From positions 1 to 64,000 of the forward strand of contig CAMNQF010000007.1 in the NCBI GenBank assembly GCA_946548895.1: DNA of 64,000 nucleotides, given 5' to 3'. Under the pieces are notes generated by a model. That model worked only from the letters and a program-made list of their open reading frames with translations. It made no database searches and had not been told where the DNA came from. The DNA is from an uncultured bacterium (GTDB taxonomy: Bacteria; Bacillota; Clostridia; Oscillospirales; Oscillospiraceae). Made by a program: the position numbers and the translations under genes. Below are positions 1-64,000 of the stretch, piece by piece (positions within the stretch are counted from its first letter, which is position 1; each line of letters starts with the position of its first letter).

Positions 1-177
1 CGACCCTCGGGCGTCGCCCCCCCCTCTTCTCCTCCTCGCCGACCACCCGCCGCCCCCGTTATGCCCCCATCCGGCCTCGCCGCCGCCGGTTGTGGCCCCC
101 CCCCCCCCCCGCCCGCCCGCCGCCCATAGGCGGCGCTATGTCATATTGTACCATACCGGCGGCGGTTTGCAAACAGC
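1..177. other. GC-rich low-complexity window edge, no gene
   Basis: No coding frame with recognisable product is seen here. The stretch is dominated by C and G, with a run of 15 C at 96-110 and CCG/GCC-rich sequence on both sides, unlike the organised codon pattern that starts at 222. It could be a true intergenic region at the end of the mgl operon, but the homopolymer and texture also fit a poorly assembled contig end. Confidence 0.5.
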
Positions 178-209
178 AAATGTCCGCCCGCGGGCGCGGG
201 CGGACATTT
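178..209 (-). terminator. Hairpin terminator after mglC
   Basis: A 15-bp perfect inverted repeat with a 2-base loop (AAATGTCCGCCCGCG and its complement) lies 12 bases beyond the mglC stop codon on the minus strand. The stem ends in an A/T triplet, so a short U run follows the stem in the transcript. It is the natural end of the mglBAC transcript. Confidence 0.75.
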
Positions 210-221
210 GGCGGGAGCGGT

Positions 222-1280
222 TTACTTCTTCACCAGGTACTTGCGCATATCCAGGGCGCAGGCGAACAGGATAATGCCGCCCTTCAGCGCGTACTGGAGG
301 TTCTGGTCCATGCCCACCAGGGGCAGGGCCACGAAGATCAGCCGCAGCATCAGCACGCCGATGACGATGCCGCTGATCTTGCCGATGCCGCCCACGAAGG
401 ACACGCCGCCGATGACGCAGGCCGCGATGGCGTCCAGCTCATAGTTGACGCCGGTGTTGGCGGTGTTGGAGGCGATGCGGGCGCTCTCCACAAAGCCGGC
501 CCAGCCGTACATGGCGCCCGCCAGGGCGAACACGGCGATGGTGGTGGCGAACACGTTGACGCCGGACACCCGGGCGGCCTCCTCATTGGCGCCCAGGGCG
601 AACATATTCTTGCCGAAGGTGGTCTTGTTCCAGATGAACCACATCAGGGCGGTGAGCAGCAGGGCGTAGATCACGTAGTTGGGGATCTTCACCGAGCCGA
701 AGGTGAGCAGAGGCGGGTTGCCCACCACGAAGTTGCGGTAGCCGTCGTCCAGGGCGGAGATGGCCATGCCGCCGTTGTTGCCCATCTGCACGTACAGCAG
801 CAGGACGGTGTACAGAATCAGCTGGGTGGCCAGGGTGACGATGAAGGGGTGGAGCTTGAACTTGGCCACAAAGAAGCCGTTGAAGGCGCCGATGGCCGCG
901 CCGATGGCCACCACGATGAGGATGACCACGGGGATGGGCAGGGTGCCGATATTGGGCCACATTTTGTTGGCGGCGGTGGTGGACTGGAGCAGGGAGGCGG
1001 CCACGCAGGCGGTGATGCCCACGGCGCGGCCGGCGCTCAGGTCGGTGCCGGTGAGCACGATGCACCCGGCGATGCCCAGGGCCACCGGCAGATAGGCCGC
1101 GGTCAGGGACAGCAGGTTCACCAGGGAGGTGGGGGACAGGAAGGACGGCTGGGTAATGGCCACGTAGGCGGCCACCACCAGCATGATGATAATCAGCGCG
1201 TTGTTGAGCAGGGCGTCGCCCACCTTGCGGGCCGTCAGCCCCTGGGCCTTCTCGGCCAGCTTCTTGGATTCATTACTCAT
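222..1280 (-). CDS. mglC: Galactose/methyl-galactoside ABC transporter permease MglC
   Basis: 352-residue polytopic membrane protein of the BPD_transp_2 (MglC/RbsC/AraH) permease family. It would form the homodimeric channel that carries sugar released by MglB, powered by MglA. The chain begins with a hydrophilic segment of about 25 residues, followed by about eight to ten hydrophobic segments and a short basic tail ending VKK, which is normal length and architecture for MglC. A GGAGGAG ribosome site lies 5 bases before the ATG, and only 15 bases separate it from the upstream mglA, so the two are co-transcribed. Galactose specificity is inferred from the MglB Ca-loop and gene order; a related hexose cannot be excluded. 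Confidence 0.9.
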   Translation of the reverse strand: MSNESKKLAEKAQGLTARKVGDALLNNALIIIMLVVAAYVAITQPSFLSPTSLVNLLSLTAAYLPVALGIAGCIVLTGTDLSAGRAVGITACVAASLLQSTTAANKMWPNIGTLPIPVVILIVVAIGAAIGAFNGFFVAKFKLHPFIVTLATQLILYTVLLLYVQMGNNGGMAISALDDGYRNFVVGNPPLLTFGSVKIPNYVIYALLLTALMWFIWNKTTFGKNMFALGANEEAARVSGVNVFATTIAVFALAGAMYGWAGFVESARIASNTANTGVNYELDAIAACVIGGVSFVGGIGKISGIVIGVLMLRLIFVALPLVGMDQNLQYALKGGIILFACALDMRKYLVKK

Positions 1281-1295
1281 GGGGACTCCTCCTCT

Positions 1296-2795
1296 TTACA
1301 CGTATTTGGCGGCCAGGGTCAGGATCTCCTCCTGGCTGGTGGACGCGGCGTTGACCTCTCCGGCCACCTGCCCGCCGGACATGACGATGATGCGGTCGCA
1401 CACGCCCAGCAGCTCCGGCATCTCCGACGACACCATAATGACGCCCTTCCCCTCGTTGGCCAGGTCGATGATCAGCTGGTAGATCTCATATTTCGCGCCC
1501 ACGTCGATGCCCCGGGTGGGCTCGTCCAGCAGCAGGATCTCCGGCTTGGTGAGCAGCCAGCGGCCAATGATGACCTTCTGCTGGTTGCCGCCGGACAGGG
1601 AGCGGATCTGGGTGCGCTGGCTGGGGGTCTTGATGTGCATGGCCTGGATGGACCAATCGGTGTCCTCTTTCATCTTCTTGTCACTGAGCACCACGCCGCC
1701 CAGCAGATAGCCCTTCAGGTTGGAGATGACCGTGTTCTCCTTGATGTCCCGGATGCCGAAGATACCGGTGGCCCGGCGCTCCTCGGTGAGCAGGGCGAAG
1801 CCGTTCTTGATGGCCTCCTTGGGGGAGCGGTTCTGGATCTGCCTGCCGTGGAGAGTGATGGAGCCCCCCTCCCGGGTCATGGCGCCGAACAGGTTCTCCA
1901 GCACCTCGGTGCGGCCGGAGCCGTCCAGGCCCGCGATGCCCAGAATCTCCCCCTTCTTCAGCTGGAAGGTGGCGTCCTTCAGACGGGTGTACTTGCCCGC
2001 CATATGCTGTACGTCCAGAATGACCTCCCCCGGCTGGTTGGTCTTGGGCGGGAAGCGGTTGGTGAGCTCCCGGCCCACCATCAGCCGGATGATCTCGTCC
2101 ATGGTGAGCTCTTTGGCCGGGCGGGTGGCCACCCAGGTGCCGTCCCGCATGATGGTGACGTCGTCGCTGATGCGGAGGATCTCCTCCATCTTGTGGCTGA
2201 TGTAGATGATGCCGCACCCCTTGCTGCGCAGCATATTGATGATGCGGAACAGGTGCTCCACCTCGGTCTCGGTGAGGGACGAGGTGGGCTCGTCAAAGAC
2301 GATGACCTTGGCGTCGTAGGACACGGCCTTGGCGATCTCCACCATCTGCCGCTGGGACACGGGCAGCTTGGACATGATGGCGTTGGGGTCCACGTTGACC
2401 TCCAGCTCCTCAAAGATCTCCCTGGTGCGCTTGTCCATGATGCGCTCGCTGACGATGAAGCCGCCCACCTTGGGGTAGCGGCCCAGCCACAGGTTGTCCT
2501 TCACCGTGCGGGTGAGGGCCTGGTTCAGCTCCTGGTGCACCATGGCCACGCCGTTTTCCAGCGCCTCCTTGGAGCTCTTGAACTCCACGTCCCGGCCGTC
2601 CAGGGTGATAGTGCCCTCGTCCCGGCGGTAGATGCCGAACAGGCACTTCATCAGGGTGGACTTGCCCGCGCCGTTTTCCCCCATGAGGGCGTGGACGGTG
2701 CCGGGCCGGACGGTGAGGCTCACGTTGTCCAGCGCCTTGACGCCGGGGAAGGATTTGGAAATGCCCCGCATTTCCAGCAGTGCCGGCTGATCCAT
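1296..2795 (-). CDS. mglA: Galactose/methyl-galactoside import ATPase MglA
   Basis: 499-residue duplicated ABC ATPase typical of sugar (MglA/RbsA/XylG) importers. The N-terminal half carries an intact Walker A (GENGAGKST, residues 39-47), a signature-like [10 protein letters not shown] and the Walker [11 protein letters not shown]. The C-terminal half has the family's degenerate Walker A (GLDGSGRT), the signature LSGGNQQKV and Walker [11 protein letters not shown]. This asymmetry is normal for the family. It energises the MglC channel at the cytoplasmic face. A GAGAGGAGG ribosome site precedes the ATG. It sits between mglB and mglC, separated from mglB by a 92-base gap containing a strong hairpin. 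Confidence 0.93.
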
Positions 2796-2820
2796 ACGGT
2801 TCCTCCTCTCAATATGAACG

Positions 2821-2848
2821 AGCGGGGCTGCCCACCGGCAGCCCCGCT
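2821..2848 (-). promoter_or_regulatory. Intercistronic hairpin between mglB and mglA
   Basis: Twelve-base arms (AGCGGGGCTGCC and complement) around a 4-base loop form a very stable hairpin just before the mglA ribosome site. No U run follows on the minus strand, so it is more likely an mRNA-stabilising or partial-attenuation element, which would leave the binding-protein message more abundant than the ATPase message. Confidence 0.55.
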
Positions 2849-2887
2849 TGTCTGTGGGTCAGTGTACGGTCGTTGAAACTGTGCGGA

Positions 2888-4036
2888 TCAGTCCTCGCTG
2901 CTGGCGTCGTAGACGCCGTAGGGGACGCGGATCTTGGCCACGCCTTCGTCCACGGTGTAGCTGCTGGTGTTGTCCATCAGGGCGGCGCCGGACTGGACGT
3001 TCTTCACCAGGGTGATGATGGTGGAGGCCATGCCCACGGCGTCCTGCTTGATGGAGCCGGTCATGTTGCCCTGCTTGATGAGGGCCTTGGCGTCGTCGGT
3101 GGCGTCCACGCCGAACACGGGGATAATGGTGGTGCCCTCGCCGTTGTTGTAGCCCACGTTCTGGAGGGCGGAGATGGCGCCGGTGGCCATGCCGTCGTTG
3201 TTGGCGATGACCAGCTCGATCATGTTGTTGTTGTCCTTGTTGTAGGAGCCCAGCAGGGTGACCATATAGTCGTTGGCGGCCTGGGCGGACCACTTGCCGG
3301 CGGTGTCCACCAGGTACTTGGTGGCGGCGCTGGAATCATAGTACTCCAGCTCGGGCTTGCCGGCGGCGGTCAGCACCTTGTTGGCGTCCTCCACGCCGAA
3401 CTGGGTGCGGGCCTCGGCCTCGGCGTTGGCCTCCTGGCCCTTGAACATGACGTAGGAGATCTTGCCGTCGCCGTTCAGGTCCACCGCGTCGTAGTTGTCC
3501 ACCAGGAACTTGCCGATCATTTCGCCCTGCATATGGCCGGCGTCGGGGGCGTTGGTGCCCACGAAGGCGCACTTGTCATAGCTGTTGATCACGTCGTTGT
3601 CGGCCACCTCGCGGTTGAAGAAGATCACGGGGATACCGGCGGTGCGGGCGGCTTCCACGATGTCCTTGGCGGGGTCGGAGGTGGAGGTCTCCACGATGTT
3701 CACGATGAGCAGCTTGGAGCCGGCGGTGATGGCGGTGTTCACCTGGTCGGTCTGGGTGGGCTGGCTGCCGGCGGCGTCCCAGTTGTTGGGCTTGATGCCC
3801 AGGGCGCCCAGCTGCTCGTCCAGGGAGGCGCGGACGGTGGAGATATACACGTCGGAGAAGTCATAGTAGAACACGTCCACCCGCATATCGCCGGCGGTGG
3901 CGGGGTCGTTGTTTCCGGCGGGCTGGGAGTTCCCGGCGGGGGGATTGCTGTTGGCGGGGGGGTTGTTGCTGGTGCAGCCGGCGAACAGGCCCAGCGTCAG
4001 GACAGCGGCGAGCACAAGAGCAAGCGTCTTTTTCAT
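2888..4036 (-). CDS. mglB: Galactose/glucose-binding lipoprotein MglB
   Basis: 382-residue periplasmic-binding-protein type I (Peripla_BP_4) lipoprotein that delivers sugar to MglAC. The start at 4036 is preferred over the ATG at 4042 because AGGAGG is then 8 bases upstream. Residues 1-20 form a lipoprotein signal ending in the lipobox LFAGC, with Cys21 as lipid anchor, followed by an Asn/Pro-rich tether of about 30 residues. A DLNGDGKI loop matches the EF-hand-like calcium site that is characteristic of the galactose/glucose-binding protein and absent from ribose-binding relatives; this is the main reason for the galactose call. It is the first gene of the operon, as is usual, so expression is likely sugar-controlled, though no regulator is adjacent. 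Confidence 0.92.
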   Translation of the reverse strand: MKKTLALVLAAVLTLGLFAGCTSNNPPANSNPPAGNSQPAGNNDPATAGDMRVDVFYYDFSDVYISTVRASLDEQLGALGIKPNNWDAAGSQPTQTDQVNTAITAGSKLLIVNIVETSTSDPAKDIVEAARTAGIPVIFFNREVADNDVINSYDKCAFVGTNAPDAGHMQGEMIGKFLVDNYDAVDLNGDGKISYVMFKGQEANAEAEARTQFGVEDANKVLTAAGKPELEYYDSSAATKYLVDTAGKWSAQAANDYMVTLLGSYNKDNNNMIELVIANNDGMATGAISALQNVGYNNGEGTTIIPVFGVDATDDAKALIKQGNMTGSIKQDAVGMASTIITLVKNVQSGAALMDNTSSYTVDEGVAKIRVPYGVYDASSED

Positions 4037-4093
4037 TCTCATTTCCTCCTACATATTTTAGGATGCGCCGGGAGAGACTTTCCCGACGATGCT

Positions 4094-4122
4094 ATTGTAG
4101 CGGTTATGCCTGGCAAAAACGA
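4094..4122 (-). promoter_or_regulatory. Possible mgl promoter (weak -35)
   Basis: On the minus strand TACAAT (complement of 4094-4099) is a good -10 about 55 bases upstream of mglB, but at 17-base spacing the -35 hexamer would be TCGTTT, a poor match. This would suit an activator-dependent sugar promoter. I did not find a convincing catabolite-repression site. Confidence 0.3.
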
Positions 4123-4197
4123 TAGAAAATTCTTCGCACTTTCATGAAAAAACTTGGTTTTTTTACCAGGGCGCCGAGGCCCCCGAGCGGGCGGCGC

Positions 4198-4235
4198 AAA
4201 AAAACAGCCCCCTGCAAGGCAGGCGGGCCGTTTTT
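4198..4235 (-). terminator. Rho-independent terminator after the HAD phosphatase gene
   Basis: On the minus strand a GC-rich stem (CGGCCCGCCTGC paired imperfectly with GCAGGGGGCTG) with a CTT loop is followed by seven T. It begins directly after the stop codon of the HAD gene and isolates it from mglB. Confidence 0.8.
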
Positions 4236-5009
4236 CTACAGGGTTCGGAGCACGTCCGCCACCCGGCCGCAGCGGACGGGAAAGCGGGCCTTCAGCGCAG
4301 GCGCGGCGTTTTCCATCAGATAGGGCCGCCCCGCGATGGACAGCATAGGCACGTCGTTGAAGTTGTCCCCGAAGGCCATCACCTCGTCCAGGCCAATCCC
4401 CAGGGCGGCGCACAGCTGGGTCAGCCCCCTGCCCTTGTCCGCCAGGGTGAAGTCCAGCCAGACCTCCCCGGCCACGGCGGCCTGGAACGCCTGCCCCCAC
4501 CGGGGGTCCAGCTGCGCCAGCGCGTCGGCGGGGCGGATGCCCGGGCAGTAGGCGGACACCTTGACGATGTCCTCCGGCATCTCCTCCGGGCGGCCCAGGA
4601 CCACCGTGTTGTTGCCCACAAAGTCCCGTACCAGGGGGGCGATGTCCGCCCCCTTGGGGCACAGGTAGCTGGTGTTGGCCCCGGAGATGAGGGCCTCCAG
4701 TCCCGGGCGGGCGTGGATCTCCCGGGCCAGCGCCAGGGCCGCCTCCCGGTCCATGGCGGTCTTGCCCAGCACCGGGCCGGGGCTGCCCGGGCCGTACACC
4801 ACCGCCCCGTTCTCGCACAAAAAGGGCACCCGGTCCGCCACTGGGGCGAACAGCTTGCGCAGGCTGGTGTACTGCCGGCCGCTGGCGGGGCAGAACAGGA
4901 TTCCTTTTTGCTCCAGACGGCCGATCTCCTCAAAAATCTCCGCCGGAATGGCGGACTCTCCGTAGGGGAGCAGGGTGCCGTCGATATCGCTGGCGACGAG
5001 CCGGATCAT
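4236..5009 (-). CDS. Cof-type HAD-superfamily phosphatase
   Basis: 257-residue HAD hydrolase of the Cof/YbiV class (HAD-IIB, large C2 cap). Motif I is DIDGTLL at residues 8-14 with both catalytic aspartates, motif II is the ASGR segment, and motif IV is GDNFNDVPML near the C-terminus. Such enzymes dephosphorylate sugar phosphates, FMN or pyridoxal phosphate; the substrate cannot be told from sequence. The start at 5009 is chosen because AAAGGAG lies about 8 bases upstream and the protein then begins directly at the first beta strand, as in relatives. It has its own promoter and terminators on both sides, so it is a single-gene unit rather than part of mgl. Confidence 0.88.
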   Translation of the reverse strand: MIRLVASDIDGTLLPYGESAIPAEIFEEIGRLEQKGILFCPASGRQYTSLRKLFAPVADRVPFLCENGAVVYGPGSPGPVLGKTAMDREAALALAREIHARPGLEALISGANTSYLCPKGADIAPLVRDFVGNNTVVLGRPEEMPEDIVKVSAYCPGIRPADALAQLDPRWGQAFQAAVAGEVWLDFTLADKGRGLTQLCAALGIGLDEVMAFGDNFNDVPMLSIAGRPYLMENAAPALKARFPVRCGRVADVLRTL

Positions 5010-5046
5010 GGCGTTCTCTCCTTTCCCGGCTGTTTTGACGGCACCC

Positions 5047-5075
5047 ATTGTACCGAAAAGGGGGCCGTTTGTAAA
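5047..5075 (-). promoter_or_regulatory. Sigma-A promoter of the HAD gene
   Basis: On the minus strand TTTACA (5070-5075) and TACAAT (5047-5052) are separated by exactly 17 bases, about 38 bases upstream of the HAD start and just downstream of the spoIIR terminator. Confidence 0.7.
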
Positions 5076-5089
5076 GTCCCGCGGAGACG

Positions 5090-5117
5090 AAAAAGCGGCG
5101 GAAAACTCCGCCGCCTT
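5090..5117 (-). terminator. Rho-independent terminator after spoIIR
   Basis: On the minus strand GCGGCGGA and TCCGCCGC pair around a GTTT loop and are followed by five T. It starts a few bases after the spoIIR stop and ends the long aro-to-spoIIR gene run. Confidence 0.85.
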
Positions 5118-5121
5118 TGTT

Positions 5122-5748
5122 CTATCTGCCGCCGGTCAGCTCCTGCCACCACTCAATGAGCCGGAACTTCAGCACATAGCCCCCGTCCTGCCCGGTGATG
5201 AGGGCCACCTGATCCTCAGACAGCACGCCTTCCGCCGCCGTCTCCACGCCCTGTTCCGACACGGAGGCCAGGCACAGGGGCGGGAACACCACGCACCACC
5301 AGTTGCGGCCGGCACCCTCCCCGATGGTGACGCGCAGGGCCCGGTACTGCCCGGCGGGGAGGGAGAAGCCGCCGTACTCCCTGGTGGGGAACCACTGGCT
5401 GTCCAGCTCCACCCGCACCGGGTCATGATTCCCGGTCCGGGCCAGGGCGTCCGCCCCCGCCTGGGCCAGCTCGTCCAGGCGGGGGGCCAGGGCGTCCTCC
5501 GCCTCCTGGCGGCCGGATACACCCTCCAGCAGCTGGGAGGCCCGGGCCAGCACCGCGTCCCGCACCAGCAGCTTCCGGGCCTGGTCGGCCTCCGAGTCGG
5601 AGTTGGCCACCACGTGAAGCCGCAGCACCCGGTCCGCCAGGGCGGCCTCGCTGGCGGAGGCCCACACGCCCACGGTGAGGGTCAGGCCGAAAGCCAGCAG
5701 AAGGGCCGCTTCCCAGCGGCGCAGCTTGGAAGAGGGAACTGTTTTCAT
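5122..5748 (-). CDS. spoIIR: Stage II sporulation protein R (SpoIIR)
   Basis: 208-residue secreted sporulation signal. In Bacillus the forespore makes SpoIIR and exports it to activate the SpoIIGA protease, which matures pro-sigma-E in the mother cell. A hydrophobic export segment spans about residues 10-31, followed by the family hallmark LRLHVVANSDS and the LVRDAVL helix. The start at 5748 is chosen because AGGA lies upstream and the protein then begins a few residues before the signal; the longer frame to 5859 would overlap ispE. No sigma-F promoter is obvious, and the gene lies 83 bases downstream of ispE on the same strand. It is the best evidence in the window for endospore formation. 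Confidence 0.9.
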   Translation of the reverse strand: MKTVPSSKLRRWEAALLLAFGLTLTVGVWASASEAALADRVLRLHVVANSDSEADQARKLLVRDAVLARASQLLEGVSGRQEAEDALAPRLDELAQAGADALARTGNHDPVRVELDSQWFPTREYGGFSLPAGQYRALRVTIGEGAGRNWWCVVFPPLCLASVSEQGVETAAEGVLSEDQVALITGQDGGYVLKFRLIEWWQELTGGR

Positions 5749-5831
5749 GAAAAACACCGTCCTATGTACCCATTTGCCTCCGACCGCTCCGGGGGAGGTC
5801 ATGGCTACAGTATGGACGGCGTTTTTTGCTT

Positions 5832-6692
5832 TTATACGTTTGATCCGGCGGGCGCGCACAAAAAAACATCCCGGTACGCCTCCCGCAGCCGGCGGCAGGC
5901 CTCCTGGGCGCGGGCCCTGTCCGCGAACAGGCCGAACACCGACGGCCCGCTCCCCGACATGGACGCCCCCAGCGCCCCGCAGTCGATGAGCGCGGCCTTG
6001 ATCTCATTGATCTCCGCCAGCCGCCGGGGCTCCAGCACATCCTCGAACACGTTGTACATCCGCCGGGCCACCCCGGCCAGGTCCCCGGCCTCCAGGGCGG
6101 CGGCCACCCCAGATGTGTCCGGGCGGCGGACGATTTTCCGCACGTTCACCCGGCCGAACAGCTGGGGGGTGGAGATGGAGAAGGGGGGCTTGCAGATGAC
6201 GATATGGCAGGGGGGCAGGGAGGGCAGCGGGGTGAGGACCTCCCCCCGGCCCTCCGCCAGGGCGGCGCCCCCCAGCACGCAGAAGGGCACGTCGGACCCA
6301 ACGCCCTCCCCGATTTTGGCCAGCTCCGCGGGGGACAGCCCCGCCCCGGTCAGCTCGTTCATGGCGGCGAGGACGGCGGCGGCGTCGGCGCTGCCCCCGG
6401 CCAGCCCCGCGCACACCGGGATGCGCTTGCGGATAGACACGTCCACCTCCCCGCCCAGGCCGGTGGCCTGACGGAAGGCGGCGGCGGCCATCTGGGCCAG
6501 GTTCTTCCCCCCGGTGGGCAGGAAGCGCAGGTTGGACACGGCCTCGCCCTGGACCCCCTGGGCGGGGGCGACGGTGAGCTCGTCCGCCAGGGTGACGGCC
6601 TGCATCACCATCTGCATCTCGTGGTAGCCGTCCTCCCGCTTGCGGAGGATATCTAAGGTCAGGTTGATTTTCGCGTTGGCCAACAGCTCCAT
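5832..6692 (-). CDS. ispE: 4-diphosphocytidyl-2-C-methyl-D-erythritol kinase IspE
   Basis: 286-residue GHMP kinase of the MEP isoprenoid pathway; it phosphorylates the 2-hydroxyl of CDP-methylerythritol with ATP. The N-terminus has the family signature AKINLTLDI, then DGYHEMQMVMQ, and the ATP-binding glycine-rich loop lies in the PVCAGLAGGSADAAAVL segment near residues 88-104. A C-terminal MSGSGPSVFGLF motif completes the GHMP fold. The start at 6692 is favoured by AAAGGAGG 8 bases upstream. The gene follows the S66 peptidase gene after 17 bases, and spoIIR comes next. No other MEP gene is present. Confidence 0.93.
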   Translation of the reverse strand: MELLANAKINLTLDILRKREDGYHEMQMVMQAVTLADELTVAPAQGVQGEAVSNLRFLPTGGKNLAQMAAAAFRQATGLGGEVDVSIRKRIPVCAGLAGGSADAAAVLAAMNELTGAGLSPAELAKIGEGVGSDVPFCVLGGAALAEGRGEVLTPLPSLPPCHIVICKPPFSISTPQLFGRVNVRKIVRRPDTSGVAAALEAGDLAGVARRMYNVFEDVLEPRRLAEINEIKAALIDCGALGASMSGSGPSVFGLFADRARAQEACRRLREAYRDVFLCAPAGSNV

Positions 6693-6709
6693 GGAAGGGG
6701 CCTCCTTTG

Positions 6710-7747
6710 TCACAGGGTGGCGGGCTCCAGCAGGGTCAGGGTTTTGGCCCCGCAGTCGATCTCGTACTCCAGCCCCAGGGGGAACAGCCCGATGGGGTAG
6801 GCGTGGCCCACGTTCACGTTGTACAAAATGGGCAGGCCGGGCAGGCCCGCCTCGAATCCCACCACCTGGCGGAGGACCTCCTTGTACGGCTCCAGCTTGT
6901 CGGCAAAGGCGGGCTTGCCCACCACAATGCCGTTAATGGCGTGGAGCACCCCCTGGGCCTGGAGGCTCCGAAGGACCCAGGCCAACAGGCCGGGGGAGGA
7001 GTCCGATTCGCTGGTCTCCAGCAGGAGCAGCTTGCCCCGCCATTCCCCGGGGGAGGGCCACAGGGGCGTGCCGAACAGCATCATGAAGACCTCCACGCAG
7101 CCCCCCAGCAGGGGGCCGGACGCCTTGCCCGTGCCCTGCAAAATCTCGTAGCCCGTGTTGGGAAACCGGGGGATGGTCCGGTTTACATTGGCCTCATCCC
7201 ACAGAACCCTGTCCGTCTCGTAACTGCAAAAGCCGCTGGCCGGGATGGCCCAGCGCGCCTGGGGGTGGAAGAGAACCTTGTCGATGGCCTCCGCGGTGTA
7301 CTCGTTGATGGCCCCGTATTCCGACCAGTTGGTCATAATGGCCCCGCCGTAGTAAGACGCCAGGCCCGCCTTGTACATCATGAAGTGGTTGGTGGTGGTG
7401 TCGGAGAAGCCAGTAAAAATCTTGGGGTTGTTTTTCAGTACGTCGAAGTCGACGTAGGGCAGCAGCCGGATGGTGTCGTCCCCGCCGATGGCGCAGAACA
7501 CCGCCTTGATCTCGGGATCCCGAAAGGCGTCCATCAGATCCTGGGCCCGGGCCTCCGGGTGGCGGTAGAGGTAGTCCTTGCCCTTCAGGGCGTTGGGCAT
7601 GGCCACCACGCGCAGGCCGTAGTCCCGCTCCAGCCGCTCGCGGGCCAGGTGGTATTTATGGATGAACTGCGGCTCTCCCAGCGATCCGCTGGACAGGGAG
7701 ACGATGGCCGCCTTGCCGCCGGGGCGCAGGCGTTGGGGTTTTAACAT
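6710..7747 (-). CDS. S66 family LD-carboxypeptidase (LdcA/MccF-like)
   Basis: 345-residue serine peptidase of the S66 family, whose members trim D-alanine from muramyl tetrapeptides (LdcA) or cleave microcin C-type peptide-nucleotides (MccF). The nucleophile serine lies in GFSDTT, the glutamate in LLLLETSE and the histidine in NVGHAYPIG, so the Ser-Glu-His triad looks intact. No signal peptide is seen, consistent with a cytoplasmic recycling role. ATG at 7747 has GAGGTGAT a few bases upstream and is preferred to the GTG at 7756. It lies 10 bases downstream of aroE. Whether it acts on cell wall or on a peptide antibiotic cannot be decided from sequence. Confidence 0.87.
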   Translation of the reverse strand: MLKPQRLRPGGKAAIVSLSSGSLGEPQFIHKYHLARERLERDYGLRVVAMPNALKGKDYLYRHPEARAQDLMDAFRDPEIKAVFCAIGGDDTIRLLPYVDFDVLKNNPKIFTGFSDTTTNHFMMYKAGLASYYGGAIMTNWSEYGAINEYTAEAIDKVLFHPQARWAIPASGFCSYETDRVLWDEANVNRTIPRFPNTGYEILQGTGKASGPLLGGCVEVFMMLFGTPLWPSPGEWRGKLLLLETSESDSSPGLLAWVLRSLQAQGVLHAINGIVVGKPAFADKLEPYKEVLRQVVGFEAGLPGLPILYNVNVGHAYPIGLFPLGLEYEIDCGAKTLTLLEPATL

Positions 7748-7757
7748 GGATATCACC

Positions 7758-8594
7758 TCAATTTTGATTTAATGCGGCGGCCGCCACCGCCGCCATGGCG
7801 GGGCGGTCCAGGGGCCGGTTCAAAAAGTGTTCCAGGGCCAGCACCGCCTGGTTGACCAGCATGGGCAGGCCGTTGAGCGCGTTCAGCCCCCGGCGGCGGG
7901 CCTGGGCCAGCAGCTCCGTCTCAGCGGGGTGGTAGATCAGGTCGAACACCCCCGCCCCGGCGGGCAGGGCGTCCAGGAAGGAGAAGTCCGCAAACTGGTG
8001 GGGGCAGCCCTCCATGCCCAGGTTAGTGCAGTTCACCAGCAGCTGGGATTGCTCCGCGCGGCGGCGCAGGATATCGGGGTCAAACCCCGCGGGGGACAGC
8101 CGGCCCAGGGGGTCGTGGGCGCATAATTCTTCCGCGCGGGCCAGGGTGCGGTTGCAGACGAATACCCGCTCCGCTCCGGCCTCCGCCAGGGCCAGGGCCA
8201 CCGCCCTGGCAGCGCCTCCCGCGCCCAGCAGGGTGATGGTGAGGCCGGCGGGGTCCATGCCCGCGTTCTTTAACGCCGCCGCCGCGCCGCCGCCGTCGGT
8301 GTTGAAGCCCACCCAGCCCCCGTCCCGGAGGCAGACGGTGTTCACCGCGCCGACCGCCCGGGCCATGGGATCGACCCCGTCCAGCAGGGGGAGCAGGTCC
8401 TCCTTGTGGGGCATGGTGGCGTTGAAGCCGGTGACGCCGTGTTCCCTTGCCCAGGCCAGGTAGGCGGGCAGCTCCCCCCGGCGGACCACATGGGGGGTGT
8501 ACAGTATGTCCAGCCCCAGCAGCCCCAGCATGGCCCTGTGGATCACCGGGGACTTGGAGTGGAGCACCGGGTCGCCGATCACTTGCAGCTTCAT
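7758..8594 (-). CDS. aroE: Shikimate dehydrogenase AroE
   Basis: 278-residue NADPH-dependent enzyme reducing 3-dehydroshikimate to shikimate. The substrate pocket shows the SKSPVIHRAML segment (residues 13-23) and the catalytic lysine in NATMPHKEDLL; the cofactor site is the GAGGAARAV Rossmann loop. The GFNTDGGG segment is also typical. Length is normal. Its start codon overlaps the aroQ stop by 4 bases and GGAGGG precedes the ATG, so translation is coupled inside the aromatic operon. Confidence 0.95.
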   Translation of the reverse strand: MKLQVIGDPVLHSKSPVIHRAMLGLLGLDILYTPHVVRRGELPAYLAWAREHGVTGFNATMPHKEDLLPLLDGVDPMARAVGAVNTVCLRDGGWVGFNTDGGGAAAALKNAGMDPAGLTITLLGAGGAARAVALALAEAGAERVFVCNRTLARAEELCAHDPLGRLSPAGFDPDILRRRAEQSQLLVNCTNLGMEGCPHQFADFSFLDALPAGAGVFDLIYHPAETELLAQARRRGLNALNGLPMLVNQAVLALEHFLNRPLDRPAMAAVAAAALNQN

Positions 8595-9022
8595 TTCCCG
8601 CCCTCCAGAAAGTGGTCCATGGCCATGAGGTAGCCGTCAAACCCGTGGCCGTATAGCTGGCCCACGCAGGCGGGGGCGGTGACGGACACCGCCCGGAAGG
8701 GCTCCCGCTGGTCGATGTGGCTGATGTGCACCTCATAGGCGGGCACGTCCACCGCCTTCAGTGCGTCCAGAATGGCGTAGCTGTAGTGGGTGTAAGCGCC
8801 GGGGTTGATGATGATGGCGTCGTACACCCCGTCGGCGGCGTGGATCTGGTCGATGATGGCCCCCTCATGGTTGGACTGGAAGCAGTCCGCCGTGGAGCCG
8901 CGGGCGGCAGCGTGATCTTGAATAAGCTTGCACAGGGCGCCGTAGGTCTGATCGCCGTAGATGCCCGGCTCCCGCTTGCCCAGCAGGTTCAGGTTGGGGC
9001 CGTTGATGACGAGAAACTTCAT
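8591..9022 (-). CDS. aroQ: Type II 3-dehydroquinate dehydratase AroQ
   Basis: 143-residue class II dehydroquinase, the small dodecameric enzyme that dehydrates 3-dehydroquinate by anti elimination. The N-terminus has NGPNLNLLGKREPGIYG with the catalytic arginine and tyrosine, followed by NPGAYTHYSYAILDAL and EVHISH with the catalytic histidine. The start at 9022 follows GGAGGTG at 8 bases; the long open frame further upstream is only an alternate frame of aroK. It overlaps aroK and aroE by 4 bases each. The type II enzyme here takes the place of an AroD. Confidence 0.95.
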   Translation of the reverse strand: MKFLVINGPNLNLLGKREPGIYGDQTYGALCKLIQDHAAARGSTADCFQSNHEGAIIDQIHAADGVYDAIIINPGAYTHYSYAILDALKAVDVPAYEVHISHIDQREPFRAVSVTAPACVGQLYGHGFDGYLMAMDHFLEGGK

Positions 9023-9528
9023 GGCTGGCACACCTCCGAATAAATGGTGGAAATGAGGTCCGCGGCGGCCTGGGGTCCGCCGGCGCAGGGGATGATGTAG
9101 TCCGCCCAGCGGCGGTAGACGGGGGCCCGGTCCTGATACCGCCGGACAAAATCCTCCCGCCCGGCCTGGGCCAGGGGCCTGCCGGATACGTCCAGGGAGC
9201 CGTAGGTCCCCCCGGGGTCCCGGTCCAGCCAGAACACCGGGCCGCTCTCCTTCAGGGCGGCGATGGCCTCGTCCTGGAGGGGCAGGCCCCCGCCGCAGGC
9301 CACCACCAGCCCCTCCCGCCGGCCCAGCTCCCGGCTGACCAGCCACTCCCAATCCCGGAAGCGGCCCTCTCCGTAATCCCGGAAAATGTCCCGGATGGCG
9401 CAGCCCGCCCGCTCCTCAATGAGGGCGTCGGTGTCCGCCAGCTCCAGGCCCAGCCGCCGGGACAGCAGGCCGCCCACAGTGGTCTTGCCGCAGCCCATCA
9501 TGCCGATTAGAACGATGTTTTTTGTCAT
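9019..9528 (-). CDS. aroK: Shikimate kinase AroK
   Basis: 169-residue P-loop kinase phosphorylating shikimate at O3. Walker A is GMMGCGKTT at residues 9-17, the substrate-binding DTDALIEERAG follows, and the CGGGLPL loop and an arginine-containing lid (GRPLAQAGREDF) are recognisable. Length is normal for a monofunctional enzyme. It lies about 110 bases downstream of pheA, with a palindromic hairpin in the gap, and is coupled by 4-base overlap to aroQ. Confidence 0.94.
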   Translation of the reverse strand: MTKNIVLIGMMGCGKTTVGGLLSRRLGLELADTDALIEERAGCAIRDIFRDYGEGRFRDWEWLVSRELGRREGLVVACGGGLPLQDEAIAALKESGPVFWLDRDPGGTYGSLDVSGRPLAQAGREDFVRRYQDRAPVYRRWADYIIPCAGGPQAAADLISTIYSEVCQP

Positions 9529-9614
9529 TGTGCTCTCTCCAAGTCAGGAAACGTGTGGTTGGAACATCAAATCAAGTTTTGTCTGGATCGTCAGCGGGCT
9601 AACGTTTTTTGGTT

Positions 9615-9635
9615 CCTTTTTCTTTCAAGAAAAAG
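9615..9635 (-). repeat. Palindromic hairpin immediately after pheA
   Basis: CTTTTTCTT and AAGAAAAAG form a 9-bp perfect stem with a 2-3 base loop starting 4 bases after the pheA stop. It lacks a long U run after the stem on the minus strand, so read-through into aroK is likely. It resembles the A/T-rich palindromes near 12.6 kb. Confidence 0.55.
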
Positions 9636-9638
9636 AAG

Positions 9639-10793
9639 CTAGTCCAAATTGGACGGGAACCATCCCAGCACCCGGAACTCCCCGGTGGTCTGGGCCAGCT
9701 CGTGGAGGGCGTCGTCCACGGCGGGGTCGCCGTGGGCCCCGGTGAACTCCAGGAAGAACATATATTCCCAGCTCCGGCCGGGCAGGGGCCGGGACTCCAG
9801 CTTGACCATGTTCAGCCCGTGGACGGCAAAGACGGTGAGCACCTCGTGGAGGGACCCGGCCTCGTGGGGCAGGACGAACAGGGTGCTGACCTTGTCCGCG
9901 CCGGGGCGCAGCTCCAGCCGGGGGGACGCCACCACAAACCGGGTGGTGTTGCGGCTGTTGTGGTTGATGCCCCGGGCCAGAATGTTCAGCCCGTAGAGCT
10001 CCGCCGCCCGGGCGGAGCAGATGGCCGCCTTGGTCAAATCGCCGCTGTCCGCCACCATTTTGGCGGACCCGGCGGTGTCCGCCTGGGGGACCTGCTTCCA
10101 ATCCGGGTGGGCGTTGAGATACCGCTCGCACTGGAACAGCCCCTGTTCGTGGGAGTAGACGTGGGTGATGGCGTCCAGCGGCGCCCCCGGCAGGGCCATG
10201 AGGCAGTGTTCCACTTTCACCGTGGTCTCCCCCACCATGTAGCACTCATACTGGGTGAGCAGGTCGTAGATCTGCCGGATGGCCCCGGTGGAGCTGTTCT
10301 CAATGGGCAGGACGGCGTAGTCCGCCCGCCCCTCCCGCAGGGCCAGGAAGCAGTCCTCAAATTGCTCCAGGCCGGCGGCGTCCACGCCTGCCCCGAAGAA
10401 GTCCAGGGCCGCCTGCTCGCTGTACGCCCCCGGCTCCCCCTGGTATACCACCCGGGGGGCGGGGACGGGCTGCCGGGCGCCGTCCCGGGCCTCCCGCCAC
10501 CGGCGGACGCCGGGGTTGTCCGCCCCCTGGCCCATCATATCCCGCTGCTGCCGCCGGGACAGGGCCATGATGGTCTGAAACAGGGTGACGGCGGCGGGGC
10601 GCAATTCCTCCCCCGCCAGCTCCCCCTTGTTTTGGAGCACCTGCCGCTCCCGCTCCTGGTCCAGCACGGGGATTCCGTTGGCCCGCTTGTACGCCCCCAC
10701 CCGGGCCGTCACGCCCATCCGGCGGCGGAACAGCTCCACCAGCTCCCGGTCGATGCCGTCGATCTCCCGGCGCAGCGTTTGCAGTTCGTCCAT
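9639..10793 (-). CDS. pheA: Bifunctional chorismate mutase/prephenate dehydratase
   Basis: 384-residue fusion that converts chorismate through prephenate to phenylpyruvate, the committed route to phenylalanine. Residues 1-90 are an AroQ-class chorismate mutase (LRREIDGIDRELVELFRRR, then VGAYKRANG). A linker of about 30 residues follows. The prephenate dehydratase domain begins at VVYQGEPGAYSEQAAL and includes the IENSSTGAI segment. A C-terminal ACT domain has the ESRPLPGRSWEYMFF signature and probably gives Phe feedback inhibition. The start at 10793 follows AGGAGAGG and overlaps the upstream gene's stop (TGATG); the longer open frame to 11183 is an alternate frame of that gene. No tyrA is present here. 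Confidence 0.94.
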   Translation of the reverse strand: MDELQTLRREIDGIDRELVELFRRRMGVTARVGAYKRANGIPVLDQERERQVLQNKGELAGEELRPAAVTLFQTIMALSRRQQRDMMGQGADNPGVRRWREARDGARQPVPAPRVVYQGEPGAYSEQAALDFFGAGVDAAGLEQFEDCFLALREGRADYAVLPIENSSTGAIRQIYDLLTQYECYMVGETTVKVEHCLMALPGAPLDAITHVYSHEQGLFQCERYLNAHPDWKQVPQADTAGSAKMVADSGDLTKAAICSARAAELYGLNILARGINHNSRNTTRFVVASPRLELRPGADKVSTLFVLPHEAGSLHEVLTVFAVHGLNMVKLESRPLPGRSWEYMFFLEFTGAHGDPAVDDALHELAQTTGEFRVLGWFPSNLD

Positions 10794-11281
10794 CAGCGGT
10801 ACCTCTCCTTCAATTCGGCGTAGTGCTCCGCGTTTTCGCGCAGTCCGGCGATTTCCTCCTCCGTCAGAGCCCGGACCACCTTTGCCGGATTGCCCAGCAC
10901 CAGGGAACCGTCGGGGGCGTCCATCCCGCCCGTCACCAGGGCGCCCGCCCCCACCAGGCAGTTTTTGCCGATCTTGGCGAAGTCCAGCAGGGTGGACCCC
11001 ATGCCCACAATGGTGTTGTCCCCCACGGACGCCCCGTGGACCACCGCCCCGTGGCCCACGGAGACGTACTCCCCCAGCACGGTGGGGGCCTTCTCCGAGT
11101 GAAGCACACAGCAGTCCTGGACGTTGCACCCCCGGCCCAGCACGATGGGCTTGCCGTCCCCCCGGAGGACGGCGTTGAACCACACCGAGCAGTCCGGCCC
11201 CAGGGCCACGTCCCCCACCACCGCCGCGCCGGGGAAAATCATCACGGTCTCATCGCTTTGACGCAGAGTTTTCAAATCCAT
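10793..11281 (-). CDS. Gamma-carbonic-anhydrase-like hexapeptide protein
   Basis: 162-residue left-handed beta-helix protein of the YrdA/PaaY/gamma-carbonic-anhydrase group. Repeated hexapeptide turns run through the whole chain, and the three metal-ligand histidines of the family are present at positions 61, 77 and 82 (LHSE and GHGAVVHG). Bacterial members bind zinc and some hydrate CO2; others are thioesterases or have no known activity. A GAGGAA ribosome site precedes the ATG. Its stop overlaps the pheA start, so it is coupled to phenylalanine synthesis genes although no enzymatic reason is evident. Confidence 0.85.
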   Translation of the reverse strand: MDLKTLRQSDETVMIFPGAAVVGDVALGPDCSVWFNAVLRGDGKPIVLGRGCNVQDCCVLHSEKAPTVLGEYVSVGHGAVVHGASVGDNTIVGMGSTLLDFAKIGKNCLVGAGALVTGGMDAPDGSLVLGNPAKVVRALTEEEIAGLRENAEHYAELKERYR

Positions 11282-11357
11282 AACGATTCCTCATTGTTGT
11301 AAAATTTTCGCCATTCCGTCCGCCGGGGCGGAATGCGCGGTCAAATGCCCATCCGTA

Positions 11358-11413
11358 GAAAACGCCGCGCGTTTTTCCGGGGGCCCCTATATCCCCAGCA
11401 GTTCGCAGGCTGC
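11358..11413 (-). repeat. Degenerate second copy of the aroC 3' end
   Basis: This stretch aligns base for base, with scattered changes, to 11493-11549: a GAAAACGC..GCGTTTTTC hairpin, GGGGGCCCC, then a stretch which on the minus strand reads EAACELLG in the frame corresponding to the aroC end (AACELLRL). It looks like a decayed duplicate of the last ten codons of aroC plus its trailing hairpin. Confidence 0.55.
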
Positions 11414-11486
11414 CTCGTCGGGGCAAGCTCCATATCCCTCACGTCCGGCTTTGCCGAACGCTCACTCATTCCGCTGCCCCTCCTCT

Positions 11487-11516
11487 CCCCGGAAAAACGC
11501 TGCGCGTTTTCCGGGG
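11487..11516 (-). terminator. Hairpin downstream of aroC
   Basis: CCCCGGAAAACGC and GCGTTTTTCCGGGG pair with one bulged base around GCA, 6 bases after the aroC stop. There is no U run, so it is a weak terminator at best or an mRNA 3'-end stabiliser. Confidence 0.5.
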
Positions 11517-11521
11517 GCCCC

Positions 11522-12568
11522 TTATAGCCTTAGCAGCTCACAGGCTGCTAAGGCTGCCGCCGCCTCGATCACCGGCACCGCCCGGTGGACCACGCAGGGG
11601 TCGTGCCGCCCGGTGAGTTCCAGCACGGCGTTCTCGTGTTTGGCCAGGTCCACGGTGAACTGGGTCCGGGCGATGGAGGGGGTGGGCCGCATCGTCACCT
11701 CGAACACCAGGGGCATTCCGTTGGTGATGCCCCCGTTGATGCCCCCGGCGCAGTTCTGCTCCCCCTTCACCGAGCCGTCCCCGTCCACGTACAGCGGGTC
11801 GTTGGCTTCCGAGCCCCGCATGAGGGCGAAAGCGGTCCCTGCCCCGAAGGCCACCGCCTTCACCGCCGGGACGGCGAACAGGTACTGGGAGAAGACGCCC
11901 TCGGCGTTCTGGCCGAAGTCCGGGGAGCCCAGGCCGGGGGGCAGGCCGAACACTCCGCACTCGATGGCCCCGCCCACCGAGTCCTGGTCGTTTTTTGCCT
12001 CCAGGATGGCGGCCCGCATCTCCGCCCCCTTTTCGTCGTTGAGGACGGGGAAATCCTTGGCGGCGCAGGCCCTCAGGGAGTCCCAGTCCTCCAGGGCGTC
12101 GTCGTTGACGCCGTAGATGGTGGAGATGTGGGCGCCCACATACACACCCTTCCGGGCCAGAATCTGCTTGGCCACCCCGCCGGCAAACACCAGCGGCGCG
12201 GTGAGCCGCCCGGAGAAGTGCCCGCCCCCCCGGTAGTCGTTGAAGCCCTGGTAGCGCACGTGGGCGGCGTAGTCGGCGTGGCCGGGGCGGGCCAGGTCCT
12301 TCGTCTTTGCGTAGTCTCCCGAGCGGGTGTCGGTGTTCTCAATCACGGCGCACAGGGGCGCGCCGGTGGTGCGGCCCTCGAACACGCCGGAGAGAACGCG
12401 GGGCTCGTCCGCCTCCCTCCGGGCGGTGGACAGGGCGTTCTTCCCCGGGGCCCGGCGGCTGAGGTCGAAGCGGACGGCGTCCAGGTCCAGAGCCAGCCCT
12501 GGGGGAACACCCTCCAGCACCACGCCGATGGCGGGGCCGTGGGATTCGCCGAAAATCGTATACTTCAT
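11522..12568 (-). CDS. aroC: Chorismate synthase AroC
   Basis: 348-residue FMN-dependent enzyme that removes phosphate from EPSP to give chorismate. The signature segments are present in order: FGESHGPAIGVVLEGVPPG (residues 6-24), SRRAPGK, RPGHADYAAHVRYQGFNDYRGG with the catalytic histidine region, the second conserved stretch around GGGHFSGR, and the C-terminal RHDPCVVHRAVPV motif. Length is slightly below the usual 360-390 but no motif is missing. AAAGGAG precedes the ATG. It is separated from the GNAT gene by about 115 bases with two palindromes, an unusually wide gap in this tight operon. Confidence 0.95.
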   Translation of the reverse strand: MKYTIFGESHGPAIGVVLEGVPPGLALDLDAVRFDLSRRAPGKNALSTARREADEPRVLSGVFEGRTTGAPLCAVIENTDTRSGDYAKTKDLARPGHADYAAHVRYQGFNDYRGGGHFSGRLTAPLVFAGGVAKQILARKGVYVGAHISTIYGVNDDALEDWDSLRACAAKDFPVLNDEKGAEMRAAILEAKNDQDSVGGAIECGVFGLPPGLGSPDFGQNAEGVFSQYLFAVPAVKAVAFGAGTAFALMRGSEANDPLYVDGDGSVKGEQNCAGGINGGITNGMPLVFEVTMRPTPSIARTQFTVDLAKHENAVLELTGRHDPCVVHRAVPVIEAAAALAACELLRL

Positions 12569-12596
12569 GATGGCGCTCCTTTCGTAGGGTCAAGGG

Positions 12597-12630
12597 CCTT
12601 CCTGTTTTCTTTGAAAAGAAAACAGGAAGG
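12597..12630. repeat. Perfect 15-bp palindrome upstream of aroC
   Basis: CCTTCCTGTTTTCTT (12597-12611) and its exact complement (12616-12630) flank a 4-base loop between the GNAT gene and aroC. No U run follows on either strand, so it does not look like a plain terminator. Confidence 0.7.
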
Positions 12631-12670
12631 GAAAAAAGAAACTTTAAGCTTGTAAGCATAAGACTTTTTC

Positions 12671-12699
12671 GATTACTTTTCTCTCATGAAAAAGTAATC
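12671..12699. repeat. Palindrome containing the GNAT stop codon
   Basis: GATTACTTTT and AAAAGTAATC are 10-base arms around a 9-base loop. The stop codon of the GNAT gene (12684-12686) lies in the loop, so the last residues of the protein are encoded by one arm. Confidence 0.65.
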
Positions 12700-13214
12700 C
12701 AGTACCGCTGCAAATCCACGCCCCGGTCCGGCTCGTGGACGGTGTTTTCGTATACGCCGCCCGCCGACAGAATGGTGCGGCGGCTGCCCTCGTTGCTCGT
12801 GTTACAGGTGATGAGCACCCGGTCGAGGCCCAGCTCTTTACAGTAGGACAGGGCCAGGCGAAGCTGCTCCCTGGCGTAGCCCTTCCGGCGCTCGTCGGGG
12901 CGGACGGAGTAGCCGATGTGCCCACCGTACTGTTTCAGGTACTCATTGAAGTAGTGCCGCACGTTGATCATGCCCACCAGCCTGCCGTCCGATTCCCGGA
13001 CGGACAGGAACTGGGTGGCCTGTACCTTCCCCTCCGGGACGGTGGCGGGGTCGGCGTAGGACCGTACGTCGGCCAGCCACTGCTGTGCGCTCTCATTGAA
13101 CCGCAGAGGGCCGCAGCCGTCCATGGAACTGTCCGCGTCCCGCATCTCCTGGCGGTAGGCCCACACCTGGTCCAAATATTCCTCCGAGGGAAGGATTAAT
13201 TTGATGGCATCCAT
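12684..13214 (-). CDS. GNAT family N-acetyltransferase
   Basis: 176-residue acetyltransferase of the RimJ/RimL-like GNAT class. The acetyl-CoA pyrophosphate loop is RPDERRKGYAREQL, preceded by a beta-strand HIGYSVRP, and followed by RVLITCNTSNEGSRRTILSAGG, which is typical of this group. The acceptor is unknown. The start at 13214 has AGGAGG at 7 bases; the ATG at 13229 lacks one. It sits between aroA and aroC, where related operons usually have nothing, and is flanked by palindromes on both sides, so it may be an insertion rather than an aromatic pathway gene. Confidence 0.85.
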   Translation of the reverse strand: MDAIKLILPSEEYLDQVWAYRQEMRDADSSMDGCGPLRFNESAQQWLADVRSYADPATVPEGKVQATQFLSVRESDGRLVGMINVRHYFNEYLKQYGGHIGYSVRPDERRKGYAREQLRLALSYCKELGLDRVLITCNTSNEGSRRTILSAGGVYENTVHEPDRGVDLQRYWITFS

Positions 13215-13236
13215 TTTTTTCCTCCTCATGGTTCGT

Positions 13237-13263
13237 GTAGAGACGGATGGTATCCGCCCCTAC
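13237..13263. repeat. Palindromic element containing the aroA stop codon
   Basis: Two 12-base arms (GTAGAGACGGAT / ATCCGCCCCTAC on the plus strand) around GGT pair fully in RNA on the minus strand if two G-U pairs are allowed. The aroA TAG stop (13260-13262) is part of one arm. GTAGGGGCGGAT-type palindromes are familiar as dispersed repeats in high-GC Clostridia, from memory rather than a search. Confidence 0.6.
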
Positions 13264-14573
13264 GGCTCCCGCCGGAGCTGTCCTCCCAGCCGCTCATACT
13301 CCTCCCAGAAATTGGGGTAGGACTTGGCCACGCATTCCGCGCCTGTGATGGTGACGGGCTTCTCGCACCGGGTAGCGGCAATGGCCGCCATCATGGCGAT
13401 GCGGTGGTCGTTGAAGCTGTCCACCTTTACACCCCCGGCCAGCCGCTCTTTTCCCTGTATGTCCAGGAAATCGGGGCCCTCGGCCGCCTCCGCCCCCAGG
13501 GCGGACAGCACCGCCGTGACGGAGGCCAGCCGGTCGCTCTCCTTCATGCGCAGGCGGGCGGCGTTCCTGATTCGAAGCCTTCCGTTCATCAGCGCCCCCA
13601 TGGCGGCCAGAGGGGGCACCAGGTCGGGATTTTGGGATACGTCGATGGAGACGGCGCACCCTTCGGACGGGGTGGAAGGCCCCTCTTGTTTCGGACCCGC
13701 CCCCCAGATTGGGACGGCGGCGTCCCCGGCTGCGGGCTGGTTCTGCACCATTCGGACCCAGTCCAGAAATGCCCGGTCGCCCTGGATGGACCGCTGGTCC
13801 ATTCCTTCAACCGTCACCGGGTTCCCCAGCGCCTGGGCGGCGTACCAAAACGCCGCCTGGGACCAGTCCCCCTCCACGGCCAGGGAGCGGGGCCGGTACA
13901 GCTGCCCGCCGGGAATGCGCCAGCCGTTTTTCCCCGCCTCCACGGACACCCCGAACTGTCCCAGCGCCTCCAAAGTCATGCCGATATAGCCCCCGCTCTC
14001 CAGCGGGGAGGTGAGGACGATCCCGCTGTCCCCCTCCAGCAGGGGCAGGGCGTACAGCAGCCCGGTGATAAACTGGGAGGACACATTGCCGGGCAGGCGG
14101 TACTCCCCGGGGGTGAGCATCCCCGTGACGGTGAGCGCGCCGCTTTTCGATTCGTGGAACAGGCCCTTCTCATCGAAAAGATCAAAATAGGGGGTGAGGG
14201 GGCGCTCCATCAGCCGCCCCCGGCCCGAGAAAATCCCGCCCCCCCGCACCGCCAGGGCCACGGGGATCAGGAAGCGCAGGGTGGAGCCGCTCTCCCCGCA
14301 GTCCAGCCGGGGGTAAGCTATGCGGCGCAGGGGGGACATAGGATTGGCCCCCATGCCCCGGACGGCGGCGGCGGAGCCGTCTATGGCAAACTCGGCCCCC
14401 AGCTCCCCCAGGCAGCGGATGGTGGCCTCAATATCCTGGGACAGGGCCACGTTGGAAATGACGCTCTCCCCGTCCGCCAGGGCGGCGGCGATGAGGACCC
14501 GGTGGGCTTGGGATTTGGAGGGCGGCGGGGTGACGGTCCCAGCTAATTTGCGTGGGGCAATGGTGATGTCCAT
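13260..14573 (-). CDS. aroA: 3-phosphoshikimate 1-carboxyvinyltransferase (EPSP synthase) AroA
   Basis: 437-residue enzyme that transfers the enolpyruvyl group of PEP to shikimate-3-phosphate. Motifs include PPSKSQAHRVLIAAALADG near the N-terminus, LDCGESGSTLRFLIPVAL, and the C-terminal NDHRIAMMAAIAAT. An unusual insertion of roughly 25 residues (IWGAGPKQEGPSTPSEG region) sits between the two globular halves before the DVSQNPDLVPPLA segment. The start at 14573 is chosen because GGAGAA lies about 9 bases upstream; the ATG at 14588 directly abuts the aroB stop without a ribosome site. It belongs to the aro operon. Confidence 0.94.
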   Translation of the reverse strand: MDITIAPRKLAGTVTPPPSKSQAHRVLIAAALADGESVISNVALSQDIEATIRCLGELGAEFAIDGSAAAVRGMGANPMSPLRRIAYPRLDCGESGSTLRFLIPVALAVRGGGIFSGRGRLMERPLTPYFDLFDEKGLFHESKSGALTVTGMLTPGEYRLPGNVSSQFITGLLYALPLLEGDSGIVLTSPLESGGYIGMTLEALGQFGVSVEAGKNGWRIPGGQLYRPRSLAVEGDWSQAAFWYAAQALGNPVTVEGMDQRSIQGDRAFLDWVRMVQNQPAAGDAAVPIWGAGPKQEGPSTPSEGCAVSIDVSQNPDLVPPLAAMGALMNGRLRIRNAARLRMKESDRLASVTAVLSALGAEAAEGPDFLDIQGKERLAGGVKVDSFNDHRIAMMAAIAATRCEKPVTITGAECVAKSYPNFWEEYERLGGQLRREP

Positions 14574-14588
14574 AGCGTATTTCTCCAT

Positions 14589-15668
14589 TCAGCGGCCCGG
14601 GAGGGCGTTCAGCTGTTCCAGCAAGGCGCTTTTGGCCATTTGACAGGGAACGGCGCGGCCCATCTGGTCCAGCAGGATGAGGGTGATCTCGGTCCCCGCG
14701 CCCTTCTTGTCCAGGCCGACGGCGGCGGCGTAATCCTCCTTGGCGCAGGAGATTTGGGTGGGCAGGCCCAGGGCGGACAGCACGGTTTCGATTTGGGCAG
14801 GCAGGTCCACCGGCGTGCCCCCCAGCGCCACCCCCAGCTTGGCGGCGGCGCACATACCCGCCGCCACCGCCTGCCCGTGGCTCCACTGGGCATAATGCCC
14901 CGCCAGCTCGTAGGCGTGGCCCAGGGTGTGGCCGAAGTTCAAAATCATCCGCAGGCCGGTGTCTAGCTCGTCTTCCGCGACTACTTGGCGTTTAATATCA
15001 CAGCAGGTATACAATATGTGTTCAATATCCGCCATGAGGGCCTCCCGGGAGGGGCGGGCGGCCAGAAAATCGAAAAAGTCCCTGTCCCAGATGCAGCCGT
15101 ACTTGACCACCTCCGCCATCCCGTCCATGAACACAGGCAGGGGCAGCGTGTCCAGCACACAGGGGTCCATAAGCACCAGCTTGGGTTGGTAAAAGGCCCC
15201 GGCGAGATTTTTGCCGTGGGCCAGATCCACGGCCACCTTGCCCCCCACGCTGCTGTCCACCTGGGCCAGCAGGGTGGTGGGGATCTGGATGAAGGCCACC
15301 CCCCGCAGGATGGTGGCGGCGGCGAAGCCCGCCAGATCCCCCACCACGCCGCCGCCCAGGGCCGCTACGCCGTCGGTGCGGGTCAGGCCGAAGTCCATGA
15401 AGCCCTCCCACAGCGCCGCCAGCTGGGAAGGATTTTTGCTTTCCTCCCCCGCTGGGACGGGGAACAGCCGGACCTCAAACCCGGAGGCCCCTAAACTGTC
15501 CAGCACCGGCCCGCTGTAAAGGGGCTCCACGTTACGGTCGGTGACCACGGCCAGTTTCCGGGCGCGGGGCAGCACCGCCCGCACCCGCTCTCCAGCTTGG
15601 GCCAGCAGACCCCGTTCAATTAAAATGCTGTACTCCCGGCCCGGCAGGGCCACGGTGAGGGTTTTCAT
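14589..15668 (-). CDS. aroB: 3-dehydroquinate synthase AroB
   Basis: 359-residue NAD- and metal-dependent cyclase that turns DAHP into 3-dehydroquinate. The NAD loop GGGVVGDLAGF, the PTTLLAQVDSSVGGK segment and the metal-binding NFGHTLGHAYE are all present in order. Length is standard. GGGAGG precedes the ATG and 15 bases separate it from aroF, so it is the second gene of the operon. Confidence 0.95.
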   Translation of the reverse strand: MKTLTVALPGREYSILIERGLLAQAGERVRAVLPRARKLAVVTDRNVEPLYSGPVLDSLGASGFEVRLFPVPAGEESKNPSQLAALWEGFMDFGLTRTDGVAALGGGVVGDLAGFAAATILRGVAFIQIPTTLLAQVDSSVGGKVAVDLAHGKNLAGAFYQPKLVLMDPCVLDTLPLPVFMDGMAEVVKYGCIWDRDFFDFLAARPSREALMADIEHILYTCCDIKRQVVAEDELDTGLRMILNFGHTLGHAYELAGHYAQWSHGQAVAAGMCAAAKLGVALGGTPVDLPAQIETVLSALGLPTQISCAKEDYAAAVGLDKKGAGTEITLILLDQMGRAVPCQMAKSALLEQLNALPGR

Positions 15669-15683
15669 AATGTGCCTCCCTGC

Positions 15684-16706
15684 TCAGACCAGCTTCTTTT
15701 CCATCAGCTCCGCCAGCGGGTTCAGCCTGCCCATGAGGTGGGCGAACTTCTCCGGCGTCAGCGACTGGGCCCCGTCGCACTTGGCGCAGGGCGGGTCGTT
15801 GTGGACCTCCACCATCAGGCCGTCCGCCCCCACCGCAACCGCGGCCATGGCCAGGGGCTCCACCATCCAGTACATCCCGGCGGCGTGGGAGGGGTCCACC
15901 ACGATGGGCAGGTGGCTCATCCTGCGGATGGCCGGGATGGCGGACAGGTCCAGGGTGTTGCGGGTGTAGGTCTCAAAGGTGCGCACCCCCCGCTCGCACA
16001 GGATCACGTTCTCGTTGCCCGCGGCCATGATGTATTCCGCTGACATGATCCACTCCTCGTAGGTGTTGGACAGCCCCCGCTTGAGCAGCACCGGCTTGGA
16101 CAGCCGGCCCACCTCCTTCAGCAGGTCGAAGTTCTGCATATTCCGGGCGCCGATCTGCACCAGGTCCACCTTTTCCTCAAACAGCTCACAGTACCGGGGG
16201 GCCATGATCTCGGACACGATGGGCAGGCCGGTGTCCGCCTTGGCCTCCAGCAGCAGCTCCAGGCCGCCGGTGCCCATGCCCTGGAAGGAGTAGGGGGAGG
16301 TGCGGGGCTTGAACGCGCCCCCCCGGAGCAGGGCGGCCCCCGCCGCCTTCACGTCCCGGGCCACGCCCACGATCTGCTCCTCGCTCTCCACCGAGCAGGG
16401 CCCGGCGATGACGGTGAACTTGTCCCCGCCGCCGATGGGCACGCCGGACACGTCCACCACCGTGTCCTCCGGGTGGAACTTGCGGTTGGCCTTCTTATAG
16501 GGCTCCTGCACCCGCATGACCCGCTCCACGTCGTCGTTCATGGACAGCTTGCCCATGTCGATGTGGGCGGTGTCCCCCACCAGGCCCAGGATGGAGCAGC
16601 CCACCCCGTTGGTGACGCCCACCTTGACGCCCTGGTCCCGCTCCAGCTGGGCCACCAGCGCTTGAATTTTTTCCTGGCTGACGCCGGGCTTCATGACAAT
16701 TACCAT
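15684..16706 (-). CDS. aroF: 3-deoxy-7-phosphoheptulonate synthase (AroA-beta/AroF type)
   Basis: 340-residue DAHP synthase, the first step of the pathway (PEP plus erythrose-4-phosphate). It is the type I-beta form with an N-terminal ferredoxin-like regulatory domain of about 70 residues (MVIVMKPG, then QALVAQLERDQGVKV), known in Thermotoga to bind Tyr/Phe. The catalytic barrel has AGPCSVES, FKPRTSPYSFQGMG and VDPSHAAGM, with the metal-binding residues conserved. AGAGGAG lies 9 bases before the ATG. As first gene behind a promoter, leader peptide and hairpin it is the likely control point of the whole operon, by enzyme feedback and by attenuation. Confidence 0.94.
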   Translation of the reverse strand: MVIVMKPGVSQEKIQALVAQLERDQGVKVGVTNGVGCSILGLVGDTAHIDMGKLSMNDDVERVMRVQEPYKKANRKFHPEDTVVDVSGVPIGGGDKFTVIAGPCSVESEEQIVGVARDVKAAGAALLRGGAFKPRTSPYSFQGMGTGGLELLLEAKADTGLPIVSEIMAPRYCELFEEKVDLVQIGARNMQNFDLLKEVGRLSKPVLLKRGLSNTYEEWIMSAEYIMAAGNENVILCERGVRTFETYTRNTLDLSAIPAIRRMSHLPIVVDPSHAAGMYWMVEPLAMAAVAVGADGLMVEVHNDPPCAKCDGAQSLTPEKFAHLMGRLNPLAELMEKKLV

Positions 16707-16734
16707 ACTAAAAAACTCCTCTCAAATGAAAGAA

Positions 16735-16768
16735 AGCCCATGGTCCGCGTAGACGCGGTCCATGAGCT
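16735..16768 (-). terminator. Candidate attenuator hairpin upstream of aroF
   Basis: On the minus strand AGCTCATGGACCGCGT pairs with ACGCGGACCATGGGCT over 16 positions with one mismatch and one G-U pair, leaving a 2-base loop. A U-rich tract (TTCTTTCATTT) follows. It lies about 45 bases after the leader peptide stop, which is where an attenuating terminator would be expected. Confidence 0.6.
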
Positions 16769-16810
16769 CCCAAAAAGTACAAATTCAGGCGGGGCCTGCC
16801 GCCCCATTGC

Positions 16811-16906
16811 TCACGCGCCGCGTTTCTCCACGCCAAAATTGCCGGACACGTTAAATCGAGTCCAGCGGCTGGTGAAGGTGAAGCTGTGGGCGGCGGAACG
16901 GGTCAT
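16811..16906 (-). CDS. Putative aromatic leader peptide of the aro operon
   Basis: A 31-codon open frame preceded by GAGGTAA at 6 bases and beginning about 32 bases downstream of the promoter -10. The product starts MTRSAAH and contains HSFTFTSRWTRF in its centre: four Phe and one Trp in 31 residues, three of the Phe within ten codons. It stops before the paired elements upstream of aroF. Phe enrichment matches the operon's end product through pheA. The position, ribosome site and content argue for an attenuation leader; no functional protein is expected. Confidence 0.6.
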   Translation of the reverse strand: MTRSAAHSFTFTSRWTRFNVSGNFGVEKRGA

Positions 16907-16937
16907 GAGCGTTACCTCGCTGATTTGGATTGCAGAC

Positions 16938-16966
16938 ATTATATACTTTCGCGGTTAAAATTGCAA
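16938..16966 (-). promoter_or_regulatory. Sigma-A promoter of the aro operon
   Basis: On the minus strand TTGCAA (16961-16966) and a perfect TATAAT (16938-16943) are separated by 17 bases. It would start transcripts near 16931, giving a leader of about 225 bases before aroF. Confidence 0.85.
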
Positions 16967-17022
16967 GAAAATTTTTGGACGGAGTGCGGGAAAGGGGCCG
17001 CGGAAAAAATTTTCAGTTCTCC

Positions 17023-17051
17023 TTTACATTTTCCCCGCCGGGGTATACAAT
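17023..17051 (+). promoter_or_regulatory. Sigma-A promoter of the beta-CASP hydrolase gene
   Basis: TTTACA (17023-17028) and TACAAT (17046-17051) with 17-base spacing lie about 50 bases before the start codon. The promoter is back to back with that of the aro operon. Confidence 0.75.
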
Positions 17052-17102
17052 ACAATTAGAGAAACTATACAAAATTATAACGAGGCGTGGAGGTGCTTCC
17101 TG

Positions 17103-18698
17103 ATGAAATTGACGTTTTTCGGTGCGGCAAAAGCGGTCACCGGCAGCTGCCACTGCGTGGAGGTCAACGGCCACAAGGTGCTGGTGGACTGCGGCCTGCA
17201 GCAGGGCAAGGACGAGCGGGACAACCGTGAGCTGGACTTCACCCCGTCGTATATCGACGACGTAGTGGTCACCCACGCCCACATCGACCACTCCGGCCGC
17301 ATCCCGCTGCTGGTGAAGCAGGGCTTTTCGGGCAACATCTACTGCACCCGGCTGACGGCGGAGCTGCTGTCCATCATGCTGCGGGACTCCGCCCAGATTC
17401 AGGAGAACGATGCCGCCTACGAGAACCAGAAGGGCAAGCGCGCGGGCCGGGAGCCGGTGGAGCCGCTTTACACCCTGGTGGACGTGGAAAAGGCCCTGCG
17501 GCACATTGTCACCTGCGAGTACGGCCAGGAGCTGGAGATTTCCGACGGCATCAAAGCGCGGTTTGTGGACGCGGGCCACCTGCTGGGCTCCGCCTGCGTG
17601 GAGATGTGGCTCACCGAACAGGGCTTCACCAAGAAGATCGTGTTCTCCGGCGACATCGGCAACCGCAAGCAGCCCATCATCCGCTCCCCACAGCCCATCA
17701 CCGAGGCGGATTACGTGGTGACGGAGAGCACCTACGGCGACCGCCTGCACAACGTGAAGGAAAAGCCCAACTACGCCGACGACCTGGCCAGGGTGATTGA
17801 GGAGACCCTTTCCGAGGGGGGCAACCTGGTGATTCCCTCCTTCGCCGTGGGCCGCACCCAGGAGCTGCTGTACTTCATCCGGCAGATCAAGGAGCAGGGA
17901 CTGGTCCACTGCGACCCGGACTTCCAGGTGTATGTGGACTCCCCTCTGGCCGGGGCGGCCACCGAGATCTTTTCCGGCGACCTCACCGGCTACCTGGACG
18001 AGAACGAGGCGGAGCAGCTGCGGGGCGGGGCGCTGTTTCGGTTCCCCGGGCTGAACATCACCGAGAGCACCGAGGAGTCCCGGGAGCTGAACCTGGACCC
18101 CCGGCCCAAGGTCATCATCTCCGCCTCCGGTATGTGCGACGCGGGCCGCATCCGCCACCACCTGAAGCACAATCTGTGGCGGCCGGAGTGCACGGTGCTG
18201 TTTGTGGGCTATCAGGCGGAGGGCTCCCTGGGCCGGCGCATCCTGGACGGTGCCCAGCGGGTGAAGCTGTTCGGGGAGGAGATCGCCGTGCGGGCGCGGA
18301 TCGTCCGCTTCCACGGCCTCAGCTCCCACGCGGACCGGGACGGGCTGGTGCGGTGGATCAGCCGCTATTCCCCCAAGCCCCAGCAGGTGTTTGTGGTCCA
18401 CGGCGACGCCCGCGCCGCGGAGAACTACACCCAGACCCTGACGGAGCTGGGCTTTGCCGCCCACGCGCCCAACTACGAAGAGGTATACGACCTGCTGGAG
18501 AACCGCATGATTGCCCCGGGTATCGTGCTGGAACCCAAGGAGCTCCATGTGGACGAGGGGTCCCCCGCCTACCGGCGGCTGGAGAGCATCGGCCAGAAGC
18601 TCATGGAGGTCATCGCCCACAACAAGGGCGGCTCCAACAAGGACCTGGGCAAGTTTGCCGACCAGCTCCGGGCGCTCATCTCCAAGTGGGACAGATAA
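17103..18698 (+). CDS. MBL-fold/beta-CASP metallo-hydrolase (Ysh1-like)
   Basis: 531-residue protein with metallo-beta-lactamase, beta-CASP and C-terminal RMMBL domains, the architecture of Ysh1/CPSF-type nucleases (COG1236). The zinc motif HAHIDH is at residues 58-63, later ligands lie in DAGHLLGSA and VFSGDIG, and the beta-CASP part has PSFAVGRTQELL and the SASGMCDAGR segment. HGLSSHADRDGL and VVHGDARAAE near the C-terminus complete the metal site. Bacterial members are presumed RNA-processing enzymes, but their substrates are mostly unknown. GGAGGTG precedes the ATG. It is a single-gene unit with promoter and terminator, divergent from the aro operon. Confidence 0.88.
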   Translation: MKLTFFGAAKAVTGSCHCVEVNGHKVLVDCGLQQGKDERDNRELDFTPSYIDDVVVTHAHIDHSGRIPLLVKQGFSGNIYCTRLTAELLSIMLRDSAQIQENDAAYENQKGKRAGREPVEPLYTLVDVEKALRHIVTCEYGQELEISDGIKARFVDAGHLLGSACVEMWLTEQGFTKKIVFSGDIGNRKQPIIRSPQPITEADYVVTESTYGDRLHNVKEKPNYADDLARVIEETLSEGGNLVIPSFAVGRTQELLYFIRQIKEQGLVHCDPDFQVYVDSPLAGAATEIFSGDLTGYLDENEAEQLRGGALFRFPGLNITESTEESRELNLDPRPKVIISASGMCDAGRIRHHLKHNLWRPECTVLFVGYQAEGSLGRRILDGAQRVKLFGEEIAVRARIVRFHGLSSHADRDGLVRWISRYSPKPQQVFVVHGDARAAENYTQTLTELGFAAHAPNYEEVYDLLENRMIAPGIVLEPKELHVDEGSPAYRRLESIGQKLMEVIAHNKGGSNKDLGKFADQLRALISKWDR

Positions 18699-18720
18699 AA
18701 TTCCATACGCGGACAGAAAC

Positions 18721-18750
18721 GGCCCCCCTCTTTCGAGGGGGGCCGTTTTT
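18721..18750 (+). terminator. Terminator between the beta-CASP gene and PFOR
   Basis: GGCCCCCCTC and GAGGGGGGCC pair around TTTC and are followed by GTTTTT. On the opposite strand the hairpin follows the end of the convergent PFOR gene, so it may serve both. Confidence 0.85.
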
Positions 18751-18772
18751 AATGCTTGTGGGTGTGGGAAGC

Positions 18773-22444
<3,672 letters not shown>

Positions 22445-22466
22445 AGGCGTTTTTCCTCCTTTTCAT

Positions 22467-22540
22467 ATGAGAACGTTCCCTCATACGGTTTCGTTCCGTT
22501 TCGCGGTCAATAGTTTACCACATCCGCCACGATTTTGCAA
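22467..22540 (-). promoter_or_regulatory. PFOR promoter with possible operator
   Basis: On the minus strand TTGCAA (22535-22540) and TAAACT (22512-22517) have 17-base spacing. Between the -10 and the start codon lies ATGAG-N8-CTCAT (22467-22484) with GAACGTTC inside it, a possible binding site in the 5' UTR. No known regulator motif such as Rex is matched. Confidence 0.6.
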
Positions 22541-22621
22541 TTGGAAAAGCTCAAATTTTTGGCAAACTTTCTGAGGAACCCGGCTTTCCAGCGCTTTCCA
22601 ACCCTCCGCTGCCGGCGGGGC

Positions 22622-22650
22622 TTGCGGAATGGGGGAAATCGTGGTAAAGT
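22622..22650 (+). promoter_or_regulatory. Promoter of the YifB gene
   Basis: TTGCGG (22622-22627) and TAAAGT (22645-22650) at 17-base spacing lie about 35 bases upstream of the start codon, divergent from the PFOR promoter. Confidence 0.6.
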
Positions 22651-22683
22651 ATTGGAAAATATGACGAAACGAGGTGTGTGCCC

Positions 22684-24207
22684 ATGGTGTGCAACGTGGC
22701 CTCCCTGGGCCTGCACGGGGTGGCGGGCTATCCGGTAACCGCCGAGTGCGCCCTGTCCGGCGGGCTGCCCAGCTTCGAGCTGGTGGGCCTGCCCGGCGCC
22801 GCCGTGAAGGAGGCCCGGGAGCGGGTGCGCTCCGCCATCAAGTCCAGCGGCTTCGACTTCCCCGTCTCCCGCATCACGGTGAACCTGGCTCCCGCCGGCC
22901 GGCGCAAGGCGGGGACAGTGTACGACCTGCCCATGCTGGTGGGCATTTTGTGCGCCGGGGGCCAGCTCTCCCTGAAGAACGAACAGGATTCCGCCTTCAT
23001 CGGGGAGCTGTCCCTGGACGGGCGGCTCAGGCCGGTGCCCGGGGTGCTGCCCATGGCGCTGGCGGCGGAGCGGGCGGGGGTCCGCCGCCTGTTCCTCCCC
23101 GCCGACAACGCCCCCGAGGCCACCCTGGCCGGGGGGCTGGAGGTGCTCCCCGTCCGCACGGTGGAGGAGCTGGCCCGGCACCTGTCCGGGGAAGCGCCCA
23201 TCGCCCCCGCCCCGCCCTGGCAGGACGGCCTGCCGCCCCTCCGGGGGCCGGATTTCTCCGAGGTGAAGGGCCAGGAGCAGGCCAAGCGCGCCCTGGAGGT
23301 AGCCGCCGCCGGGGGGCACCATGTGCTCATGTCGGGCAGCCCCGGCTCGGGCAAGTCCATGATGGCCAAGCGCCTGCCCGGCATACTCCCCGACATGACC
23401 CGGGCGGAGGCCCTGGCCTGTACGGAGATCTACTCCGTCATGGGGCTGACCACCCGGGAGCGCCCTATGGTGCGCCGCCGCCCCTTCCGGGCGCCCCACC
23501 ACACCATCTCCGCCGCCGGGATGACCGGGGGCGGGCCCATGCCCCGGCCGGGGGAGATCTCCCTGGCCCACAACGGGGTGCTGTTTCTGGACGAGCTGCC
23601 CGAGTTCCACGCCGACGTGCTGGAGGTGCTCCGCCAGCCCCTGGAGGACGGCCAGACCCAGATCTCCCGGGTGTCCGGCTCGGTGACCTACCCCAGCCGC
23701 TTCATGCTGGTGTGCGCCATGAACCCCTGCAAATGCGGCTGGTACGGCCACCCGTCGGGCCGGTGCACCTGCACGGAGCAGTCGGTGCGGCGGTACTTGT
23801 CCCGGCTGTCCGGGCCCATGCTGGACCGCATCGACATCTGCGTGGACGTGCCCTCCCTGGACTATGAGGAGCTGTCCGGGGGCGGCCCCCCGGCGGAGGG
23901 CTCGGAGGCCATCCGGGCCCGGGTGAACGCGGCCCGGGCCGTCCAGACCGCCCGGTACGGCCCGGACGGCCCCGCCTGCAACGCCCAGATGGGCCCCAGG
24001 GAGCTGCGGGAATACTGCAAGCTGGACGAGGCGTGCCAGCAGCTGATCCGGGGGGCCTACGACCGGCTGGGCCTCACCGCCCGGGGGTACGACCGCATCC
24101 TGCGGGTGGCCCGGACGATTGCCGACCTGGACGGCGCGGAGGATATCCAGGTCCACCATCTCGCTGAGGCATTGCAGTATAGACCGCCGGAGCATCTCAG
24201 GGCATAA
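22684..24207 (+). CDS. YifB/ComM family Mg-chelatase-like AAA ATPase
   Basis: 507-residue AAA+ protein of the YifB/ComM family. ComM in Vibrio and Haemophilus is a hexameric helicase that aids branch migration in natural transformation; in Firmicutes the role is less clear. The N-terminal Lon-protease-like domain contains SFELVGLPGAAVKEARERV. Walker A is GSPGSGKS at residues 218-225 and Walker B is VLFLDELPEF. A zinc-finger-like CNPC-type segment (MNPCKCGWYGHPSGRCTC) and a C-terminal Mg-chelatase helical domain follow. ATG at 22684 with GAGGTG upstream is preferred to the GTG at 22678. It is transcribed alone. Confidence 0.92.
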   Translation: MVCNVASLGLHGVAGYPVTAECALSGGLPSFELVGLPGAAVKEARERVRSAIKSSGFDFPVSRITVNLAPAGRRKAGTVYDLPMLVGILCAGGQLSLKNEQDSAFIGELSLDGRLRPVPGVLPMALAAERAGVRRLFLPADNAPEATLAGGLEVLPVRTVEELARHLSGEAPIAPAPPWQDGLPPLRGPDFSEVKGQEQAKRALEVAAAGGHHVLMSGSPGSGKSMMAKRLPGILPDMTRAEALACTEIYSVMGLTTRERPMVRRRPFRAPHHTISAAGMTGGGPMPRPGEISLAHNGVLFLDELPEFHADVLEVLRQPLEDGQTQISRVSGSVTYPSRFMLVCAMNPCKCGWYGHPSGRCTCTEQSVRRYLSRLSGPMLDRIDICVDVPSLDYEELSGGGPPAEGSEAIRARVNAARAVQTARYGPDGPACNAQMGPRELREYCKLDEACQQLIRGAYDRLGLTARGYDRILRVARTIADLDGAEDIQVHHLAEALQYRPPEHLRA

Positions 24208-24238
24208 AAAGCCGCCCCCGAACCACGGGGGCGGCTTC
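24206..24238. terminator. Bidirectional terminator between YifB and HTH genes
   Basis: GCCGCCCCCG and CGGGGGCGGC flank AACCA. A-rich sequence lies on the left and TTCGTT on the right, so it can end the plus-strand YifB transcript and the minus-strand HTH gene. Confidence 0.75.
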
Positions 24239-24240
24239 GT

Positions 24241-24678
24241 TCAAGCGTCCGCCAGGATCTGCCGCACCAGCGCAGTACCCCCGGCCAGGATGACCCGGGC
24301 GGAGCCCTGGCCCCGGCGGTCCACGCCGTAGGAGTAGGACAGCCGAACCCGTCCCTCCTCCCGGTTCACCCGCTCCAGCAGCCGGGCGCGCAGGGCCTCT
24401 TCCCCCTCTTCCGCCACAGGGATGTCCCGGATTACACAGCAGCGGTCCTCCGCCGCCCCGCCCAGCATGAAGTCATAGATCAGGGCGTTTCGGTTGGCCT
24501 CCATAGCCCGGCGGGCGGCGCCGTCCTGGAGCAGCCGCCCCAAGTCCTCCGGTGAAAACCGCCACGCGCCCTCCTCTTTTGTCCCGCTCAACCGCCCATC
24601 CTTCAAATAACTGCGCAGGGTGCGGTCAGTCAGCCCGGTAAACGCGGCCAAGTCCTCAATCGTATACATTTTTTCCAT
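24241..24678 (-). CDS. Small MerR-like helix-turn-helix protein
   Basis: 145-residue protein whose first 55 residues form a MerR/excisionase-type winged helix (MYTIEDLAAFTGLTDRTLRSYLKDGRL region followed by a WRFSPEDLGRLL wing). The remaining 90 residues are not recognised. They contain a predicted strand-rich part with YDFMLGG and SYSYGVDRRGQGS and are not the dimerising coiled coil of classical MerR, so ligand and targets are unknown. AGGAGG lies 8 bases before the ATG. It has its own promoter and converges with YifB. No obvious operon partner is present, so it may regulate itself or distant genes. Confidence 0.65.
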   Translation of the reverse strand: MEKMYTIEDLAAFTGLTDRTLRSYLKDGRLSGTKEEGAWRFSPEDLGRLLQDGAARRAMEANRNALIYDFMLGGAAEDRCCVIRDIPVAEEGEEALRARLLERVNREEGRVRLSYSYGVDRRGQGSARVILAGGTALVRQILADA

Positions 24679-24722
24679 CGGTATGTCCTCCTGATTTTGA
24701 TTTCAGCGCGCCTGATGGTCTT

Positions 24723-24751
24723 ATCATACCAGGGGCCGGGGCGGGTTTCAA
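24723..24751 (-). promoter_or_regulatory. Promoter of the HTH gene
   Basis: On the minus strand TTGAAA (24746-24751) and TATGAT (24723-24728) with 17-base spacing lie about 45 bases upstream of the start. Confidence 0.65.
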
Positions 24752-24781
24752 TTTGAAATCTCCGCCGGTTTTCCGGGCATA

Positions 24782-24812
24782 AAAATCCCCCGTCCGGCGG
24801 ACGGGGGATTTT
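24782..24812 (-). terminator. Terminator after secG
   Basis: A 14-bp perfect stem (AAAATCCCCCGTCC and complement) with a 3-base loop; the minus-strand transcript ends in UUUUU. It closes the secG transcript. Confidence 0.85.
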
Positions 24813-24821
24813 GAAGCGGGC

Positions 24822-25067
24822 TCAGGCGTTGGGCAGCAGGCACTGCACCAGGGTGAGGATCATGAACACAATGGCGATCCACTTGGTCATGCGGGCCAGG
24901 CGGGCGTCGGCGGACTTGGCCTTGTTCTTGGACAGGAAGGTGTCCGCGCCGCCGGCGATGGCGCCGGACAGGCCGGCGCTCTTGCCGGACTGGAGCATCA
25001 CCACGGCGATGAGGGCCAGGGCCAGGAGGAAGTAGATGATGGACACAACGAGCTGAACGGTGGTCAT
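24822..25067 (-). CDS. secG: Preprotein translocase subunit SecG
   Basis: 81-residue accessory subunit of the SecYEG channel. It shows the two-helix pattern of SecG: an N-terminal membrane segment (about residues 5-25), the conserved VMLQSGKSAGLSGAI loop, and a second segment ending VQCLLPNA. The short cytoplasmic stretch FLSKNKAKSADARL is typical of Gram-positive SecG. An AAAGGA ribosome site precedes the ATG. It is a single-gene unit here, without the rnr-smpB neighbours found in Bacillus. Confidence 0.93.
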   Translation of the reverse strand: MTTVQLVVSIIYFLLALALIAVVMLQSGKSAGLSGAIAGGADTFLSKNKAKSADARLARMTKWIAIVFMILTLVQCLLPNA

Positions 25068-25121
25068 GTTGACTCAAATCCTTTCGGTAATAGCGTCGTA
25101 TCAGCGGGCTTGGCCCGCACA

Positions 25122-25160
25122 GGTATCAAATATGATACCACAGGTTTCCCCGAATTGCAA
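25122..25160 (-). promoter_or_regulatory. secG promoter overlapped by a perfect palindrome
   Basis: On the minus strand TTGCAA (25155-25160) and TATCAT (25132-25137) at 17-base spacing form the promoter. GGTATCAAATATGATACC (25122-25139) is an inverted repeat of 7-base arms around 4 bases that covers the -10, so a bound protein would block the promoter. A short GCGGGC-TTG-GCCCGC hairpin follows in the 5' UTR (25104-25118). Confidence 0.65.
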
Positions 25161-25165
25161 GGGTT

Positions 25166-26653
25166 TTATTTATGGTAGAGCTGGCTGCCCTGGTAGCGGG
25201 GGGTGCAGGTGAGCCGCAGGCCCAGCTTGGCGTAGGTGGAGCTGTCGGCGGCGGTGAGGATGACAGAGGAGTGGGCCTCGCAGTCCCGGAGCTTGTCCAG
25301 GCTGTCCAGGGCCTGGGCGGCCAGGGGGACGGTGGCGGTGGAGATGGCCAGGGCGATGAGCACCTCGTCGCTGTGGAGCCGGGGGTTGCGGCTGCCCAGG
25401 TGGCCGGTTTTCAGGCTCTGGATGGGCTCGATGGCCTCCCGGGAAATGAGGTGGGTCTTGCGGTGGATGCCCGCCAGCGCCTTCAGCGCGTTGAGCAGGG
25501 CGGAGGCCGCCGCGCCCATCAGCTCGGAGGTCTTGCCCACCGCCACCTGGCCGCCGGGAAGCTGGATGGCGGCGGCGGGCTCCCCCGTCTCCTCCGCCTT
25601 GCCCTCGGCGGCGGCGATGACGGGCCGCAGCCCGGGGTCCGCCTGGGCCTGCTTCATCAGCAGCTCCAGCTTGTACACGATGTCATCGCTGCCCTGGCCC
25701 CGGCGGCGGTCGCACAGGGCGGCGTAGTACCGCCGGACGATCTCCTGCCGGGCGGCGGCGCACACCGCTTCGTCGTCCACGATGCAATGGCCCGCCATAT
25801 TCACCCCCATGTCGGTGGGGGACTTGTAGGGGCTGTCCCCCATGATCTCCTGGAACATGGCCTGGAGCACCGGGAACACTTCCACGTCCCGGTTGTAGTT
25901 CACCGTGGTCTCCCCATAGGCCTGGAGGTGGAAGGGGTCGATCATGTTCACGTCGTTCAGGTCGGCGGTAGCGGCCTCATAGGCCAGGTTCACCGGGTGC
26001 TTCAGCGGCAGGTTCCAGATGGGGAAGGTCTCAAACTTGGCGTACCCCGCCCGGACGCCCCGGATGTGGTGGTGGTACAGCTGGGACAGGCAGGTGGCCA
26101 TTTTGCCGGAGCCGGGGCCGGGGGCGGTGACCACCACCAGGGGCCGGGTGGTCTCGATGTAGTCGTTGCGGCCGAAGCCATCCCCGGACACGATGCGGGC
26201 CACGTCGTGGGGGTAGCCGGGGATGGGGTAGTGGAGGTACACCTTTACCCCCAGGTCCTCCAGCCGCCGCTTAAACAGGTCCGCCGCGCCCTGGCCGGCG
26301 TACTGGGTCACCGTCACGCTGCCCACGTACAGCCCCTTGCCCCGGAAGGTGTCGATGAGGCGGAGCACGTCCTCGTCGTAGGTGATGCCCAGGTCGCCCC
26401 GGACCTTGTTCTGCTGGATGTCGGCGGCGTTGATGGCCACCACGATCTCCACGCTGTCCCGCAGCTCCAGCAGCATTCGAATTTTGCTGTCCGGGGCGAA
26501 GCCGGGCAGCACCCGGGCGGCGTGGTAGTCGTCGAACAGCTTGCCGCCGAACTCCAGGTACAGCTTGCCGCCGAACTGGGCGATGCGCTCCCGGATGCGC
26601 GCGGACTGGGTATCCAGATACCGCTGGTTGTCGAAACCGATCTGATTTGGCAT
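25166..26653 (-). CDS. DUF1846 domain-containing protein
   Basis: 495-residue member of the DUF1846 family, widespread in Firmicutes and of unknown function. The N-terminus IGFDNQRYLDTQSARIRERI is diagnostic. A glycine-rich segment APGPGSGKMAT near residues 180-190 looks like a nucleotide-binding P-loop, followed by FETFPIWNLPLKHPVNLAYEAATADL. The C-terminal third contains HLISREAIEPIQSLK and a segment rich in Ala/Leu helices. Start choice is uncertain: ATG at 26653 gives the expected family N-terminus but has no adjacent ribosome site; a GTG at 26707 has GGGGAG upstream but would lie almost on the transcription start. It is divergent from thiI. Confidence 0.85.
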   Translation of the reverse strand: MPNQIGFDNQRYLDTQSARIRERIAQFGGKLYLEFGGKLFDDYHAARVLPGFAPDSKIRMLLELRDSVEIVVAINAADIQQNKVRGDLGITYDEDVLRLIDTFRGKGLYVGSVTVTQYAGQGAADLFKRRLEDLGVKVYLHYPIPGYPHDVARIVSGDGFGRNDYIETTRPLVVVTAPGPGSGKMATCLSQLYHHHIRGVRAGYAKFETFPIWNLPLKHPVNLAYEAATADLNDVNMIDPFHLQAYGETTVNYNRDVEVFPVLQAMFQEIMGDSPYKSPTDMGVNMAGHCIVDDEAVCAAARQEIVRRYYAALCDRRRGQGSDDIVYKLELLMKQAQADPGLRPVIAAAEGKAEETGEPAAAIQLPGGQVAVGKTSELMGAAASALLNALKALAGIHRKTHLISREAIEPIQSLKTGHLGSRNPRLHSDEVLIALAISTATVPLAAQALDSLDKLRDCEAHSSVILTAADSSTYAKLGLRLTCTPRYQGSQLYHK

Positions 26654-26723
26654 ATAATATGGGGCCGCGCTGTGAAAACGCGGCCTTTGCCCCCTCTCCT
26701 GCGTCACTGCGCTCACTCCCCAG

Positions 26724-26752
26724 ATTTTAGCACAATCCGTGGCGGGGGGCAA
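26724..26752 (-). promoter_or_regulatory. Promoter of the DUF1846 gene
   Basis: On the minus strand TTGCCC (26747-26752) and TAAAAT (26724-26729) are 17 bases apart. The resulting 5' UTR of about 65 bases has GGAGAGGGGG followed by a hairpin with GGCCGCG/CGCGGCC arms directly before the ATG. Confidence 0.65.
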
Positions 26753-26810
26753 GGGGAATCTGCGTTTTGCGGGAATCGGGCCGCGGCGGGGGAGGCCGGG
26801 AAGCCCGCCC

Positions 26811-26839
26811 TTGACAGCGGCCGCCCGGCCCTGTAAAAT
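26811..26839 (+). promoter_or_regulatory. Promoter of thiI
   Basis: A consensus TTGACA (26811-26816), a 17-base spacer and TAAAAT (26834-26839) lie 33 bases before the thiI start codon. Confidence 0.85.
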
Positions 26840-26872
26840 AGGGGGACATTTCATCAGAAAGCCAGGGATATT

Positions 26873-28045
26873 ATGGGAGAGATCATCCTGCTCAAGCAGG
26901 GGGAAATGGTGCTCAAGGGCCTCAACCGCCGGGGCTTTGAGGAGAAGCTGATGGGCAACGCCAAGCGGCGGCTGAAGAAGTACGGCTCCTTCAAGGTGTA
27001 CACCCGCCAGTCCACCACCTATGTGGAGCCGCTGGACGAAAACGCCGACTTCGAGGGGGCCTGGGAGGCCATGGGCAAGCTGTTCGGGGCGGTGGGGGTG
27101 TGCCGGGCCCGGGCCTGCCCCAAGGACAGGGACGCCATCGTGGCCTGCGCCGTGGACTACCTGGGGGACAAGCTGGCCGCCGCCCCCTCTTTTAAGGTGG
27201 AGAGCAAGCGGGCGGACAAGACCTTCCCCATGACCTCCATCCAGCTGTCCCAGTACGTGGGCGGGGAGCTCCACGACCGCTTCCCCCATCTCACGGCGGA
27301 TATGCACCATCCCGCGCTCACCGTCCACGTGGAAGTGCGGGATTTCGACGCCTATGTCCACGCCGACCCGGAGCCGGGGGCGGGAGGGCTCCCGGTGGGC
27401 ATGGGGGGCAGGGCGCTGTCCCTGCTGTCCGGCGGCATCGACTCGCCGGTGGCCTCCTGGATGGTGGCCAAGCGGGGGGTCATCGTGGACATGATCCACT
27501 ACTACTCCTACCCCTACACCTCCCCGGAGGCCAAGGAGAAGGTGCTGGACCTGGCCCGCCTGCTGGTGCCCTACACCGGCAAGCAGTGCGTCCACGTGGT
27601 GCCCTTCACGAAAATCCAGGAGGAGCTGCGCCGCTCCTGCCCGGAGGAGCTGTTTACCATCCTCATGCGGCGGTTCATGATGCGCATTGCCTGCCGTGTG
27701 GCTTCGATGCACGGCATCCAGGCCCTGGTGACAGGCGAGTCGGTGGGCCAGGTGGCCAGCCAGACCCTGGACGCCATGGTGTGCACCGACGCGGTGTGCG
27801 CCCTGCCCGTCCTGCGGCCCCTGGTGGGGATGGATAAAGAGGAGATCGTGCGCGTTTCCCGCAAAATCGGCACCTTTGAGACGTCCATCCTGCCCTATGA
27901 GGACTGCTGCACCGTGTTCACCCCCAAGCACCCCCGGACCAAGCCCAAGCTGGAGGAGCTGGAGGAGGCGGAGAAGGCGCTGGACATCGAGGGCCTCGTG
28001 TCCGAGGCGGTGGACGGCATCGAGCGGGTCATGCTGGACCTGTAA
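26873..28045 (+). CDS. thiI: tRNA 4-thiouridine synthase ThiI
   Basis: 390-residue enzyme that adenylates U8 of tRNA and inserts sulfur; in some bacteria it also serves thiamine thiazole synthesis. An N-terminal ferredoxin-like and THUMP region (residues 1-170) binds the tRNA acceptor end. The PP-loop ATP pyrophosphatase motif SGGIDSP is at residues 186-192, and the CCTVFTPKHPRTKP segment is near the C-terminus. The rhodanese domain of the E. coli enzyme is absent, as in Bacillus, so sulfur must come from a partner desulfurase. No nifS/iscS-like gene is adjacent, where Bacillus has nifZ. It has its own promoter and terminator. Confidence 0.94.
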   Translation: MGEIILLKQGEMVLKGLNRRGFEEKLMGNAKRRLKKYGSFKVYTRQSTTYVEPLDENADFEGAWEAMGKLFGAVGVCRARACPKDRDAIVACAVDYLGDKLAAAPSFKVESKRADKTFPMTSIQLSQYVGGELHDRFPHLTADMHHPALTVHVEVRDFDAYVHADPEPGAGGLPVGMGGRALSLLSGGIDSPVASWMVAKRGVIVDMIHYYSYPYTSPEAKEKVLDLARLLVPYTGKQCVHVVPFTKIQEELRRSCPEELFTILMRRFMMRIACRVASMHGIQALVTGESVGQVASQTLDAMVCTDAVCALPVLRPLVGMDKEEIVRVSRKIGTFETSILPYEDCCTVFTPKHPRTKPKLEELEEAEKALDIEGLVSEAVDGIERVMLDL

Positions 28046-28060
28046 CGCCGGAAAAACGAA

Positions 28061-28096
28061 ACAGCCCATCCCGGGAGGGATGGGCTGTCTTTCCTT
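28061..28096 (+). terminator. Terminator after thiI
   Basis: ACAGCCCATCCC and its exact complement around GGGA, followed by CTTTCCTT, 15 bases after the stop codon. It also separates thiI from the convergent secreted-protein gene. Confidence 0.8.
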
Positions 28097-28124
28097 ACAA
28101 ACAGGGGTCCCGCGGGGCCGGACA

Positions 28125-29270
28125 TTATTCCGGCGACAGCGCGGGCGCGGTGGGCAGGTAGATTTGGCACTGCTCCTCCTCCATGGCGTTCAGGGCCGCC
28201 CGCAGGAACGCCGCCCCGCCGGAGCCGCAGCTCATTTCCACATAGTTCACCCGGCGGGCGTTCAGGCCCTCCGCCAGCGCCTTGCCGGAGGAGTAATCCC
28301 GGCCCAGGACGGTGGGGGTCCACAGTGCGTACCCCGCCTGGGCCAGCTCCTTCCGGCCCGCCCTGTCCAGGCCGTCCGCGCTGGCGGCCAGGGCGTTGTA
28401 CCGGGCGGCGGCGGCCAGCGCGGCCCGGCCCTCTTCCGCCTCCTCCAGGCAGGCGGGGACGTCCTCCCCGGACAGGGCCAGGCCCACCGTGTGGCCGGCC
28501 CCCACCAGGCGGCGGACCAGCCCGTCCTGGGCCCGGGCCTCTTCGGGGGAGAACAGGAACAGCCCCCGCAGACCCCAGTTTTCCAGCAGGCGGGCGCAGT
28601 CCTCCGCCTCCGCTCCCCAGCGCAGGGCCAGGTACAGCTCCGCCCCGCTGGGCGGGTCGGAAACCAAAGGCTCCTCCGACGGCGCGGGGCCGTTCTCCCC
28701 GCCGCCCCCGCTGGAGCCCACCGACGCCTGATACCGCTGGAGGCTGGAGGACAGCAGGTTGTCCGCCGCGTCCACGAATTCCCGGTCGCTGAGGGCGGCG
28801 GAGGGGCTGGACACGCGGATCAGGGTGCCGTACTGGGTGCGGGTGCGGGTGCAGGCGATGGAGCCGAAATACTCGCACAGCCAGTCGATGGGAAGGAACA
28901 CGGTGGAGTTGCGCACCATGGCGCGGGCCGGGACCGGCGCCCCGTTCAGGTCCTGGGCGGAGCCCGCCTGCAGGTCAAAGGTGACGGCCCGCTGGCCGTC
29001 TGTCACCAGCACCGTGCGCTTGGTGGCGCTGTACAGGGCGCTCACCCCCAGGTCGATGCCGGTGGCGGGGTAGGACAGCATGATGTAGGGCACGTACAGC
29101 ACCCCGCCCACCGCGCGGGGGATGTTGTCCACTGTGGTCTCCTGCACCAGCACGCGGTCGTTCACCGCCATCAGGTACACGTCTTCGGCGGCGCCGGAGG
29201 CCGGGGCCAGCAGCCCCAGCAGCAGCGCCGCCAGCGCCGCCGCTGCCGCGTATTTTTTCCAATGCCGCAC
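28125..29270 (-). CDS. Secreted protein with stalk (copper amine oxidase N-like) domain
   Basis: 381-residue exported protein. Residues 1-27 are a signal peptide (basic start, hydrophobic core, APASGAAE cleavage region). Residues 30-170 resemble the copper-amine-oxidase N-terminal stalk domain common on clostridial surface proteins (VLVQETTVDNIPRAVGGVLYVPY, then STVFLPIDWLCEYFG). A Ser/Gly linker follows. Residues 215-370 look like a degenerate NodB/polysaccharide-deacetylase fold: a strand (LYLALRWGAEAEDCARLL) where the DD motif should be, then a GHTVGLAL turn where the family has GHEIGNH; catalytic His and Asp residues are missing. It may bind rather than cleave cell-wall sugar. It lies 12 bases downstream of cinA. 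Confidence 0.6.
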   Translation of the reverse strand: MRHWKKYAAAAALAALLLGLLAPASGAAEDVYLMAVNDRVLVQETTVDNIPRAVGGVLYVPYIMLSYPATGIDLGVSALYSATKRTVLVTDGQRAVTFDLQAGSAQDLNGAPVPARAMVRNSTVFLPIDWLCEYFGSIACTRTRTQYGTLIRVSSPSAALSDREFVDAADNLLSSSLQRYQASVGSSGGGGENGPAPSEEPLVSDPPSGAELYLALRWGAEAEDCARLLENWGLRGLFLFSPEEARAQDGLVRRLVGAGHTVGLALSGEDVPACLEEAEEGRAALAAAARYNALAASADGLDRAGRKELAQAGYALWTPTVLGRDYSSGKALAEGLNARRVNYVEMSCGSGGAAFLRAALNAMEEEQCQIYLPTAPALSPE

Positions 29271-29282
29271 GGAAAGCCTCCT

Positions 29283-30572
29283 TTAATCGGTCCAGCCCCG
29301 CTGGACGCCGCGCCCTGCCGGCTCCAGCCCCGCCAGCCACCGCCGGGCCATGTCCAGGGCGTGGTTGGCGGCCAGGGTGCGGATGCGGTCCCGCCGTGCC
29401 CCGGGGGAGGCCAGGTTCAGCTGTTTCACCCAGCAGCCGTCCGGCGCGGCCAGGGCGGTGTACACCAGCCCCACCGGGTTGCCCCGGTCGTCCGGGTCGG
29501 GGCCCGCCACCCCCGTGGCGGACACCGCCAGGCCGCAGCCCAGGGCCTTTCGCGCCCCCAGGGCCATCTGCTCCGCCACCTCGGCGCACACCGCGCCTTT
29601 CTCATCCAAAAGGGCCTGAGACACCCCCAGCAGCCCCGCCTTTACCTCGCAGTGGTAGCTGACCACGCCGCCCAGAAACGCCGACGCGGACCCGGGCACG
29701 TCGGTGAGCCGCTTGGCGATGAGCCCGCCGGTGCAGCTCTCCGCCGTGCCCAGGGTGAGCCCCCGCTCACGGGCGCCCTCCAGCACCACCTGCGCCAGGC
29801 CGGACACGTCCGCGCCGTACACCAGATCCCCCAGCAGGGCCCGGACCTCCGCCTCCACCGGGGCGATGAGGGCGTCCGCCAGCGCTTCGCCGTCCGCCTT
29901 GGCGGTGATGCGCAGCTCCACCTCCCCCTCCTTGGCGTAGGGGGCCAGGGTGGGGTTGGACAACTGGTTCATGCGGTCCCGCAGGAGGGACTCCACCGCC
30001 GACTCCCCCATGCCGAACACCCGCAGGGTGCGGGAGCGGATCACCCCCTCCCCCAGCCGGGCCAGCCAGGGCACGGCCCGCTCCCGGAACATGGGCAGGC
30101 ACTCCCGGGGCGGGCCGGGGAGCATCACCACATAGGTCCCCGCCGCCTCAAAGGCGCAGCCCGGGGCGGTGCCCCAATCGTTTTCCAGAATGTCGCAGCC
30201 CTCGGGCAGCCACGCCTGCTGGAGGTTGTTGTCCGTCATCTCCTTGCCCATGCGCGCAAAAAACGCCCGGATGGCCTGGGCGCACTCCGGGTGGAACACC
30301 AGCTTCCTGCCAAAGCATTCCGCCAGAGTCTGCTTGGTCAGGTCGTCACAGGTGGGGCCCAGCCCGCCGGTGGTGACGATCACGTCCGACCGGCTCCGGG
30401 CCAGCTCCACCGCCGCGCGCAGGCGGCCCGGGTTGTCCCCCACCACCGAGTGGTACAGCACGTTCAGCCCCAGCCCGGACAGCTCCCGGCTGAGGGCCTG
30501 GGCGTCCGAGTTGACAATATTGCCCAGCAGCAGCTCGGTGCCCACCGACAAAATCTCTACGGTATGGCTCAT
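29283..30572 (-). CDS. cinA: CinA family protein (MoCF domain plus NMN deamidase domain)
   Basis: 429-residue CinA. The N-terminal MoCF/COG1058 domain begins VEILSVGTELLLGNIVNSDA and has the TTGGLGPTCDDLT motif; in other species it is an ADP-ribose pyrophosphatase. The C-terminal domain (about residues 265-420) is the PncC nicotinamide-mononucleotide deamidase with AESCTGGLIA and SATGVAGPDP. In Streptococcus the gene is competence induced with recA, but here it stands alone ahead of a secreted-protein gene. AAGGAGG precedes the ATG. NMN salvage is the best supported role. Confidence 0.92.
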   Translation of the reverse strand: MSHTVEILSVGTELLLGNIVNSDAQALSRELSGLGLNVLYHSVVGDNPGRLRAAVELARSRSDVIVTTGGLGPTCDDLTKQTLAECFGRKLVFHPECAQAIRAFFARMGKEMTDNNLQQAWLPEGCDILENDWGTAPGCAFEAAGTYVVMLPGPPRECLPMFRERAVPWLARLGEGVIRSRTLRVFGMGESAVESLLRDRMNQLSNPTLAPYAKEGEVELRITAKADGEALADALIAPVEAEVRALLGDLVYGADVSGLAQVVLEGARERGLTLGTAESCTGGLIAKRLTDVPGSASAFLGGVVSYHCEVKAGLLGVSQALLDEKGAVCAEVAEQMALGARKALGCGLAVSATGVAGPDPDDRGNPVGLVYTALAAPDGCWVKQLNLASPGARRDRIRTLAANHALDMARRWLAGLEPAGRGVQRGWTD

Positions 30573-30613
30573 GAATGCGCCTCCTTGCCAGCGTAGTTTC
30601 CCTATTTTGCCCT

Positions 30614-30642
30614 ATTCTATCCCTGCGCCGCCGCCCTGTCAA
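30614..30642 (-). promoter_or_regulatory. Promoter of cinA
   Basis: On the minus strand consensus TTGACA (30637-30642) and TAGAAT (30614-30619) at 17 bases, about 40 bases upstream of the start. Confidence 0.8.
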
Positions 30643-30680
30643 GAAAAAGGGAACAGTTTCCTGGTTTCGGAAAATCCGGC

Positions 30681-30710
30681 TTGTGTTTCGCTATGGAGTT
30701 GTGCTATAAT
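30681..30710 (+). promoter_or_regulatory. Promoter of the phosphorelay genes
   Basis: TTGTGT (30681-30686), an 18-base spacer and a perfect TATAAT (30705-30710). The transcript has a leader of about 90 bases with a GC-rich hairpin before the first gene. Confidence 0.7.
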
Positions 30711-30808
30711 ACCGTTAATGTGCGGTCCTGTACCCTGCCGCCCGAATGGGGGGCGGGACGGGCGCGGCGTCATTTGCGTGAAGTTAGGGGATGTGTGCCT
30801 TGGAGATA

Positions 30809-32917
30809 ATGACCGACAAACAGAGAATCCTGATTGTGGACGACTCAGAGATGAACCGCTCCATCCTGGCGGGTATGCTGGAGGAGGAGTACGACATCCT
30901 GGAGGCGGAGAACGGCGTCGAAGGGGTGGCCATGCTGCAAAAGCATGGCACCGGCATCTCGCTGGTTCTGCTGGACATTGTCATGCCGGTAATGGATGGC
31001 TTCGGCGTGCTCAACGCCATGAACAAATACCACTGGATTGAAGATATCCCGGTGATTATGATCTCGGCCGAGCGGGGGTCGGGACACATTGAGCGGGCCT
31101 TTGAGCTGGGCGTCATTGACTTTATCAGCCGGCCCTTCGATTCCCGCATCGTCCACCGCCGGGTGGTGAACACCATCCTGCTGTACGCCAAGCAGAAAAA
31201 GCTGGCCGGCATGGTGGCGGAACAGATTTTTGAAAAAGAGCACAACAGCAGCCTGATGATCGACATACTCAGCCACATTGTGGAGTTCCGCAACGGCGAG
31301 AGCGGCCTCCACGTCCGCCACGTCCATACCCTCACGGACATCATGCTCCGGGTGCTGGCCCGGAAAACAGACCGCTACCGCCTGTCGGAGGCGGAGATCT
31401 CCATCATCAGCACCGCCTCCGCCCTCCACGACATCGGCAAAATCGCCATCCCGGAGGAGATCCTCAACAAACCGGGCAAGTTCACCCCCGAGGAGTTCGA
31501 GGTGATGAAAACCCACTCCATGATCGGGGCGGAGATGCTCAAGGACCTGCCGGCCTATCAGGACGAGCCGCTGGTGAAGGCGGCCTATGAGATCTGCCGC
31601 TGGCACCACGAGCGCTGGGACGGCCGGGGCTACCCCGACGGGCTGAAGGAGGACGAGATCCCCATCTCCGCCCAGATCGTGGCGCTGGCCGACGTGTACG
31701 ACGCCCTCACCTCCGAGCGGGTGTACAAGCCCGCGTTCACCCACCAGCAGGCGGTGGACATGATCCTCAACGGGAAGTGCGGCACCTTCAACCCCCTGGT
31801 GATGGACTGCCTGCGGGACTGCGCCGACCAGATTGTGGAGGAACTCAGCGGCGACAGCCTCCAGCGGCGCAGCCAGCGGGAGATGCAGAACGTGGCCCGG
31901 GAGCTGCACAAGCACAAGGAACTCACCGCCTCCGAGCGGACCCTGGAGCTGCTGGAGCACGAGCGGATGAAATACAGCTTCTTCGCCTCCCTCACCGAGG
32001 AGATCCAGTTCGAGTACACCCTCAACCCGCCCTCCCTGGTGCTGAGTACCTGGGGCGCGGAGAAGCTGGGCCTGCCGGAGGTGCTCATGGATCCCTACCA
32101 GGACGCGCAGGCCAACGCCATTGTCCTGGCCCGGGACCGGGACAATATGGCCGACGCCCTCCACTCCACCACCCCCGGCAGCCCCGTGGTGCAGTATGAC
32201 TGCAAGCTGAACGTGGGCGGGGAGGAGCGCTGGCACCGGATCATCGCCCGGGCCTCCTGGTCCTCCGAGGAGCCCCCCCGCTACTGCGGCTGCATCGGCA
32301 AGGCGTTGGACATCCACTCCTCCCGCCTCCAGCTGGAACAGCTGGAGCAGCAGGCCTCCCACGACGGGCTCACCGGCCTGCTCAACCAAAATTACGCCAA
32401 AAAACGGGTCCGCCAGCGGCTGGAGGACCGGCCCAGCGGCCGGTACGCCCTGGCCATTCTGGACTTGGACAACTTCAAGCAGGCCAACGACACCTATGGG
32501 CATATGTTCGGGGACCAGGTGCTGAAGTTCGTGGCCGACCGGCTGCGCCACAGCATCCGCGGAGGCGATATCGCCGCCCGGGTGGGGGGGGATGAGTTCC
32601 TGATCTTTCTGGAGTTCAAGACCGATCTGGAGTCCACCATTGAGGGCATTTACGAGCGGCTGTCCGGAGGGTGCTACCGGGATTTCCCCATCTCCGCCAG
32701 CATGGGGGTGGCCAGCGCGGACGCGGCGGGCATGGACTACGACGCGCTGTTCCGCTGCGCGGACCAGGCCCTCTACATGGTGAAAAAGCACGGCAAGGGA
32801 CATTACCGCTATTACCACGAAGACAACGACCAAATGGACCGGACCATCTCGGCGGTGTCCCCCATTGACGGGGCGGACGGCGCCGGGGCGGGCCCTGGGG
32901 AGGAGGAAGACGCATGA
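30809..32917 (+). CDS. Response regulator with HD-GYP and GGDEF output domains
   Basis: 702-residue response regulator with both c-di-GMP degrading and synthesising domains. An N-terminal REC domain has phosphoacceptor Asp56 in LVLLDIVMP. An HD-GYP phosphodiesterase domain follows with HD at 207-208, HHERWDGRGYP including GYP at 274-276, and DVYDALTSERVYK. A PAS-like domain spans about 385-500. The C-terminal GGDEF diguanylate cyclase has DLDNFK, an intact GGDEF at 593-597 and an RGGD inhibitory I-site exactly five residues upstream. All catalytic motifs look intact, so the net activity could be switched by phosphorylation. The start at 30809 is preferred for its GGAGATA; 30791 is possible. 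It overlaps the Hpt gene by 4 bases. Confidence 0.9.
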   Translation: MTDKQRILIVDDSEMNRSILAGMLEEEYDILEAENGVEGVAMLQKHGTGISLVLLDIVMPVMDGFGVLNAMNKYHWIEDIPVIMISAERGSGHIERAFELGVIDFISRPFDSRIVHRRVVNTILLYAKQKKLAGMVAEQIFEKEHNSSLMIDILSHIVEFRNGESGLHVRHVHTLTDIMLRVLARKTDRYRLSEAEISIISTASALHDIGKIAIPEEILNKPGKFTPEEFEVMKTHSMIGAEMLKDLPAYQDEPLVKAAYEICRWHHERWDGRGYPDGLKEDEIPISAQIVALADVYDALTSERVYKPAFTHQQAVDMILNGKCGTFNPLVMDCLRDCADQIVEELSGDSLQRRSQREMQNVARELHKHKELTASERTLELLEHERMKYSFFASLTEEIQFEYTLNPPSLVLSTWGAEKLGLPEVLMDPYQDAQANAIVLARDRDNMADALHSTTPGSPVVQYDCKLNVGGEERWHRIIARASWSSEEPPRYCGCIGKALDIHSSRLQLEQLEQQASHDGLTGLLNQNYAKKRVRQRLEDRPSGRYALAILDLDNFKQANDTYGHMFGDQVLKFVADRLRHSIRGGDIAARVGGDEFLIFLEFKTDLESTIEGIYERLSGGCYRDFPISASMGVASADAAGMDYDALFRCADQALYMVKKHGKGHYRYYHEDNDQMDRTISAVSPIDGADGAGAGPGEEEDA

Positions 32918-33279
32918 CGCTGAAAGAGTGCTATGCCGCCCTGGGCGGCGATTATGACGACGTGCTGGGGCGGCTGCCCGAGCGGCTGGTGCAGAAATTT
33001 GTGCTGAAATTCCTCAACGACGGGAGCTATGACCTGCTGTGCCGCTCCCTGGCGGACGGCGACCGGGCGGAGGCTTTCCGGGCGGCCCACACCATCAAGG
33101 GCGTGTGCGCCAACCTGGGCTTCAGCGCCCTGCTGGAGTCCAGCGAACAGCTCACCGAGGCCCTGCGGGACGGCGCGCCCCCGCAGCCGGGGGAGGAGGA
33201 GCTGATCCGCCGGGTGGGAGAGGATTACCAGCGCACCGTTCAGGCCATTCAGGCCTTCCAGGGGGCGCTTGGGGCATGA
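32914..33279 (+). CDS. Hpt domain phosphotransfer protein
   Basis: 121-residue stand-alone histidine phosphotransfer protein. The phosphorylated histidine is His59 in AAHTIKGVCANLG, in a four-helix bundle of the usual length. Its start overlaps the stop of the regulator gene and its stop overlaps the kinase start (ATGA), so the three proteins are made together. It should carry phosphate between the REC domains of the hybrid kinase and the REC domain of the HD-GYP/GGDEF protein. Confidence 0.9.
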   Translation: MTLKECYAALGGDYDDVLGRLPERLVQKFVLKFLNDGSYDLLCRSLADGDRAEAFRAAHTIKGVCANLGFSALLESSEQLTEALRDGAPPQPGEEELIRRVGEDYQRTVQAIQAFQGALGA

Positions 33280-35852
33280 AAAACAAGACGACGCGGTTCC
33301 TGATCACCAGCCTGATCGGGGTGGCCCTGCTTTGCGTGTGCGTCTTCTCCTTTTTTGCCATCCATATGAGCAACCAGAGCGCCCGCACCATCAACCAGGT
33401 GGGCACCCTCTATATGTCCAGCATGAGCCAGCAGATCTCCGTCCACTTTGAGAGCATCATCAGCCTGCAGATGGACCAGCTGAGAATGCTGACGGATACG
33501 ATCACCTCCGACGCGGTGCACCGGGACCAGGCGCTGCAGGAGGAGCTTGTCGCCGGGGCGAAGGCCCGGGACTTCAACTACCTGGCCTTTTACAGCAGCG
33601 GCGGGGAGTTTGAAATGCTCCACGGCGACCAGCTCACCGTCACCGACCCGGAACCCTTCCTGGCGTCCCTGCGCAAGGGGGAACAGAAGGTGGCCATCGG
33701 CACCAACACCCGGGGGGAAAAGGTCATCCTGCTGGGGATGCCCTCGCCCCACGCGCCCACCCCGGAGCACAACTGCGCCGCCCTGGTGGCCGGCCTGCCG
33801 GTGAGCTACATCAGCGACAACCTCTCCCTGGAGGAGAACAGCGAGCGGGCCTACTCCTTTATCATCCGCCGGGACGGATCCTTCGTCATCCGCACCAACG
33901 AGGCCTACCGCAACAACTATTTCGAACGGGTCCGGGCCCTCTATGAGGACGTGAGCGGCATGACCGCGGACCAGTACATCGAGGCCCTTGACGCCGCCAT
34001 GGCGGAAAACCGGGATTATACCACCGAGTTCGTTATGGGCGGGGAGCGCTTCCACCTGTACTGCACCCACCTGCCCTACTCCGAGTGGTACCTCATCACC
34101 TTCCTGCCCTACGGCTCCATGGACACCATTGTCAACGGCTTCAGCCGGGAATGGGGGAGCATGACCGTTTTCAGCGGGGTCATCATCCTCACCGCGCTGA
34201 TGCTGGTGTTTTACAAATACTACGGCCTCACCCGGCAGCAGCTGCGGGAGGTGGAGGAGGCACGCCGGGCCGCCGAAGCCGCCCAGAAGGACGCGGAACA
34301 CGCCAACCGGGCCAAGAGCGAGTTCCTGTCCAACATGAGCCATGACATCCGCACGCCCATGAACGCCATTGTGGGCATGACCGCCATCGCCACCGCCAAC
34401 ATCGACGACCAGCAGCAGGTGAAGAACTGCCTCAAAAAGATCACCCTGTCCAGCAAGCACCTGTTGGGCCTCATCAACGACGTGCTGGATATGTCCAAGA
34501 TCGAGAGCGGCAAGATGACGCTGAATATGGACCAGATTTCCCTGCGGGAGGTGGTGGACAGCATCGTGTCCATCTGCCAGCCCCAGGTGAAGGCCAAACA
34601 CCAGCAATTCGACGTGTTCATTCACGACATATCCACCGAGAACGTGCTGTGCGACAGCGTGCGGCTCAACCAGGTGATGCTCAACCTGCTGTCCAACGCC
34701 ATCAAGTTTACCCCTGAGGGCGGGGAGATCCACATGGCCCTGTATGAGGAGGAATCCCCCAAGGGAGAGGACTTCGTGCGCATCCAGATCCAGGTGAAGG
34801 ACAACGGAATCGGGATGTCCAAGGACTTCGTCAGCCACATCTTCGACTCCTTCGCCCGGGAGGACAGCGCCCGGGTCCACCGCACCGAGGGCACCGGCCT
34901 GGGCATGGCCATCACCAAGTTTATCGTGGTGGACGCCATGGGCGGCTCCATCGACGTGGACAGCGCCCAGGGCAAGGGCACCGAGTTCAATGTGACCCTG
35001 GACCTGGAGAAGGCGGACGTGGTGGAGGAGGACATGATTCTCCCCAACTGGAATATGCTGGTGGTGGACGACGACCGGCAGCTGTGCGAGTCCACCGCCG
35101 CCGCCCTCCAGTCCATCGGGGTGAACGCCGAATGGACCCTGGACGGAGAGAGCGCCGTGGAGATGGTGGTCAAACGCCACCAGCGGCAGGACGGCTACCA
35201 TATCATTTTGCTGGACTGGAAGCTGCCCGGCATGGACGGCATCGCCACCGCCCGGCGCATCCGGGAGGCCCTGGGGGACGACGCGGTTCCCATCCTGCTC
35301 ATCTCCGCCTACGACTGGGGCGAGATCGAACACAGCGCCCGGGAGGCGGGCATCACCGGCTTTATCTCCAAGCCCCTGTTCAAATCCACCTTGTTCAACT
35401 CCCTGCGCCAGTTCGCCGGGGACTTGGAGGAGAAGCGGGAGGAGGCGGCGCAGACAGAGCAGCGCCGGGACCTCTCCGGCAAGCGCATCCTGCTGGCCGA
35501 GGACAACGAACTGAACTGGGAGATCGCCTCCGAGCTGCTCAGCGAGGAGGGCCTGGTGCTGGACTGGGCGGAAAACGGCCAGATCTGCGTGGAAATGCTG
35601 AACGAGTCCCCGCCGGGCTATTATGACGCGATTCTGATGGATATCCGTATGCCCGTCATGGGTGGGTATGAGGCCACCCAGGTCATCCGCACCCTGGAGC
35701 GGCCCGACCGGGACCTGCCTATCATCGCCATGACCGCCGACGCCTTTGCCGAGGACGTGAAACGCAGCCTGGACTGCGGAATGAACGCCCACGTGGCAAA
35801 ACCCATCGACGTGCGGGAGGTTATGCGCCTGTTGGACAAGTTTATCAAGTGA
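33276..35852 (+). CDS. Hybrid sensor histidine kinase with two receiver domains
   Basis: 858-residue membrane kinase. Transmembrane helix 1 covers about residues 8-28, an extracytoplasmic sensor of about 260 residues follows (Cache-like by size and pattern), and helix 2 is at about 293-315. A coiled-coil linker leads to the HisKA H-box SHDIRTPMN with His356, then an HATPase domain with NQVMLNLLSNAIKF, DNGIGMS and GTGLGMAI. Two receiver domains follow: REC1 with Asp647 in ILLDWKLPGMDG and REC2 with Asp789 in LMDIRMPVMGG; both have the conserved Lys. REC2 is the more canonical. It is the third gene of the unit and probably feeds the neighbouring Hpt. The signal is unknown. Confidence 0.9.
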   Translation: MKNKTTRFLITSLIGVALLCVCVFSFFAIHMSNQSARTINQVGTLYMSSMSQQISVHFESIISLQMDQLRMLTDTITSDAVHRDQALQEELVAGAKARDFNYLAFYSSGGEFEMLHGDQLTVTDPEPFLASLRKGEQKVAIGTNTRGEKVILLGMPSPHAPTPEHNCAALVAGLPVSYISDNLSLEENSERAYSFIIRRDGSFVIRTNEAYRNNYFERVRALYEDVSGMTADQYIEALDAAMAENRDYTTEFVMGGERFHLYCTHLPYSEWYLITFLPYGSMDTIVNGFSREWGSMTVFSGVIILTALMLVFYKYYGLTRQQLREVEEARRAAEAAQKDAEHANRAKSEFLSNMSHDIRTPMNAIVGMTAIATANIDDQQQVKNCLKKITLSSKHLLGLINDVLDMSKIESGKMTLNMDQISLREVVDSIVSICQPQVKAKHQQFDVFIHDISTENVLCDSVRLNQVMLNLLSNAIKFTPEGGEIHMALYEEESPKGEDFVRIQIQVKDNGIGMSKDFVSHIFDSFAREDSARVHRTEGTGLGMAITKFIVVDAMGGSIDVDSAQGKGTEFNVTLDLEKADVVEEDMILPNWNMLVVDDDRQLCESTAAALQSIGVNAEWTLDGESAVEMVVKRHQRQDGYHIILLDWKLPGMDGIATARRIREALGDDAVPILLISAYDWGEIEHSAREAGITGFISKPLFKSTLFNSLRQFAGDLEEKREEAAQTEQRRDLSGKRILLAEDNELNWEIASELLSEEGLVLDWAENGQICVEMLNESPPGYYDAILMDIRMPVMGGYEATQVIRTLERPDRDLPIIAMTADAFAEDVKRSLDCGMNAHVAKPIDVREVMRLLDKFIK

Positions 35853-35853
35853 C

Positions 35854-35887
35854 CAGAGGACCCTTGGCCGCGGCTGAGGGTCCTCTG
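35854..35887 (+). terminator. Hairpin after the hybrid kinase gene
   Basis: CAGAGGACCCT and its exact complement flank a 12-base GC-rich loop directly after the stop codon. No U run follows, so termination may be partial and some transcripts could run into the flagellar operon. Confidence 0.5.
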
Positions 35888-35938
35888 CCGCTGTCCCGCC
35901 TCCGGCCTTGATTTTTCCAGTTTTTGGCGTTTAGAACG

Positions 35939-36010
35939 TTCACTTTGTTCACTTTAATCAAAGTTAGTGCGCAGGAAACGCTTGCGCTTTCTGGACCCTT
36001 GTGGTATAAT
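35939..36010 (+). promoter_or_regulatory. Flagellar operon promoter and upstream repeats
   Basis: TTGCGC (35982-35987) and a perfect TATAAT (36005-36010) with 17-base spacing form a sigma-A-type promoter. Upstream are a direct repeat TTCACTTT-G-TTCACTTT (35939-35955), an ACTTT-AATC-AAAGT inverted repeat and GCGCA-N9-TGCGC (overlapping the -35), all candidate regulator sites. No sigma-D type sequence (TAAA then CCGATA) is seen, as expected for the early fla operon. Confidence 0.7.
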
Positions 36011-36016
36011 GCAATA

Positions 36017-36160
36017 AAGTGCGCCGCATTGCGGCGAAACGGGGAAAGCCCCCAAGTGTGACAGCGAGCCCTCTCAGAAGCCCATTCCTGCGGCTGCGGC
36101 GGGGGCCTGCTTGTTGTTTACTTGGGAGAGGGCGGAAAATGCCATTTTTTGGACGGCCTT
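36017..36160 (+). ncRNA. Structured leader of the flagellar operon (candidate pseudoknot RNA)
   Basis: The stretch between the promoter and flgB is about 230 bases without a gene. It can form CGCCGC-ATT-GCGGCG (36022-36036) and GGGG-AAAG-CCCC (36041-36052). Further pairings are CCCAAGT (36051-36057) with ACTTGGG (36120-36126) and GCCCTCTC (36068-36075) with GAGAGGGC (36126-36133). The order of the last two pairs makes an H-type pseudoknot with abutting helices. GGAAAAT-GCC-ATTTTTT follows at about 36134-36150. It does not match riboswitch consensuses I know. It could be a regulatory RNA; chance GC pairing cannot be excluded. Confidence 0.4.
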
Positions 36161-36166
36161 CAGGGC

Positions 36167-36195
36167 TTGCATTTTTCCCGGAGATGGTACATAAT
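36167..36195 (+). promoter_or_regulatory. Possible second, proximal flgB promoter
   Basis: TTGCAT (36167-36172) and CATAAT (36190-36195) at 17-base spacing lie downstream of the folded leader, about 50 bases before flgB. If active it would bypass the leader RNA. Confidence 0.45.
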
Positions 36196-36243
36196 AGTTG
36201 GTATTCACCAGCGGGCGCCCGCCCGCGGAACAGGAGGCCAGTC

Positions 36244-36633
36244 GTGGATTTTTTGACGAGCAATTCCCAGCTCCTGCTGGAGAAATCCATGGGATTTCTA
36301 TGGACCAAGCAGGCGGCGATCCTGGACAATATCGCAAACGCGGAGACCCCCAACTATAAGGCCAAGGTGGTCACGTTTGAGGAGAGCATCCGGGCCAAGC
36401 TGGAGGAGGCCGCCGCCCGGCCCAAAGGGGCGGGCCAGGCGGTGCGGGATGTCCTGGAGGACTCCGAGCTCCGGGTGTTCGAGGCCCAGGAGCAGACCCG
36501 CATGGACGACAACGGCGTGAACATCACCAGCGAGATGACCGAGCTGATGCGCAACGCCTATCAGCAGCAGTACGTGTATCAGGCCATCAACAAGCACTAC
36601 GCCATCCTGCGGATGGCGGTAAAGGGCCAGTAA
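36244..36633 (+). CDS. flgB: Flagellar basal-body rod protein FlgB
   Basis: 129-residue proximal rod subunit, exported by the flagellar type III apparatus. It contains the rod-protein signature AAILDNIANAETPNYKAK near residues 22-40 and a C-terminal helix ending YQQQYVYQAINKHYAILRMAVKGQ, which matches FlgB. GTG at 36244 is chosen because AGGAGG is 6 bases upstream and the length then fits the family; the open frame extends further upstream only by chance. It is the first gene of the fla/che operon. Confidence 0.92.
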   Translation: MDFLTSNSQLLLEKSMGFLWTKQAAILDNIANAETPNYKAKVVTFEESIRAKLEEAAARPKGAGQAVRDVLEDSELRVFEAQEQTRMDDNGVNITSEMTELMRNAYQQQYVYQAINKHYAILRMAVKGQ

Positions 36634-36712
36634 AAAGTAACGTTCGGGCCGCCGTGAGCGGCGCGGGCCGCTGCCGTCGGCACGGCACACGGCAATAGGA
36701 GGATATATCATC

Positions 36713-37183
36713 ATGGGCTTTATGAATTCAATCAATATTGTGGGTTCCGGCCTGACCGCCCAGCAGTTGCGGCTGGATATTGTGGCGGAAAATGTGACCA
36801 ACTCTCAGACGACCCGGGTGGAGAACGGCGAGGGCGCCTACCGCCGCAAAATGGTGGTATTCGAGGCGGTCAGCGGCCGCGATTCGTTCCGGGCCGCTTT
36901 GGCGCGTGCCTCCAACGGGCTCATCGCCAACACGGAGCAGCCCACCCCCGCCGCCGGCGGCGTGCGGGTCACCGAGATCGTGGAGGACGAGTCCCCCATG
37001 AAGCTGGTGTACGACCCCACCCACCCCGACGCCGACGAGGACGGCTACCTGGAGCTGCCCAACGTGGATATGGTGAAAGAGATGGCCGACGCCATGGCCG
37101 CCACCCGGGCTTACGCCTCCAACGTCACGGCGCTCAACACGCTGAAATCCGTCATCTCCAGCGGCCTGGAGATCGGCCGGTAA
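36713..37183 (+). CDS. flgC: Flagellar basal-body rod protein FlgC
   Basis: 156-residue rod protein. The N-terminal rod motif reads SGLTAQQLRLDIVAENVTNSQTT, with the usual NVAN region altered to NVTN. The C-terminus has the FlgC-type VDMVKEMADAMAATRAYASNVTALNT helix that packs in the rod. AGGAGG precedes the ATG by 10 bases. It stacks on FlgB and FliE in the rod and follows flgB after 79 bases. Confidence 0.93.
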   Translation: MGFMNSINIVGSGLTAQQLRLDIVAENVTNSQTTRVENGEGAYRRKMVVFEAVSGRDSFRAALARASNGLIANTEQPTPAAGGVRVTEIVEDESPMKLVYDPTHPDADEDGYLELPNVDMVKEMADAMAATRAYASNVTALNTLKSVISSGLEIGR

Positions 37184-37236
37184 GGCCGCGCGGCACAATA
37201 TGACAAACAATCTGGTTGCAAAGGAGCGAGGCTGCC

Positions 37237-37596
37237 ATGAGCGCACCCATTGACGGAATCACCGGAATCCCCAAGAACGCGGGCATTGCCGGCATCACCA
37301 ACCCCATTCAGAAAATTGCTTCCCCCGTCCAGGCCGGGGAAGAGGACAAGGCCGTCGGCCTGGACGAGGTGAAGGAGAGCTCCTTCGGATCCCTGTTCAC
37401 CGACCTGATCCAGAACGTGAGGGACACTGACGCGGAGTTCACCCAGGCGCAGTACCTGCTGGCCACCGGACAGCTGGACAACCCCGCCCAGCTGGGCATC
37501 GCCGGATATAAGGCCGAACTCGCTGTGGATATGCTGATCCAGCTGCGGAACCGCGCGCTGGACGCCTACAACGAGCTGAAAAACATGAATGTTTGA
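37237..37596 (+). CDS. fliE: Flagellar hook-basal body complex protein FliE
   Basis: 119-residue FliE, the adaptor joining the MS ring to the rod. The conserved segment begins at SSFGSLFTDLIQNVRDTDAEF and ends in the characteristic ELAVDMLIQLRNRALDAYNELKNM helix. The start at 37237 is taken with AAAGGAG 10 bases upstream; the open frame to 37216 begins with TTG inside that ribosome site. The N-terminal 40 residues are Ala/Ile/Pro rich and less conserved, normal for FliE. Confidence 0.92.
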   Translation: MSAPIDGITGIPKNAGIAGITNPIQKIASPVQAGEEDKAVGLDEVKESSFGSLFTDLIQNVRDTDAEFTQAQYLLATGQLDNPAQLGIAGYKAELAVDMLIQLRNRALDAYNELKNMNV

Positions 37597-37649
37597 TGAC
37601 GCCGGGCCGTTAGGCCCGGCAACAACGCGGAGAGCGGGGTCGATGGCAC

Positions 37650-39380
37650 TTGAACACGGAAAAGCTGAAGGGCTATTGGGAAAAAGTGAAGGGAGCTCTG
37701 GGCAATCTTTCCAAAAAAGTTAAGATTCTGATTGTGGCGGTCTTGGCGGCCCTGGTTGTTTTCGCGGTGGGCCTGGCGGTTTTCTTCAACACCCGGCCCT
37801 ATGCCACCCTCATTGACGGGGCCTCCGCCGAAGAGACCGCCACCGTCCTCACCTGGCTGGAAGGCCAGGGGGTCACGGATTTCCGCATGGAGGGATCGGG
37901 CACCATCCTGGTGCCCCAGGCCCAGGCCACCAGCCTGAAGGCCAAGCTGCTCCAGGAGCAGTACTCCTCCTCCAACGCCCCCTACAGCGGGTATTTTGAG
38001 CGGGTCAGCGCCCTGTCCACCGTGCAGGATCGGAACGTGGCCAAGCTGTCCGCCCTCGTTGAGGAGATTGAAAAAACCATCCGCAAGTTTGACGGCGTGC
38101 GGGACGTGAGCGTGAACATTGAGCTGGGCGAGGACCGGGGCTACGTGCTGGACACCAACAACGTGGTCAACGCCTCCGCCGGGGTGATACTCACCATGGA
38201 CGGCGACAAGCTGCTCTCCACGGGACAGGCCAACGCCATCCGCAACTACATATCCCACAGTGTGGCCGCCCTGGATGTGGACGATGTGTCCATTCAGGAT
38301 ACCAGGGGCAACATCTATGACGGGATGGACTTGGAGGGCGGCAATACCGCCGCCGACGCCACCGCCCTGGCCCTCCAGACCGAGCAGTGGTGGGCCAACC
38401 AGATCCGCAGCCAGATCGAGCAGCAGCTGTTCAAAATGTACGGCGAGGAGAACGTGGGCGTCACCGTCCGCTGCAACGTGGAGCTGGGCGAGAAGACCGT
38501 CAACGACTATGAGGTCCGGCTGCCCGACTTCGCCGAGGACGGGTCCACCGAGGGCGCGGGCATCATCGGCACAAAGTTCTACAGCTGGCAGCTGCGGGCG
38601 GATGACGACACCGTGGCCGGCGGCCTGGTGGGCACCCCCTCCAATTCCGAACTGCCCACCTATGTGGAGAACGGCGAAACCATCCAGGGCCTGCTGGGCC
38701 GGCTGGGCGCCGAGGGCAGCATTGAGTACGACAACTCCAAAACCCAGACCCAGATGATTATCACCGCCGCTACCTTGAAGGACGTGACGGTGTCGGTGTC
38801 CATCAACTCCACCGCCTCCGGCCCCATCGACCTGGAGGCCATGACCCGCCACGTGGCGGTGTCCGGCGGCATCCAGGCCCCCCTGGAACTGCCCGACGGC
38901 GTCACCGAGGCGGACTATCTGGCCCGGAAGGTGTCCGTGCTGAGTACCCCGTTCTATCAGGCGCCCGAGCAGCCCACCCCGCCCTCCGGCTGGGAGGCCC
39001 TGGGTATTCCCGTTTGGGTGCCCATCGCCGCCGGCGTCGGCCTGCTGGTGTTTGCCATTATCCTCACCGTCATCCTGATGCTGCGGCGCAGGAAGCGCAA
39101 GAAGCAGCAGGAGGAAGAGCGGGCCGTGGAGGAGCTGCTGGCTACCGCCATGCCCGGGCAGTCCGTGGAGCTGGGCCCGGACGGCCAGCCCTTGGAGCCC
39201 GGGGTCGAGATCGAACTGGACGAGGAGGGCAATCCCGTGTCCGGCGCCGACGTGATGGACCTGCACACCGAGCGGAGCATGGAATTGCGGCAGAACATCC
39301 GGGATTACGTGGACGAAAACATGGAGGTCGCGGCTCTGCTGATCAAGAGCTGGCTGAAGGAGGATGGAGACAATGGCTGA
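37650..39380 (+). CDS. fliF: Flagellar MS-ring protein FliF
   Basis: 576-residue membrane ring protein that anchors the rotor and houses the export gate. Transmembrane helix 1 is at about residues 27-47 and helix 2 at about 452-474, separated by the ring-building domains with TASLKAKLLQEQY-type YscJ motif. The C-terminal tail that binds FliG is present (RQNIRDYVDENMEVAALLIKSWLKE). No in-frame ATG lies near the start; TTG at 37650 gives the expected N-terminus. An ATG at 37643 is in another frame. The stop overlaps fliG by 8 bases. Length is normal. Confidence 0.93.
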   Translation: MNTEKLKGYWEKVKGALGNLSKKVKILIVAVLAALVVFAVGLAVFFNTRPYATLIDGASAEETATVLTWLEGQGVTDFRMEGSGTILVPQAQATSLKAKLLQEQYSSSNAPYSGYFERVSALSTVQDRNVAKLSALVEEIEKTIRKFDGVRDVSVNIELGEDRGYVLDTNNVVNASAGVILTMDGDKLLSTGQANAIRNYISHSVAALDVDDVSIQDTRGNIYDGMDLEGGNTAADATALALQTEQWWANQIRSQIEQQLFKMYGEENVGVTVRCNVELGEKTVNDYEVRLPDFAEDGSTEGAGIIGTKFYSWQLRADDDTVAGGLVGTPSNSELPTYVENGETIQGLLGRLGAEGSIEYDNSKTQTQMIITAATLKDVTVSVSINSTASGPIDLEAMTRHVAVSGGIQAPLELPDGVTEADYLARKVSVLSTPFYQAPEQPTPPSGWEALGIPVWVPIAAGVGLLVFAIILTVILMLRRRKRKKQQEEERAVEELLATAMPGQSVELGPDGQPLEPGVEIELDEEGNPVSGADVMDLHTERSMELRQNIRDYVDENMEVAALLIKSWLKEDGDNG

Positions 39381-40455
39381 CGCCGCAGTCAAGGAACAGG
39401 CACCGGCCCCCTCCGCCGAGACCAAGGCCCATCCCAAGAAAAGGCTGGAGCACGAGGTTCCCCTCACGGGAGCCCAGCGGGCGGCCACCGTCATCATCGC
39501 CCTGGGCGCGGAGCGGGCCTCCGCCCTGTACAAGCACATGGAGCCCGACGACGTGGAACAGCTCACCCTTGAGGTGGCCAAGATGGGTTTCCTGGGGTCG
39601 GAACAGACCGAGCAGATCCTGTACGAGTTCTACCAGCTGTGCCGCACCAACCGCGCTGTCACCGAGGGCGGCCTGGAGTACGCCCGGACGGTGCTGGAAA
39701 AGGCCTATGGCGCCCAGGCGGCCGACGAGCTGCTGGGCAAGGTGACAAAGTCGCTGCAAAACCGCTCCTTCTCCTTTATGGAAAAGGCGGACGACAAGTC
39801 CCTGTTCTCCGCCCTCCAGAACGAGCGGCCCCAGACCATCTCCCTGGTACTGTCCTATGTGGACCCGGACAAGGCCGCCGGGGTCATCTCCCAGCTGGAC
39901 GAGAAGCGCCAGGTTCAGGTGGTGGAGAGCATGGCCAAGATCGAGAGCGTGTCCCCCATCGCCGTCAAGATCATCGAGGCAGAAATGCGCAAGAAGTTCT
40001 CCAACATTGTCACCAACGCCAACGTCAAGGTGGGCGGCATCGACTATGTGGCCGATGTGATGAACAACCTGGACCGCACCAGCGAGAAAAATATCTTCGA
40101 CGGCCTGTCCGCCTATGACCAGGAGCTGGCCGACGAGATCCGCAAGCGTATGTTTGTGTTTGAGGACATCATCACCATGGACGACCGCTCCGTGCAGCGC
40201 TTCGTCCGGGACTGCGACCCCAGAGACCTGGTGCTGGCCCTCAAGTCCGCCAACGAGGAGGTTTCCAAGAAGCTCCTCAGCAATATGTCCACCCGTATGG
40301 CTCAGAACATCCGGGACGACCTGGAGATCACCACCAACGTGCGCATGAAGGACGTGGAGGACGCCCAGCAGCGCATCGTGGATATCATCCGCGACCTGGA
40401 GGAAAAGAACGAGATCGTGATCGCAAAGGGCGGAAAGGACGATATCATTGCCTAA
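39373..40455 (+). CDS. fliG: Flagellar motor switch protein FliG
   Basis: 360-residue rotor protein on which the stators push. N-terminal domain starts VPLTGAQRAATVIIALGAE, the middle domain has the EHPQ-like region, and the C-terminal domain contains the charged torque helix (RFVRDCDPRDLVLALKSAN). The start at 39373 is preferred to 39364 because AGGAGG is then 9 bases upstream. It overlaps fliF by 8 bases and fliH by 8 bases, giving tight translational coupling of ring, switch and export genes. Confidence 0.94.
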   Translation: MADAAVKEQAPAPSAETKAHPKKRLEHEVPLTGAQRAATVIIALGAERASALYKHMEPDDVEQLTLEVAKMGFLGSEQTEQILYEFYQLCRTNRAVTEGGLEYARTVLEKAYGAQAADELLGKVTKSLQNRSFSFMEKADDKSLFSALQNERPQTISLVLSYVDPDKAAGVISQLDEKRQVQVVESMAKIESVSPIAVKIIEAEMRKKFSNIVTNANVKVGGIDYVADVMNNLDRTSEKNIFDGLSAYDQELADEIRKRMFVFEDIITMDDRSVQRFVRDCDPRDLVLALKSANEEVSKKLLSNMSTRMAQNIRDDLEITTNVRMKDVEDAQQRIVDIIRDLEEKNEIVIAKGGKDDIIA

Positions 40456-41371
40456 CATATTCAAAGCGTTCCGCCGGGGCGGGGAAAAGGATGACGCCGA
40501 AACCAGGGTGGAGCCATACCTGTTCCCCGACGCGTCGGAGCTGGTGGTAGAACTGGAGGAAGAGCCGCCCGCCCCGGAAGACCCCCCGCAGGAACCGGAG
40601 GAAATGGGGTTCGACGTGCTGGTGACGGACCCGGAGCTGGACGGGGAACCTGAGCCGGAGCCGGAGACCGGGCCGGAACCGGAGGAGAACCCCATTACCT
40701 TTGCCCAGATTCAGGCGGAGGAGATCCTGGCCGACGCCCGGCAGGACGCGGAGCGCATCGCCCGGCAGGCCCGGGAAGAGGCGGAGCGGATCCTTCAGCA
40801 GGCCCGGGAGGAGGCCGCCCAGGAGGCCGAGGCGGTGTTCGCCAAGGCCCGGGAGGAGGGCTACGTCCAGGGCATGGCCCAGGCAGCCCAGGAGTCCAAG
40901 GCCCTCCGGGAGGAGCAGGCCCAGCGCCAGGAGGAGGAGGTCCACCGCTTTATGGAGCAGGCGGGGGTCGCCCTGGACCGCCAGATGGACCAGAGCGTGG
41001 CCGACCTGCGGGACCTGGCCCTGGCGGTGGCGGAAAAGGTGGTGTGCGTCAGCCTGAAGAGCAGCGCCGACGTGATCAGCCGGATGATCCAGACCGCCAT
41101 TGATAAGAGGAAGAAAAAAGAGTGGGTGCACATATACATCTCTGAGTGCGACGCCAAGCGGCTCACCCAGATCCCCGCGTCCCTGTCCGGCGCGCTGACG
41201 GCCCTGTCCGACCGGGTGCGCATCATCCCCATGGCGGACGACGAGTCGGGCACCTGCATCATCGAAATGCCCGACGAGATCGTGGACGCCAGCGCGGCCA
41301 CCCAGCTGAACAACCTGCGGACCATCCTGATGGACACCGCCAACAGCGCGTCGGGGATGAACCTGTTTTAA
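40448..41371 (+). CDS. fliH: Flagellar assembly protein FliH
   Basis: 307-residue FliH, the stator-like regulator of the FliI ATPase that guides substrates to the export gate. The first 85 residues are acidic and Pro/Glu rich. A long coiled coil (AEEILADARQDAERIARQAREEAERI and on, to about residue 165) and a C-terminal globular part (VHIYISECDAKRL, then GTCIIEMPDEIVDAS) follow, as in the V/A-ATPase E-subunit fold. The start is a TTG with AAAGGA 8 bases upstream, overlapping the fliG stop; no ATG is available nearby. Confidence 0.88.
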   Translation: MPNIFKAFRRGGEKDDAETRVEPYLFPDASELVVELEEEPPAPEDPPQEPEEMGFDVLVTDPELDGEPEPEPETGPEPEENPITFAQIQAEEILADARQDAERIARQAREEAERILQQAREEAAQEAEAVFAKAREEGYVQGMAQAAQESKALREEQAQRQEEEVHRFMEQAGVALDRQMDQSVADLRDLALAVAEKVVCVSLKSSADVISRMIQTAIDKRKKKEWVHIYISECDAKRLTQIPASLSGALTALSDRVRIIPMADDESGTCIIEMPDEIVDASAATQLNNLRTILMDTANSASGMNLF

Positions 41372-41444
41372 CGAGAGTTTGGGGAGCCTCCTTTCTCCCA
41401 GGCCGGGAACGAGGCTCTGAGGCATACGGCCGGTGGAGTAAATC

Positions 41445-42755
41445 ATGCCTTCCGTATTTCAACAAATGACCCGCCAGGTGTATAACGCGGAGCCCTACAG
41501 CCTGACGGGAAAAATCGAGAATATTGTGGGTATGTCCATCGAGGCATCCGGCGGCCGGGCCGCCGTGGGCGACATCTGCCGCATTTACAACGGCGATTCC
41601 GGCGGGCAGGTCACCGCCGAGGTGGTGGGCTTTAAAAACGACCACATCCTGCTCATGCCCTACTCGGACATGAGCGGCATCTCGGCGGGCAATTTCGTGC
41701 GCAACACCGGGCGGCAGCTCACCCTCCACGTGGGGGAGTTCCTCCGGGGGCGCATCATCAACGCCCTGGGCCAGCCCATCGACGGCAAGGGCCCCTTCGA
41801 GGGGGGCACCTCCTACTGCGTGGGGGGCGGCTACATCAACCCCCTGCAGCGCCCCCCCATCCGGGAGCGCATCCAGTTCGGCGTGAAGGCCATCGACGGG
41901 CTCATTACCATTGGAAAGGGACAGCGCATCGGCATATTCGCCGGGTCCGGCGTAGGCAAGTCCACCCTCATGGGCATGATCGCCAAGAATGTCACCGCCG
42001 ACATCAACGTCATCGCCCTGGTGGGCGAGCGCGGCCGCGAGGTGCTGGAATTCGTCCAGAAGGACCTGGGCGAGGAGGGCATGAAGCGGTCCATCCTGGT
42101 GGTGGCCACTTCCGACCAGCCCGCCATGCTCCGTATGCGGTGCCCCAGCGTGGCCACCGGCATCGCGGAGTTTTTCCGGGACCAGGGGTACGACGTGCTG
42201 CTGATGATGGACTCCCTCACCCGTTTCGCCATGGCCCAGCGGGAGATCGGCCTGGCCATCGGCGAGCCGCCGGTGTCCCGGGGCTACACCCCCTCTATGT
42301 ACGCGGAAATGCCCAAGCTGCTGGAGCGCAGCGGCAATTTCAGCAAGGGCTCCATCACCGGGGTGTACACCGTGCTGGTGGAGGGCGACGACACCAACGA
42401 GCCCATCGCCGACACAGTCCGGGGCATTTTGGACGGGCACATTGTCCTGTCCCGGCAGCTGGCCAACTCCAACCACTACCCCGCCATTGACATCAGCGCC
42501 AGCATCTCCCGCCTGATGGTGGAGATCGTCCCGCCGGAGCACCGGCAGCTGGCCTCCCGCATCCGGGATATCATGAGCGTCTATGAGAAGAACGCCGACC
42601 TGGTGGCCATCGGGGCCTACAAGCCGGGCACCAACCGCAAGCTGGACTTCGCCATGTCCAAGATTGACGCGGTGAACGACTTCCTCACCCAGGACGTGAA
42701 TCAGGCCTTTACCTACGACCAGAGCGTGGAGGAAATGGCCAAGATCCTCAAATAA
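41445..42755 (+). CDS. fliI: Flagellum-specific ATPase FliI
   Basis: 436-residue F1-beta-like ATPase that energises type III export of flagellar proteins. Walker A is GSGVGKST near residues 167-174, Walker B is YDVLLMMDSLTRFAMAQREIGLA, followed by GEPPVSRGYTPSMYAEMPKLLERSG, all highly conserved in FliI. Length is normal. It lies 73 bases after fliH and immediately before fliJ, the standard order. Confidence 0.95.
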   Translation: MPSVFQQMTRQVYNAEPYSLTGKIENIVGMSIEASGGRAAVGDICRIYNGDSGGQVTAEVVGFKNDHILLMPYSDMSGISAGNFVRNTGRQLTLHVGEFLRGRIINALGQPIDGKGPFEGGTSYCVGGGYINPLQRPPIRERIQFGVKAIDGLITIGKGQRIGIFAGSGVGKSTLMGMIAKNVTADINVIALVGERGREVLEFVQKDLGEEGMKRSILVVATSDQPAMLRMRCPSVATGIAEFFRDQGYDVLLMMDSLTRFAMAQREIGLAIGEPPVSRGYTPSMYAEMPKLLERSGNFSKGSITGVYTVLVEGDDTNEPIADTVRGILDGHIVLSRQLANSNHYPAIDISASISRLMVEIVPPEHRQLASRIRDIMSVYEKNADLVAIGAYKPGTNRKLDFAMSKIDAVNDFLTQDVNQAFTYDQSVEEMAKILK

Positions 42756-42776
42756 ACCGGCGAGGTGTAGAAATAG

Positions 42777-43229
42777 ATGAAAAAATTTAAATTCTCCCTG
42801 GATTCAGTGCTCTCCTATAAAGAACAGGTGCTGGAGTCCCTCCAGGGCGAGCACGCCGTCATCCTGGCCCGGGTCCGGGAGCAGGAGGCGGCGCTGGAGG
42901 CGGCCTGGCGGGACTACCGGGACTGCAACGAGGAGTACCGGCAGCGCAAGGCTGAGGGGTTGAGCATTGCCGACGCCATGTTTTACCAGAACGGCCTGCG
43001 GGTCCTGGAGGCAAGGATCGACCAGGAGACCCGCCGCCTGGAGGAGCTGAAACAGCAGGAGGAGGCCAAACGGCAGGAGGTCGTGGACGCCAAGATCGAC
43101 ACCTCCTCCATTGAGAAGCTGAGGGAGCACAAGCTGGAGGACTACCACAAGGCGGTCCAAAAGGCCGAGGAGGCCCTCATCGACGAGTTTGTCAGTTCCG
43201 CCCGGGCCCGGGCCGCCGTCGGCGCATAA
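42777..43229 (+). CDS. fliJ: Flagellar export protein FliJ
   Basis: 150-residue basic/acidic coiled-coil protein, predicted helical from residue 10 to 140. It begins KKFKFSLDSVLSYKEQVLESLQ, the recognisable FliJ start, and occupies the place directly after fliI. FliJ acts as the gamma-like stalk in the FliI ring and as a chaperone-escort. Sequence is weakly conserved in the family, so synteny carries part of the call. Confidence 0.88.
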   Translation: MKKFKFSLDSVLSYKEQVLESLQGEHAVILARVREQEAALEAAWRDYRDCNEEYRQRKAEGLSIADAMFYQNGLRVLEARIDQETRRLEELKQQEEAKRQEVVDAKIDTSSIEKLREHKLEDYHKAVQKAEEALIDEFVSSARARAAVGA

Positions 43230-43297
43230 AATGGTTCTGAACGGCGCCTGCGCCGTTTGGAAATAGATACTTTTATGTTAAGGAGGTGTAAGGAATT

Positions 43298-44470
43298 ATG
43301 GAACAGACGAGCAACGTGGTCATGTCGATGCTTCAGACCATGGCCAGCCAGGCCGCCGGCATCCCCAAGACGGGCAGGGGCGACCTGGAAAACGATTTCC
43401 AGAAGCTGCTGGAGGAGAAGTCTCAGGAAAAGGACCCCCTGATGGAGCAGCCCGCCAAGAGCGAGACCAAGCCCCAGGCTTCTGCCCCGAAAAAGGACAA
43501 GGCCCCCGTCCAGAAGCAGGAGGACCCCGTGGAGCAGGCCAAAAAGCTGGCGGAGCAGGGCGCCTGGTTTACCCAGCCCGGCATCGGGTTTGTGGACATG
43601 GACCTGGCCACCGGCGAGATCCGCGCAGCCTATGAGCCGGGTGAGTATATCCTGGCGCACCTGGGTGAGCGCACCGAGGTCATCCCCATCGCCGGCCTGG
43701 ATCCGGACCAGATGCAGGAGCTCAAGCAGATGCTGGGCGACCTGGGGCAGGTGATCGACGTGTCCGACCCCGAGGCGGACGCCATGCTGGAGGCCACCGA
43801 CCCCACCGTGGAGCACGGCCCCGCGCAGCTGCTGGAAAAGATGGCCGGCCAGGAGGCCGGGCAGGCGGTCCAAAAGGGCGTGGCGGAGGCCCAGCCCCAG
43901 GAGGACAGCGGCGAGGACGGCAACAGCATGATGGAGCTCACCGCCGGCCAGCAGGCTCCCCAGCGCGTCTTCCGGGATGTGGAGGCCGTCCCCGTGAAAG
44001 TGGGCGAGGCGTCCGGCGAGGAGCAGGCTGAAACCCCCAATGTGGCCCAGCAGATCGACGTCCAGCTGGCCCAGGCCCTGGAGAGGGGCGAGTCCATGGT
44101 TCGCATCCGGCTCAACCCGGAGAACCTGGGCGAGGTCACGGTGGAGATCAGCCAGAGCGCCGACGGCATCCTGCGGGTGGCCCTCAGCGCCCACAGCGGC
44201 GAGACCCGCTCCCTTCTGGAGCGCCACGCCGGCGACTTGCAGGGGCTGCTCAACAGCCGCACCCAGCAGACCGTGGAGGTGGAGGTCCAGCGGGGGCAGG
44301 AGAGCCAGCAAAACCAGAACCAGCAGCGCCAGCAGGGCTACGACGGCCACAACGGCCACGCCCAGGACGGCCAGGAGCAGGAGCGCCGGCAGCGCCGGAC
44401 CCACACCAGCAGCCAGGACTTTATGCAGCAGCTGCGGCTGGGTCTCATCCCCATGGACGGAGAATCTTAA
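43298..44470 (+). CDS. fliK: Flagellar hook-length control protein FliK
   Basis: 390-residue FliK. The first 290 residues are low-complexity (Glu, Gln, Lys, Ala rich), expected of the ruler part that is secreted during hook growth. The conserved C-terminal switch domain is clear: MVRIRLNPENLGEVTVEIS, then ALSAHSGETRSLLERHAGDLQGLL. It ends in a Gln/His/Arg-rich tail with QNQNQQRQQ. AAGGAGGTG precedes the ATG by about 9 bases. It interacts with FlhB to change export from hook to filament substrates. Confidence 0.9.
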   Translation: MEQTSNVVMSMLQTMASQAAGIPKTGRGDLENDFQKLLEEKSQEKDPLMEQPAKSETKPQASAPKKDKAPVQKQEDPVEQAKKLAEQGAWFTQPGIGFVDMDLATGEIRAAYEPGEYILAHLGERTEVIPIAGLDPDQMQELKQMLGDLGQVIDVSDPEADAMLEATDPTVEHGPAQLLEKMAGQEAGQAVQKGVAEAQPQEDSGEDGNSMMELTAGQQAPQRVFRDVEAVPVKVGEASGEEQAETPNVAQQIDVQLAQALERGESMVRIRLNPENLGEVTVEISQSADGILRVALSAHSGETRSLLERHAGDLQGLLNSRTQQTVEVEVQRGQESQQNQNQQRQQGYDGHNGHAQDGQEQERRQRRTHTSSQDFMQQLRLGLIPMDGES

Positions 44471-44494
44471 ACGGAAGGGAGTGCACAGGCACAA

Positions 44495-45151
44495 ATGGGA
44501 ACCTATTCAATGGCTGACATCGCGAACCTGACCAACTCGGCCAGCCTGGTAAAAGCGGAAAACAGCACCAGCCGGAAGGGCAACACCGATCTGGATATGC
44601 AGGACTTCCTCCAGCTGATGGTGGTGCAGCTTCAGAACCAGACCATCGACAACGCCATGGACACCAGCGAGATGATGAGCCAGATGGTGCAGATGCAGAT
44701 GGTTTCCGCCATCACCAACATGACCGAGACCAGCATCATGAGCTACGCCAGCTCCCTGGTGGGCAAGGTGGTCACCATCGGCCTGGTCCAGGGCGACAGC
44801 CTGGAGGAGCGGGAAGTTGTGGTCATCGGCACCGGTATGTCCAACGGCCAGCAGGTTATTTTCGGCAAGGACGGCAAGGGCAATGTGGAGACCTATTCCC
44901 TGAACCAGATTATGGCCGTGGGCCAGCTGCCCCCCCTGGAGGGTGAGGAAGTGCCCGGCGGCGGCGACGGCGAGGACGGCGGCAAGGTGGACGGCGGCGA
45001 AGGCGCCGAGGGCGCCGGCAAGCCCGGCGAGGGCGGCGGCTCTGAAGAGGGCGAAACCCCCAGCGTCCCCGATACGCCCCCCGAGACCCCCCAGATGATC
45101 GAGAGCCCCGAGTACACCGGCGACCAGGGCGCGCCTACCGATAACGCCTGA
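44495..45151 (+). CDS. flgD: Flagellar hook assembly protein FlgD
   Basis: 218-residue hook cap. The conserved N-terminus has LDMQDFLQLMVVQLQNQ and SEMMSQMVQMQMVSAITNM (residues 30-75). A Tudor-like strand region (SLVGKVVTIGL to MAVGQLP) runs to about 150, but the Ig/Fn3 insert of enteric FlgD is absent, as in Bacillus. The last 65-70 residues are an unusual acidic Gly/Glu/Pro tail (GGGDGEDGG and GEGAEGAGK runs). The ribosome site is weak (GGGAG at about 14 bases); a start at 44510 is possible. Confidence 0.88.
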   Translation: MGTYSMADIANLTNSASLVKAENSTSRKGNTDLDMQDFLQLMVVQLQNQTIDNAMDTSEMMSQMVQMQMVSAITNMTETSIMSYASSLVGKVVTIGLVQGDSLEEREVVVIGTGMSNGQQVIFGKDGKGNVETYSLNQIMAVGQLPPLEGEEVPGGGDGEDGGKVDGGEGAEGAGKPGEGGGSEEGETPSVPDTPPETPQMIESPEYTGDQGAPTDNA

Positions 45152-45171
45152 GAAAATGAGGTGACAATAAG

Positions 45172-45555
45172 ATGATCCAGCGTGTATCAGGACTACAGCG
45201 CAGGGAAGCGCCACCGGCCCGGATACAACAGCGCGATCCGGCGGGCGGCGGCTTCGGAGAGCTGCTCCAGCAGGAGCTGGCGAAAAGCGGCCAGCCGTCC
45301 CAAAGCGTGGCATTTTCCAAACACGCCATCTCCCGGGCGCAGGAGCGGGGCATCGAGGTCACGCCAGACCTGATGGACCAGCTGGCGGGCAGCGTCATCC
45401 GGGCCCAGGCCAAGGGGGCGACCAACATCCTGGCCATGGACTCTGAAAAGGCGTTTATCATCAATGTGCCCAATGCCAAGGTCATCACCGCCATCACCCA
45501 GGAAGAAATGAGAGAAAATATCTTCACCAATATTGACGGCGCCGTTTTCCTGTAA
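45172..45555 (+). CDS. Flagellar operon protein, TIGR02530 family
   Basis: 127-residue protein of the flagellar-operon family TIGR02530, found next to flgD and flgE in Firmicutes and of unproven function. The diagnostic segment is VAFSKHAISRAQERGI and the C-terminal INVPNAKVITAITQEEMRENIFTNIDGAVFL region. The first 45 residues are basic and variable. AGGTGA precedes the ATG. No membrane segment or signal is seen, so it is probably a cytoplasmic assembly factor or an exported hook component. Confidence 0.82.
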   Translation: MIQRVSGLQRREAPPARIQQRDPAGGGFGELLQQELAKSGQPSQSVAFSKHAISRAQERGIEVTPDLMDQLAGSVIRAQAKGATNILAMDSEKAFIINVPNAKVITAITQEEMRENIFTNIDGAVFL

Positions 45556-45597
45556 TAGAATAGACAGACTGAGGGCAGGACCGGATGCGGATGCCTT

Positions 45598-45624
45598 CGC
45601 CCCCCGCCCGATTGGCGGGGGGCG
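45598..45624 (+). repeat. GC hairpin upstream of flgE
   Basis: CGCCCCCCGCC and its exact complement flank CGATT, 35 bases before the hook gene. No U run is present. Together with the hairpin after flgE it brackets the hook protein cistron. Confidence 0.6.
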
Positions 45625-45659
45625 GGCGGCGCCAAACCGAAAGGAGTAACTTTTCAACT

Positions 45660-46976
45660 ATGACTGGTGCAATGTATGCGGCCATCGCGGGTCTGCGGAC
45701 CCATATGCAGAACCTGAACGTCATCGGCAACAACGTAGCCAATGTGAATACCGCCAGCTACAAGTCCAGCCGGGCTATTTTCAAGACTTCCCTCTACACC
45801 ACCATGACCGGCGGCTCCGACGGCACCCCCGTCATGGGCGGCACCAACCCCTCCCAGATTGGCTACGGCTCCAACGTGTCCACCATCGACATCGACATGA
45901 GCACGGGCAACTACAACGTCACCGGCAAGCCCACCGACTGTATGCTGGACGGCGACGGCTTCTTCCTGGTGGGCGACAAGGAGATCGCCAACAACTTCGA
46001 CGGCACCGCCAACGACGTGGACCGGCTCACCTCCCTGAAGCTCACCCGGGTGGGCAACTTCGAGTTCAAGGCCGACGGATACTTCGCCAACAACGACGGC
46101 AACGTGGTGTACGGCTTCCTGTGCGTGGGCAAGTACGGCGACGAGAACCACCCCATCAAGACGGGCGGCGCCAACGACCCCGCCAACGCCATCGACCTGC
46201 CCGAGGGCAAGAAGATCGGCGACCCCATCTTCAGCGACCAGCTGGTGCCCCTGCGCTACCCCTGCATCAAGGAGGGCACCAAGTACTTCCAGAAGAACGC
46301 CGACGGCACCCTCAAGGAAGTCACCGCGGCGGACGCGCTGGTGGACCCCGCTGATCCCAGCAAAGGGGTGAAGGACGGCTTCGAGGCCAAGAAGTCCAAG
46401 GTGATCGCCTACCCCACCGCGGACGCCAGCGGCGTGAACGACGCCACCATCAACACCGGCACGGATACAGACCCGGTGATCGAGGCGCTGCCCCGGGGCC
46501 TGTTCAACGGCATCTCCATCGACAAGGTCACCGGTATGATTACCGGCACCAGCAACGATACCGGCGAGGTGGTCACCATCGGCTGCATCGCCGTGGGCCT
46601 GGTGACCAACCCCAACGGCGTGACCAACGAGGGCGACAACTACTACAAGGCGGGCCCCGGCTCCGGCGACCTGCGGGTGGCCATCCTGGGCGGCAACGCC
46701 GAGGCCATGGGCATCACCCAGATCAACGCCTCCAAGTACTCCGTCACGGACGCCAACGGCAACCCCGACCCCAACGCCACCGTCCCCACCATCGACGGGT
46801 TGAGCCCCCGCACCACCGACACCAAGTGCCTGTCCAGCGGCCTGGAGATGTCCAAAACCGACCTGGCCCAGGAGATCGCCAACATGATCCTCACCCAGCG
46901 TGGCTATCAGGCCAATACCCGCATCATCACCGTGACCGACTCCATGCTGGAAGAGTTGGTCAATATGAAGCGCTGA
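45660..46976 (+). CDS. flgE: Flagellar hook protein FlgE
   Basis: 438-residue hook subunit. The N-terminal D0 helix and motif MYAAIAGLRTHMQNLNVIGNNVANVNTASYK, DGDGFFLVGD and the C-terminal D0 helix ending MILTQRGYQANTRIITVTDSMLEELVNMKR are all present. The central D1/D2 part is Asp/Asn/Gly rich and variable. The start at 45660 follows AAAGGAG at a rather long 13-base distance; a start at 45672 is possible. The gene is bracketed by two strong hairpins, which may raise the stability of the hook message relative to neighbours. Confidence 0.92.
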   Translation: MTGAMYAAIAGLRTHMQNLNVIGNNVANVNTASYKSSRAIFKTSLYTTMTGGSDGTPVMGGTNPSQIGYGSNVSTIDIDMSTGNYNVTGKPTDCMLDGDGFFLVGDKEIANNFDGTANDVDRLTSLKLTRVGNFEFKADGYFANNDGNVVYGFLCVGKYGDENHPIKTGGANDPANAIDLPEGKKIGDPIFSDQLVPLRYPCIKEGTKYFQKNADGTLKEVTAADALVDPADPSKGVKDGFEAKKSKVIAYPTADASGVNDATINTGTDTDPVIEALPRGLFNGISIDKVTGMITGTSNDTGEVVTIGCIAVGLVTNPNGVTNEGDNYYKAGPGSGDLRVAILGGNAEAMGITQINASKYSVTDANGNPDPNATVPTIDGLSPRTTDTKCLSSGLEMSKTDLAQEIANMILTQRGYQANTRIITVTDSMLEELVNMKR

Positions 46977-46990
46977 TAAGTTCTGAAACG

Positions 46991-47019
46991 GCCCGGGGAG
47001 AGCCGGACTCTCCCCGGGC
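46991..47019 (+). repeat. Strong hairpin after flgE
   Basis: GCCCGGGGAGAG and its exact complement around CCGGA, 14 bases after the flgE stop. There is no U run; downstream genes are in the same operon and a plain terminator is unlikely. Confidence 0.65.
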
Positions 47020-47064
47020 TGCCCCCCTGTAGTCCTGTCATGAGGAGAGAAGGAGGCTTACACG

Positions 47065-47280
47065 ATGATTGTTTTGACAAAACGCAACCACGAGAAGTTC
47101 CTGGTCAACCACCTGCAGATCGAGTATATTGAGACCATCCCCGAATCCAAGATCGTCATGATGAACCACGACTATTACCTCGTCCGCGAGAGCACCGAGG
47201 AGATCATAGAGAAGATCGCCCGCTACAACGCCAAGGTTATGGACATCCACCGGGAGATCACGGTCGTAGACAATCGCTGA
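47065..47280 (+). CDS. flbD: Flagellar FlbD family protein
   Basis: 71-residue FlbD/YlzI-type protein, found beside flgE in Firmicutes flagellar operons. It contains MIVLTKRNHEKFLVNHLQIEYIE followed by a strand-turn and a short helix, of unknown biochemical role; a link to motor or hook function is inferred from synteny only. The spacing to flgE is widened by the hairpin. Confidence 0.88.
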   Translation: MIVLTKRNHEKFLVNHLQIEYIETIPESKIVMMNHDYYLVRESTEEIIEKIARYNAKVMDIHREITVVDNR

Positions 47281-47391
47281 GGACCGCCCCAGGCCGGGTG
47301 CTGGGGCACAGGCCCGCAATCGACAGGCGAGACAGACAGAGGCCGGAACAGGCACGGCTGCCGCCTGAGCTGTTGGAGGTAGAGCTGCGTA

Positions 47392-48237
47392 ATGAATATC
47401 ACCTATATCATCGGCCTGGTGGCCGCCCTCCTGGTATTCCTGCTGGGCTGCGTGCTGGGCATCAACATCGGCCCCAAGGCGGCGGGGTTGGAACCCATCA
47501 CCTTCACCCCCACAAACCTGTGGAACTTCTTCGACGCCGCCAGTATCTTCATCGTCATCGGCTGTACCTTTGCCATCGTGGTGGCCAGCTTCCCGGGGGA
47601 CACCCTGGCGGCCATCCCGAAGCACTTCGGGGTCATCCTCAACGCCAACAAGTTCGACCCCATGAAGTACATCGACCAGCTGGTGGACCTGGCCCAGACC
47701 GCCCGTAAAAACGGACTGCTGGCCCTGGAAGGCAAGGCCAACGAGCAGGAGGACCCCTTCTTCAAAATGGCCATCATGCTCATCGTGGACGCCAACGACC
47801 CGGACAAGGTCCGCGCCATCCTGGAGAACGACATTGAGTGTATGTCCGCCCGGCACGAGGACGCCGCCGCCCTCTACGACAAAGCGGGGTCGGTGGCCCC
47901 GGCCTTCGGCATGGTGGGCACGCTGGTGGGCCTGATTAATATGCTGAACAACATGGAGTTAAGCGGGGACGGGGGCTCGTCCATCGGCAAGGACATGGGC
48001 ACGGCCCTGATTACCACCCTGTACGGCTGTATCCTGGCCCATATGATCTTCGGCCCCATCGCCAACAACCTTCGGACCCGGGACAGCGAGGAAGTGCTGT
48101 GCAAGCAGATCATCGTGGAGGGCATCATGTCCATCCAGTCCGGCGAGAACCCCAAGGCCCTGCGCGAGAAGCTGCTGACCTATATTCCCCAGGGCAAGCG
48201 CACCGAGGGCGGCAAGGCCGCCGCCAGCGGGGAATAA
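47392..48237 (+). CDS. motA: Flagellar motor stator protein MotA
   Basis: 281-residue stator subunit with four membrane segments. The first is at about residues 4-24, the second near 50-70, and the third and fourth lie around AFGMVGTLVGLINML and the ALITTLYGCILAHMIFGPIANNL stretch. The cytoplasmic loop carries the charged helix residues that contact FliG. The ion (H+ or Na+) cannot be told with confidence. GGAGGT lies about 10 bases before the ATG. It pairs with MotB immediately downstream. Confidence 0.94.
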   Translation: MNITYIIGLVAALLVFLLGCVLGINIGPKAAGLEPITFTPTNLWNFFDAASIFIVIGCTFAIVVASFPGDTLAAIPKHFGVILNANKFDPMKYIDQLVDLAQTARKNGLLALEGKANEQEDPFFKMAIMLIVDANDPDKVRAILENDIECMSARHEDAAALYDKAGSVAPAFGMVGTLVGLINMLNNMELSGDGGSSIGKDMGTALITTLYGCILAHMIFGPIANNLRTRDSEEVLCKQIIVEGIMSIQSGENPKALREKLLTYIPQGKRTEGGKAAASGE

Positions 48238-48280
48238 GCCCAAGCCCCGCATATGCGTGGCGTAAGGAGTTGAGATCAAC

Positions 48281-49102
48281 GTGAAAAAGAAAAAAAGCGG
48301 CGGCGGCGGCGCAAACTGGATGGATACATACGGCGACATGGTGACGCTGCTGCTGTGCTTCTTTGTTCTGCTGTACTCCATGTCCACCATCAGCGAGGAA
48401 AAATGGCGGGCCATCGTCACCAGCTTCAACCCCTTCGCCCAGGAGGACCCCACCGATCCCGTGGGCAACAACGGCCCCGTGGCCGACCCAGCGGACGAAT
48501 CCCAGGGCGGTTACCCCGCCGAGCCCGATGTGGCCGCCCAGCGGGATATTGAGGAGACCATGGAGGAGCTGCTGCTGGCCATCCAGACGGCGGTGTCCGA
48601 GGAGGGCTGGCAGAGCGTTGTCCAGGTGTCCATGGAGGGCGGCGACGTGTACATCTCCTTCCGGGACAGCGTGTTCTTCAACGCGGACAAGTACGACCTG
48701 CTGCCCGAGGGCCAGGCCATCCTGGGCAGCCTGTGCCCCCTGCTGAACGAGGCGGAGGACGCCATTGACGAGATCCGCATTCAGGGCCACACCGCCCAGG
48801 GCTCCCCCAACCGGCGCAACGATCCCTGGAACGATATGCAGCTGGCCGCCAACCGGGCCATCGCGGTGACGCTGTTCCTCCGGGACAACAGCAACATCCA
48901 CCCCACCCGCATCATCCCGGAGAGCTACGGACAGTGGCGGCCCATCTCCAGCAACAAGACGGCGGAGGGCCGCGCCCCCAACCGCCGGGTGGAGATGGTC
49001 ATCAGCGGGCGGGACCTGAGCGCGGAGGCCTTCAACGAGGCCATGTCCAACTATATGACCACAATCGACGGGGACGCGCCGGGCCAGTCCGCGGCCCCAT
49101 AA
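48281..49102 (+). CDS. motB: Flagellar motor stator protein MotB
   Basis: 273-residue stator subunit with one membrane helix (about residues 15-38) carrying the ion-binding aspartate in YGDMVTLLL (Asp19) and a C-terminal OmpA-like peptidoglycan-binding domain (IRIQGHTAQG, LAANRAIAVTLFL, NRRVEMVI). The plug segment lies between them. The start is GTG with AAGGAG upstream. Between motB and fliM there are only 41 bases and no fliL, which most Firmicutes operons carry at that point. Confidence 0.93.
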   Translation: MKKKKSGGGGANWMDTYGDMVTLLLCFFVLLYSMSTISEEKWRAIVTSFNPFAQEDPTDPVGNNGPVADPADESQGGYPAEPDVAAQRDIEETMEELLLAIQTAVSEEGWQSVVQVSMEGGDVYISFRDSVFFNADKYDLLPEGQAILGSLCPLLNEAEDAIDEIRIQGHTAQGSPNRRNDPWNDMQLAANRAIAVTLFLRDNSNIHPTRIIPESYGQWRPISSNKTAEGRAPNRRVEMVISGRDLSAEAFNEAMSNYMTTIDGDAPGQSAAP

Positions 49103-49143
49103 ACCCATGAGACGCGCATTCGCAGATAAGGTGAGGTGATTCG

Positions 49144-50169
49144 ATGGCTGAGGTATTGTCGCAGAGCCAGATTGACGCGCTTTTGAACTCTATGCGCAGC
49201 GGAGGCGACGCGGAAAAGGCGGAGGAGAAGCAGCCGGAGAAAAAATACCGCAAATACGACTTCACCACCCCCCGCAAGTTTACCAAGGACCGAATCAAGA
49301 TGCTCAACGGCATCTTCGAGAACTATACCCGTGTTATCAGCTCCCGGCTCAACGCCCAGTTGCGCACCAGCTGCGAGATCACGGTGGAGAGCATTGAGGA
49401 GCAGAAGTTCTACGAGTTCAACAACGCCCTCACCGAAGGGGACGTGCTGGCTATGGTGAACGTGACCATTCACCCGAGAACGGAGGGCGGGGAGGACATC
49501 ATAGCGGAAGATCCGGTGATGGTGTACCTGTCCACCTCCACGGCGCTGGGGATGATGGACCGCATGATGGGCAGCGAGAGCGACGCGGAGCGGGAGGTCC
49601 CCCTGGGCTACGCCTACACCGACCTGGAGCTCCAGCTCTACGAGCACATCATCCGCGACATTATCGCCCTGATGGGCAGCAGCTGGGAGAACTATGTGCC
49701 CGTCACCTTTGAGTATGAGCGCACCCAGGTGAATCCCACCCTGGTTACCCTGCTGAATCTGGACGAGACCGTGGTGCTGGTGGACATGAAGCTGGACTTC
49801 GGCGGCAGCGAGGGACGGATGAGCGTAGTGCTCCCGGGCAATGTGCTGATGAGCGTATTCGGCGAGGTGAACCGGGAGAGCATGGGCCGGAAGATGGCCA
49901 GCGAGGACAACTCGGAGGAGATCTTCGACCAGCTGCGCGACTCCACCCTGGAGATCATCGCCGAGCTGGGCGACACGCAGCTCTCCCTCAGCGATATCTA
50001 CCATCTGAATGTTGGCGACGTAGTGGACCTGGGGCGGAGCAAGGACTCCCCGGTGTTCCTGGAGATCGGCGGTTATCAGTGGTTTACCGGACGCATGGGA
50101 ACCCACAAGAAAAACATGGCCATCAAGATAGACGAGGTATGCTATTCGGCCGAACAAAGGAGCGAGTAA
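49144..50169 (+). CDS. fliM: Flagellar motor switch protein FliM
   Basis: 341-residue C-ring protein. The N-terminal CheY-P-binding peptide LSQSQIDALLNSM is at residues 5-17, then the CheC-like middle domain (FTTPRKFTKDRIKML, RTSCEITVESIEEQ) that binds FliG, and a C-terminal SpoA domain (VGDVVDLGRSKDSPVFL). Length is normal. It is the partner of the unusual FliY directly downstream, 3 bases after its stop. Confidence 0.94.
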   Translation: MAEVLSQSQIDALLNSMRSGGDAEKAEEKQPEKKYRKYDFTTPRKFTKDRIKMLNGIFENYTRVISSRLNAQLRTSCEITVESIEEQKFYEFNNALTEGDVLAMVNVTIHPRTEGGEDIIAEDPVMVYLSTSTALGMMDRMMGSESDAEREVPLGYAYTDLELQLYEHIIRDIIALMGSSWENYVPVTFEYERTQVNPTLVTLLNLDETVVLVDMKLDFGGSEGRMSVVLPGNVLMSVFGEVNRESMGRKMASEDNSEEIFDQLRDSTLEIIAELGDTQLSLSDIYHLNVGDVVDLGRSKDSPVFLEIGGYQWFTGRMGTHKKNMAIKIDEVCYSAEQRSE

Positions 50170-50172
50170 GCG

Positions 50173-51690
50173 ATGGAGAAGGAAATGTTCAGCCCAATGG
50201 CGATAGACGCCTTGGGCGAAATGATGAATATCAGCCTGGGCTCCTCGGCCACCGCGGTGTCAAATATGCTGGACCATCGGGTGGATATCACCACGCCCAC
50301 CGTCTCCGTAGTGGACGTGAAGGATTTCTCCCTGGGCAACCTGGAACCGGCCATCGGTGTGGAGATCAAGTACGTGGAGGGCCTGGAGGGCAGCAACATC
50401 ATGCTGCTCAAGCGCAGCGACATCAAGGTTATCGTAGATATCCTCATGGGCATGGAGACCGCCGACGAGGATTTCGAGCTCAACGAGCTGACCATCAGCT
50501 GCGTGTGCGAGGTCATGAACCAGATGATGGGCTCGGCGGCCACCGCTATGTCCGACTTTCTGGGCTTCCGGGTGGATATCTCCACACCCCAGTCGTTTGA
50601 GCTGGACAATCTGGATCAGTTCAAGCGGGAGCATCTGCCCCAGGGCGCGGACCAGATCGTGGTGGTGCGGTTCTTCTTGAGAATTGAGAACGCGCTGGAG
50701 AGCGAGTTCATGAACGTCATGTCGGTGGCTCTGGCCAAGGAGCTGCTGAAAAGCCTGGGCCTGGAGGACGAGGTGACGTCGGCCGTAGAGGGCGCCCAGC
50801 CCGCCGCCCCGGCGGAGGAGCCGCCCAGCAACCGCCAGATGAGCCAAGAGGAGATTGAGGCTATGCTGGCGGGAAGCGCAGCCGCCGAACCCGCCCCGGC
50901 CCCCGCCCCGGCGGCGGAGCCCTCCGGCGGCGGGCACAAGATGACCCAGGAGGAGATTGAGGCCATGCTGGCGGGCGGCGCGGCCGCCGGACCCGCTCCG
51001 ACCCCCGCCCCGGCGGCGGAGCCCTCCGGCGGCGGGCACAAGATGACCCAGGAGGAGATTGAGGCCATGCTGGCAGGCGGCATAGCCGCCGAACCCACGC
51101 CGCCCCCCGCGCCCCAGGTCCAGCAGCAGGCTCCCGCCGCCCAGGCCCCTGCCGCCGCGCCCCAGATGCCCACGATGCCTCAGATGGGCCAGCCGGGGCA
51201 GATGCCGGCCCCCTATCCTTACCCCGCCCCCGGCGGAGAGGGCCAGATGCAGGGCGGCTATATGGGCTACCCCCCCATGTACTATCCCCCTTATCCCTAT
51301 CCCTATCCGCCGCAGCCTGAGAGCACGGTCCAGAAGGCCGCCCCCGAGCCGAAGCTCATCTCCACCAAGCCGGTGCACATGGAGGAGATGGACCCCATGG
51401 AGCGGCTGGGGAAGGAGCAGGCCCAGAACCTGGACCTCATCATGGAGGTGCCCCTCCAGGTGACGGTGGAAATCGGACGGGCCCGGCGGAAGGTGCAGGA
51501 CATTCTGGAGTTCGCCAAGGGGTCCCTGGTGGTGCTGGATAAGCTGGCGGGCGACCAGGTGGACCTGTTCGTCAACGGCAAGTGCATCGCCCGGGGCGAA
51601 GTTGTGGTCATTGAGGACAACTTCGGCGTCCGCATCACTGAGATTGTGCAGACACCCGCGATTGAAATGCTGTCTGGAAAGAAAAAGTAA
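50173..51690 (+). CDS. fliY: Flagellar motor switch phosphatase FliY with expanded CheY-binding-like linker
   Basis: 505 residues, versus about 380 in Bacillus FliY. Residues 1-200 are a CheC-like domain keeping two phosphatase sites: Asp12/Glu16/Asn19 and Ser109/Glu113/Asn116. A linker of about 200 residues follows. It has three tandem 34-residue repeats from 223, each opening with (M)(S/T)QEEIEAMLAG, then a Pro/Ala/Gln and a Tyr/Pro-rich stretch (YPPYPYPYPPQP). Residues 415-505 are a FliN/SpoA domain (VTVEIGRARRKVQDIL). The usual N-terminal CheY-P-binding peptide is missing: the chain begins directly at the first catalytic helix. The repeats resemble that lost peptide and FliM's own one. 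The protein forms the lower C ring and removes phosphate from CheY. Confidence 0.9.
   Translation: MEKEMFSPMAIDALGEMMNISLGSSATAVSNMLDHRVDITTPTVSVVDVKDFSLGNLEPAIGVEIKYVEGLEGSNIMLLKRSDIKVIVDILMGMETADEDFELNELTISCVCEVMNQMMGSAATAMSDFLGFRVDISTPQSFELDNLDQFKREHLPQGADQIVVVRFFLRIENALESEFMNVMSVALAKELLKSLGLEDEVTSAVEGAQPAAPAEEPPSNRQMSQEEIEAMLAGSAAAEPAPAPAPAAEPSGGGHKMTQEEIEAMLAGGAAAGPAPTPAPAAEPSGGGHKMTQEEIEAMLAGGIAAEPTPPPAPQVQQQAPAAQAPAAAPQMPTMPQMGQPGQMPAPYPYPAPGGEGQMQGGYMGYPPMYYPPYPYPYPPQPESTVQKAAPEPKLISTKPVHMEEMDPMERLGKEQAQNLDLIMEVPLQVTVEIGRARRKVQDILEFAKGSLVVLDKLAGDQVDLFVNGKCIARGEVVVIEDNFGVRITEIVQTPAIEMLSGKKK
50839..51117 (+). repeat. Three tandem 102-base repeats in fliY
   Basis: Units begin at 50839, 50941 and 51043. 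The first two are full 102-base copies; the third is about 75 bases and diverges at its end. They encode MxQEEIEAMLAGxxAA, then a Pro/Ala-rich part and SGGGHK. Copies 1 and 2 differ at a few sites and the third is nearly identical to the second in its first 40 bases, so the duplication looks recent. Confidence 0.9.
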
Positions 51691-51753
51691 CGCCGCACCG
51701 GCCCGCGCGCCCTGCGCCGGGCACACAACATAAATGGAAAAGGATGGATTACC

Positions 51754-52122
51754 ATGGCTAAGAAAATTCTGTTAGTGGACGACGCCGCTTTTATGCGCAA
51801 GATGATCAAGGACACCCTGACCAAGAACGGCTACACCGAGGTGTTCGAAGCTGTGGACGGCGCCGACGCGGTGGAGAAGTTCAGCGAGATCGGCCCCGAC
51901 CTGGTGGTTATGGACATCACCATGCCCAACATGGACGGCCTGGAGGCCCTGAAAGCCATCCGCGCCAAGGATGGCAGCGCCAATGTGGTGATGTGCTCCG
52001 CCATGGGGCAGGAGTCCATGGTCATGGACGCCGTGCGCTCCGGCGCCAAGGACTTCATCGTCAAGCCCTTTAAGCCTGACCGTGTCCTCAAGACCGTTAC
52101 CTCCATTCTGGGCGCGCCCTGA
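51754..52122 (+). CDS. cheY: Chemotaxis response regulator CheY
   Basis: 122-residue single-domain receiver. The acidic pocket (VDDAAF, Asp9/Asp10), phosphoacceptor Asp54 in VVMDITMPNMDG, the switch residues and Lys in FIVKPFKPDR are all in place. It binds the switch FliM/FliY when phosphorylated by CheA. It lies between fliY and fliO, as in Bacillus. GGATGG, a modest ribosome site, precedes the ATG. Its stop overlaps the fliO start (TGATG). Confidence 0.94.
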   Translation: MAKKILLVDDAAFMRKMIKDTLTKNGYTEVFEAVDGADAVEKFSEIGPDLVVMDITMPNMDGLEALKAIRAKDGSANVVMCSAMGQESMVMDAVRSGAKDFIVKPFKPDRVLKTVTSILGAP

Positions 52123-52529
52123 TGGGTAATTTCCCCCGCGGATTTGGCCTCGCCCTGGAGATATCGGCGCTGGATAATATCCTGTCCCTCATGTGGGTGC
52201 TGGTGTGCGTGGTGGTTATCATCGCGCTGGCATACCTGTTCACCCGGTACGTGGCGGGCCGGGGAGCCGGCCTCCTGGGCCAGTCCGGCGGCACGGAACG
52301 CTTCCAGGTGCTGGCCCGCCTCTCCCTGGGCCGGGAGCAGACCCTGGCGCTGGTCCAGGCCGGCGGCCGCTGGTTCTTGCTGGGCGTAGCCCCCTCGGGG
52401 GTGTCCCTGGTGGCGGAGCTCACCCAGGAGGAAGCTCAGGCCATCTGTCCCACGCCTCCAGACCGGCCGGCGCCCGTCAGCTTCCAGGAGGCGCTGCGGG
52501 CCGTGCTCAAGCAAAAGAAACCGAGGTGA
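52122..52529 (+). CDS. fliO: Flagellar biosynthesis protein FliO
   Basis: 135-residue FliO: one membrane segment at about residues 20-42 (ILSLMWVLVCVVVIIALAYLF), a cytoplasmic SpoA-like half with FQVLARLSLGREQTLALVQAGGRWFLLGV, and a short basic tail. It helps FliP assemble in the export gate. Sequence conservation is low, but the pattern, size and place before fliP are decisive. The signal peptide seen in some Firmicutes FliO is absent. Confidence 0.88.
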   Translation: MGNFPRGFGLALEISALDNILSLMWVLVCVVVIIALAYLFTRYVAGRGAGLLGQSGGTERFQVLARLSLGREQTLALVQAGGRWFLLGVAPSGVSLVAELTQEEAQAICPTPPDRPAPVSFQEALRAVLKQKKPR

Positions 52530-52536
52530 GGATGGG

Positions 52537-53205
52537 ATGCCGACCGACAGCTTGATTAACATCAACGGCGACAGCGTGCAGACGCTGGAAATCCTGTTCC
52601 TCACCACGCTCATCGCCCTGCTGCCCTCCCTGGTGGTGATGATGACCTCGTTTGCGCGGTACATCATCTCCCTGTCCTTTCTGCGCACCGCCATGGGCAC
52701 CCAGCAGACCCCGCCCAACGTGGTGCTGGTGGGTATCGCCATCTTCCTCACCCTCATCACCATGAACCCCACCATCACCCGCATTCAGGATGAGGCGTGG
52801 GGGCCATACCGGGAGCAGGAGATCAGCCAGGAGGAATTTATTGACCTGGCGTCCGTCCCGCTGAAGGACTTTATGCTGGACAACACCCACTGGGACACCC
52901 TGGAGATGTACTGCAACCTGGCCCACGTGGATGAGCCACAGACCAGGGCGGAGGCCATGGAACTGCCCATGCGTCTGATTGTGCCCGCTTTCATGACCCA
53001 GGAGCTCCAGCGGGCGTTTTACATCGGCCTGCTGCTGTACCTTCCCTTCCTGCTCATCGACGTGGTGGTGTCCTCCACGCTGATGTCCATGGGCATGGTG
53101 ATGCTGCCCCCGGCCATGATCTCTACCCCCTTCAAGCTGCTGCTGTTCGTGTCTGTCAACGGGTGGAACCTGCTGTTCTCCTCCCTGGTGCAGAGCGTCA
53201 ATTGA
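52537..53205 (+). CDS. fliP: Flagellar export-gate protein FliP
   Basis: 222-residue core gate subunit. Conserved segments are LIALLPSLVVMMTSFARYIISLSFLRTAMGTQQTPPN, then the C-terminal YLPFLLIDVVVSSTLMSMGMVMLPPAMISTPFKLLLFVSVNGW, split here as in all FliP. There is no cleavable signal of the enteric type. Length is at the short end of the family. It follows fliO after 7 bases. Confidence 0.94.
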   Translation: MPTDSLININGDSVQTLEILFLTTLIALLPSLVVMMTSFARYIISLSFLRTAMGTQQTPPNVVLVGIAIFLTLITMNPTITRIQDEAWGPYREQEISQEEFIDLASVPLKDFMLDNTHWDTLEMYCNLAHVDEPQTRAEAMELPMRLIVPAFMTQELQRAFYIGLLLYLPFLLIDVVVSSTLMSMGMVMLPPAMISTPFKLLLFVSVNGWNLLFSSLVQSVN

Positions 53206-53233
53206 CGTTACCCCAAGGAAAGGAGGGTGACTT

Positions 53234-53494
53234 ATGGATACAGGCCAAGTGGCCGACCTCATGCGGGAAGCGGTGGGCATCATCATCCGCCTGGCCAGCC
53301 CCATGCTGCTGCTGAGTATGGCGGTGGGCGTGCTGGTGGCCATCTTTCAGGCGGTCACGCAGATCCATGAGCAAACCATCGGCTTTGTGCTCAAGCTCGT
53401 GGTGGTAGGCACCGTCCTTCTGGTGGGCGGCGGCTGGATGATGGACACACTCCAAGACTTTACCCGGCAGATCTTTACCATGATCGCCAGCTGA
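53234..53494 (+). CDS. fliQ: Flagellar export-gate protein FliQ
   Basis: 86-residue two-helix membrane protein. Membrane segments are at about 14-40 and 52-74, joined by the conserved FQAVTQIHEQTIGFVLK loop. It packs around FliP/FliR in the helical export gate. AAAGGAGG lies 7 bases before the ATG. Standard size and place. Confidence 0.93.
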   Translation: MDTGQVADLMREAVGIIIRLASPMLLLSMAVGVLVAIFQAVTQIHEQTIGFVLKLVVVGTVLLVGGGWMMDTLQDFTRQIFTMIAS

Positions 53495-53507
53495 TTGGGA
53501 GGCGCCC

Positions 53508-54272
53508 ATGATTGATTGGCCGGAGCTGACGCTGTTCCTGTTTGTCACCGCCCGCGTCAGCGGGTTCATCCTCTTCAACCCCATCCTGGGGCGCACCAAC
53601 ATTCCGGCCGCCTTCCGCTCGGGCATGGTCCTGGTCCTGTCCGTCTTTGTGACGGCGGTATCCGAACAGCAGCCTCCCTCTCCGTCCGGCGTGATGGAAT
53701 TTTGCGTCCTGGTACTGCTGGAGATCGCGGTGGGCTTCCTGCTGGGTATGGCGGTGAATTTTTTCTTTTACATCCCGCAACTGGCCGGCTCCATGATCGA
53801 CACCCAGATGGGTATGATGATGAATCAGATGTATGACCCCGGAGCGTCGGCCAATATGTCCACCACCGGGCAGCTGCTCAACACGCTGATGACCCTGCTG
53901 TTCTTCGCCGGGGGCGGGCACCTGACGCTGCTGCGGATGTTTCTCACCTCGGAGGAGGTGGTGCCCCTGGGGCAGGTATCCATTGGGCTGCCCGCCTATC
54001 AGTTGATGCTGGAGCTGTTCGTGGAGTGCTCCGTGCTGGGGGTGAAGCTGTGTATGCCCATTCTGGCGGCGGAGCTTGTGGCCCAGGTGGGTATGGGGGT
54101 GCTGATGAAGGTCATCCCTCAGATCAACGTGTTTGCCATCAACATTGAGCTGAAGGTTATCGTGGGCCTGACGCTTCTGCTGGTGCTGATGATCCCGTTC
54201 AGCGAATTCCTGATCCAGGCGGAAATGGCCATGCTCGACAGCCTGGAAGACCTGCTGGTTCTCAGCGGGTGA
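53508..54272 (+). CDS. fliR: Flagellar export-gate protein FliR
   Basis: 254-residue polytopic gate component with six predicted membrane segments; recognisable FliR parts are FLFVTARVSGFILFNPILGRTNIP, the YIPQLAGSMIDTQMGMMMNQMYDPG segment and the INVFAINIELKVIVGLTLLL stretch. One copy joins five FliP to make the gate. It starts 13 bases after fliQ with GGAGG upstream. It is followed by a 100-base gap before flhB with no visible feature. Confidence 0.94.
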   Translation: MIDWPELTLFLFVTARVSGFILFNPILGRTNIPAAFRSGMVLVLSVFVTAVSEQQPPSPSGVMEFCVLVLLEIAVGFLLGMAVNFFFYIPQLAGSMIDTQMGMMMNQMYDPGASANMSTTGQLLNTLMTLLFFAGGGHLTLLRMFLTSEEVVPLGQVSIGLPAYQLMLELFVECSVLGVKLCMPILAAELVAQVGMGVLMKVIPQINVFAINIELKVIVGLTLLLVLMIPFSEFLIQAEMAMLDSLEDLLVLSG

Positions 54273-54374
54273 GGCCCGCCGGCAAAATATGGCGTAACGA
54301 ATTGAAATGAACCCCGTTCCCCGCCCTTCCGGCCCAGTGGAGAACGCGCGCAGAAGGCCAAGGGGGGATGGACG

Positions 54375-55448
54375 TTGGCCGCCGAAGGCAATAAGACAGA
54401 AAAAGCGACGCCAAAAAAACGGCGGGACGAACGTAAAAAGGGAAACGTCCTCATGAGCCGCGACGCGGTGGCGGTGGCCACCCTGCTGGGCACCTTTCTT
54501 ACGCTGTGGCTGCTCACCGGCGCGTTTGCCGAACAGCTGGCCGGCTTTATGGCCCTGTGCGTGGCCATAGCGGGGCAGGAGGCCAGAGAGGTGTCCAGCG
54601 TGTTGGAGGAGGTGTCCGTTCAGGCCATCGCGCTGCTGGGGAGAACCGTGGGGCCGGTGGTGGCGGTGGCCATCCTGTGCGCCGTGGCGGCCACCTTCGC
54701 CCAGACCCGGTTCCTCGTCACCACCGAGCCGCTGAAGCCAAAGTTCAGCCGCCTCAACCCCCTGGAGGGCTTTAAGCGGCTGTTCTCCCTGCGCAGCCTG
54801 GTGGAAACGCTGAAGAACCTCATTAAGATCATCATCCTCATGACGATCATCTTCCTGAGCGTCCGGGATATGTTCCTGGAGAGCTCCAACTACCTGTACA
54901 CCGACCTCCCCGTCATCTGCGCACACCTGGTGGAGGTGACGGCAGGAATGGTAATGCGCATCGCGATTGCCTTCGTGGCGGTGGCCGTCATGGATTTCTT
55001 CTACCAGTGGTGGGAATTCGAGCGCGGCATGAAGATGACCAAGCAAGAGGTTAAGGAAGAATTCAAACAGATGGAAGGCGATCCCCAGGTGAAGGGGAAG
55101 ATTAAGGAGATCCAGCGCCGCCGGGCCCAGCAGCGGATGATGCAGCAGGTGCCCGGGGCGGACGTGGTCATCCGTAACCCCACCCACTTCGCCGTAGCCC
55201 TGCGGTACAAGCCGGACAAGGACGACGCCCCCATCGTGCTGGCCAAGGGCCAGGATAACGTAGCCATGCGCATCGTTCAGATTGCCGAGGATCACAAGAT
55301 CGCGGTGATTGAGAACGTCCCTCTGGCCCGGGCGCTGTACGCCCAGGCGGAGCTGAACCAGTTCATCCCACCCGACCTGTACGGGCCGGTGGCGGAGGTG
55401 CTGGTGTATATCTTCAAGCTGAACGGCAAGAAGCAGATCGTCAAGTAA
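54375..55448 (+). CDS. flhB: Flagellar export-gate protein FlhB
   Basis: 357-residue export switch. A basic N-terminus (TEKATPKKRRDERKKGNV) is followed by four membrane segments and a cytoplasmic domain with the autocleavage motif NPTH at residues 268-271, essential for switching from hook to filament export. The start is TTG at 54375 behind AGGGGGG; an ATG at 54368 is in another frame. It works with FliK, encoded upstream, and with the FliPQR gate. Confidence 0.93.
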   Translation: MAAEGNKTEKATPKKRRDERKKGNVLMSRDAVAVATLLGTFLTLWLLTGAFAEQLAGFMALCVAIAGQEAREVSSVLEEVSVQAIALLGRTVGPVVAVAILCAVAATFAQTRFLVTTEPLKPKFSRLNPLEGFKRLFSLRSLVETLKNLIKIIILMTIIFLSVRDMFLESSNYLYTDLPVICAHLVEVTAGMVMRIAIAFVAVAVMDFFYQWWEFERGMKMTKQEVKEEFKQMEGDPQVKGKIKEIQRRRAQQRMMQQVPGADVVIRNPTHFAVALRYKPDKDDAPIVLAKGQDNVAMRIVQIAEDHKIAVIENVPLARALYAQAELNQFIPPDLYGPVAEVLVYIFKLNGKKQIVK

Positions 55449-55557
55449 CAGGCCCCGCAGGGCCCCGCGCCCCCGGCCTTCGGCAGTTCTCCCTCCCGCG
55501 GGGACGGGGACGCGGAAGCAAGCAGACTTTTCTCCGGCGAAGGAGGTGTGACCCGCC

Positions 55558-57663
55558 ATGCTCAAACGCATTCTTGACAATGCCATAGCGCTGTTTGTGG
55601 TGGTTGTGGTCATGTTCCTGTTCATCCCGCTGAACCCCGCCATCCTGGACATCCTGCTGGTGGTCAACATTGGGCTGTCCATCATGATCCTGATGATCAC
55701 CATGAACATCTCCGACGCGCTGGAATTTTCCATTTTCCCGTCCCTGCTGCTCATTACCACCCTGTTCCGGCTGGGCATGAACGTGTCCAGCACCCGGATG
55801 ATCCTCACCACCGGCGACCCCGGCGTGGTCATCCGCAACTTCGGCCAGCTCATCACCCAGGGCGACATCGTGGTGGGCTTCGTGATCTTCTTTATCATTG
55901 TGCTGGTGCAGCTCATCGTCATCACCAAGGGCGCGGAGCGCGTGTCCGAGGTGGCCGCCCGGTTCACCCTGGACGCCATGCCCGGCAAGCAGATGGCCAT
56001 CGACGCCGACCTGTCCTCCGGCCTCATCGACGAGCAGCAGGCCCGGGTACGCCGGGAGAAGATCCAGAAGGAGGCCGACTTCTACGGCGCCATGGACGGC
56101 GCCACCAAGATCGTCAAAGGCGACTCCACCATGTCCATCATCATCACCGTCATCAACCTGGTGGGCGGCGTCATCATCGGCATGGTGATGAGCGGCGACC
56201 CCATCGACGTGGTGATGAGCCGGTACTGCATCCTCACCATCGGCGACGGCCTGGTGTCCCAGATTCCCTCCCTGATGATTTCCACCGCCACCGGCATGAT
56301 CGTCACCCGGTCCGTGTCCGAAGGCAGCCTCAACGCGGATGTGGTGGGGCAGTTCAAGGCCCAGCCCCGGGCCATTATGACCACCGGCGTGATTCTGCTG
56401 ATCCTGGCGGTCATACCAGGCACCCCCACTGTCCCGCTGTTCATCGGCGGCGCGGCCCTGCTGGGGGGAGGATTCTTCCTCAACCGGCGGATGGACGCCC
56501 AGCGCCAGGCGGCCGCCGCCTCGGCCCAGACCCCCGCCGAAATCCCGGAGGAGGCCGCCCCCAGCGAGAGCGACTTCTACAAGGATATCAACAACGTATA
56601 CACCCTGCTGTCGGTGGAGCCGGTGGAGATGGAGTTCGGTTACAGCCTCATCCCCCTGGTGGACGAGCGGCACGGCGGCAAGCTCATCAGCCGCGTCGTC
56701 ATCTTCCGGCGGCAGTATGCCCAGGATATGGGCTTTGTCATCCCCTCCATTCGAATGCACGACTCCTCCACGCTGGGCACCAACCAGTACGCCATCCGCA
56801 TCAAGGGCGAGGTGGTGGCCGAGGGCGAGATCCTGGTGGACTACTACCTGGCCCTGGAGCCCCCCAACCCCCTGGGGGAGATCGACGGCATCGAGACCAT
56901 CGAGCCGGCCTACGGCATCCCCTCCCGGTGGATTCTGCCGGAGAACAAGGAGATGGCGGAAATTTACGGCTACAACGTCATCGACCCCCTGTCCGTCATG
57001 CTGACCCACCTGGCGGAGACGGTGAAAAAGCACGCCTACGAGCTGCTGGACCGGGCGGAGACCATCCGCCTGGTGGAAAACCTGAAGCAGTCCTCCCCGG
57101 AGCTGGTGGAGGAGGCGGTACCCGGTATCATCCCCTACGCCAAGCTGGAGAAGCTGCTGCGGGGCCTGCTCCAGGAGGGCGTGCCCATCAAGGACCTGGG
57201 CACCATCATCGAGACCGCCGCCGACGCTTTCTCCCAGGGCCGGGACCTGGATATGGCCACCGAGCAGGTCCGTGGCGCCCTGGCCCGCACCATCACCCGC
57301 CGCTTCTGCGAGGACGGGCAGCTCCGGGTCATCACCCTGGACGCCGAGGTGGAGAAGCGGATTATCTCCTCCCTCACCCGCAACGAGCAGGGCGTGTACC
57401 TGGCCATGGGCCCCGAGCTGATGCAGACCATTATCTCCCAGCTGGCCGAGCACCTGAAGAAATTCGGCGACCTGTCCCAGACGCCGGTGATCCTGGTCAG
57501 CCAGGTGATCCGGGGCTACTTCAGCCGGATGATTACCCAGTTCTACCCCAACGTCTATGTGCTGTCCTTTAATGAGATCACCAACAACGTGCAGATTCAG
57601 GCCCTGGGCAACATCACCGCCGACGCGCCCGCCCAGGCCCAGCGAAGGGCGGTGGCCACATGA
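55558..57663 (+). CDS. flhA: Flagellar export-gate protein FlhA
   Basis: 701-residue nonameric gate and proton-coupled motor of export. Eight membrane segments occupy residues 1-310, including the conserved LFRLGMNVSSTRMIL and DAMPGKQMAIDADLSSGLIDEQQA loops. A flexible linker and the cytoplasmic substrate-docking domain follow. It keeps normal length. AAGGAGGTG lies 9 bases before the ATG. Its stop overlaps the start of fliA directly; flhF and flhG, which usually follow flhA in Bacillota, are absent from this place. Confidence 0.95.
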   Translation: MLKRILDNAIALFVVVVVMFLFIPLNPAILDILLVVNIGLSIMILMITMNISDALEFSIFPSLLLITTLFRLGMNVSSTRMILTTGDPGVVIRNFGQLITQGDIVVGFVIFFIIVLVQLIVITKGAERVSEVAARFTLDAMPGKQMAIDADLSSGLIDEQQARVRREKIQKEADFYGAMDGATKIVKGDSTMSIIITVINLVGGVIIGMVMSGDPIDVVMSRYCILTIGDGLVSQIPSLMISTATGMIVTRSVSEGSLNADVVGQFKAQPRAIMTTGVILLILAVIPGTPTVPLFIGGAALLGGGFFLNRRMDAQRQAAAASAQTPAEIPEEAAPSESDFYKDINNVYTLLSVEPVEMEFGYSLIPLVDERHGGKLISRVVIFRRQYAQDMGFVIPSIRMHDSSTLGTNQYAIRIKGEVVAEGEILVDYYLALEPPNPLGEIDGIETIEPAYGIPSRWILPENKEMAEIYGYNVIDPLSVMLTHLAETVKKHAYELLDRAETIRLVENLKQSSPELVEEAVPGIIPYAKLEKLLRGLLQEGVPIKDLGTIIETAADAFSQGRDLDMATEQVRGALARTITRRFCEDGQLRVITLDAEVEKRIISSLTRNEQGVYLAMGPELMQTIISQLAEHLKKFGDLSQTPVILVSQVIRGYFSRMITQFYPNVYVLSFNEITNNVQIQALGNITADAPAQAQRRAVAT

Positions 57664-58499
57664 GCCCCGTCCTGGAAAAGCGCCTCACGGAGGACGAGAT
57701 TGAGGCCATGAGCACCCCGGACCTGCTGGCCCTCTACAAGTCCACGGGGGACGAGGAGCTAAAATGGCCCCTGGTCCTGCGGTACGAGGGGCTCATCAAG
57801 AGCGCGGCGCTCCAGATCCGGGGCGTGTACAGCAGCTTTGCCCAGGTGGATGATATCGTCAGCGAGGGCATCCTCACCCTGCTCAACGCCATCGACAAGT
57901 TCGACCCGGAGAAGGGAATCAAGTTTGAGACCTACGTGTCCAAGCGCATCCGTGGGATGGTCATCGACCTGGCCCGGAAGCAGGACTGGCTGCCCCGGAA
58001 CATCCGCCAGCGGGCCAAGGAGATCGACGCCGCGGTGTCCACCCTGGCCAATGAGCTGGGGCGCTTCCCCACCGACCAGGAGGTGGCCGGCCATCTGGGC
58101 GTGCCTACGGACAAGTACCAGAAGGACGCCGCCCGGGTGGCCCTGAGCAACACCTTGTCCCTGGACGCGCTGATGGACGCCAGGGACATGGAGGGCTACC
58201 GCTTCGAGGTGTCCTCCGAGGACCCGTCGGTCCAGCCCGAGCTGGTGCTGGAGGACCAGGAGCTCCAGGAGACCCTGGCCCAGGGGGTGGCCGCGCTGCA
58301 AAAGAACGAGCAGATTGTGCTGTCCCTCTACTATGAAAAAAACCTGCATATGAAGGAGATCGCCCAGGTGATGGGGGTGAGCGAGCCCCGCATCTCCCAG
58401 ATCCACTCCCGGGCCATCCAGAAGCTGCGGGACCACATGAGCGGATACCTGAACAGTGAAGCTCCTGCGAAAAACTCCAAAAAGCGGAAGAAGGCATGA
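57660..58499 (+). CDS. fliA: RNA polymerase sigma factor FliA/WhiG (SigD) family
   Basis: 279-residue alternative sigma factor for late flagellar and chemotaxis genes. Region 2 has LRYEGLIKSAA and FETYVSKRIRGMVIDLARKQDWLPRNIRQRAKEI, region 3 is recognisable by ELGRFPTDQEVAGHLGV, and region 4 has the helix-turn-helix MKEIAQVMGVSEPRISQIHSRAIQKL. This is the FliA/WhiG/SigD pattern; an anti-sigma FlgM is not in the window. It overlaps flhA by 4 bases (ATGA). Confidence 0.93.
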   Translation: MSPVLEKRLTEDEIEAMSTPDLLALYKSTGDEELKWPLVLRYEGLIKSAALQIRGVYSSFAQVDDIVSEGILTLLNAIDKFDPEKGIKFETYVSKRIRGMVIDLARKQDWLPRNIRQRAKEIDAAVSTLANELGRFPTDQEVAGHLGVPTDKYQKDAARVALSNTLSLDALMDARDMEGYRFEVSSEDPSVQPELVLEDQELQETLAQGVAALQKNEQIVLSLYYEKNLHMKEIAQVMGVSEPRISQIHSRAIQKLRDHMSGYLNSEAPAKNSKKRKKA

Positions 58500-58505
58500 T
58501 GCAAG

Positions 58506-59258
58506 ATGTTTAAAGGCTTTTACAACCTCACCTCCGCCATGGTAACTCACCAGAGCAACTTGAACGTGGTGGGCAACAACATGGTGAACATCTCCACCGC
58601 CGGCTTCAAGGAGAGCCGGTACATCGCCAGCACCTTCGACGACGTGATGTATTCCCGGGTAGGCAACGAGGAAAAAATCTATACCGAGATTGGCCGCCAG
58701 AGCTACATCCGCGCCAACGATGAGATCTATGTGGACTATAGCCAGGGCATCCCGGAGCCCACCGGCATTTCCTTGGACTTCGCCATCATGGGGGACGGGT
58801 TCTTCGCCATCCAGCAGGAGGGCGGGGACACCGTCTACACCAGGGCGGGCAGCTTCTCCCTGGACGAGGAGGGCTACCTGTGCTTCCCCGGCACGGGCCG
58901 CGTGCTGGACCCGGAGGGCAACCCCATCCAGCTGGGGACCGACAAGTTGGTGGTAGACAAACAAGGGAACCTGACCACCCAGGAAGGCGGCTATCTGGGC
59001 CAGCTGGGGGTGTATACCTTCGCGGACCCCCAGGAGCTGGAGCACAACGGCGAGGGCTTCTTCACCGGTGAGGGGGCCCAGGCCATGGAGGTTCCCCAGG
59101 TGCTCTGGAAGTATCTGGAACGCTCCAACACGGATATGGTCCGGGTGATGACGGAGATGCTCACCAGCCAGCGGGCGCTGCAGAGCGCCGCGTCGGTGAC
59201 CAAAATGTACGACGAGGTTATGGGCCACGCCGCCAGCGACGTGGGCCGGATGGGATGA
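58506..59258 (+). CDS. Flagellar hook-basal body protein (FlgF/FlgG family, first paralogue)
   Basis: 250-residue rod/hook family protein. The N-terminal rod motif reads VVGNNMVNISTAGFKESR and the middle has MGDGFFAIQQEGGDTVYTRAGSFSLDEEGYL, typical of FlgF/FlgG/FlhO. The C-terminus contains VRVMTEMLTSQRALQSAASVTKMYDEVMG, the D0 helix. It corresponds by position to Bacillus flhO; distinguishing FlgF from FlgG needs a tree. It starts 6 bases after fliA and is followed 11 bases later by its paralogue. Confidence 0.88.
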   Translation: MFKGFYNLTSAMVTHQSNLNVVGNNMVNISTAGFKESRYIASTFDDVMYSRVGNEEKIYTEIGRQSYIRANDEIYVDYSQGIPEPTGISLDFAIMGDGFFAIQQEGGDTVYTRAGSFSLDEEGYLCFPGTGRVLDPEGNPIQLGTDKLVVDKQGNLTTQEGGYLGQLGVYTFADPQELEHNGEGFFTGEGAQAMEVPQVLWKYLERSNTDMVRVMTEMLTSQRALQSAASVTKMYDEVMGHAASDVGRMG

Positions 59259-59269
59259 GGTGAGCGGCC

Positions 59270-60013
59270 ATGAATCAATCCTTTTATATCGGCGCCGTGG
59301 GCGCCCAGCAGCAGCTCCGCCGCCTGAACATCCACGGAGACAACATCGCCAACCTGAACACCGTGGGCTTCAAGGCGGACCGATCCGACTTCAGCGCCCT
59401 GATGTACCAGAACCACCGGGGCATCGAGGAGGAACTGCCCATGGGCGTGGGCGCCCGGCTGCTCATGACCTCCACCGATTTCTCCCAGGGCCCCGTGGAG
59501 GATTACGGCCGGTCCCTGGACTACATGATTGAGGGGGAGGGCTTCTTCGGCCTGGTGGACTTGGCCACGGGGGAAGTCACGTATACCCGCAACGGCGCTT
59601 TTGTGATGTCCTCGCTGGAGCGGCCCACCGGCCAGGTGGATGGGAACGGCCAGCCCATCCTGGAGACGGTGTACTGCCTGGGAGACGGCACCGGCCGCTT
59701 TGTGCTCAGTGAGTCCGGCGGCCTGATTGAGGTGGAGGACCCCAAGCAGAAGCTGCCCATCGGCATTTTCGACTTTGCCAACTATGACGGCATGGTCCAG
59801 CTGGACGACACCCGCTATCTGCCGGTGGACAAGAACGGCGACCTGTGGTACGGCAGCGGCGTCCTCCGCCAAGGGGTGCTGGAAGGGTCTAACGCCGACC
59901 TGGCCCAGGAGTATACCAAGGTGATTGAGTCCCAGCGGGCCTACGGCATGGCCCTGAAAATGGTGCAGACCTCCGACGAGATCGAGAACACCATCAATAA
60001 TCTGCGCGGCTGA
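59270..60013 (+). CDS. Flagellar hook-basal body protein (FlgF/FlgG family, second paralogue)
   Basis: 247-residue paralogue of the preceding gene. It has NIHGDNIANLNTVGFKADR at the N-terminus, a GEGFFGLVDLATGEVTYTRNGAF centre and a C-terminal VIESQRAYGMALKMVQTSDEIENTINNLRG helix ending almost as in FlgG. This one is the better FlgG candidate and would build the distal rod, while the first would be the short FlgF segment. Sequence divergence between the two is high, so the duplication is old. AGGTGAG precedes the ATG. Confidence 0.88.
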   Translation: MNQSFYIGAVGAQQQLRRLNIHGDNIANLNTVGFKADRSDFSALMYQNHRGIEEELPMGVGARLLMTSTDFSQGPVEDYGRSLDYMIEGEGFFGLVDLATGEVTYTRNGAFVMSSLERPTGQVDGNGQPILETVYCLGDGTGRFVLSESGGLIEVEDPKQKLPIGIFDFANYDGMVQLDDTRYLPVDKNGDLWYGSGVLRQGVLEGSNADLAQEYTKVIESQRAYGMALKMVQTSDEIENTINNLRG

Positions 60014-60025
60014 GGAGGGAATTGA

Positions 60026-60652
60026 ATGTCGATTAAGAATTACGACGAGCTGAACTCCCTGGAGCTGGACACCCTCCGGGAAATCGGCAGCGTCGGCACC
60101 GGCAACGCCGCCACCGCCCTGTCCCAGATGCTGGGCAGGCAGGTGCGCATCACGCTGCCCGAGGTGCGCATTATGGGCTACAACGAGGCCATTGAGTGGA
60201 TCGGCGGCCCGGAGGAGATCACCGCCGGCGTGCTGGTGAAACTCAGCGGCCATGTCAACGGCATCATGCTGTCGGTACAGCCGCTGGAATTTGTCAATAT
60301 CGTGCTGGAGAGCATGATGGGGAAGACGGTGGGCAGCTACGACCAACTGACGGAGATGGAGCACTCCGCCCTGGTGGAGGTGGGCAACATCATGATTTCC
60401 ACCTTCATCAACGCCCTGAGCGGCCTGGCCGGCATGGATGTGAACCTGACGGTGCCCGCCTTCACCGTGGATATGCAGGGCGCTATTCTGGCGGTGCCTA
60501 TGGCGGAGTACGGCGGGCAGTCCGACTACATCATGACCATCGGAGGCAACTTTGTGAGCGAGAACAAGCAGGTTCCCTGCCGCCTGCTGATGTCGCCGGA
60601 CCTGAGGTCCTTAAATGCCCTTTTACGGAAGCTGGGCGTAAGCGATGGCTGA
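60026..60652 (+). CDS. cheC: CheY-P phosphatase CheC
   Basis: 208-residue CheC, which dephosphorylates CheY and binds CheD. It has two phosphatase-type helices: LDTLREIGSVGTGNAATAL (Glu19, with Ser22 where the family has Asn) and HSALVEVGNIMISTFINAL (Glu118, Asn121, complete). The N-terminal site therefore lacks its catalytic asparagine. AGGAGG lies about 8 bases before the ATG. Its 3' end overlaps cheD by 8 bases, as is usual for this interacting pair. Confidence 0.93.
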   Translation: MSIKNYDELNSLELDTLREIGSVGTGNAATALSQMLGRQVRITLPEVRIMGYNEAIEWIGGPEEITAGVLVKLSGHVNGIMLSVQPLEFVNIVLESMMGKTVGSYDQLTEMEHSALVEVGNIMISTFINALSGLAGMDVNLTVPAFTVDMQGAILAVPMAEYGGQSDYIMTIGGNFVSENKQVPCRLLMSPDLRSLNALLRKLGVSDG

Positions 60653-61124
60653 CAAGATCACGATCGGTATTGCGGACATGAAGATGGCCAAAGGGGAGGG
60701 AATGTTGGTCACATACGCGCTGGGGTCCTGCATCGGCATCTGCCTGCACGACCCGTCCCTGAAGCTTGGGGCCCTGGTGCACATCATGCTGCCGCTGAAT
60801 ATGGAGACGGGACGGAAAAACCCGATGAAATATGCCGATACCGGGATCAAGGAGACCTTGAAGCAGATGGAGGCCAAGGGCGCCAGCCGCTCCAGGATCA
60901 CCGCCAAAATTGCCGGCGGGGCCATGATGTTCAAGGATGGAAGCGGCTCGCTGGGCAATATCGGCCAGAGAAATATTGAGAGCGTGAAGCTGAACCTGAA
61001 AAAGGAGGGCGTCCGCCTGCTGAAGGAGGACGTGGGCGGCACTGTGGCCCGCACCCTGCTCTTTGATGTGAACAGCGGCCTGGCCTGTATACGCAGCTAT
61101 GGCCGGCAGGAACTTATCATTTGA
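60645..61124 (+). CDS. cheD: Chemoreceptor glutamine deamidase CheD
   Basis: 159-residue CheD. The catalytic cysteine is Cys29 in ALGSCIGICLHD and the histidine is His46 in ALVHIMLP; MKYADTGI contains the conserved threonine region. It deamidates receptor glutamines and, bound to CheC, takes part in adaptation feedback. It has no ribosome site of its own apart from sequence within cheC, so translation is coupled. No chemoreceptor gene lies in the window. Confidence 0.93.
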   Translation: MADKITIGIADMKMAKGEGMLVTYALGSCIGICLHDPSLKLGALVHIMLPLNMETGRKNPMKYADTGIKETLKQMEAKGASRSRITAKIAGGAMMFKDGSGSLGNIGQRNIESVKLNLKKEGVRLLKEDVGGTVARTLLFDVNSGLACIRSYGRQELII

Positions 61125-61154
61125 CACCGCGACAGCGGAGAGGGAGTGTTGGCA

Positions 61155-62087
61155 ATGATGGAAGATAATAAACAGGGCATCCTGCTGGAATCCGGCACCA
61201 ATGAGATTGAGATCATGAAGTTCACCATCGGCGGAAACCTGTACGGCATCAACGTGGCCAAGGTGCGGGAGATTATGATCTCCGCGCCGGTAAAGCCCAT
61301 GCCCATGGCCCACCCGTCGGTGGAGGGCATTTTCAAACCCCGGGACACGGTGCTCACCGTGGTGGACCTGCCCAAGTACCTGGGCGTGGAGAGCCCTAAG
61401 GACCCCAAGGACATCTTCATCATCACCAACTTCAACAAGATGTTCATCGCCTTCCGGGTCCACGCCGTGGACCGCATCAGCCGCATCTCCTGGACGGACA
61501 TCCAGAAGCCGGACAAGACCGTTTCCGGCGGGGCGGAGGGCGTGGCCACCGGCATCGCCCAGTGCGACGGCGAACTGGTCACCATCCTGGATTTTGAGCG
61601 CATTGTGGCTGAGATCGCCCCGGAGACCTCCATCCAGATGTCTGAGGTGGAGCAGCTGGGCCCCCGGGACCGCAACGACAAGCCCATCTGGGTGGCGGAG
61701 GACTCTATCCTGTTGAGCAAGATGATTGAGGATTCCCTGCGCAAGGCCAACTATGTGAACCTGCATATGTTCTCCAACGGCCTGGAGCTGTGGGAGGCCC
61801 TGGCTTCCCTGCCCCAGGAGGGCGATGTGTTCCGGGACGTGGCCCTCATCATCACCGACATTGAGATGCCGCAGATGGACGGCCACCGGCTGACCAAGCT
61901 GGTGAAGGAAAATAACCGGCTGAAGCAGATTCCCCTCATCATTTTCTCCTCCCTCATCAGCGAGGAGATGCGGCGCAAGGGCAGGGACTTGGGCGCCGAC
62001 GAACAGCTCACCAAGCCGGAGATTGGCCACCTGGTGGACGTGATGGACCGCCTGCTGGCGCGCCAGGATCGGCAGGCCAGGGGCTGA
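61155..62087 (+). CDS. cheV: Chemotaxis coupling protein CheV (CheW-REC)
   Basis: 310-residue fusion of a CheW coupling domain (residues 15-165; IMKFTIGGNLYGINVAKVREIM) and a receiver domain (180-305) with Asp235 in IITDIEMPQMDG and a conserved lysine in LTKPEIG. CheV couples receptors to CheA and adapts the response by its own phosphorylation. ATG at 61155 is chosen for the GGAGAGGGAG site 8 bases upstream; the open frame begins at GTG 61146. It is the last gene of the fla/che operon; cheA, cheW, cheB and cheR are not in the window. Confidence 0.91.
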   Translation: MMEDNKQGILLESGTNEIEIMKFTIGGNLYGINVAKVREIMISAPVKPMPMAHPSVEGIFKPRDTVLTVVDLPKYLGVESPKDPKDIFIITNFNKMFIAFRVHAVDRISRISWTDIQKPDKTVSGGAEGVATGIAQCDGELVTILDFERIVAEIAPETSIQMSEVEQLGPRDRNDKPIWVAEDSILLSKMIEDSLRKANYVNLHMFSNGLELWEALASLPQEGDVFRDVALIITDIEMPQMDGHRLTKLVKENNRLKQIPLIIFSSLISEEMRRKGRDLGADEQLTKPEIGHLVDVMDRLLARQDRQARG

Positions 62088-62093
62088 CAGAAC

Positions 62094-62127
62094 CGGGCGG
62101 CCCGCGGGCGCGATTGTGCGCCGCCCG
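62094..62127 (+). terminator. Hairpin after cheV
   Basis: CGGGCGGC and GCCGCCCG enclose an 18-base GC-rich loop just after the cheV stop. No U run follows, so this is at most a weak or factor-dependent end, and the EAL-HDOD gene may share the transcript. Confidence 0.45.
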
Positions 62128-62159
62128 TAAGACAGGATTTAGTAGGAGGCGCTTAGCTT

Positions 62160-63452
62160 ATGAGCGGCAAGTATATCGTGCGGCAGCCCATCCGGGACGC
62201 TGCTGGCAACACCATCGGGCATGAGATTCTTTACTACGGGGCCAACCAGGCTTTCAGCAGCGATAGCTCCACTTCCAGCGCGGAATTTGCCGCCGCCAAC
62301 ACCATTTATAGCTTTCTCACGGAGAACAGCCCCAAGGTGTTGAAGGGGACGCTGAACTTCATGACCTTCACCACCATGCTGCTGATGAAAAAGACTCCCC
62401 GGCTTTTTGACAAAAGCGACCTGGTCATCCAGATTGATGACGCCGTCATCATTCACCCCCTGTCCATGCACCTGGTGCGGCAGTATGCCAAGGAGGGCTA
62501 TCGCGTGGCGGTGAACGACTTCCAGTTTACGCCCCGGTATCTGGCTCTGCTGGACGACATCCACTTTATCAAAATCAACGCCAAGACCGCCACTGAAGTT
62601 ACCATCCGCAATACGGTGGAGATTGCCCACAGCATGAATATCAAGTGCATCGTCACCAACATCGACGAGGAAAAGCTCTACCAGCGGGCGGTGGCCCTGG
62701 GCGCGGACGCCATGGAGGGCACCTATGTGGCCGATAAGCTGACCACCAAGGCCCACAGCAGCGCCTACATCCAGAGCAATTTCTTTCAGCTGATGGTGGC
62801 CGTCACCCGGGACGAGCCTAACGTGGAGGAGATTGAGCAGATGATCGCCGCCGACGCCAGCCTGTCCTACGGCCTGCTCAAGATGGTCAACTCCGCCTAC
62901 TTTGCCCTTCGTTACCGGGCCACCACCATCCGTCAGGCCATCATGACCCTGGGTCTGGGCCAGCTGAAGCAGTGGATCTACCTGCTCAGTGCCAGCAACG
63001 CGGAGAACGAAGTGGACGCCGGTTCGGAGGAGTTCTTGAAGCGCTCCTTCATGCGGGCCAACTTTTGCAGCGAGCTGATGAACTATGCCAAGAATATGCC
63101 CATCTCCAAGGCGGAAGCCTACCTGATGGGAATGTTCTCCACCCTGAATTACCTCATCGACGCCCCCCTGGAGGATATCCTGGAGGAGGTGCCGGTGGCC
63201 GACGAGATCAAGGCCGCCCTGCTGCGCCATGAGGGGCGCTGCGGGAAGCTGTACGACCTGGTCCTGAGCTATGAGTCCGCCGACTGGGAAAAGATCACCG
63301 TGCTGGCCGAAGAGCTGAAGATTCCCGACAATATGATTACCAGCGTCTATTTCATCTGCATGGAAAACGTGAACACCCTTTGGGAGCAGCTCACCAACCC
63401 CTATCCCCATCAGATGCCCGCTCCCGAGGGGGGAGAGGTCCCCGCGCAGTGA
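62160..63452 (+). CDS. Degenerate EAL plus HDOD domain protein (YuxH-like)
   Basis: 430-residue protein of the YuxH architecture. The N-terminal EAL-like domain (residues 1-200) starts YIVRQPIRDAAGNTIGHEILYYG; the EAL triplet reads EIL, the DDFG loop is NDFQF and the KID motif is KIN, so c-di-GMP hydrolysis is unlikely and binding or a structural role is more probable. An HDOD domain (215-410) follows with EEIEQMIAADASLSYGLLKMVNSAYF and LGLGQLKQWIYLL. A short Pro-rich tail ends the protein. GGAGG lies about 13 bases before the ATG. It sits between the flagellar operon and the ComFB gene, both linked to motility or c-di-GMP. Confidence 0.87.
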   Translation: MSGKYIVRQPIRDAAGNTIGHEILYYGANQAFSSDSSTSSAEFAAANTIYSFLTENSPKVLKGTLNFMTFTTMLLMKKTPRLFDKSDLVIQIDDAVIIHPLSMHLVRQYAKEGYRVAVNDFQFTPRYLALLDDIHFIKINAKTATEVTIRNTVEIAHSMNIKCIVTNIDEEKLYQRAVALGADAMEGTYVADKLTTKAHSSAYIQSNFFQLMVAVTRDEPNVEEIEQMIAADASLSYGLLKMVNSAYFALRYRATTIRQAIMTLGLGQLKQWIYLLSASNAENEVDAGSEEFLKRSFMRANFCSELMNYAKNMPISKAEAYLMGMFSTLNYLIDAPLEDILEEVPVADEIKAALLRHEGRCGKLYDLVLSYESADWEKITVLAEELKIPDNMITSVYFICMENVNTLWEQLTNPYPHQMPAPEGGEVPAQ

Positions 63453-63470
63453 GCCGGATCAAAAAGGTAA

Positions 63471-63507
63471 AAAATCTCTGGCGGAGCTGGGCTCCGCCAG
63501 AGATTTT
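63471..63507. terminator. Bidirectional terminator between EAL-HDOD and ComFB genes
   Basis: A 17-bp perfect stem (AAAATCTCTGGCGGAGC and complement) with loop TGG. A-rich sequence precedes and TTTT closes it, so it can end both convergent genes. Confidence 0.85.
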
Positions 63508-63521
63508 ACGTTTTCCACCGG

Positions 63522-64000
63522 TTAACGGGCGTGATGGGGGCGTTCCATCACCAGCTTGCAGGCCTGGAGAAGCTGGGCGGTGATGTCGCTGTTAAATTTG
63601 CCCTCATACACTGTCAGGCGGGGCACCCGATCATTGGGTTCCAGCACCACATACTTGGGGGGCAGGTGGTTCAAGGTGATGGCCTTTACGTCCTCCATGC
63701 ACCGCTTGCAGGAGCACAGGCCGAACATTTTCACATATTTGGGGGCCTTTTCCTCCACCAGCACCTGCATCACGTTGATGTAGCCCGGGTTATCCGGCTC
63801 CAGGAAGAGATGCTCCTCCTGCCCGGGGACAGGCTGCTGGGCGGGGGCGGGCTCCTGGGAAACGGGAACGGGCTCCGGCTGGACGGCGGGGGCGGGCTCC
63901 CGGGAAACAGGAGCCGCCTGCCGGACGGGCTCCGGCGCCGGGGCGGCGGGCGCGGCTTGGGCAGGCGCGGCCTGGGCGCCCAGCTCTCCCTCCAGGGCGT
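63522..64000 (-). CDS. ComFB-domain protein, 5' end beyond the window
   Basis: At least 158 codons are visible and the frame stays open to the window edge, so the N-terminus is missing. The C-terminal 83 residues are a ComFB domain with INVMQVLVEEKAPKY, the CSCKRC cysteine cluster and ALxxLPPKYV-type LNHLPPKYVV. Before it lies a Pro/Ala/Glu-rich linker with near repeats (VSREPAPAVQ and VSQEPAPAQQ) of about 60 residues, followed by LFLEPDNPGY. Recent work reports that ComFB proteins bind cyclic dinucleotides including c-di-GMP; I cite this from general knowledge. The low-complexity arm suggests a tethered sensor. It converges with the EAL-HDOD gene. Confidence 0.8.
   Translation of the reverse strand, partial: ALEGELGAQAAPAQAAPAAPAPEPVRQAAPVSREPAPAVQPEPVPVSQEPAPAQQPVPGQEEHLFLEPDNPGYINVMQVLVEEKAPKYVKMFGLCSCKRCMEDVKAITLNHLPPKYVVLEPNDRVPRLTVYEGKFNSDITAQLLQACKLVMERPHHAR

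Follow-up and report, generated by a model that had tools for sequence, protein, structure and literature searches.

The closest described counterparts of the protein considered here are the FliY proteins of Bacillus and Geobacillus, in which a CheC-like domain with two ExxN pairs is followed by a FliN/SpoA domain, and an LSQxEI-type peptide containing the sequence EIDAL is located at the N-terminus. On the basis of work on CheC, CheX and FliY, we take the ExxN pairs to be the catalytic phosphatase sites. In Bacillus, the gene lies in the order fliM-fliY-cheY, and flhF and flhG are usually found between flhA and the sigma factor gene; CheZ has a fold unrelated to that of FliY. A CheY-binding peptide (FliMN) with the core L/M-S-Q-x-x-I-x-x-L-L, which is shared by the motifs described below, occurs once, at the N-terminus of FliM. 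One study states that all motile bacteria have the EIDALL motif in their FliM and FliY (PMC9126983). Moreover, in Geobacillus, FlhG is reported to bind the N-terminal 36 residues of FliY, the sole part needed (PMC12327844). In the open-licence papers that we searched, we found no description of internal or repeated docking motifs in FliY.

The window, by which we mean the whole 64,000-nucleotide stretch of DNA analysed, encodes a FliY that shares the domain order, the two ExxN pairs, the peptide type and the gene order of the Bacillus and Geobacillus proteins and differs from them in the place and number of the peptides (Table 1). Residues about 1-195 correspond to the CheC-like phosphatase domain (PF04509, 87 bits; CheX, PF13690, also matches with 28.7 bits), the activity of which is predicted, and residues 422-492 to a C-terminal FliN/SpoA domain (PF01052, 80 bits), the two being connected by a long Pro/Ala-rich linker. 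The succession of these domains in a single chain, together with the gene order fliM-fliY-cheY, agrees with the identification as FliY, a flagellar motor protein that probably clears the swimming signal. Among solved structures, the protein matches the FliN structure 1o6a (E 9.2e-25) and the CheC/FliN fusion protein 4hyn (E 2.3e-30), which we take to be T. maritima FliY and in which the catalytic domain is the same by sequence. The N-terminus reads MEKEMFSPMAIDALGEMMNIS and lies at the first phosphatase helix; a stop codon in the same frame, two codons before the start, makes an N-terminal extension impossible, and the statement of the first-pass annotation that the protein begins directly at this helix, with no N-terminal motif, holds.

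Table 1. Coordinates in the window of fliY, its catalytic pairs and linker motifs, and the neighboring genes considered in the text
Feature	Coordinates	Strand	Basis
fliM, with N-terminal LSQSQIDALL	49144..50169	+	ORF, profile search, N-terminal motif reading
fliY	50173..51690	+	505-aa ORF
First ExxN pair, E16 and N19	50218..50229	+	Columns invariant in 57 aligned FliYs
Second ExxN pair, E113 and N116	50509..50520	+	Columns invariant in 57 aligned FliYs
Linker motif 1, MSQEEIEAML, residues 223-232	50839..50868	+	Coordinate arithmetic from ORF; repeat finding
Linker motif 2, MTQEEIEAML, residues 257-266	50941..50970	+	Coordinate arithmetic from ORF; repeat finding
Linker motif 3, MTQEEIEAML, residues 291-300	51043..51072	+	Coordinate arithmetic from ORF; repeat finding
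cheY, expected ligand (putative)	51754..52122	+	PF00072
Separate CheC-like gene (cheC)	60026..60652	+	By eye and weak FliY match
CheV-like gene	61146-62087		Named by eye

The linker contains three tandem 34-residue units, as originally noticed, each with the motif M[S/T]QEEIEAML and with successive motifs 34 and 34 residues apart. Tandem Repeats Finder reports the array at 50837-51110 (period 102, 2.7 copies, 90% matches, score 443), the top-scoring of 27 rows in the window; the second strongest tandem repeat, with a score of 104, lies at 40736-40815 (period 33, 2.4 copies). The description of the DNA copies as nearly identical is somewhat strong: they are alike, but over 102-base stretches, the third of which runs past the end of the array, the identities are 85% (units 1 and 2), 81% (units 2 and 3) and 72% (units 1 and 3). 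A DNA pattern coding for QEEIEA occurs four times in the genome, always in fliY, namely in the three copies and on a redundant contig. This second contig (C15) is 100% identical to the end of the contig of the window (C7) over 60,793 bases, begins inside the fliY array, overlaps C7 from position 51020 onward and probably stems from a fork in the assembly graph. Given this start within the array and a longest exact repeat of 73 bases, the number of middle copies holds only as assembled; the three units differ in sequence and so are distinguishable as assembled, and additional middle copies are possible.

The Pro/Ala-rich composition, the repetitive DNA and the assembly fork inside the array would all suit an artefact of assembly or a low-complexity filler without conservation, and the first-pass annotation itself named unconserved filler in relatives as the outcome that would speak against its reading, proposing that the linker repeats of aligned Oscillospiraceae FliYs be counted. 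Such a count was made on the FliY of the window together with the best 80 of 503 relatives found in a scan of named genomes, a set biased toward look-alikes because only the best 80 were kept. Among these 81 FliYs, three of which are incomplete (L052, L065, L094), the linker motif is present in 80, from separate assemblies, and is conserved across the clade: one FliY (L072) has no copy, six have one, 23 have two, 40 have three, 10 have four and one has five, for a total of 217. All matches fall inside the linker, at distances of 23-41 residues from one another, and an N-terminal motif was found in none of the 80 FliYs with a readable N-terminus (L052 has no start). A 10-residue motif expression, widened after the sequences had been viewed (Arg at position 8), gave 208 matches in 78 linkers of the family and, used in the same widened form, none in 200 rounds of shuffling. 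For the motif, the filler reading is refuted by these counts, and for the array as a whole we give filler or artefact almost no credence.

In this set (window and best 80 of 503), variation differs along the motif. Among the 217 copies, Ser occupies position 2 in 206, Gln position 3 in 216, Ile position 6 in 215 and Glu position 7 in 207; position 4 is Glu (170) or Ala (37), position 5 is Glu in 192, and M/L, K/A/R, M/L and L/M are found at positions 1, 8, 9 and 10, respectively. The Ile codons are ATC (117), ATT (73) and ATA (25), Ser is encoded by all six of its codons, and the flanks and spacers between the motifs are variable stretches of Pro, Ala, Glu and Ser. The combination of a conserved core with varied synonymous codons and variable flanks suggests selection on the peptide. 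Furthermore, the motif identity is 8.80 of 10 within a protein vs 7.03 between proteins, and in the window the first unit resembles the second (0.85) more closely than it resembles the first unit of the near relative L030 (0.77), from which it follows that the array turns over. The copy number differs between species, from 0 to 5 linker motifs among the 81.

Many genomes of Oscillospiraceae and Lachnospiraceae encode FliYs with linker motifs. Within the genus, 20 of the 42 genomes searched, the source genome included, have a FliY match; of the 19 further FliYs, 17 have three motifs, one has four and one has one. The L030 gene is, by its coordinates, that of the congener G023, so the genus FliYs and the best-80 set are not independent. 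With FliY found in 20 of 42 genomes, motility seems to be patchy within the genus; among the 24 genomes with a completeness of 90% or more and a contamination of 5% or less, eight have a FliY match.

Compared with the LSQxEIDALL consensus, the linker motif agrees at positions 1-6 and 9-10, often with Met for Leu, which supports the original assignment to the same kind of peptide as the N-terminal ones of FliY and FliM. The differences are concentrated at position 8 (K/A/R) and at position 7, which is Glu in nearly all linker motifs (207 of 217, window and best 80 of 503) vs Asp or Asn in 102 of 104 FliYs with an N-terminal motif, so that EIE stands for EID. This substitution could weaken or redirect the binding of CheY-P. 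It would fit docking of some other partner, such as FliM, the CheC domain of FliY itself (autoinhibition), the receiver domain of CheV or the export apparatus, and a CheV-like gene is indeed present in the window. Nevertheless, nothing positive points to any of these partners and most residues common to CheY-docking peptides are kept, which makes this alternative improbable in our estimation. A search of solved structures with one linker unit and with the FliM N-terminus gave best E values of 0.5 and 0.015, respectively, none of which we take as meaningful.

The FliM encoded next to this FliY carries VLSQSQIDALLN at its N-terminus, in accord with the docking-type motif initially attributed to it. 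FliM was found at 79 of the 81 loci (window and best 80 of 503) and retains the N-terminal motif in all 79; in these genomes, the FliM peptide is single, N-terminal and LSQxQIDALL-like, in contrast to the motifs of the FliY linker, which are internal, usually several and of the form xEIE. Position 5 of the FliM motif is Gln at all 79 loci vs Glu in 61 of 63 genomes of the class sample (described below) with an N-terminal FliY motif and a readable FliM (61 of 62 of those with FlhF). Among class genomes with neither FliY motif, it is Glu in both of those with FlhF, and Gln in three and Glu in two of those without. These differences look as if the docking of the two proteins were tuned apart, as could be expected if the linker motifs bound CheY-P mainly as a buffer or as a further input to the switch at the C-ring, either in competition with FliM or by FliY-driven switching, rather than to supply the phosphatase. 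The catalytic pairs, however, are invariant in 57 of 57 aligned FliYs, which favors a link to dephosphorylation, and we regard a buffering or switching role as unlikely.

The neighboring CheY matches two solved CheY chains, 1tmy with an E value of 1.4e-41 and 4iga with one of 1.6e-41; we take both to be T. maritima proteins, the latter presumably the structure of CheY with a FliM peptide that appears among the references of PMC6946799. A comparison of CheY from 54 loci of the linker type and 92 of the N-terminal type yielded 20 group-specific columns; the docking face shows no excess of them, with 6 among its 36 columns vs 14 of 83 elsewhere, and co-variation of CheY on this face was rejected. 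In the separate CheC-like gene, positions 60053-60472 match FliY residues 7-145 (E 8.8e-9).

With respect to the distribution of the two arrangements, three further samples were drawn, in each of which the source genome is included: 245 genomes of the class (92 with a match at 1e-25), 295 of the order (26 at 1e-40) and 249 of the phylum (206 at 1e-20). Of the 91 other class genomes, all but G043 and G126 were read, and 84 of these 89 sequences were usable after exclusion of L122, L143, L149 and L163, which lack a whole ORF, and L208, which lacks the N-terminus. Also read were the order's 24 other genomes, once G158, already counted in the class, is set aside, and the 29 best new matches of the phylum. 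Genome G407 of the order encodes two linker-type FliYs (L217 and L240) on separate contigs, the second of which was omitted from the count. With N-terminal and linker expressions that were widened after the sequences had been viewed, 104 FliYs have only the N-terminal motif, which is of the LSQEEIDALL type, 12 have only the linker motif (four of these as partial ORFs), 21 have neither and none has both. The statement that FliM and FliY carry the EIDALL motif in all motile bacteria (PMC9126983) does not agree with the 21 FliYs that have neither motif. Together with the window and 47 members of the best-80 set, the linker type comprises 60 genomes, some of them possibly close kin or of the same species, with no N-terminal motif in any FliY. 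The median length of the linker is about 190 residues in 78 FliYs of the linker type vs about 78 in the 104 of the N-terminal type, with cut points that differ somewhat.

In a quick tree of 124 rows, built on the two domains with the linker omitted, the linker-type FliYs lie inside a branch of 42 rows (SH-aLRT 99) and the linker type requires three changes, as it does in a larger tree; this is consistent with a single gain and with losses in L072 and L124. The absence of the motif from L072 and of either motif from 12 of the 24 order FliYs indicates that it is dispensable. The first-pass annotation had the docking peptide moved into the linker and multiplied there. The linker position and the multiple copies are observed, but the direct move is an interpretation, because the 12 order FliYs with neither motif fit a loss of the N-terminal peptide followed by a gain in the linker equally well.

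The first-pass annotation also left out FlhG, the second known ligand of the FliY N-terminal peptide, which raises the alternative that the linker motifs serve the placement or timing of C-ring assembly by binding FlhG or a different MinD-like ATPase, inasmuch as a peptide of the same kind is reported to bind FlhG in Geobacillus (PMC12327844). We searched for FlhF with TIGR03499 and found no match over the cut-off in 42 genus genomes, the source genome included (2 of 14 control genomes were over it), in the 47 linker-type genomes chosen from the best 80 of 503 or in the 12 further ones from the class, order and phylum samples. Overall, FlhF was found in 0 of the 60 linker-type genomes tested vs 102 of 104 genomes of the N-terminal type, the remaining two being 91% and 88% complete, and FlhG follows where tested; to our reading this is a new observation. 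FlhF is over the cut-off in 88 of 245 class genomes and 28 of 53 order and phylum genomes, and across the three samples N-terminal motif and FlhF occur together in 102, neither in 30, FlhF only in three and the motif only in two. An FlhG query scored 220-284 bits in six of six FlhF-bearing genomes (five of the N-terminal type and G282, unclassified owing to a broken FliY ORF), with second-best matches of 83-97 bits, and at best 41-86 bits in all 14 genomes tested without FlhF, which include G030, with no FliY match, and G200, with a split and unclassified FliY; the 41-86-bit and 83-97-bit matches are taken as MinD/ParA kin. In the window, a FliA-type sigma factor gene comes immediately after flhA (55558-58499), with no flhF or flhG between the two, the genes being named by eye.

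Thus, neither FlhF nor an FlhG-level match, which would be expected to accompany an FlhG-binding FliY N-terminus, was found in the linker-type genomes tested, and FlhG is judged unlikely as the partner of the linker motifs; for binding of FlhG or another MinD-like ATPase, we see very little chance. On the tree, the motif requires five changes and FlhF four, and one or two of four independent pairs are informative, none of them against the link. With so few independent events, the association of motif and FlhF cannot reach significance, and a statistical linkage was dropped; the absence of FlhF from linker-type genomes is consistent with such a link, not proof of it.

With FlhG, the other known partner of the peptide, unlikely, CheY-P is the best candidate ligand. 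We hold it reasonably probable, going by the sequences, that the linker motifs are CheY-P docking peptides that were moved into, or regained in, a lengthened linker and multiplied, and that they feed the phosphatase within the ring. The lengthened linker would probably be disordered, and CheY-P at the C-ring would dock through its alpha4-beta5-alpha5 face on any of the three motifs, which may turn into short helices on binding. The flexible chain could then hand it on to the weak ExxN sites, either of that FliY or of a neighboring one, such that the phosphatase would gain local CheY-P concentration and re-capture, and the multiplicity of motifs may raise turnover or retention.

The tether would thereby benefit FliY as its C-terminal CheY-binding helix benefits CheZ, in which the main affinity for CheY-P is reported to reside in this helix on a flexible tether, the active site being weak (PMC1447658); CheZ differs in having a single helix, at the C-terminus, and in acting outside the motor ring. 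Similarly, a proposal for FliM is that a disordered linker brings bound CheY to second sites, and the same paper reports no raised affinity of T. maritima FliY for activated CheY (PMC7355467). More tentatively, one could imagine, with some doubt, that in Bacillota the N-terminal peptide of FliY is held mainly by FlhG, for assembly, with CheY docking second, and that without FlhF and FlhG the peptide was freed and re-established as a multivalent internal CheY-P array, with the change from Glu to Gln at position 5 of FliM providing for differing affinity. If this were so, the assembly and signaling roles of one short motif would have been separated. The two arrangements also offer a natural test of whether FlhG or CheY-P is the ligand that retains the EIDAL peptide at the FliY N-terminus.

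Multiplication of the peptide is not confined to the linker. The FliY of one FlhF-bearing genome of the phylum (L247, genome G620) has three N-terminal motifs, LSQEEIDALL, LSQEDIDAML and LSQEDIDAML, 27 residues apart; lying outside the 42-row branch, it is, on its placement in the tree, an independent multiplication at the usual N-terminal place. Nature thus provides a series of 0 to 5 internal docking peptides and one lineage with three N-terminal ones, by which the tethering and valency of CheY-P capture can be related to phosphatase action and motor response, and the arrangement represents a testable way for the motor to capture and clear its signal. In another FliY of the phylum, with no recognised motif (L254, genome G670), the 622-residue frame contains a tandem pair of CheC-like stretches ahead of the FliN domain.
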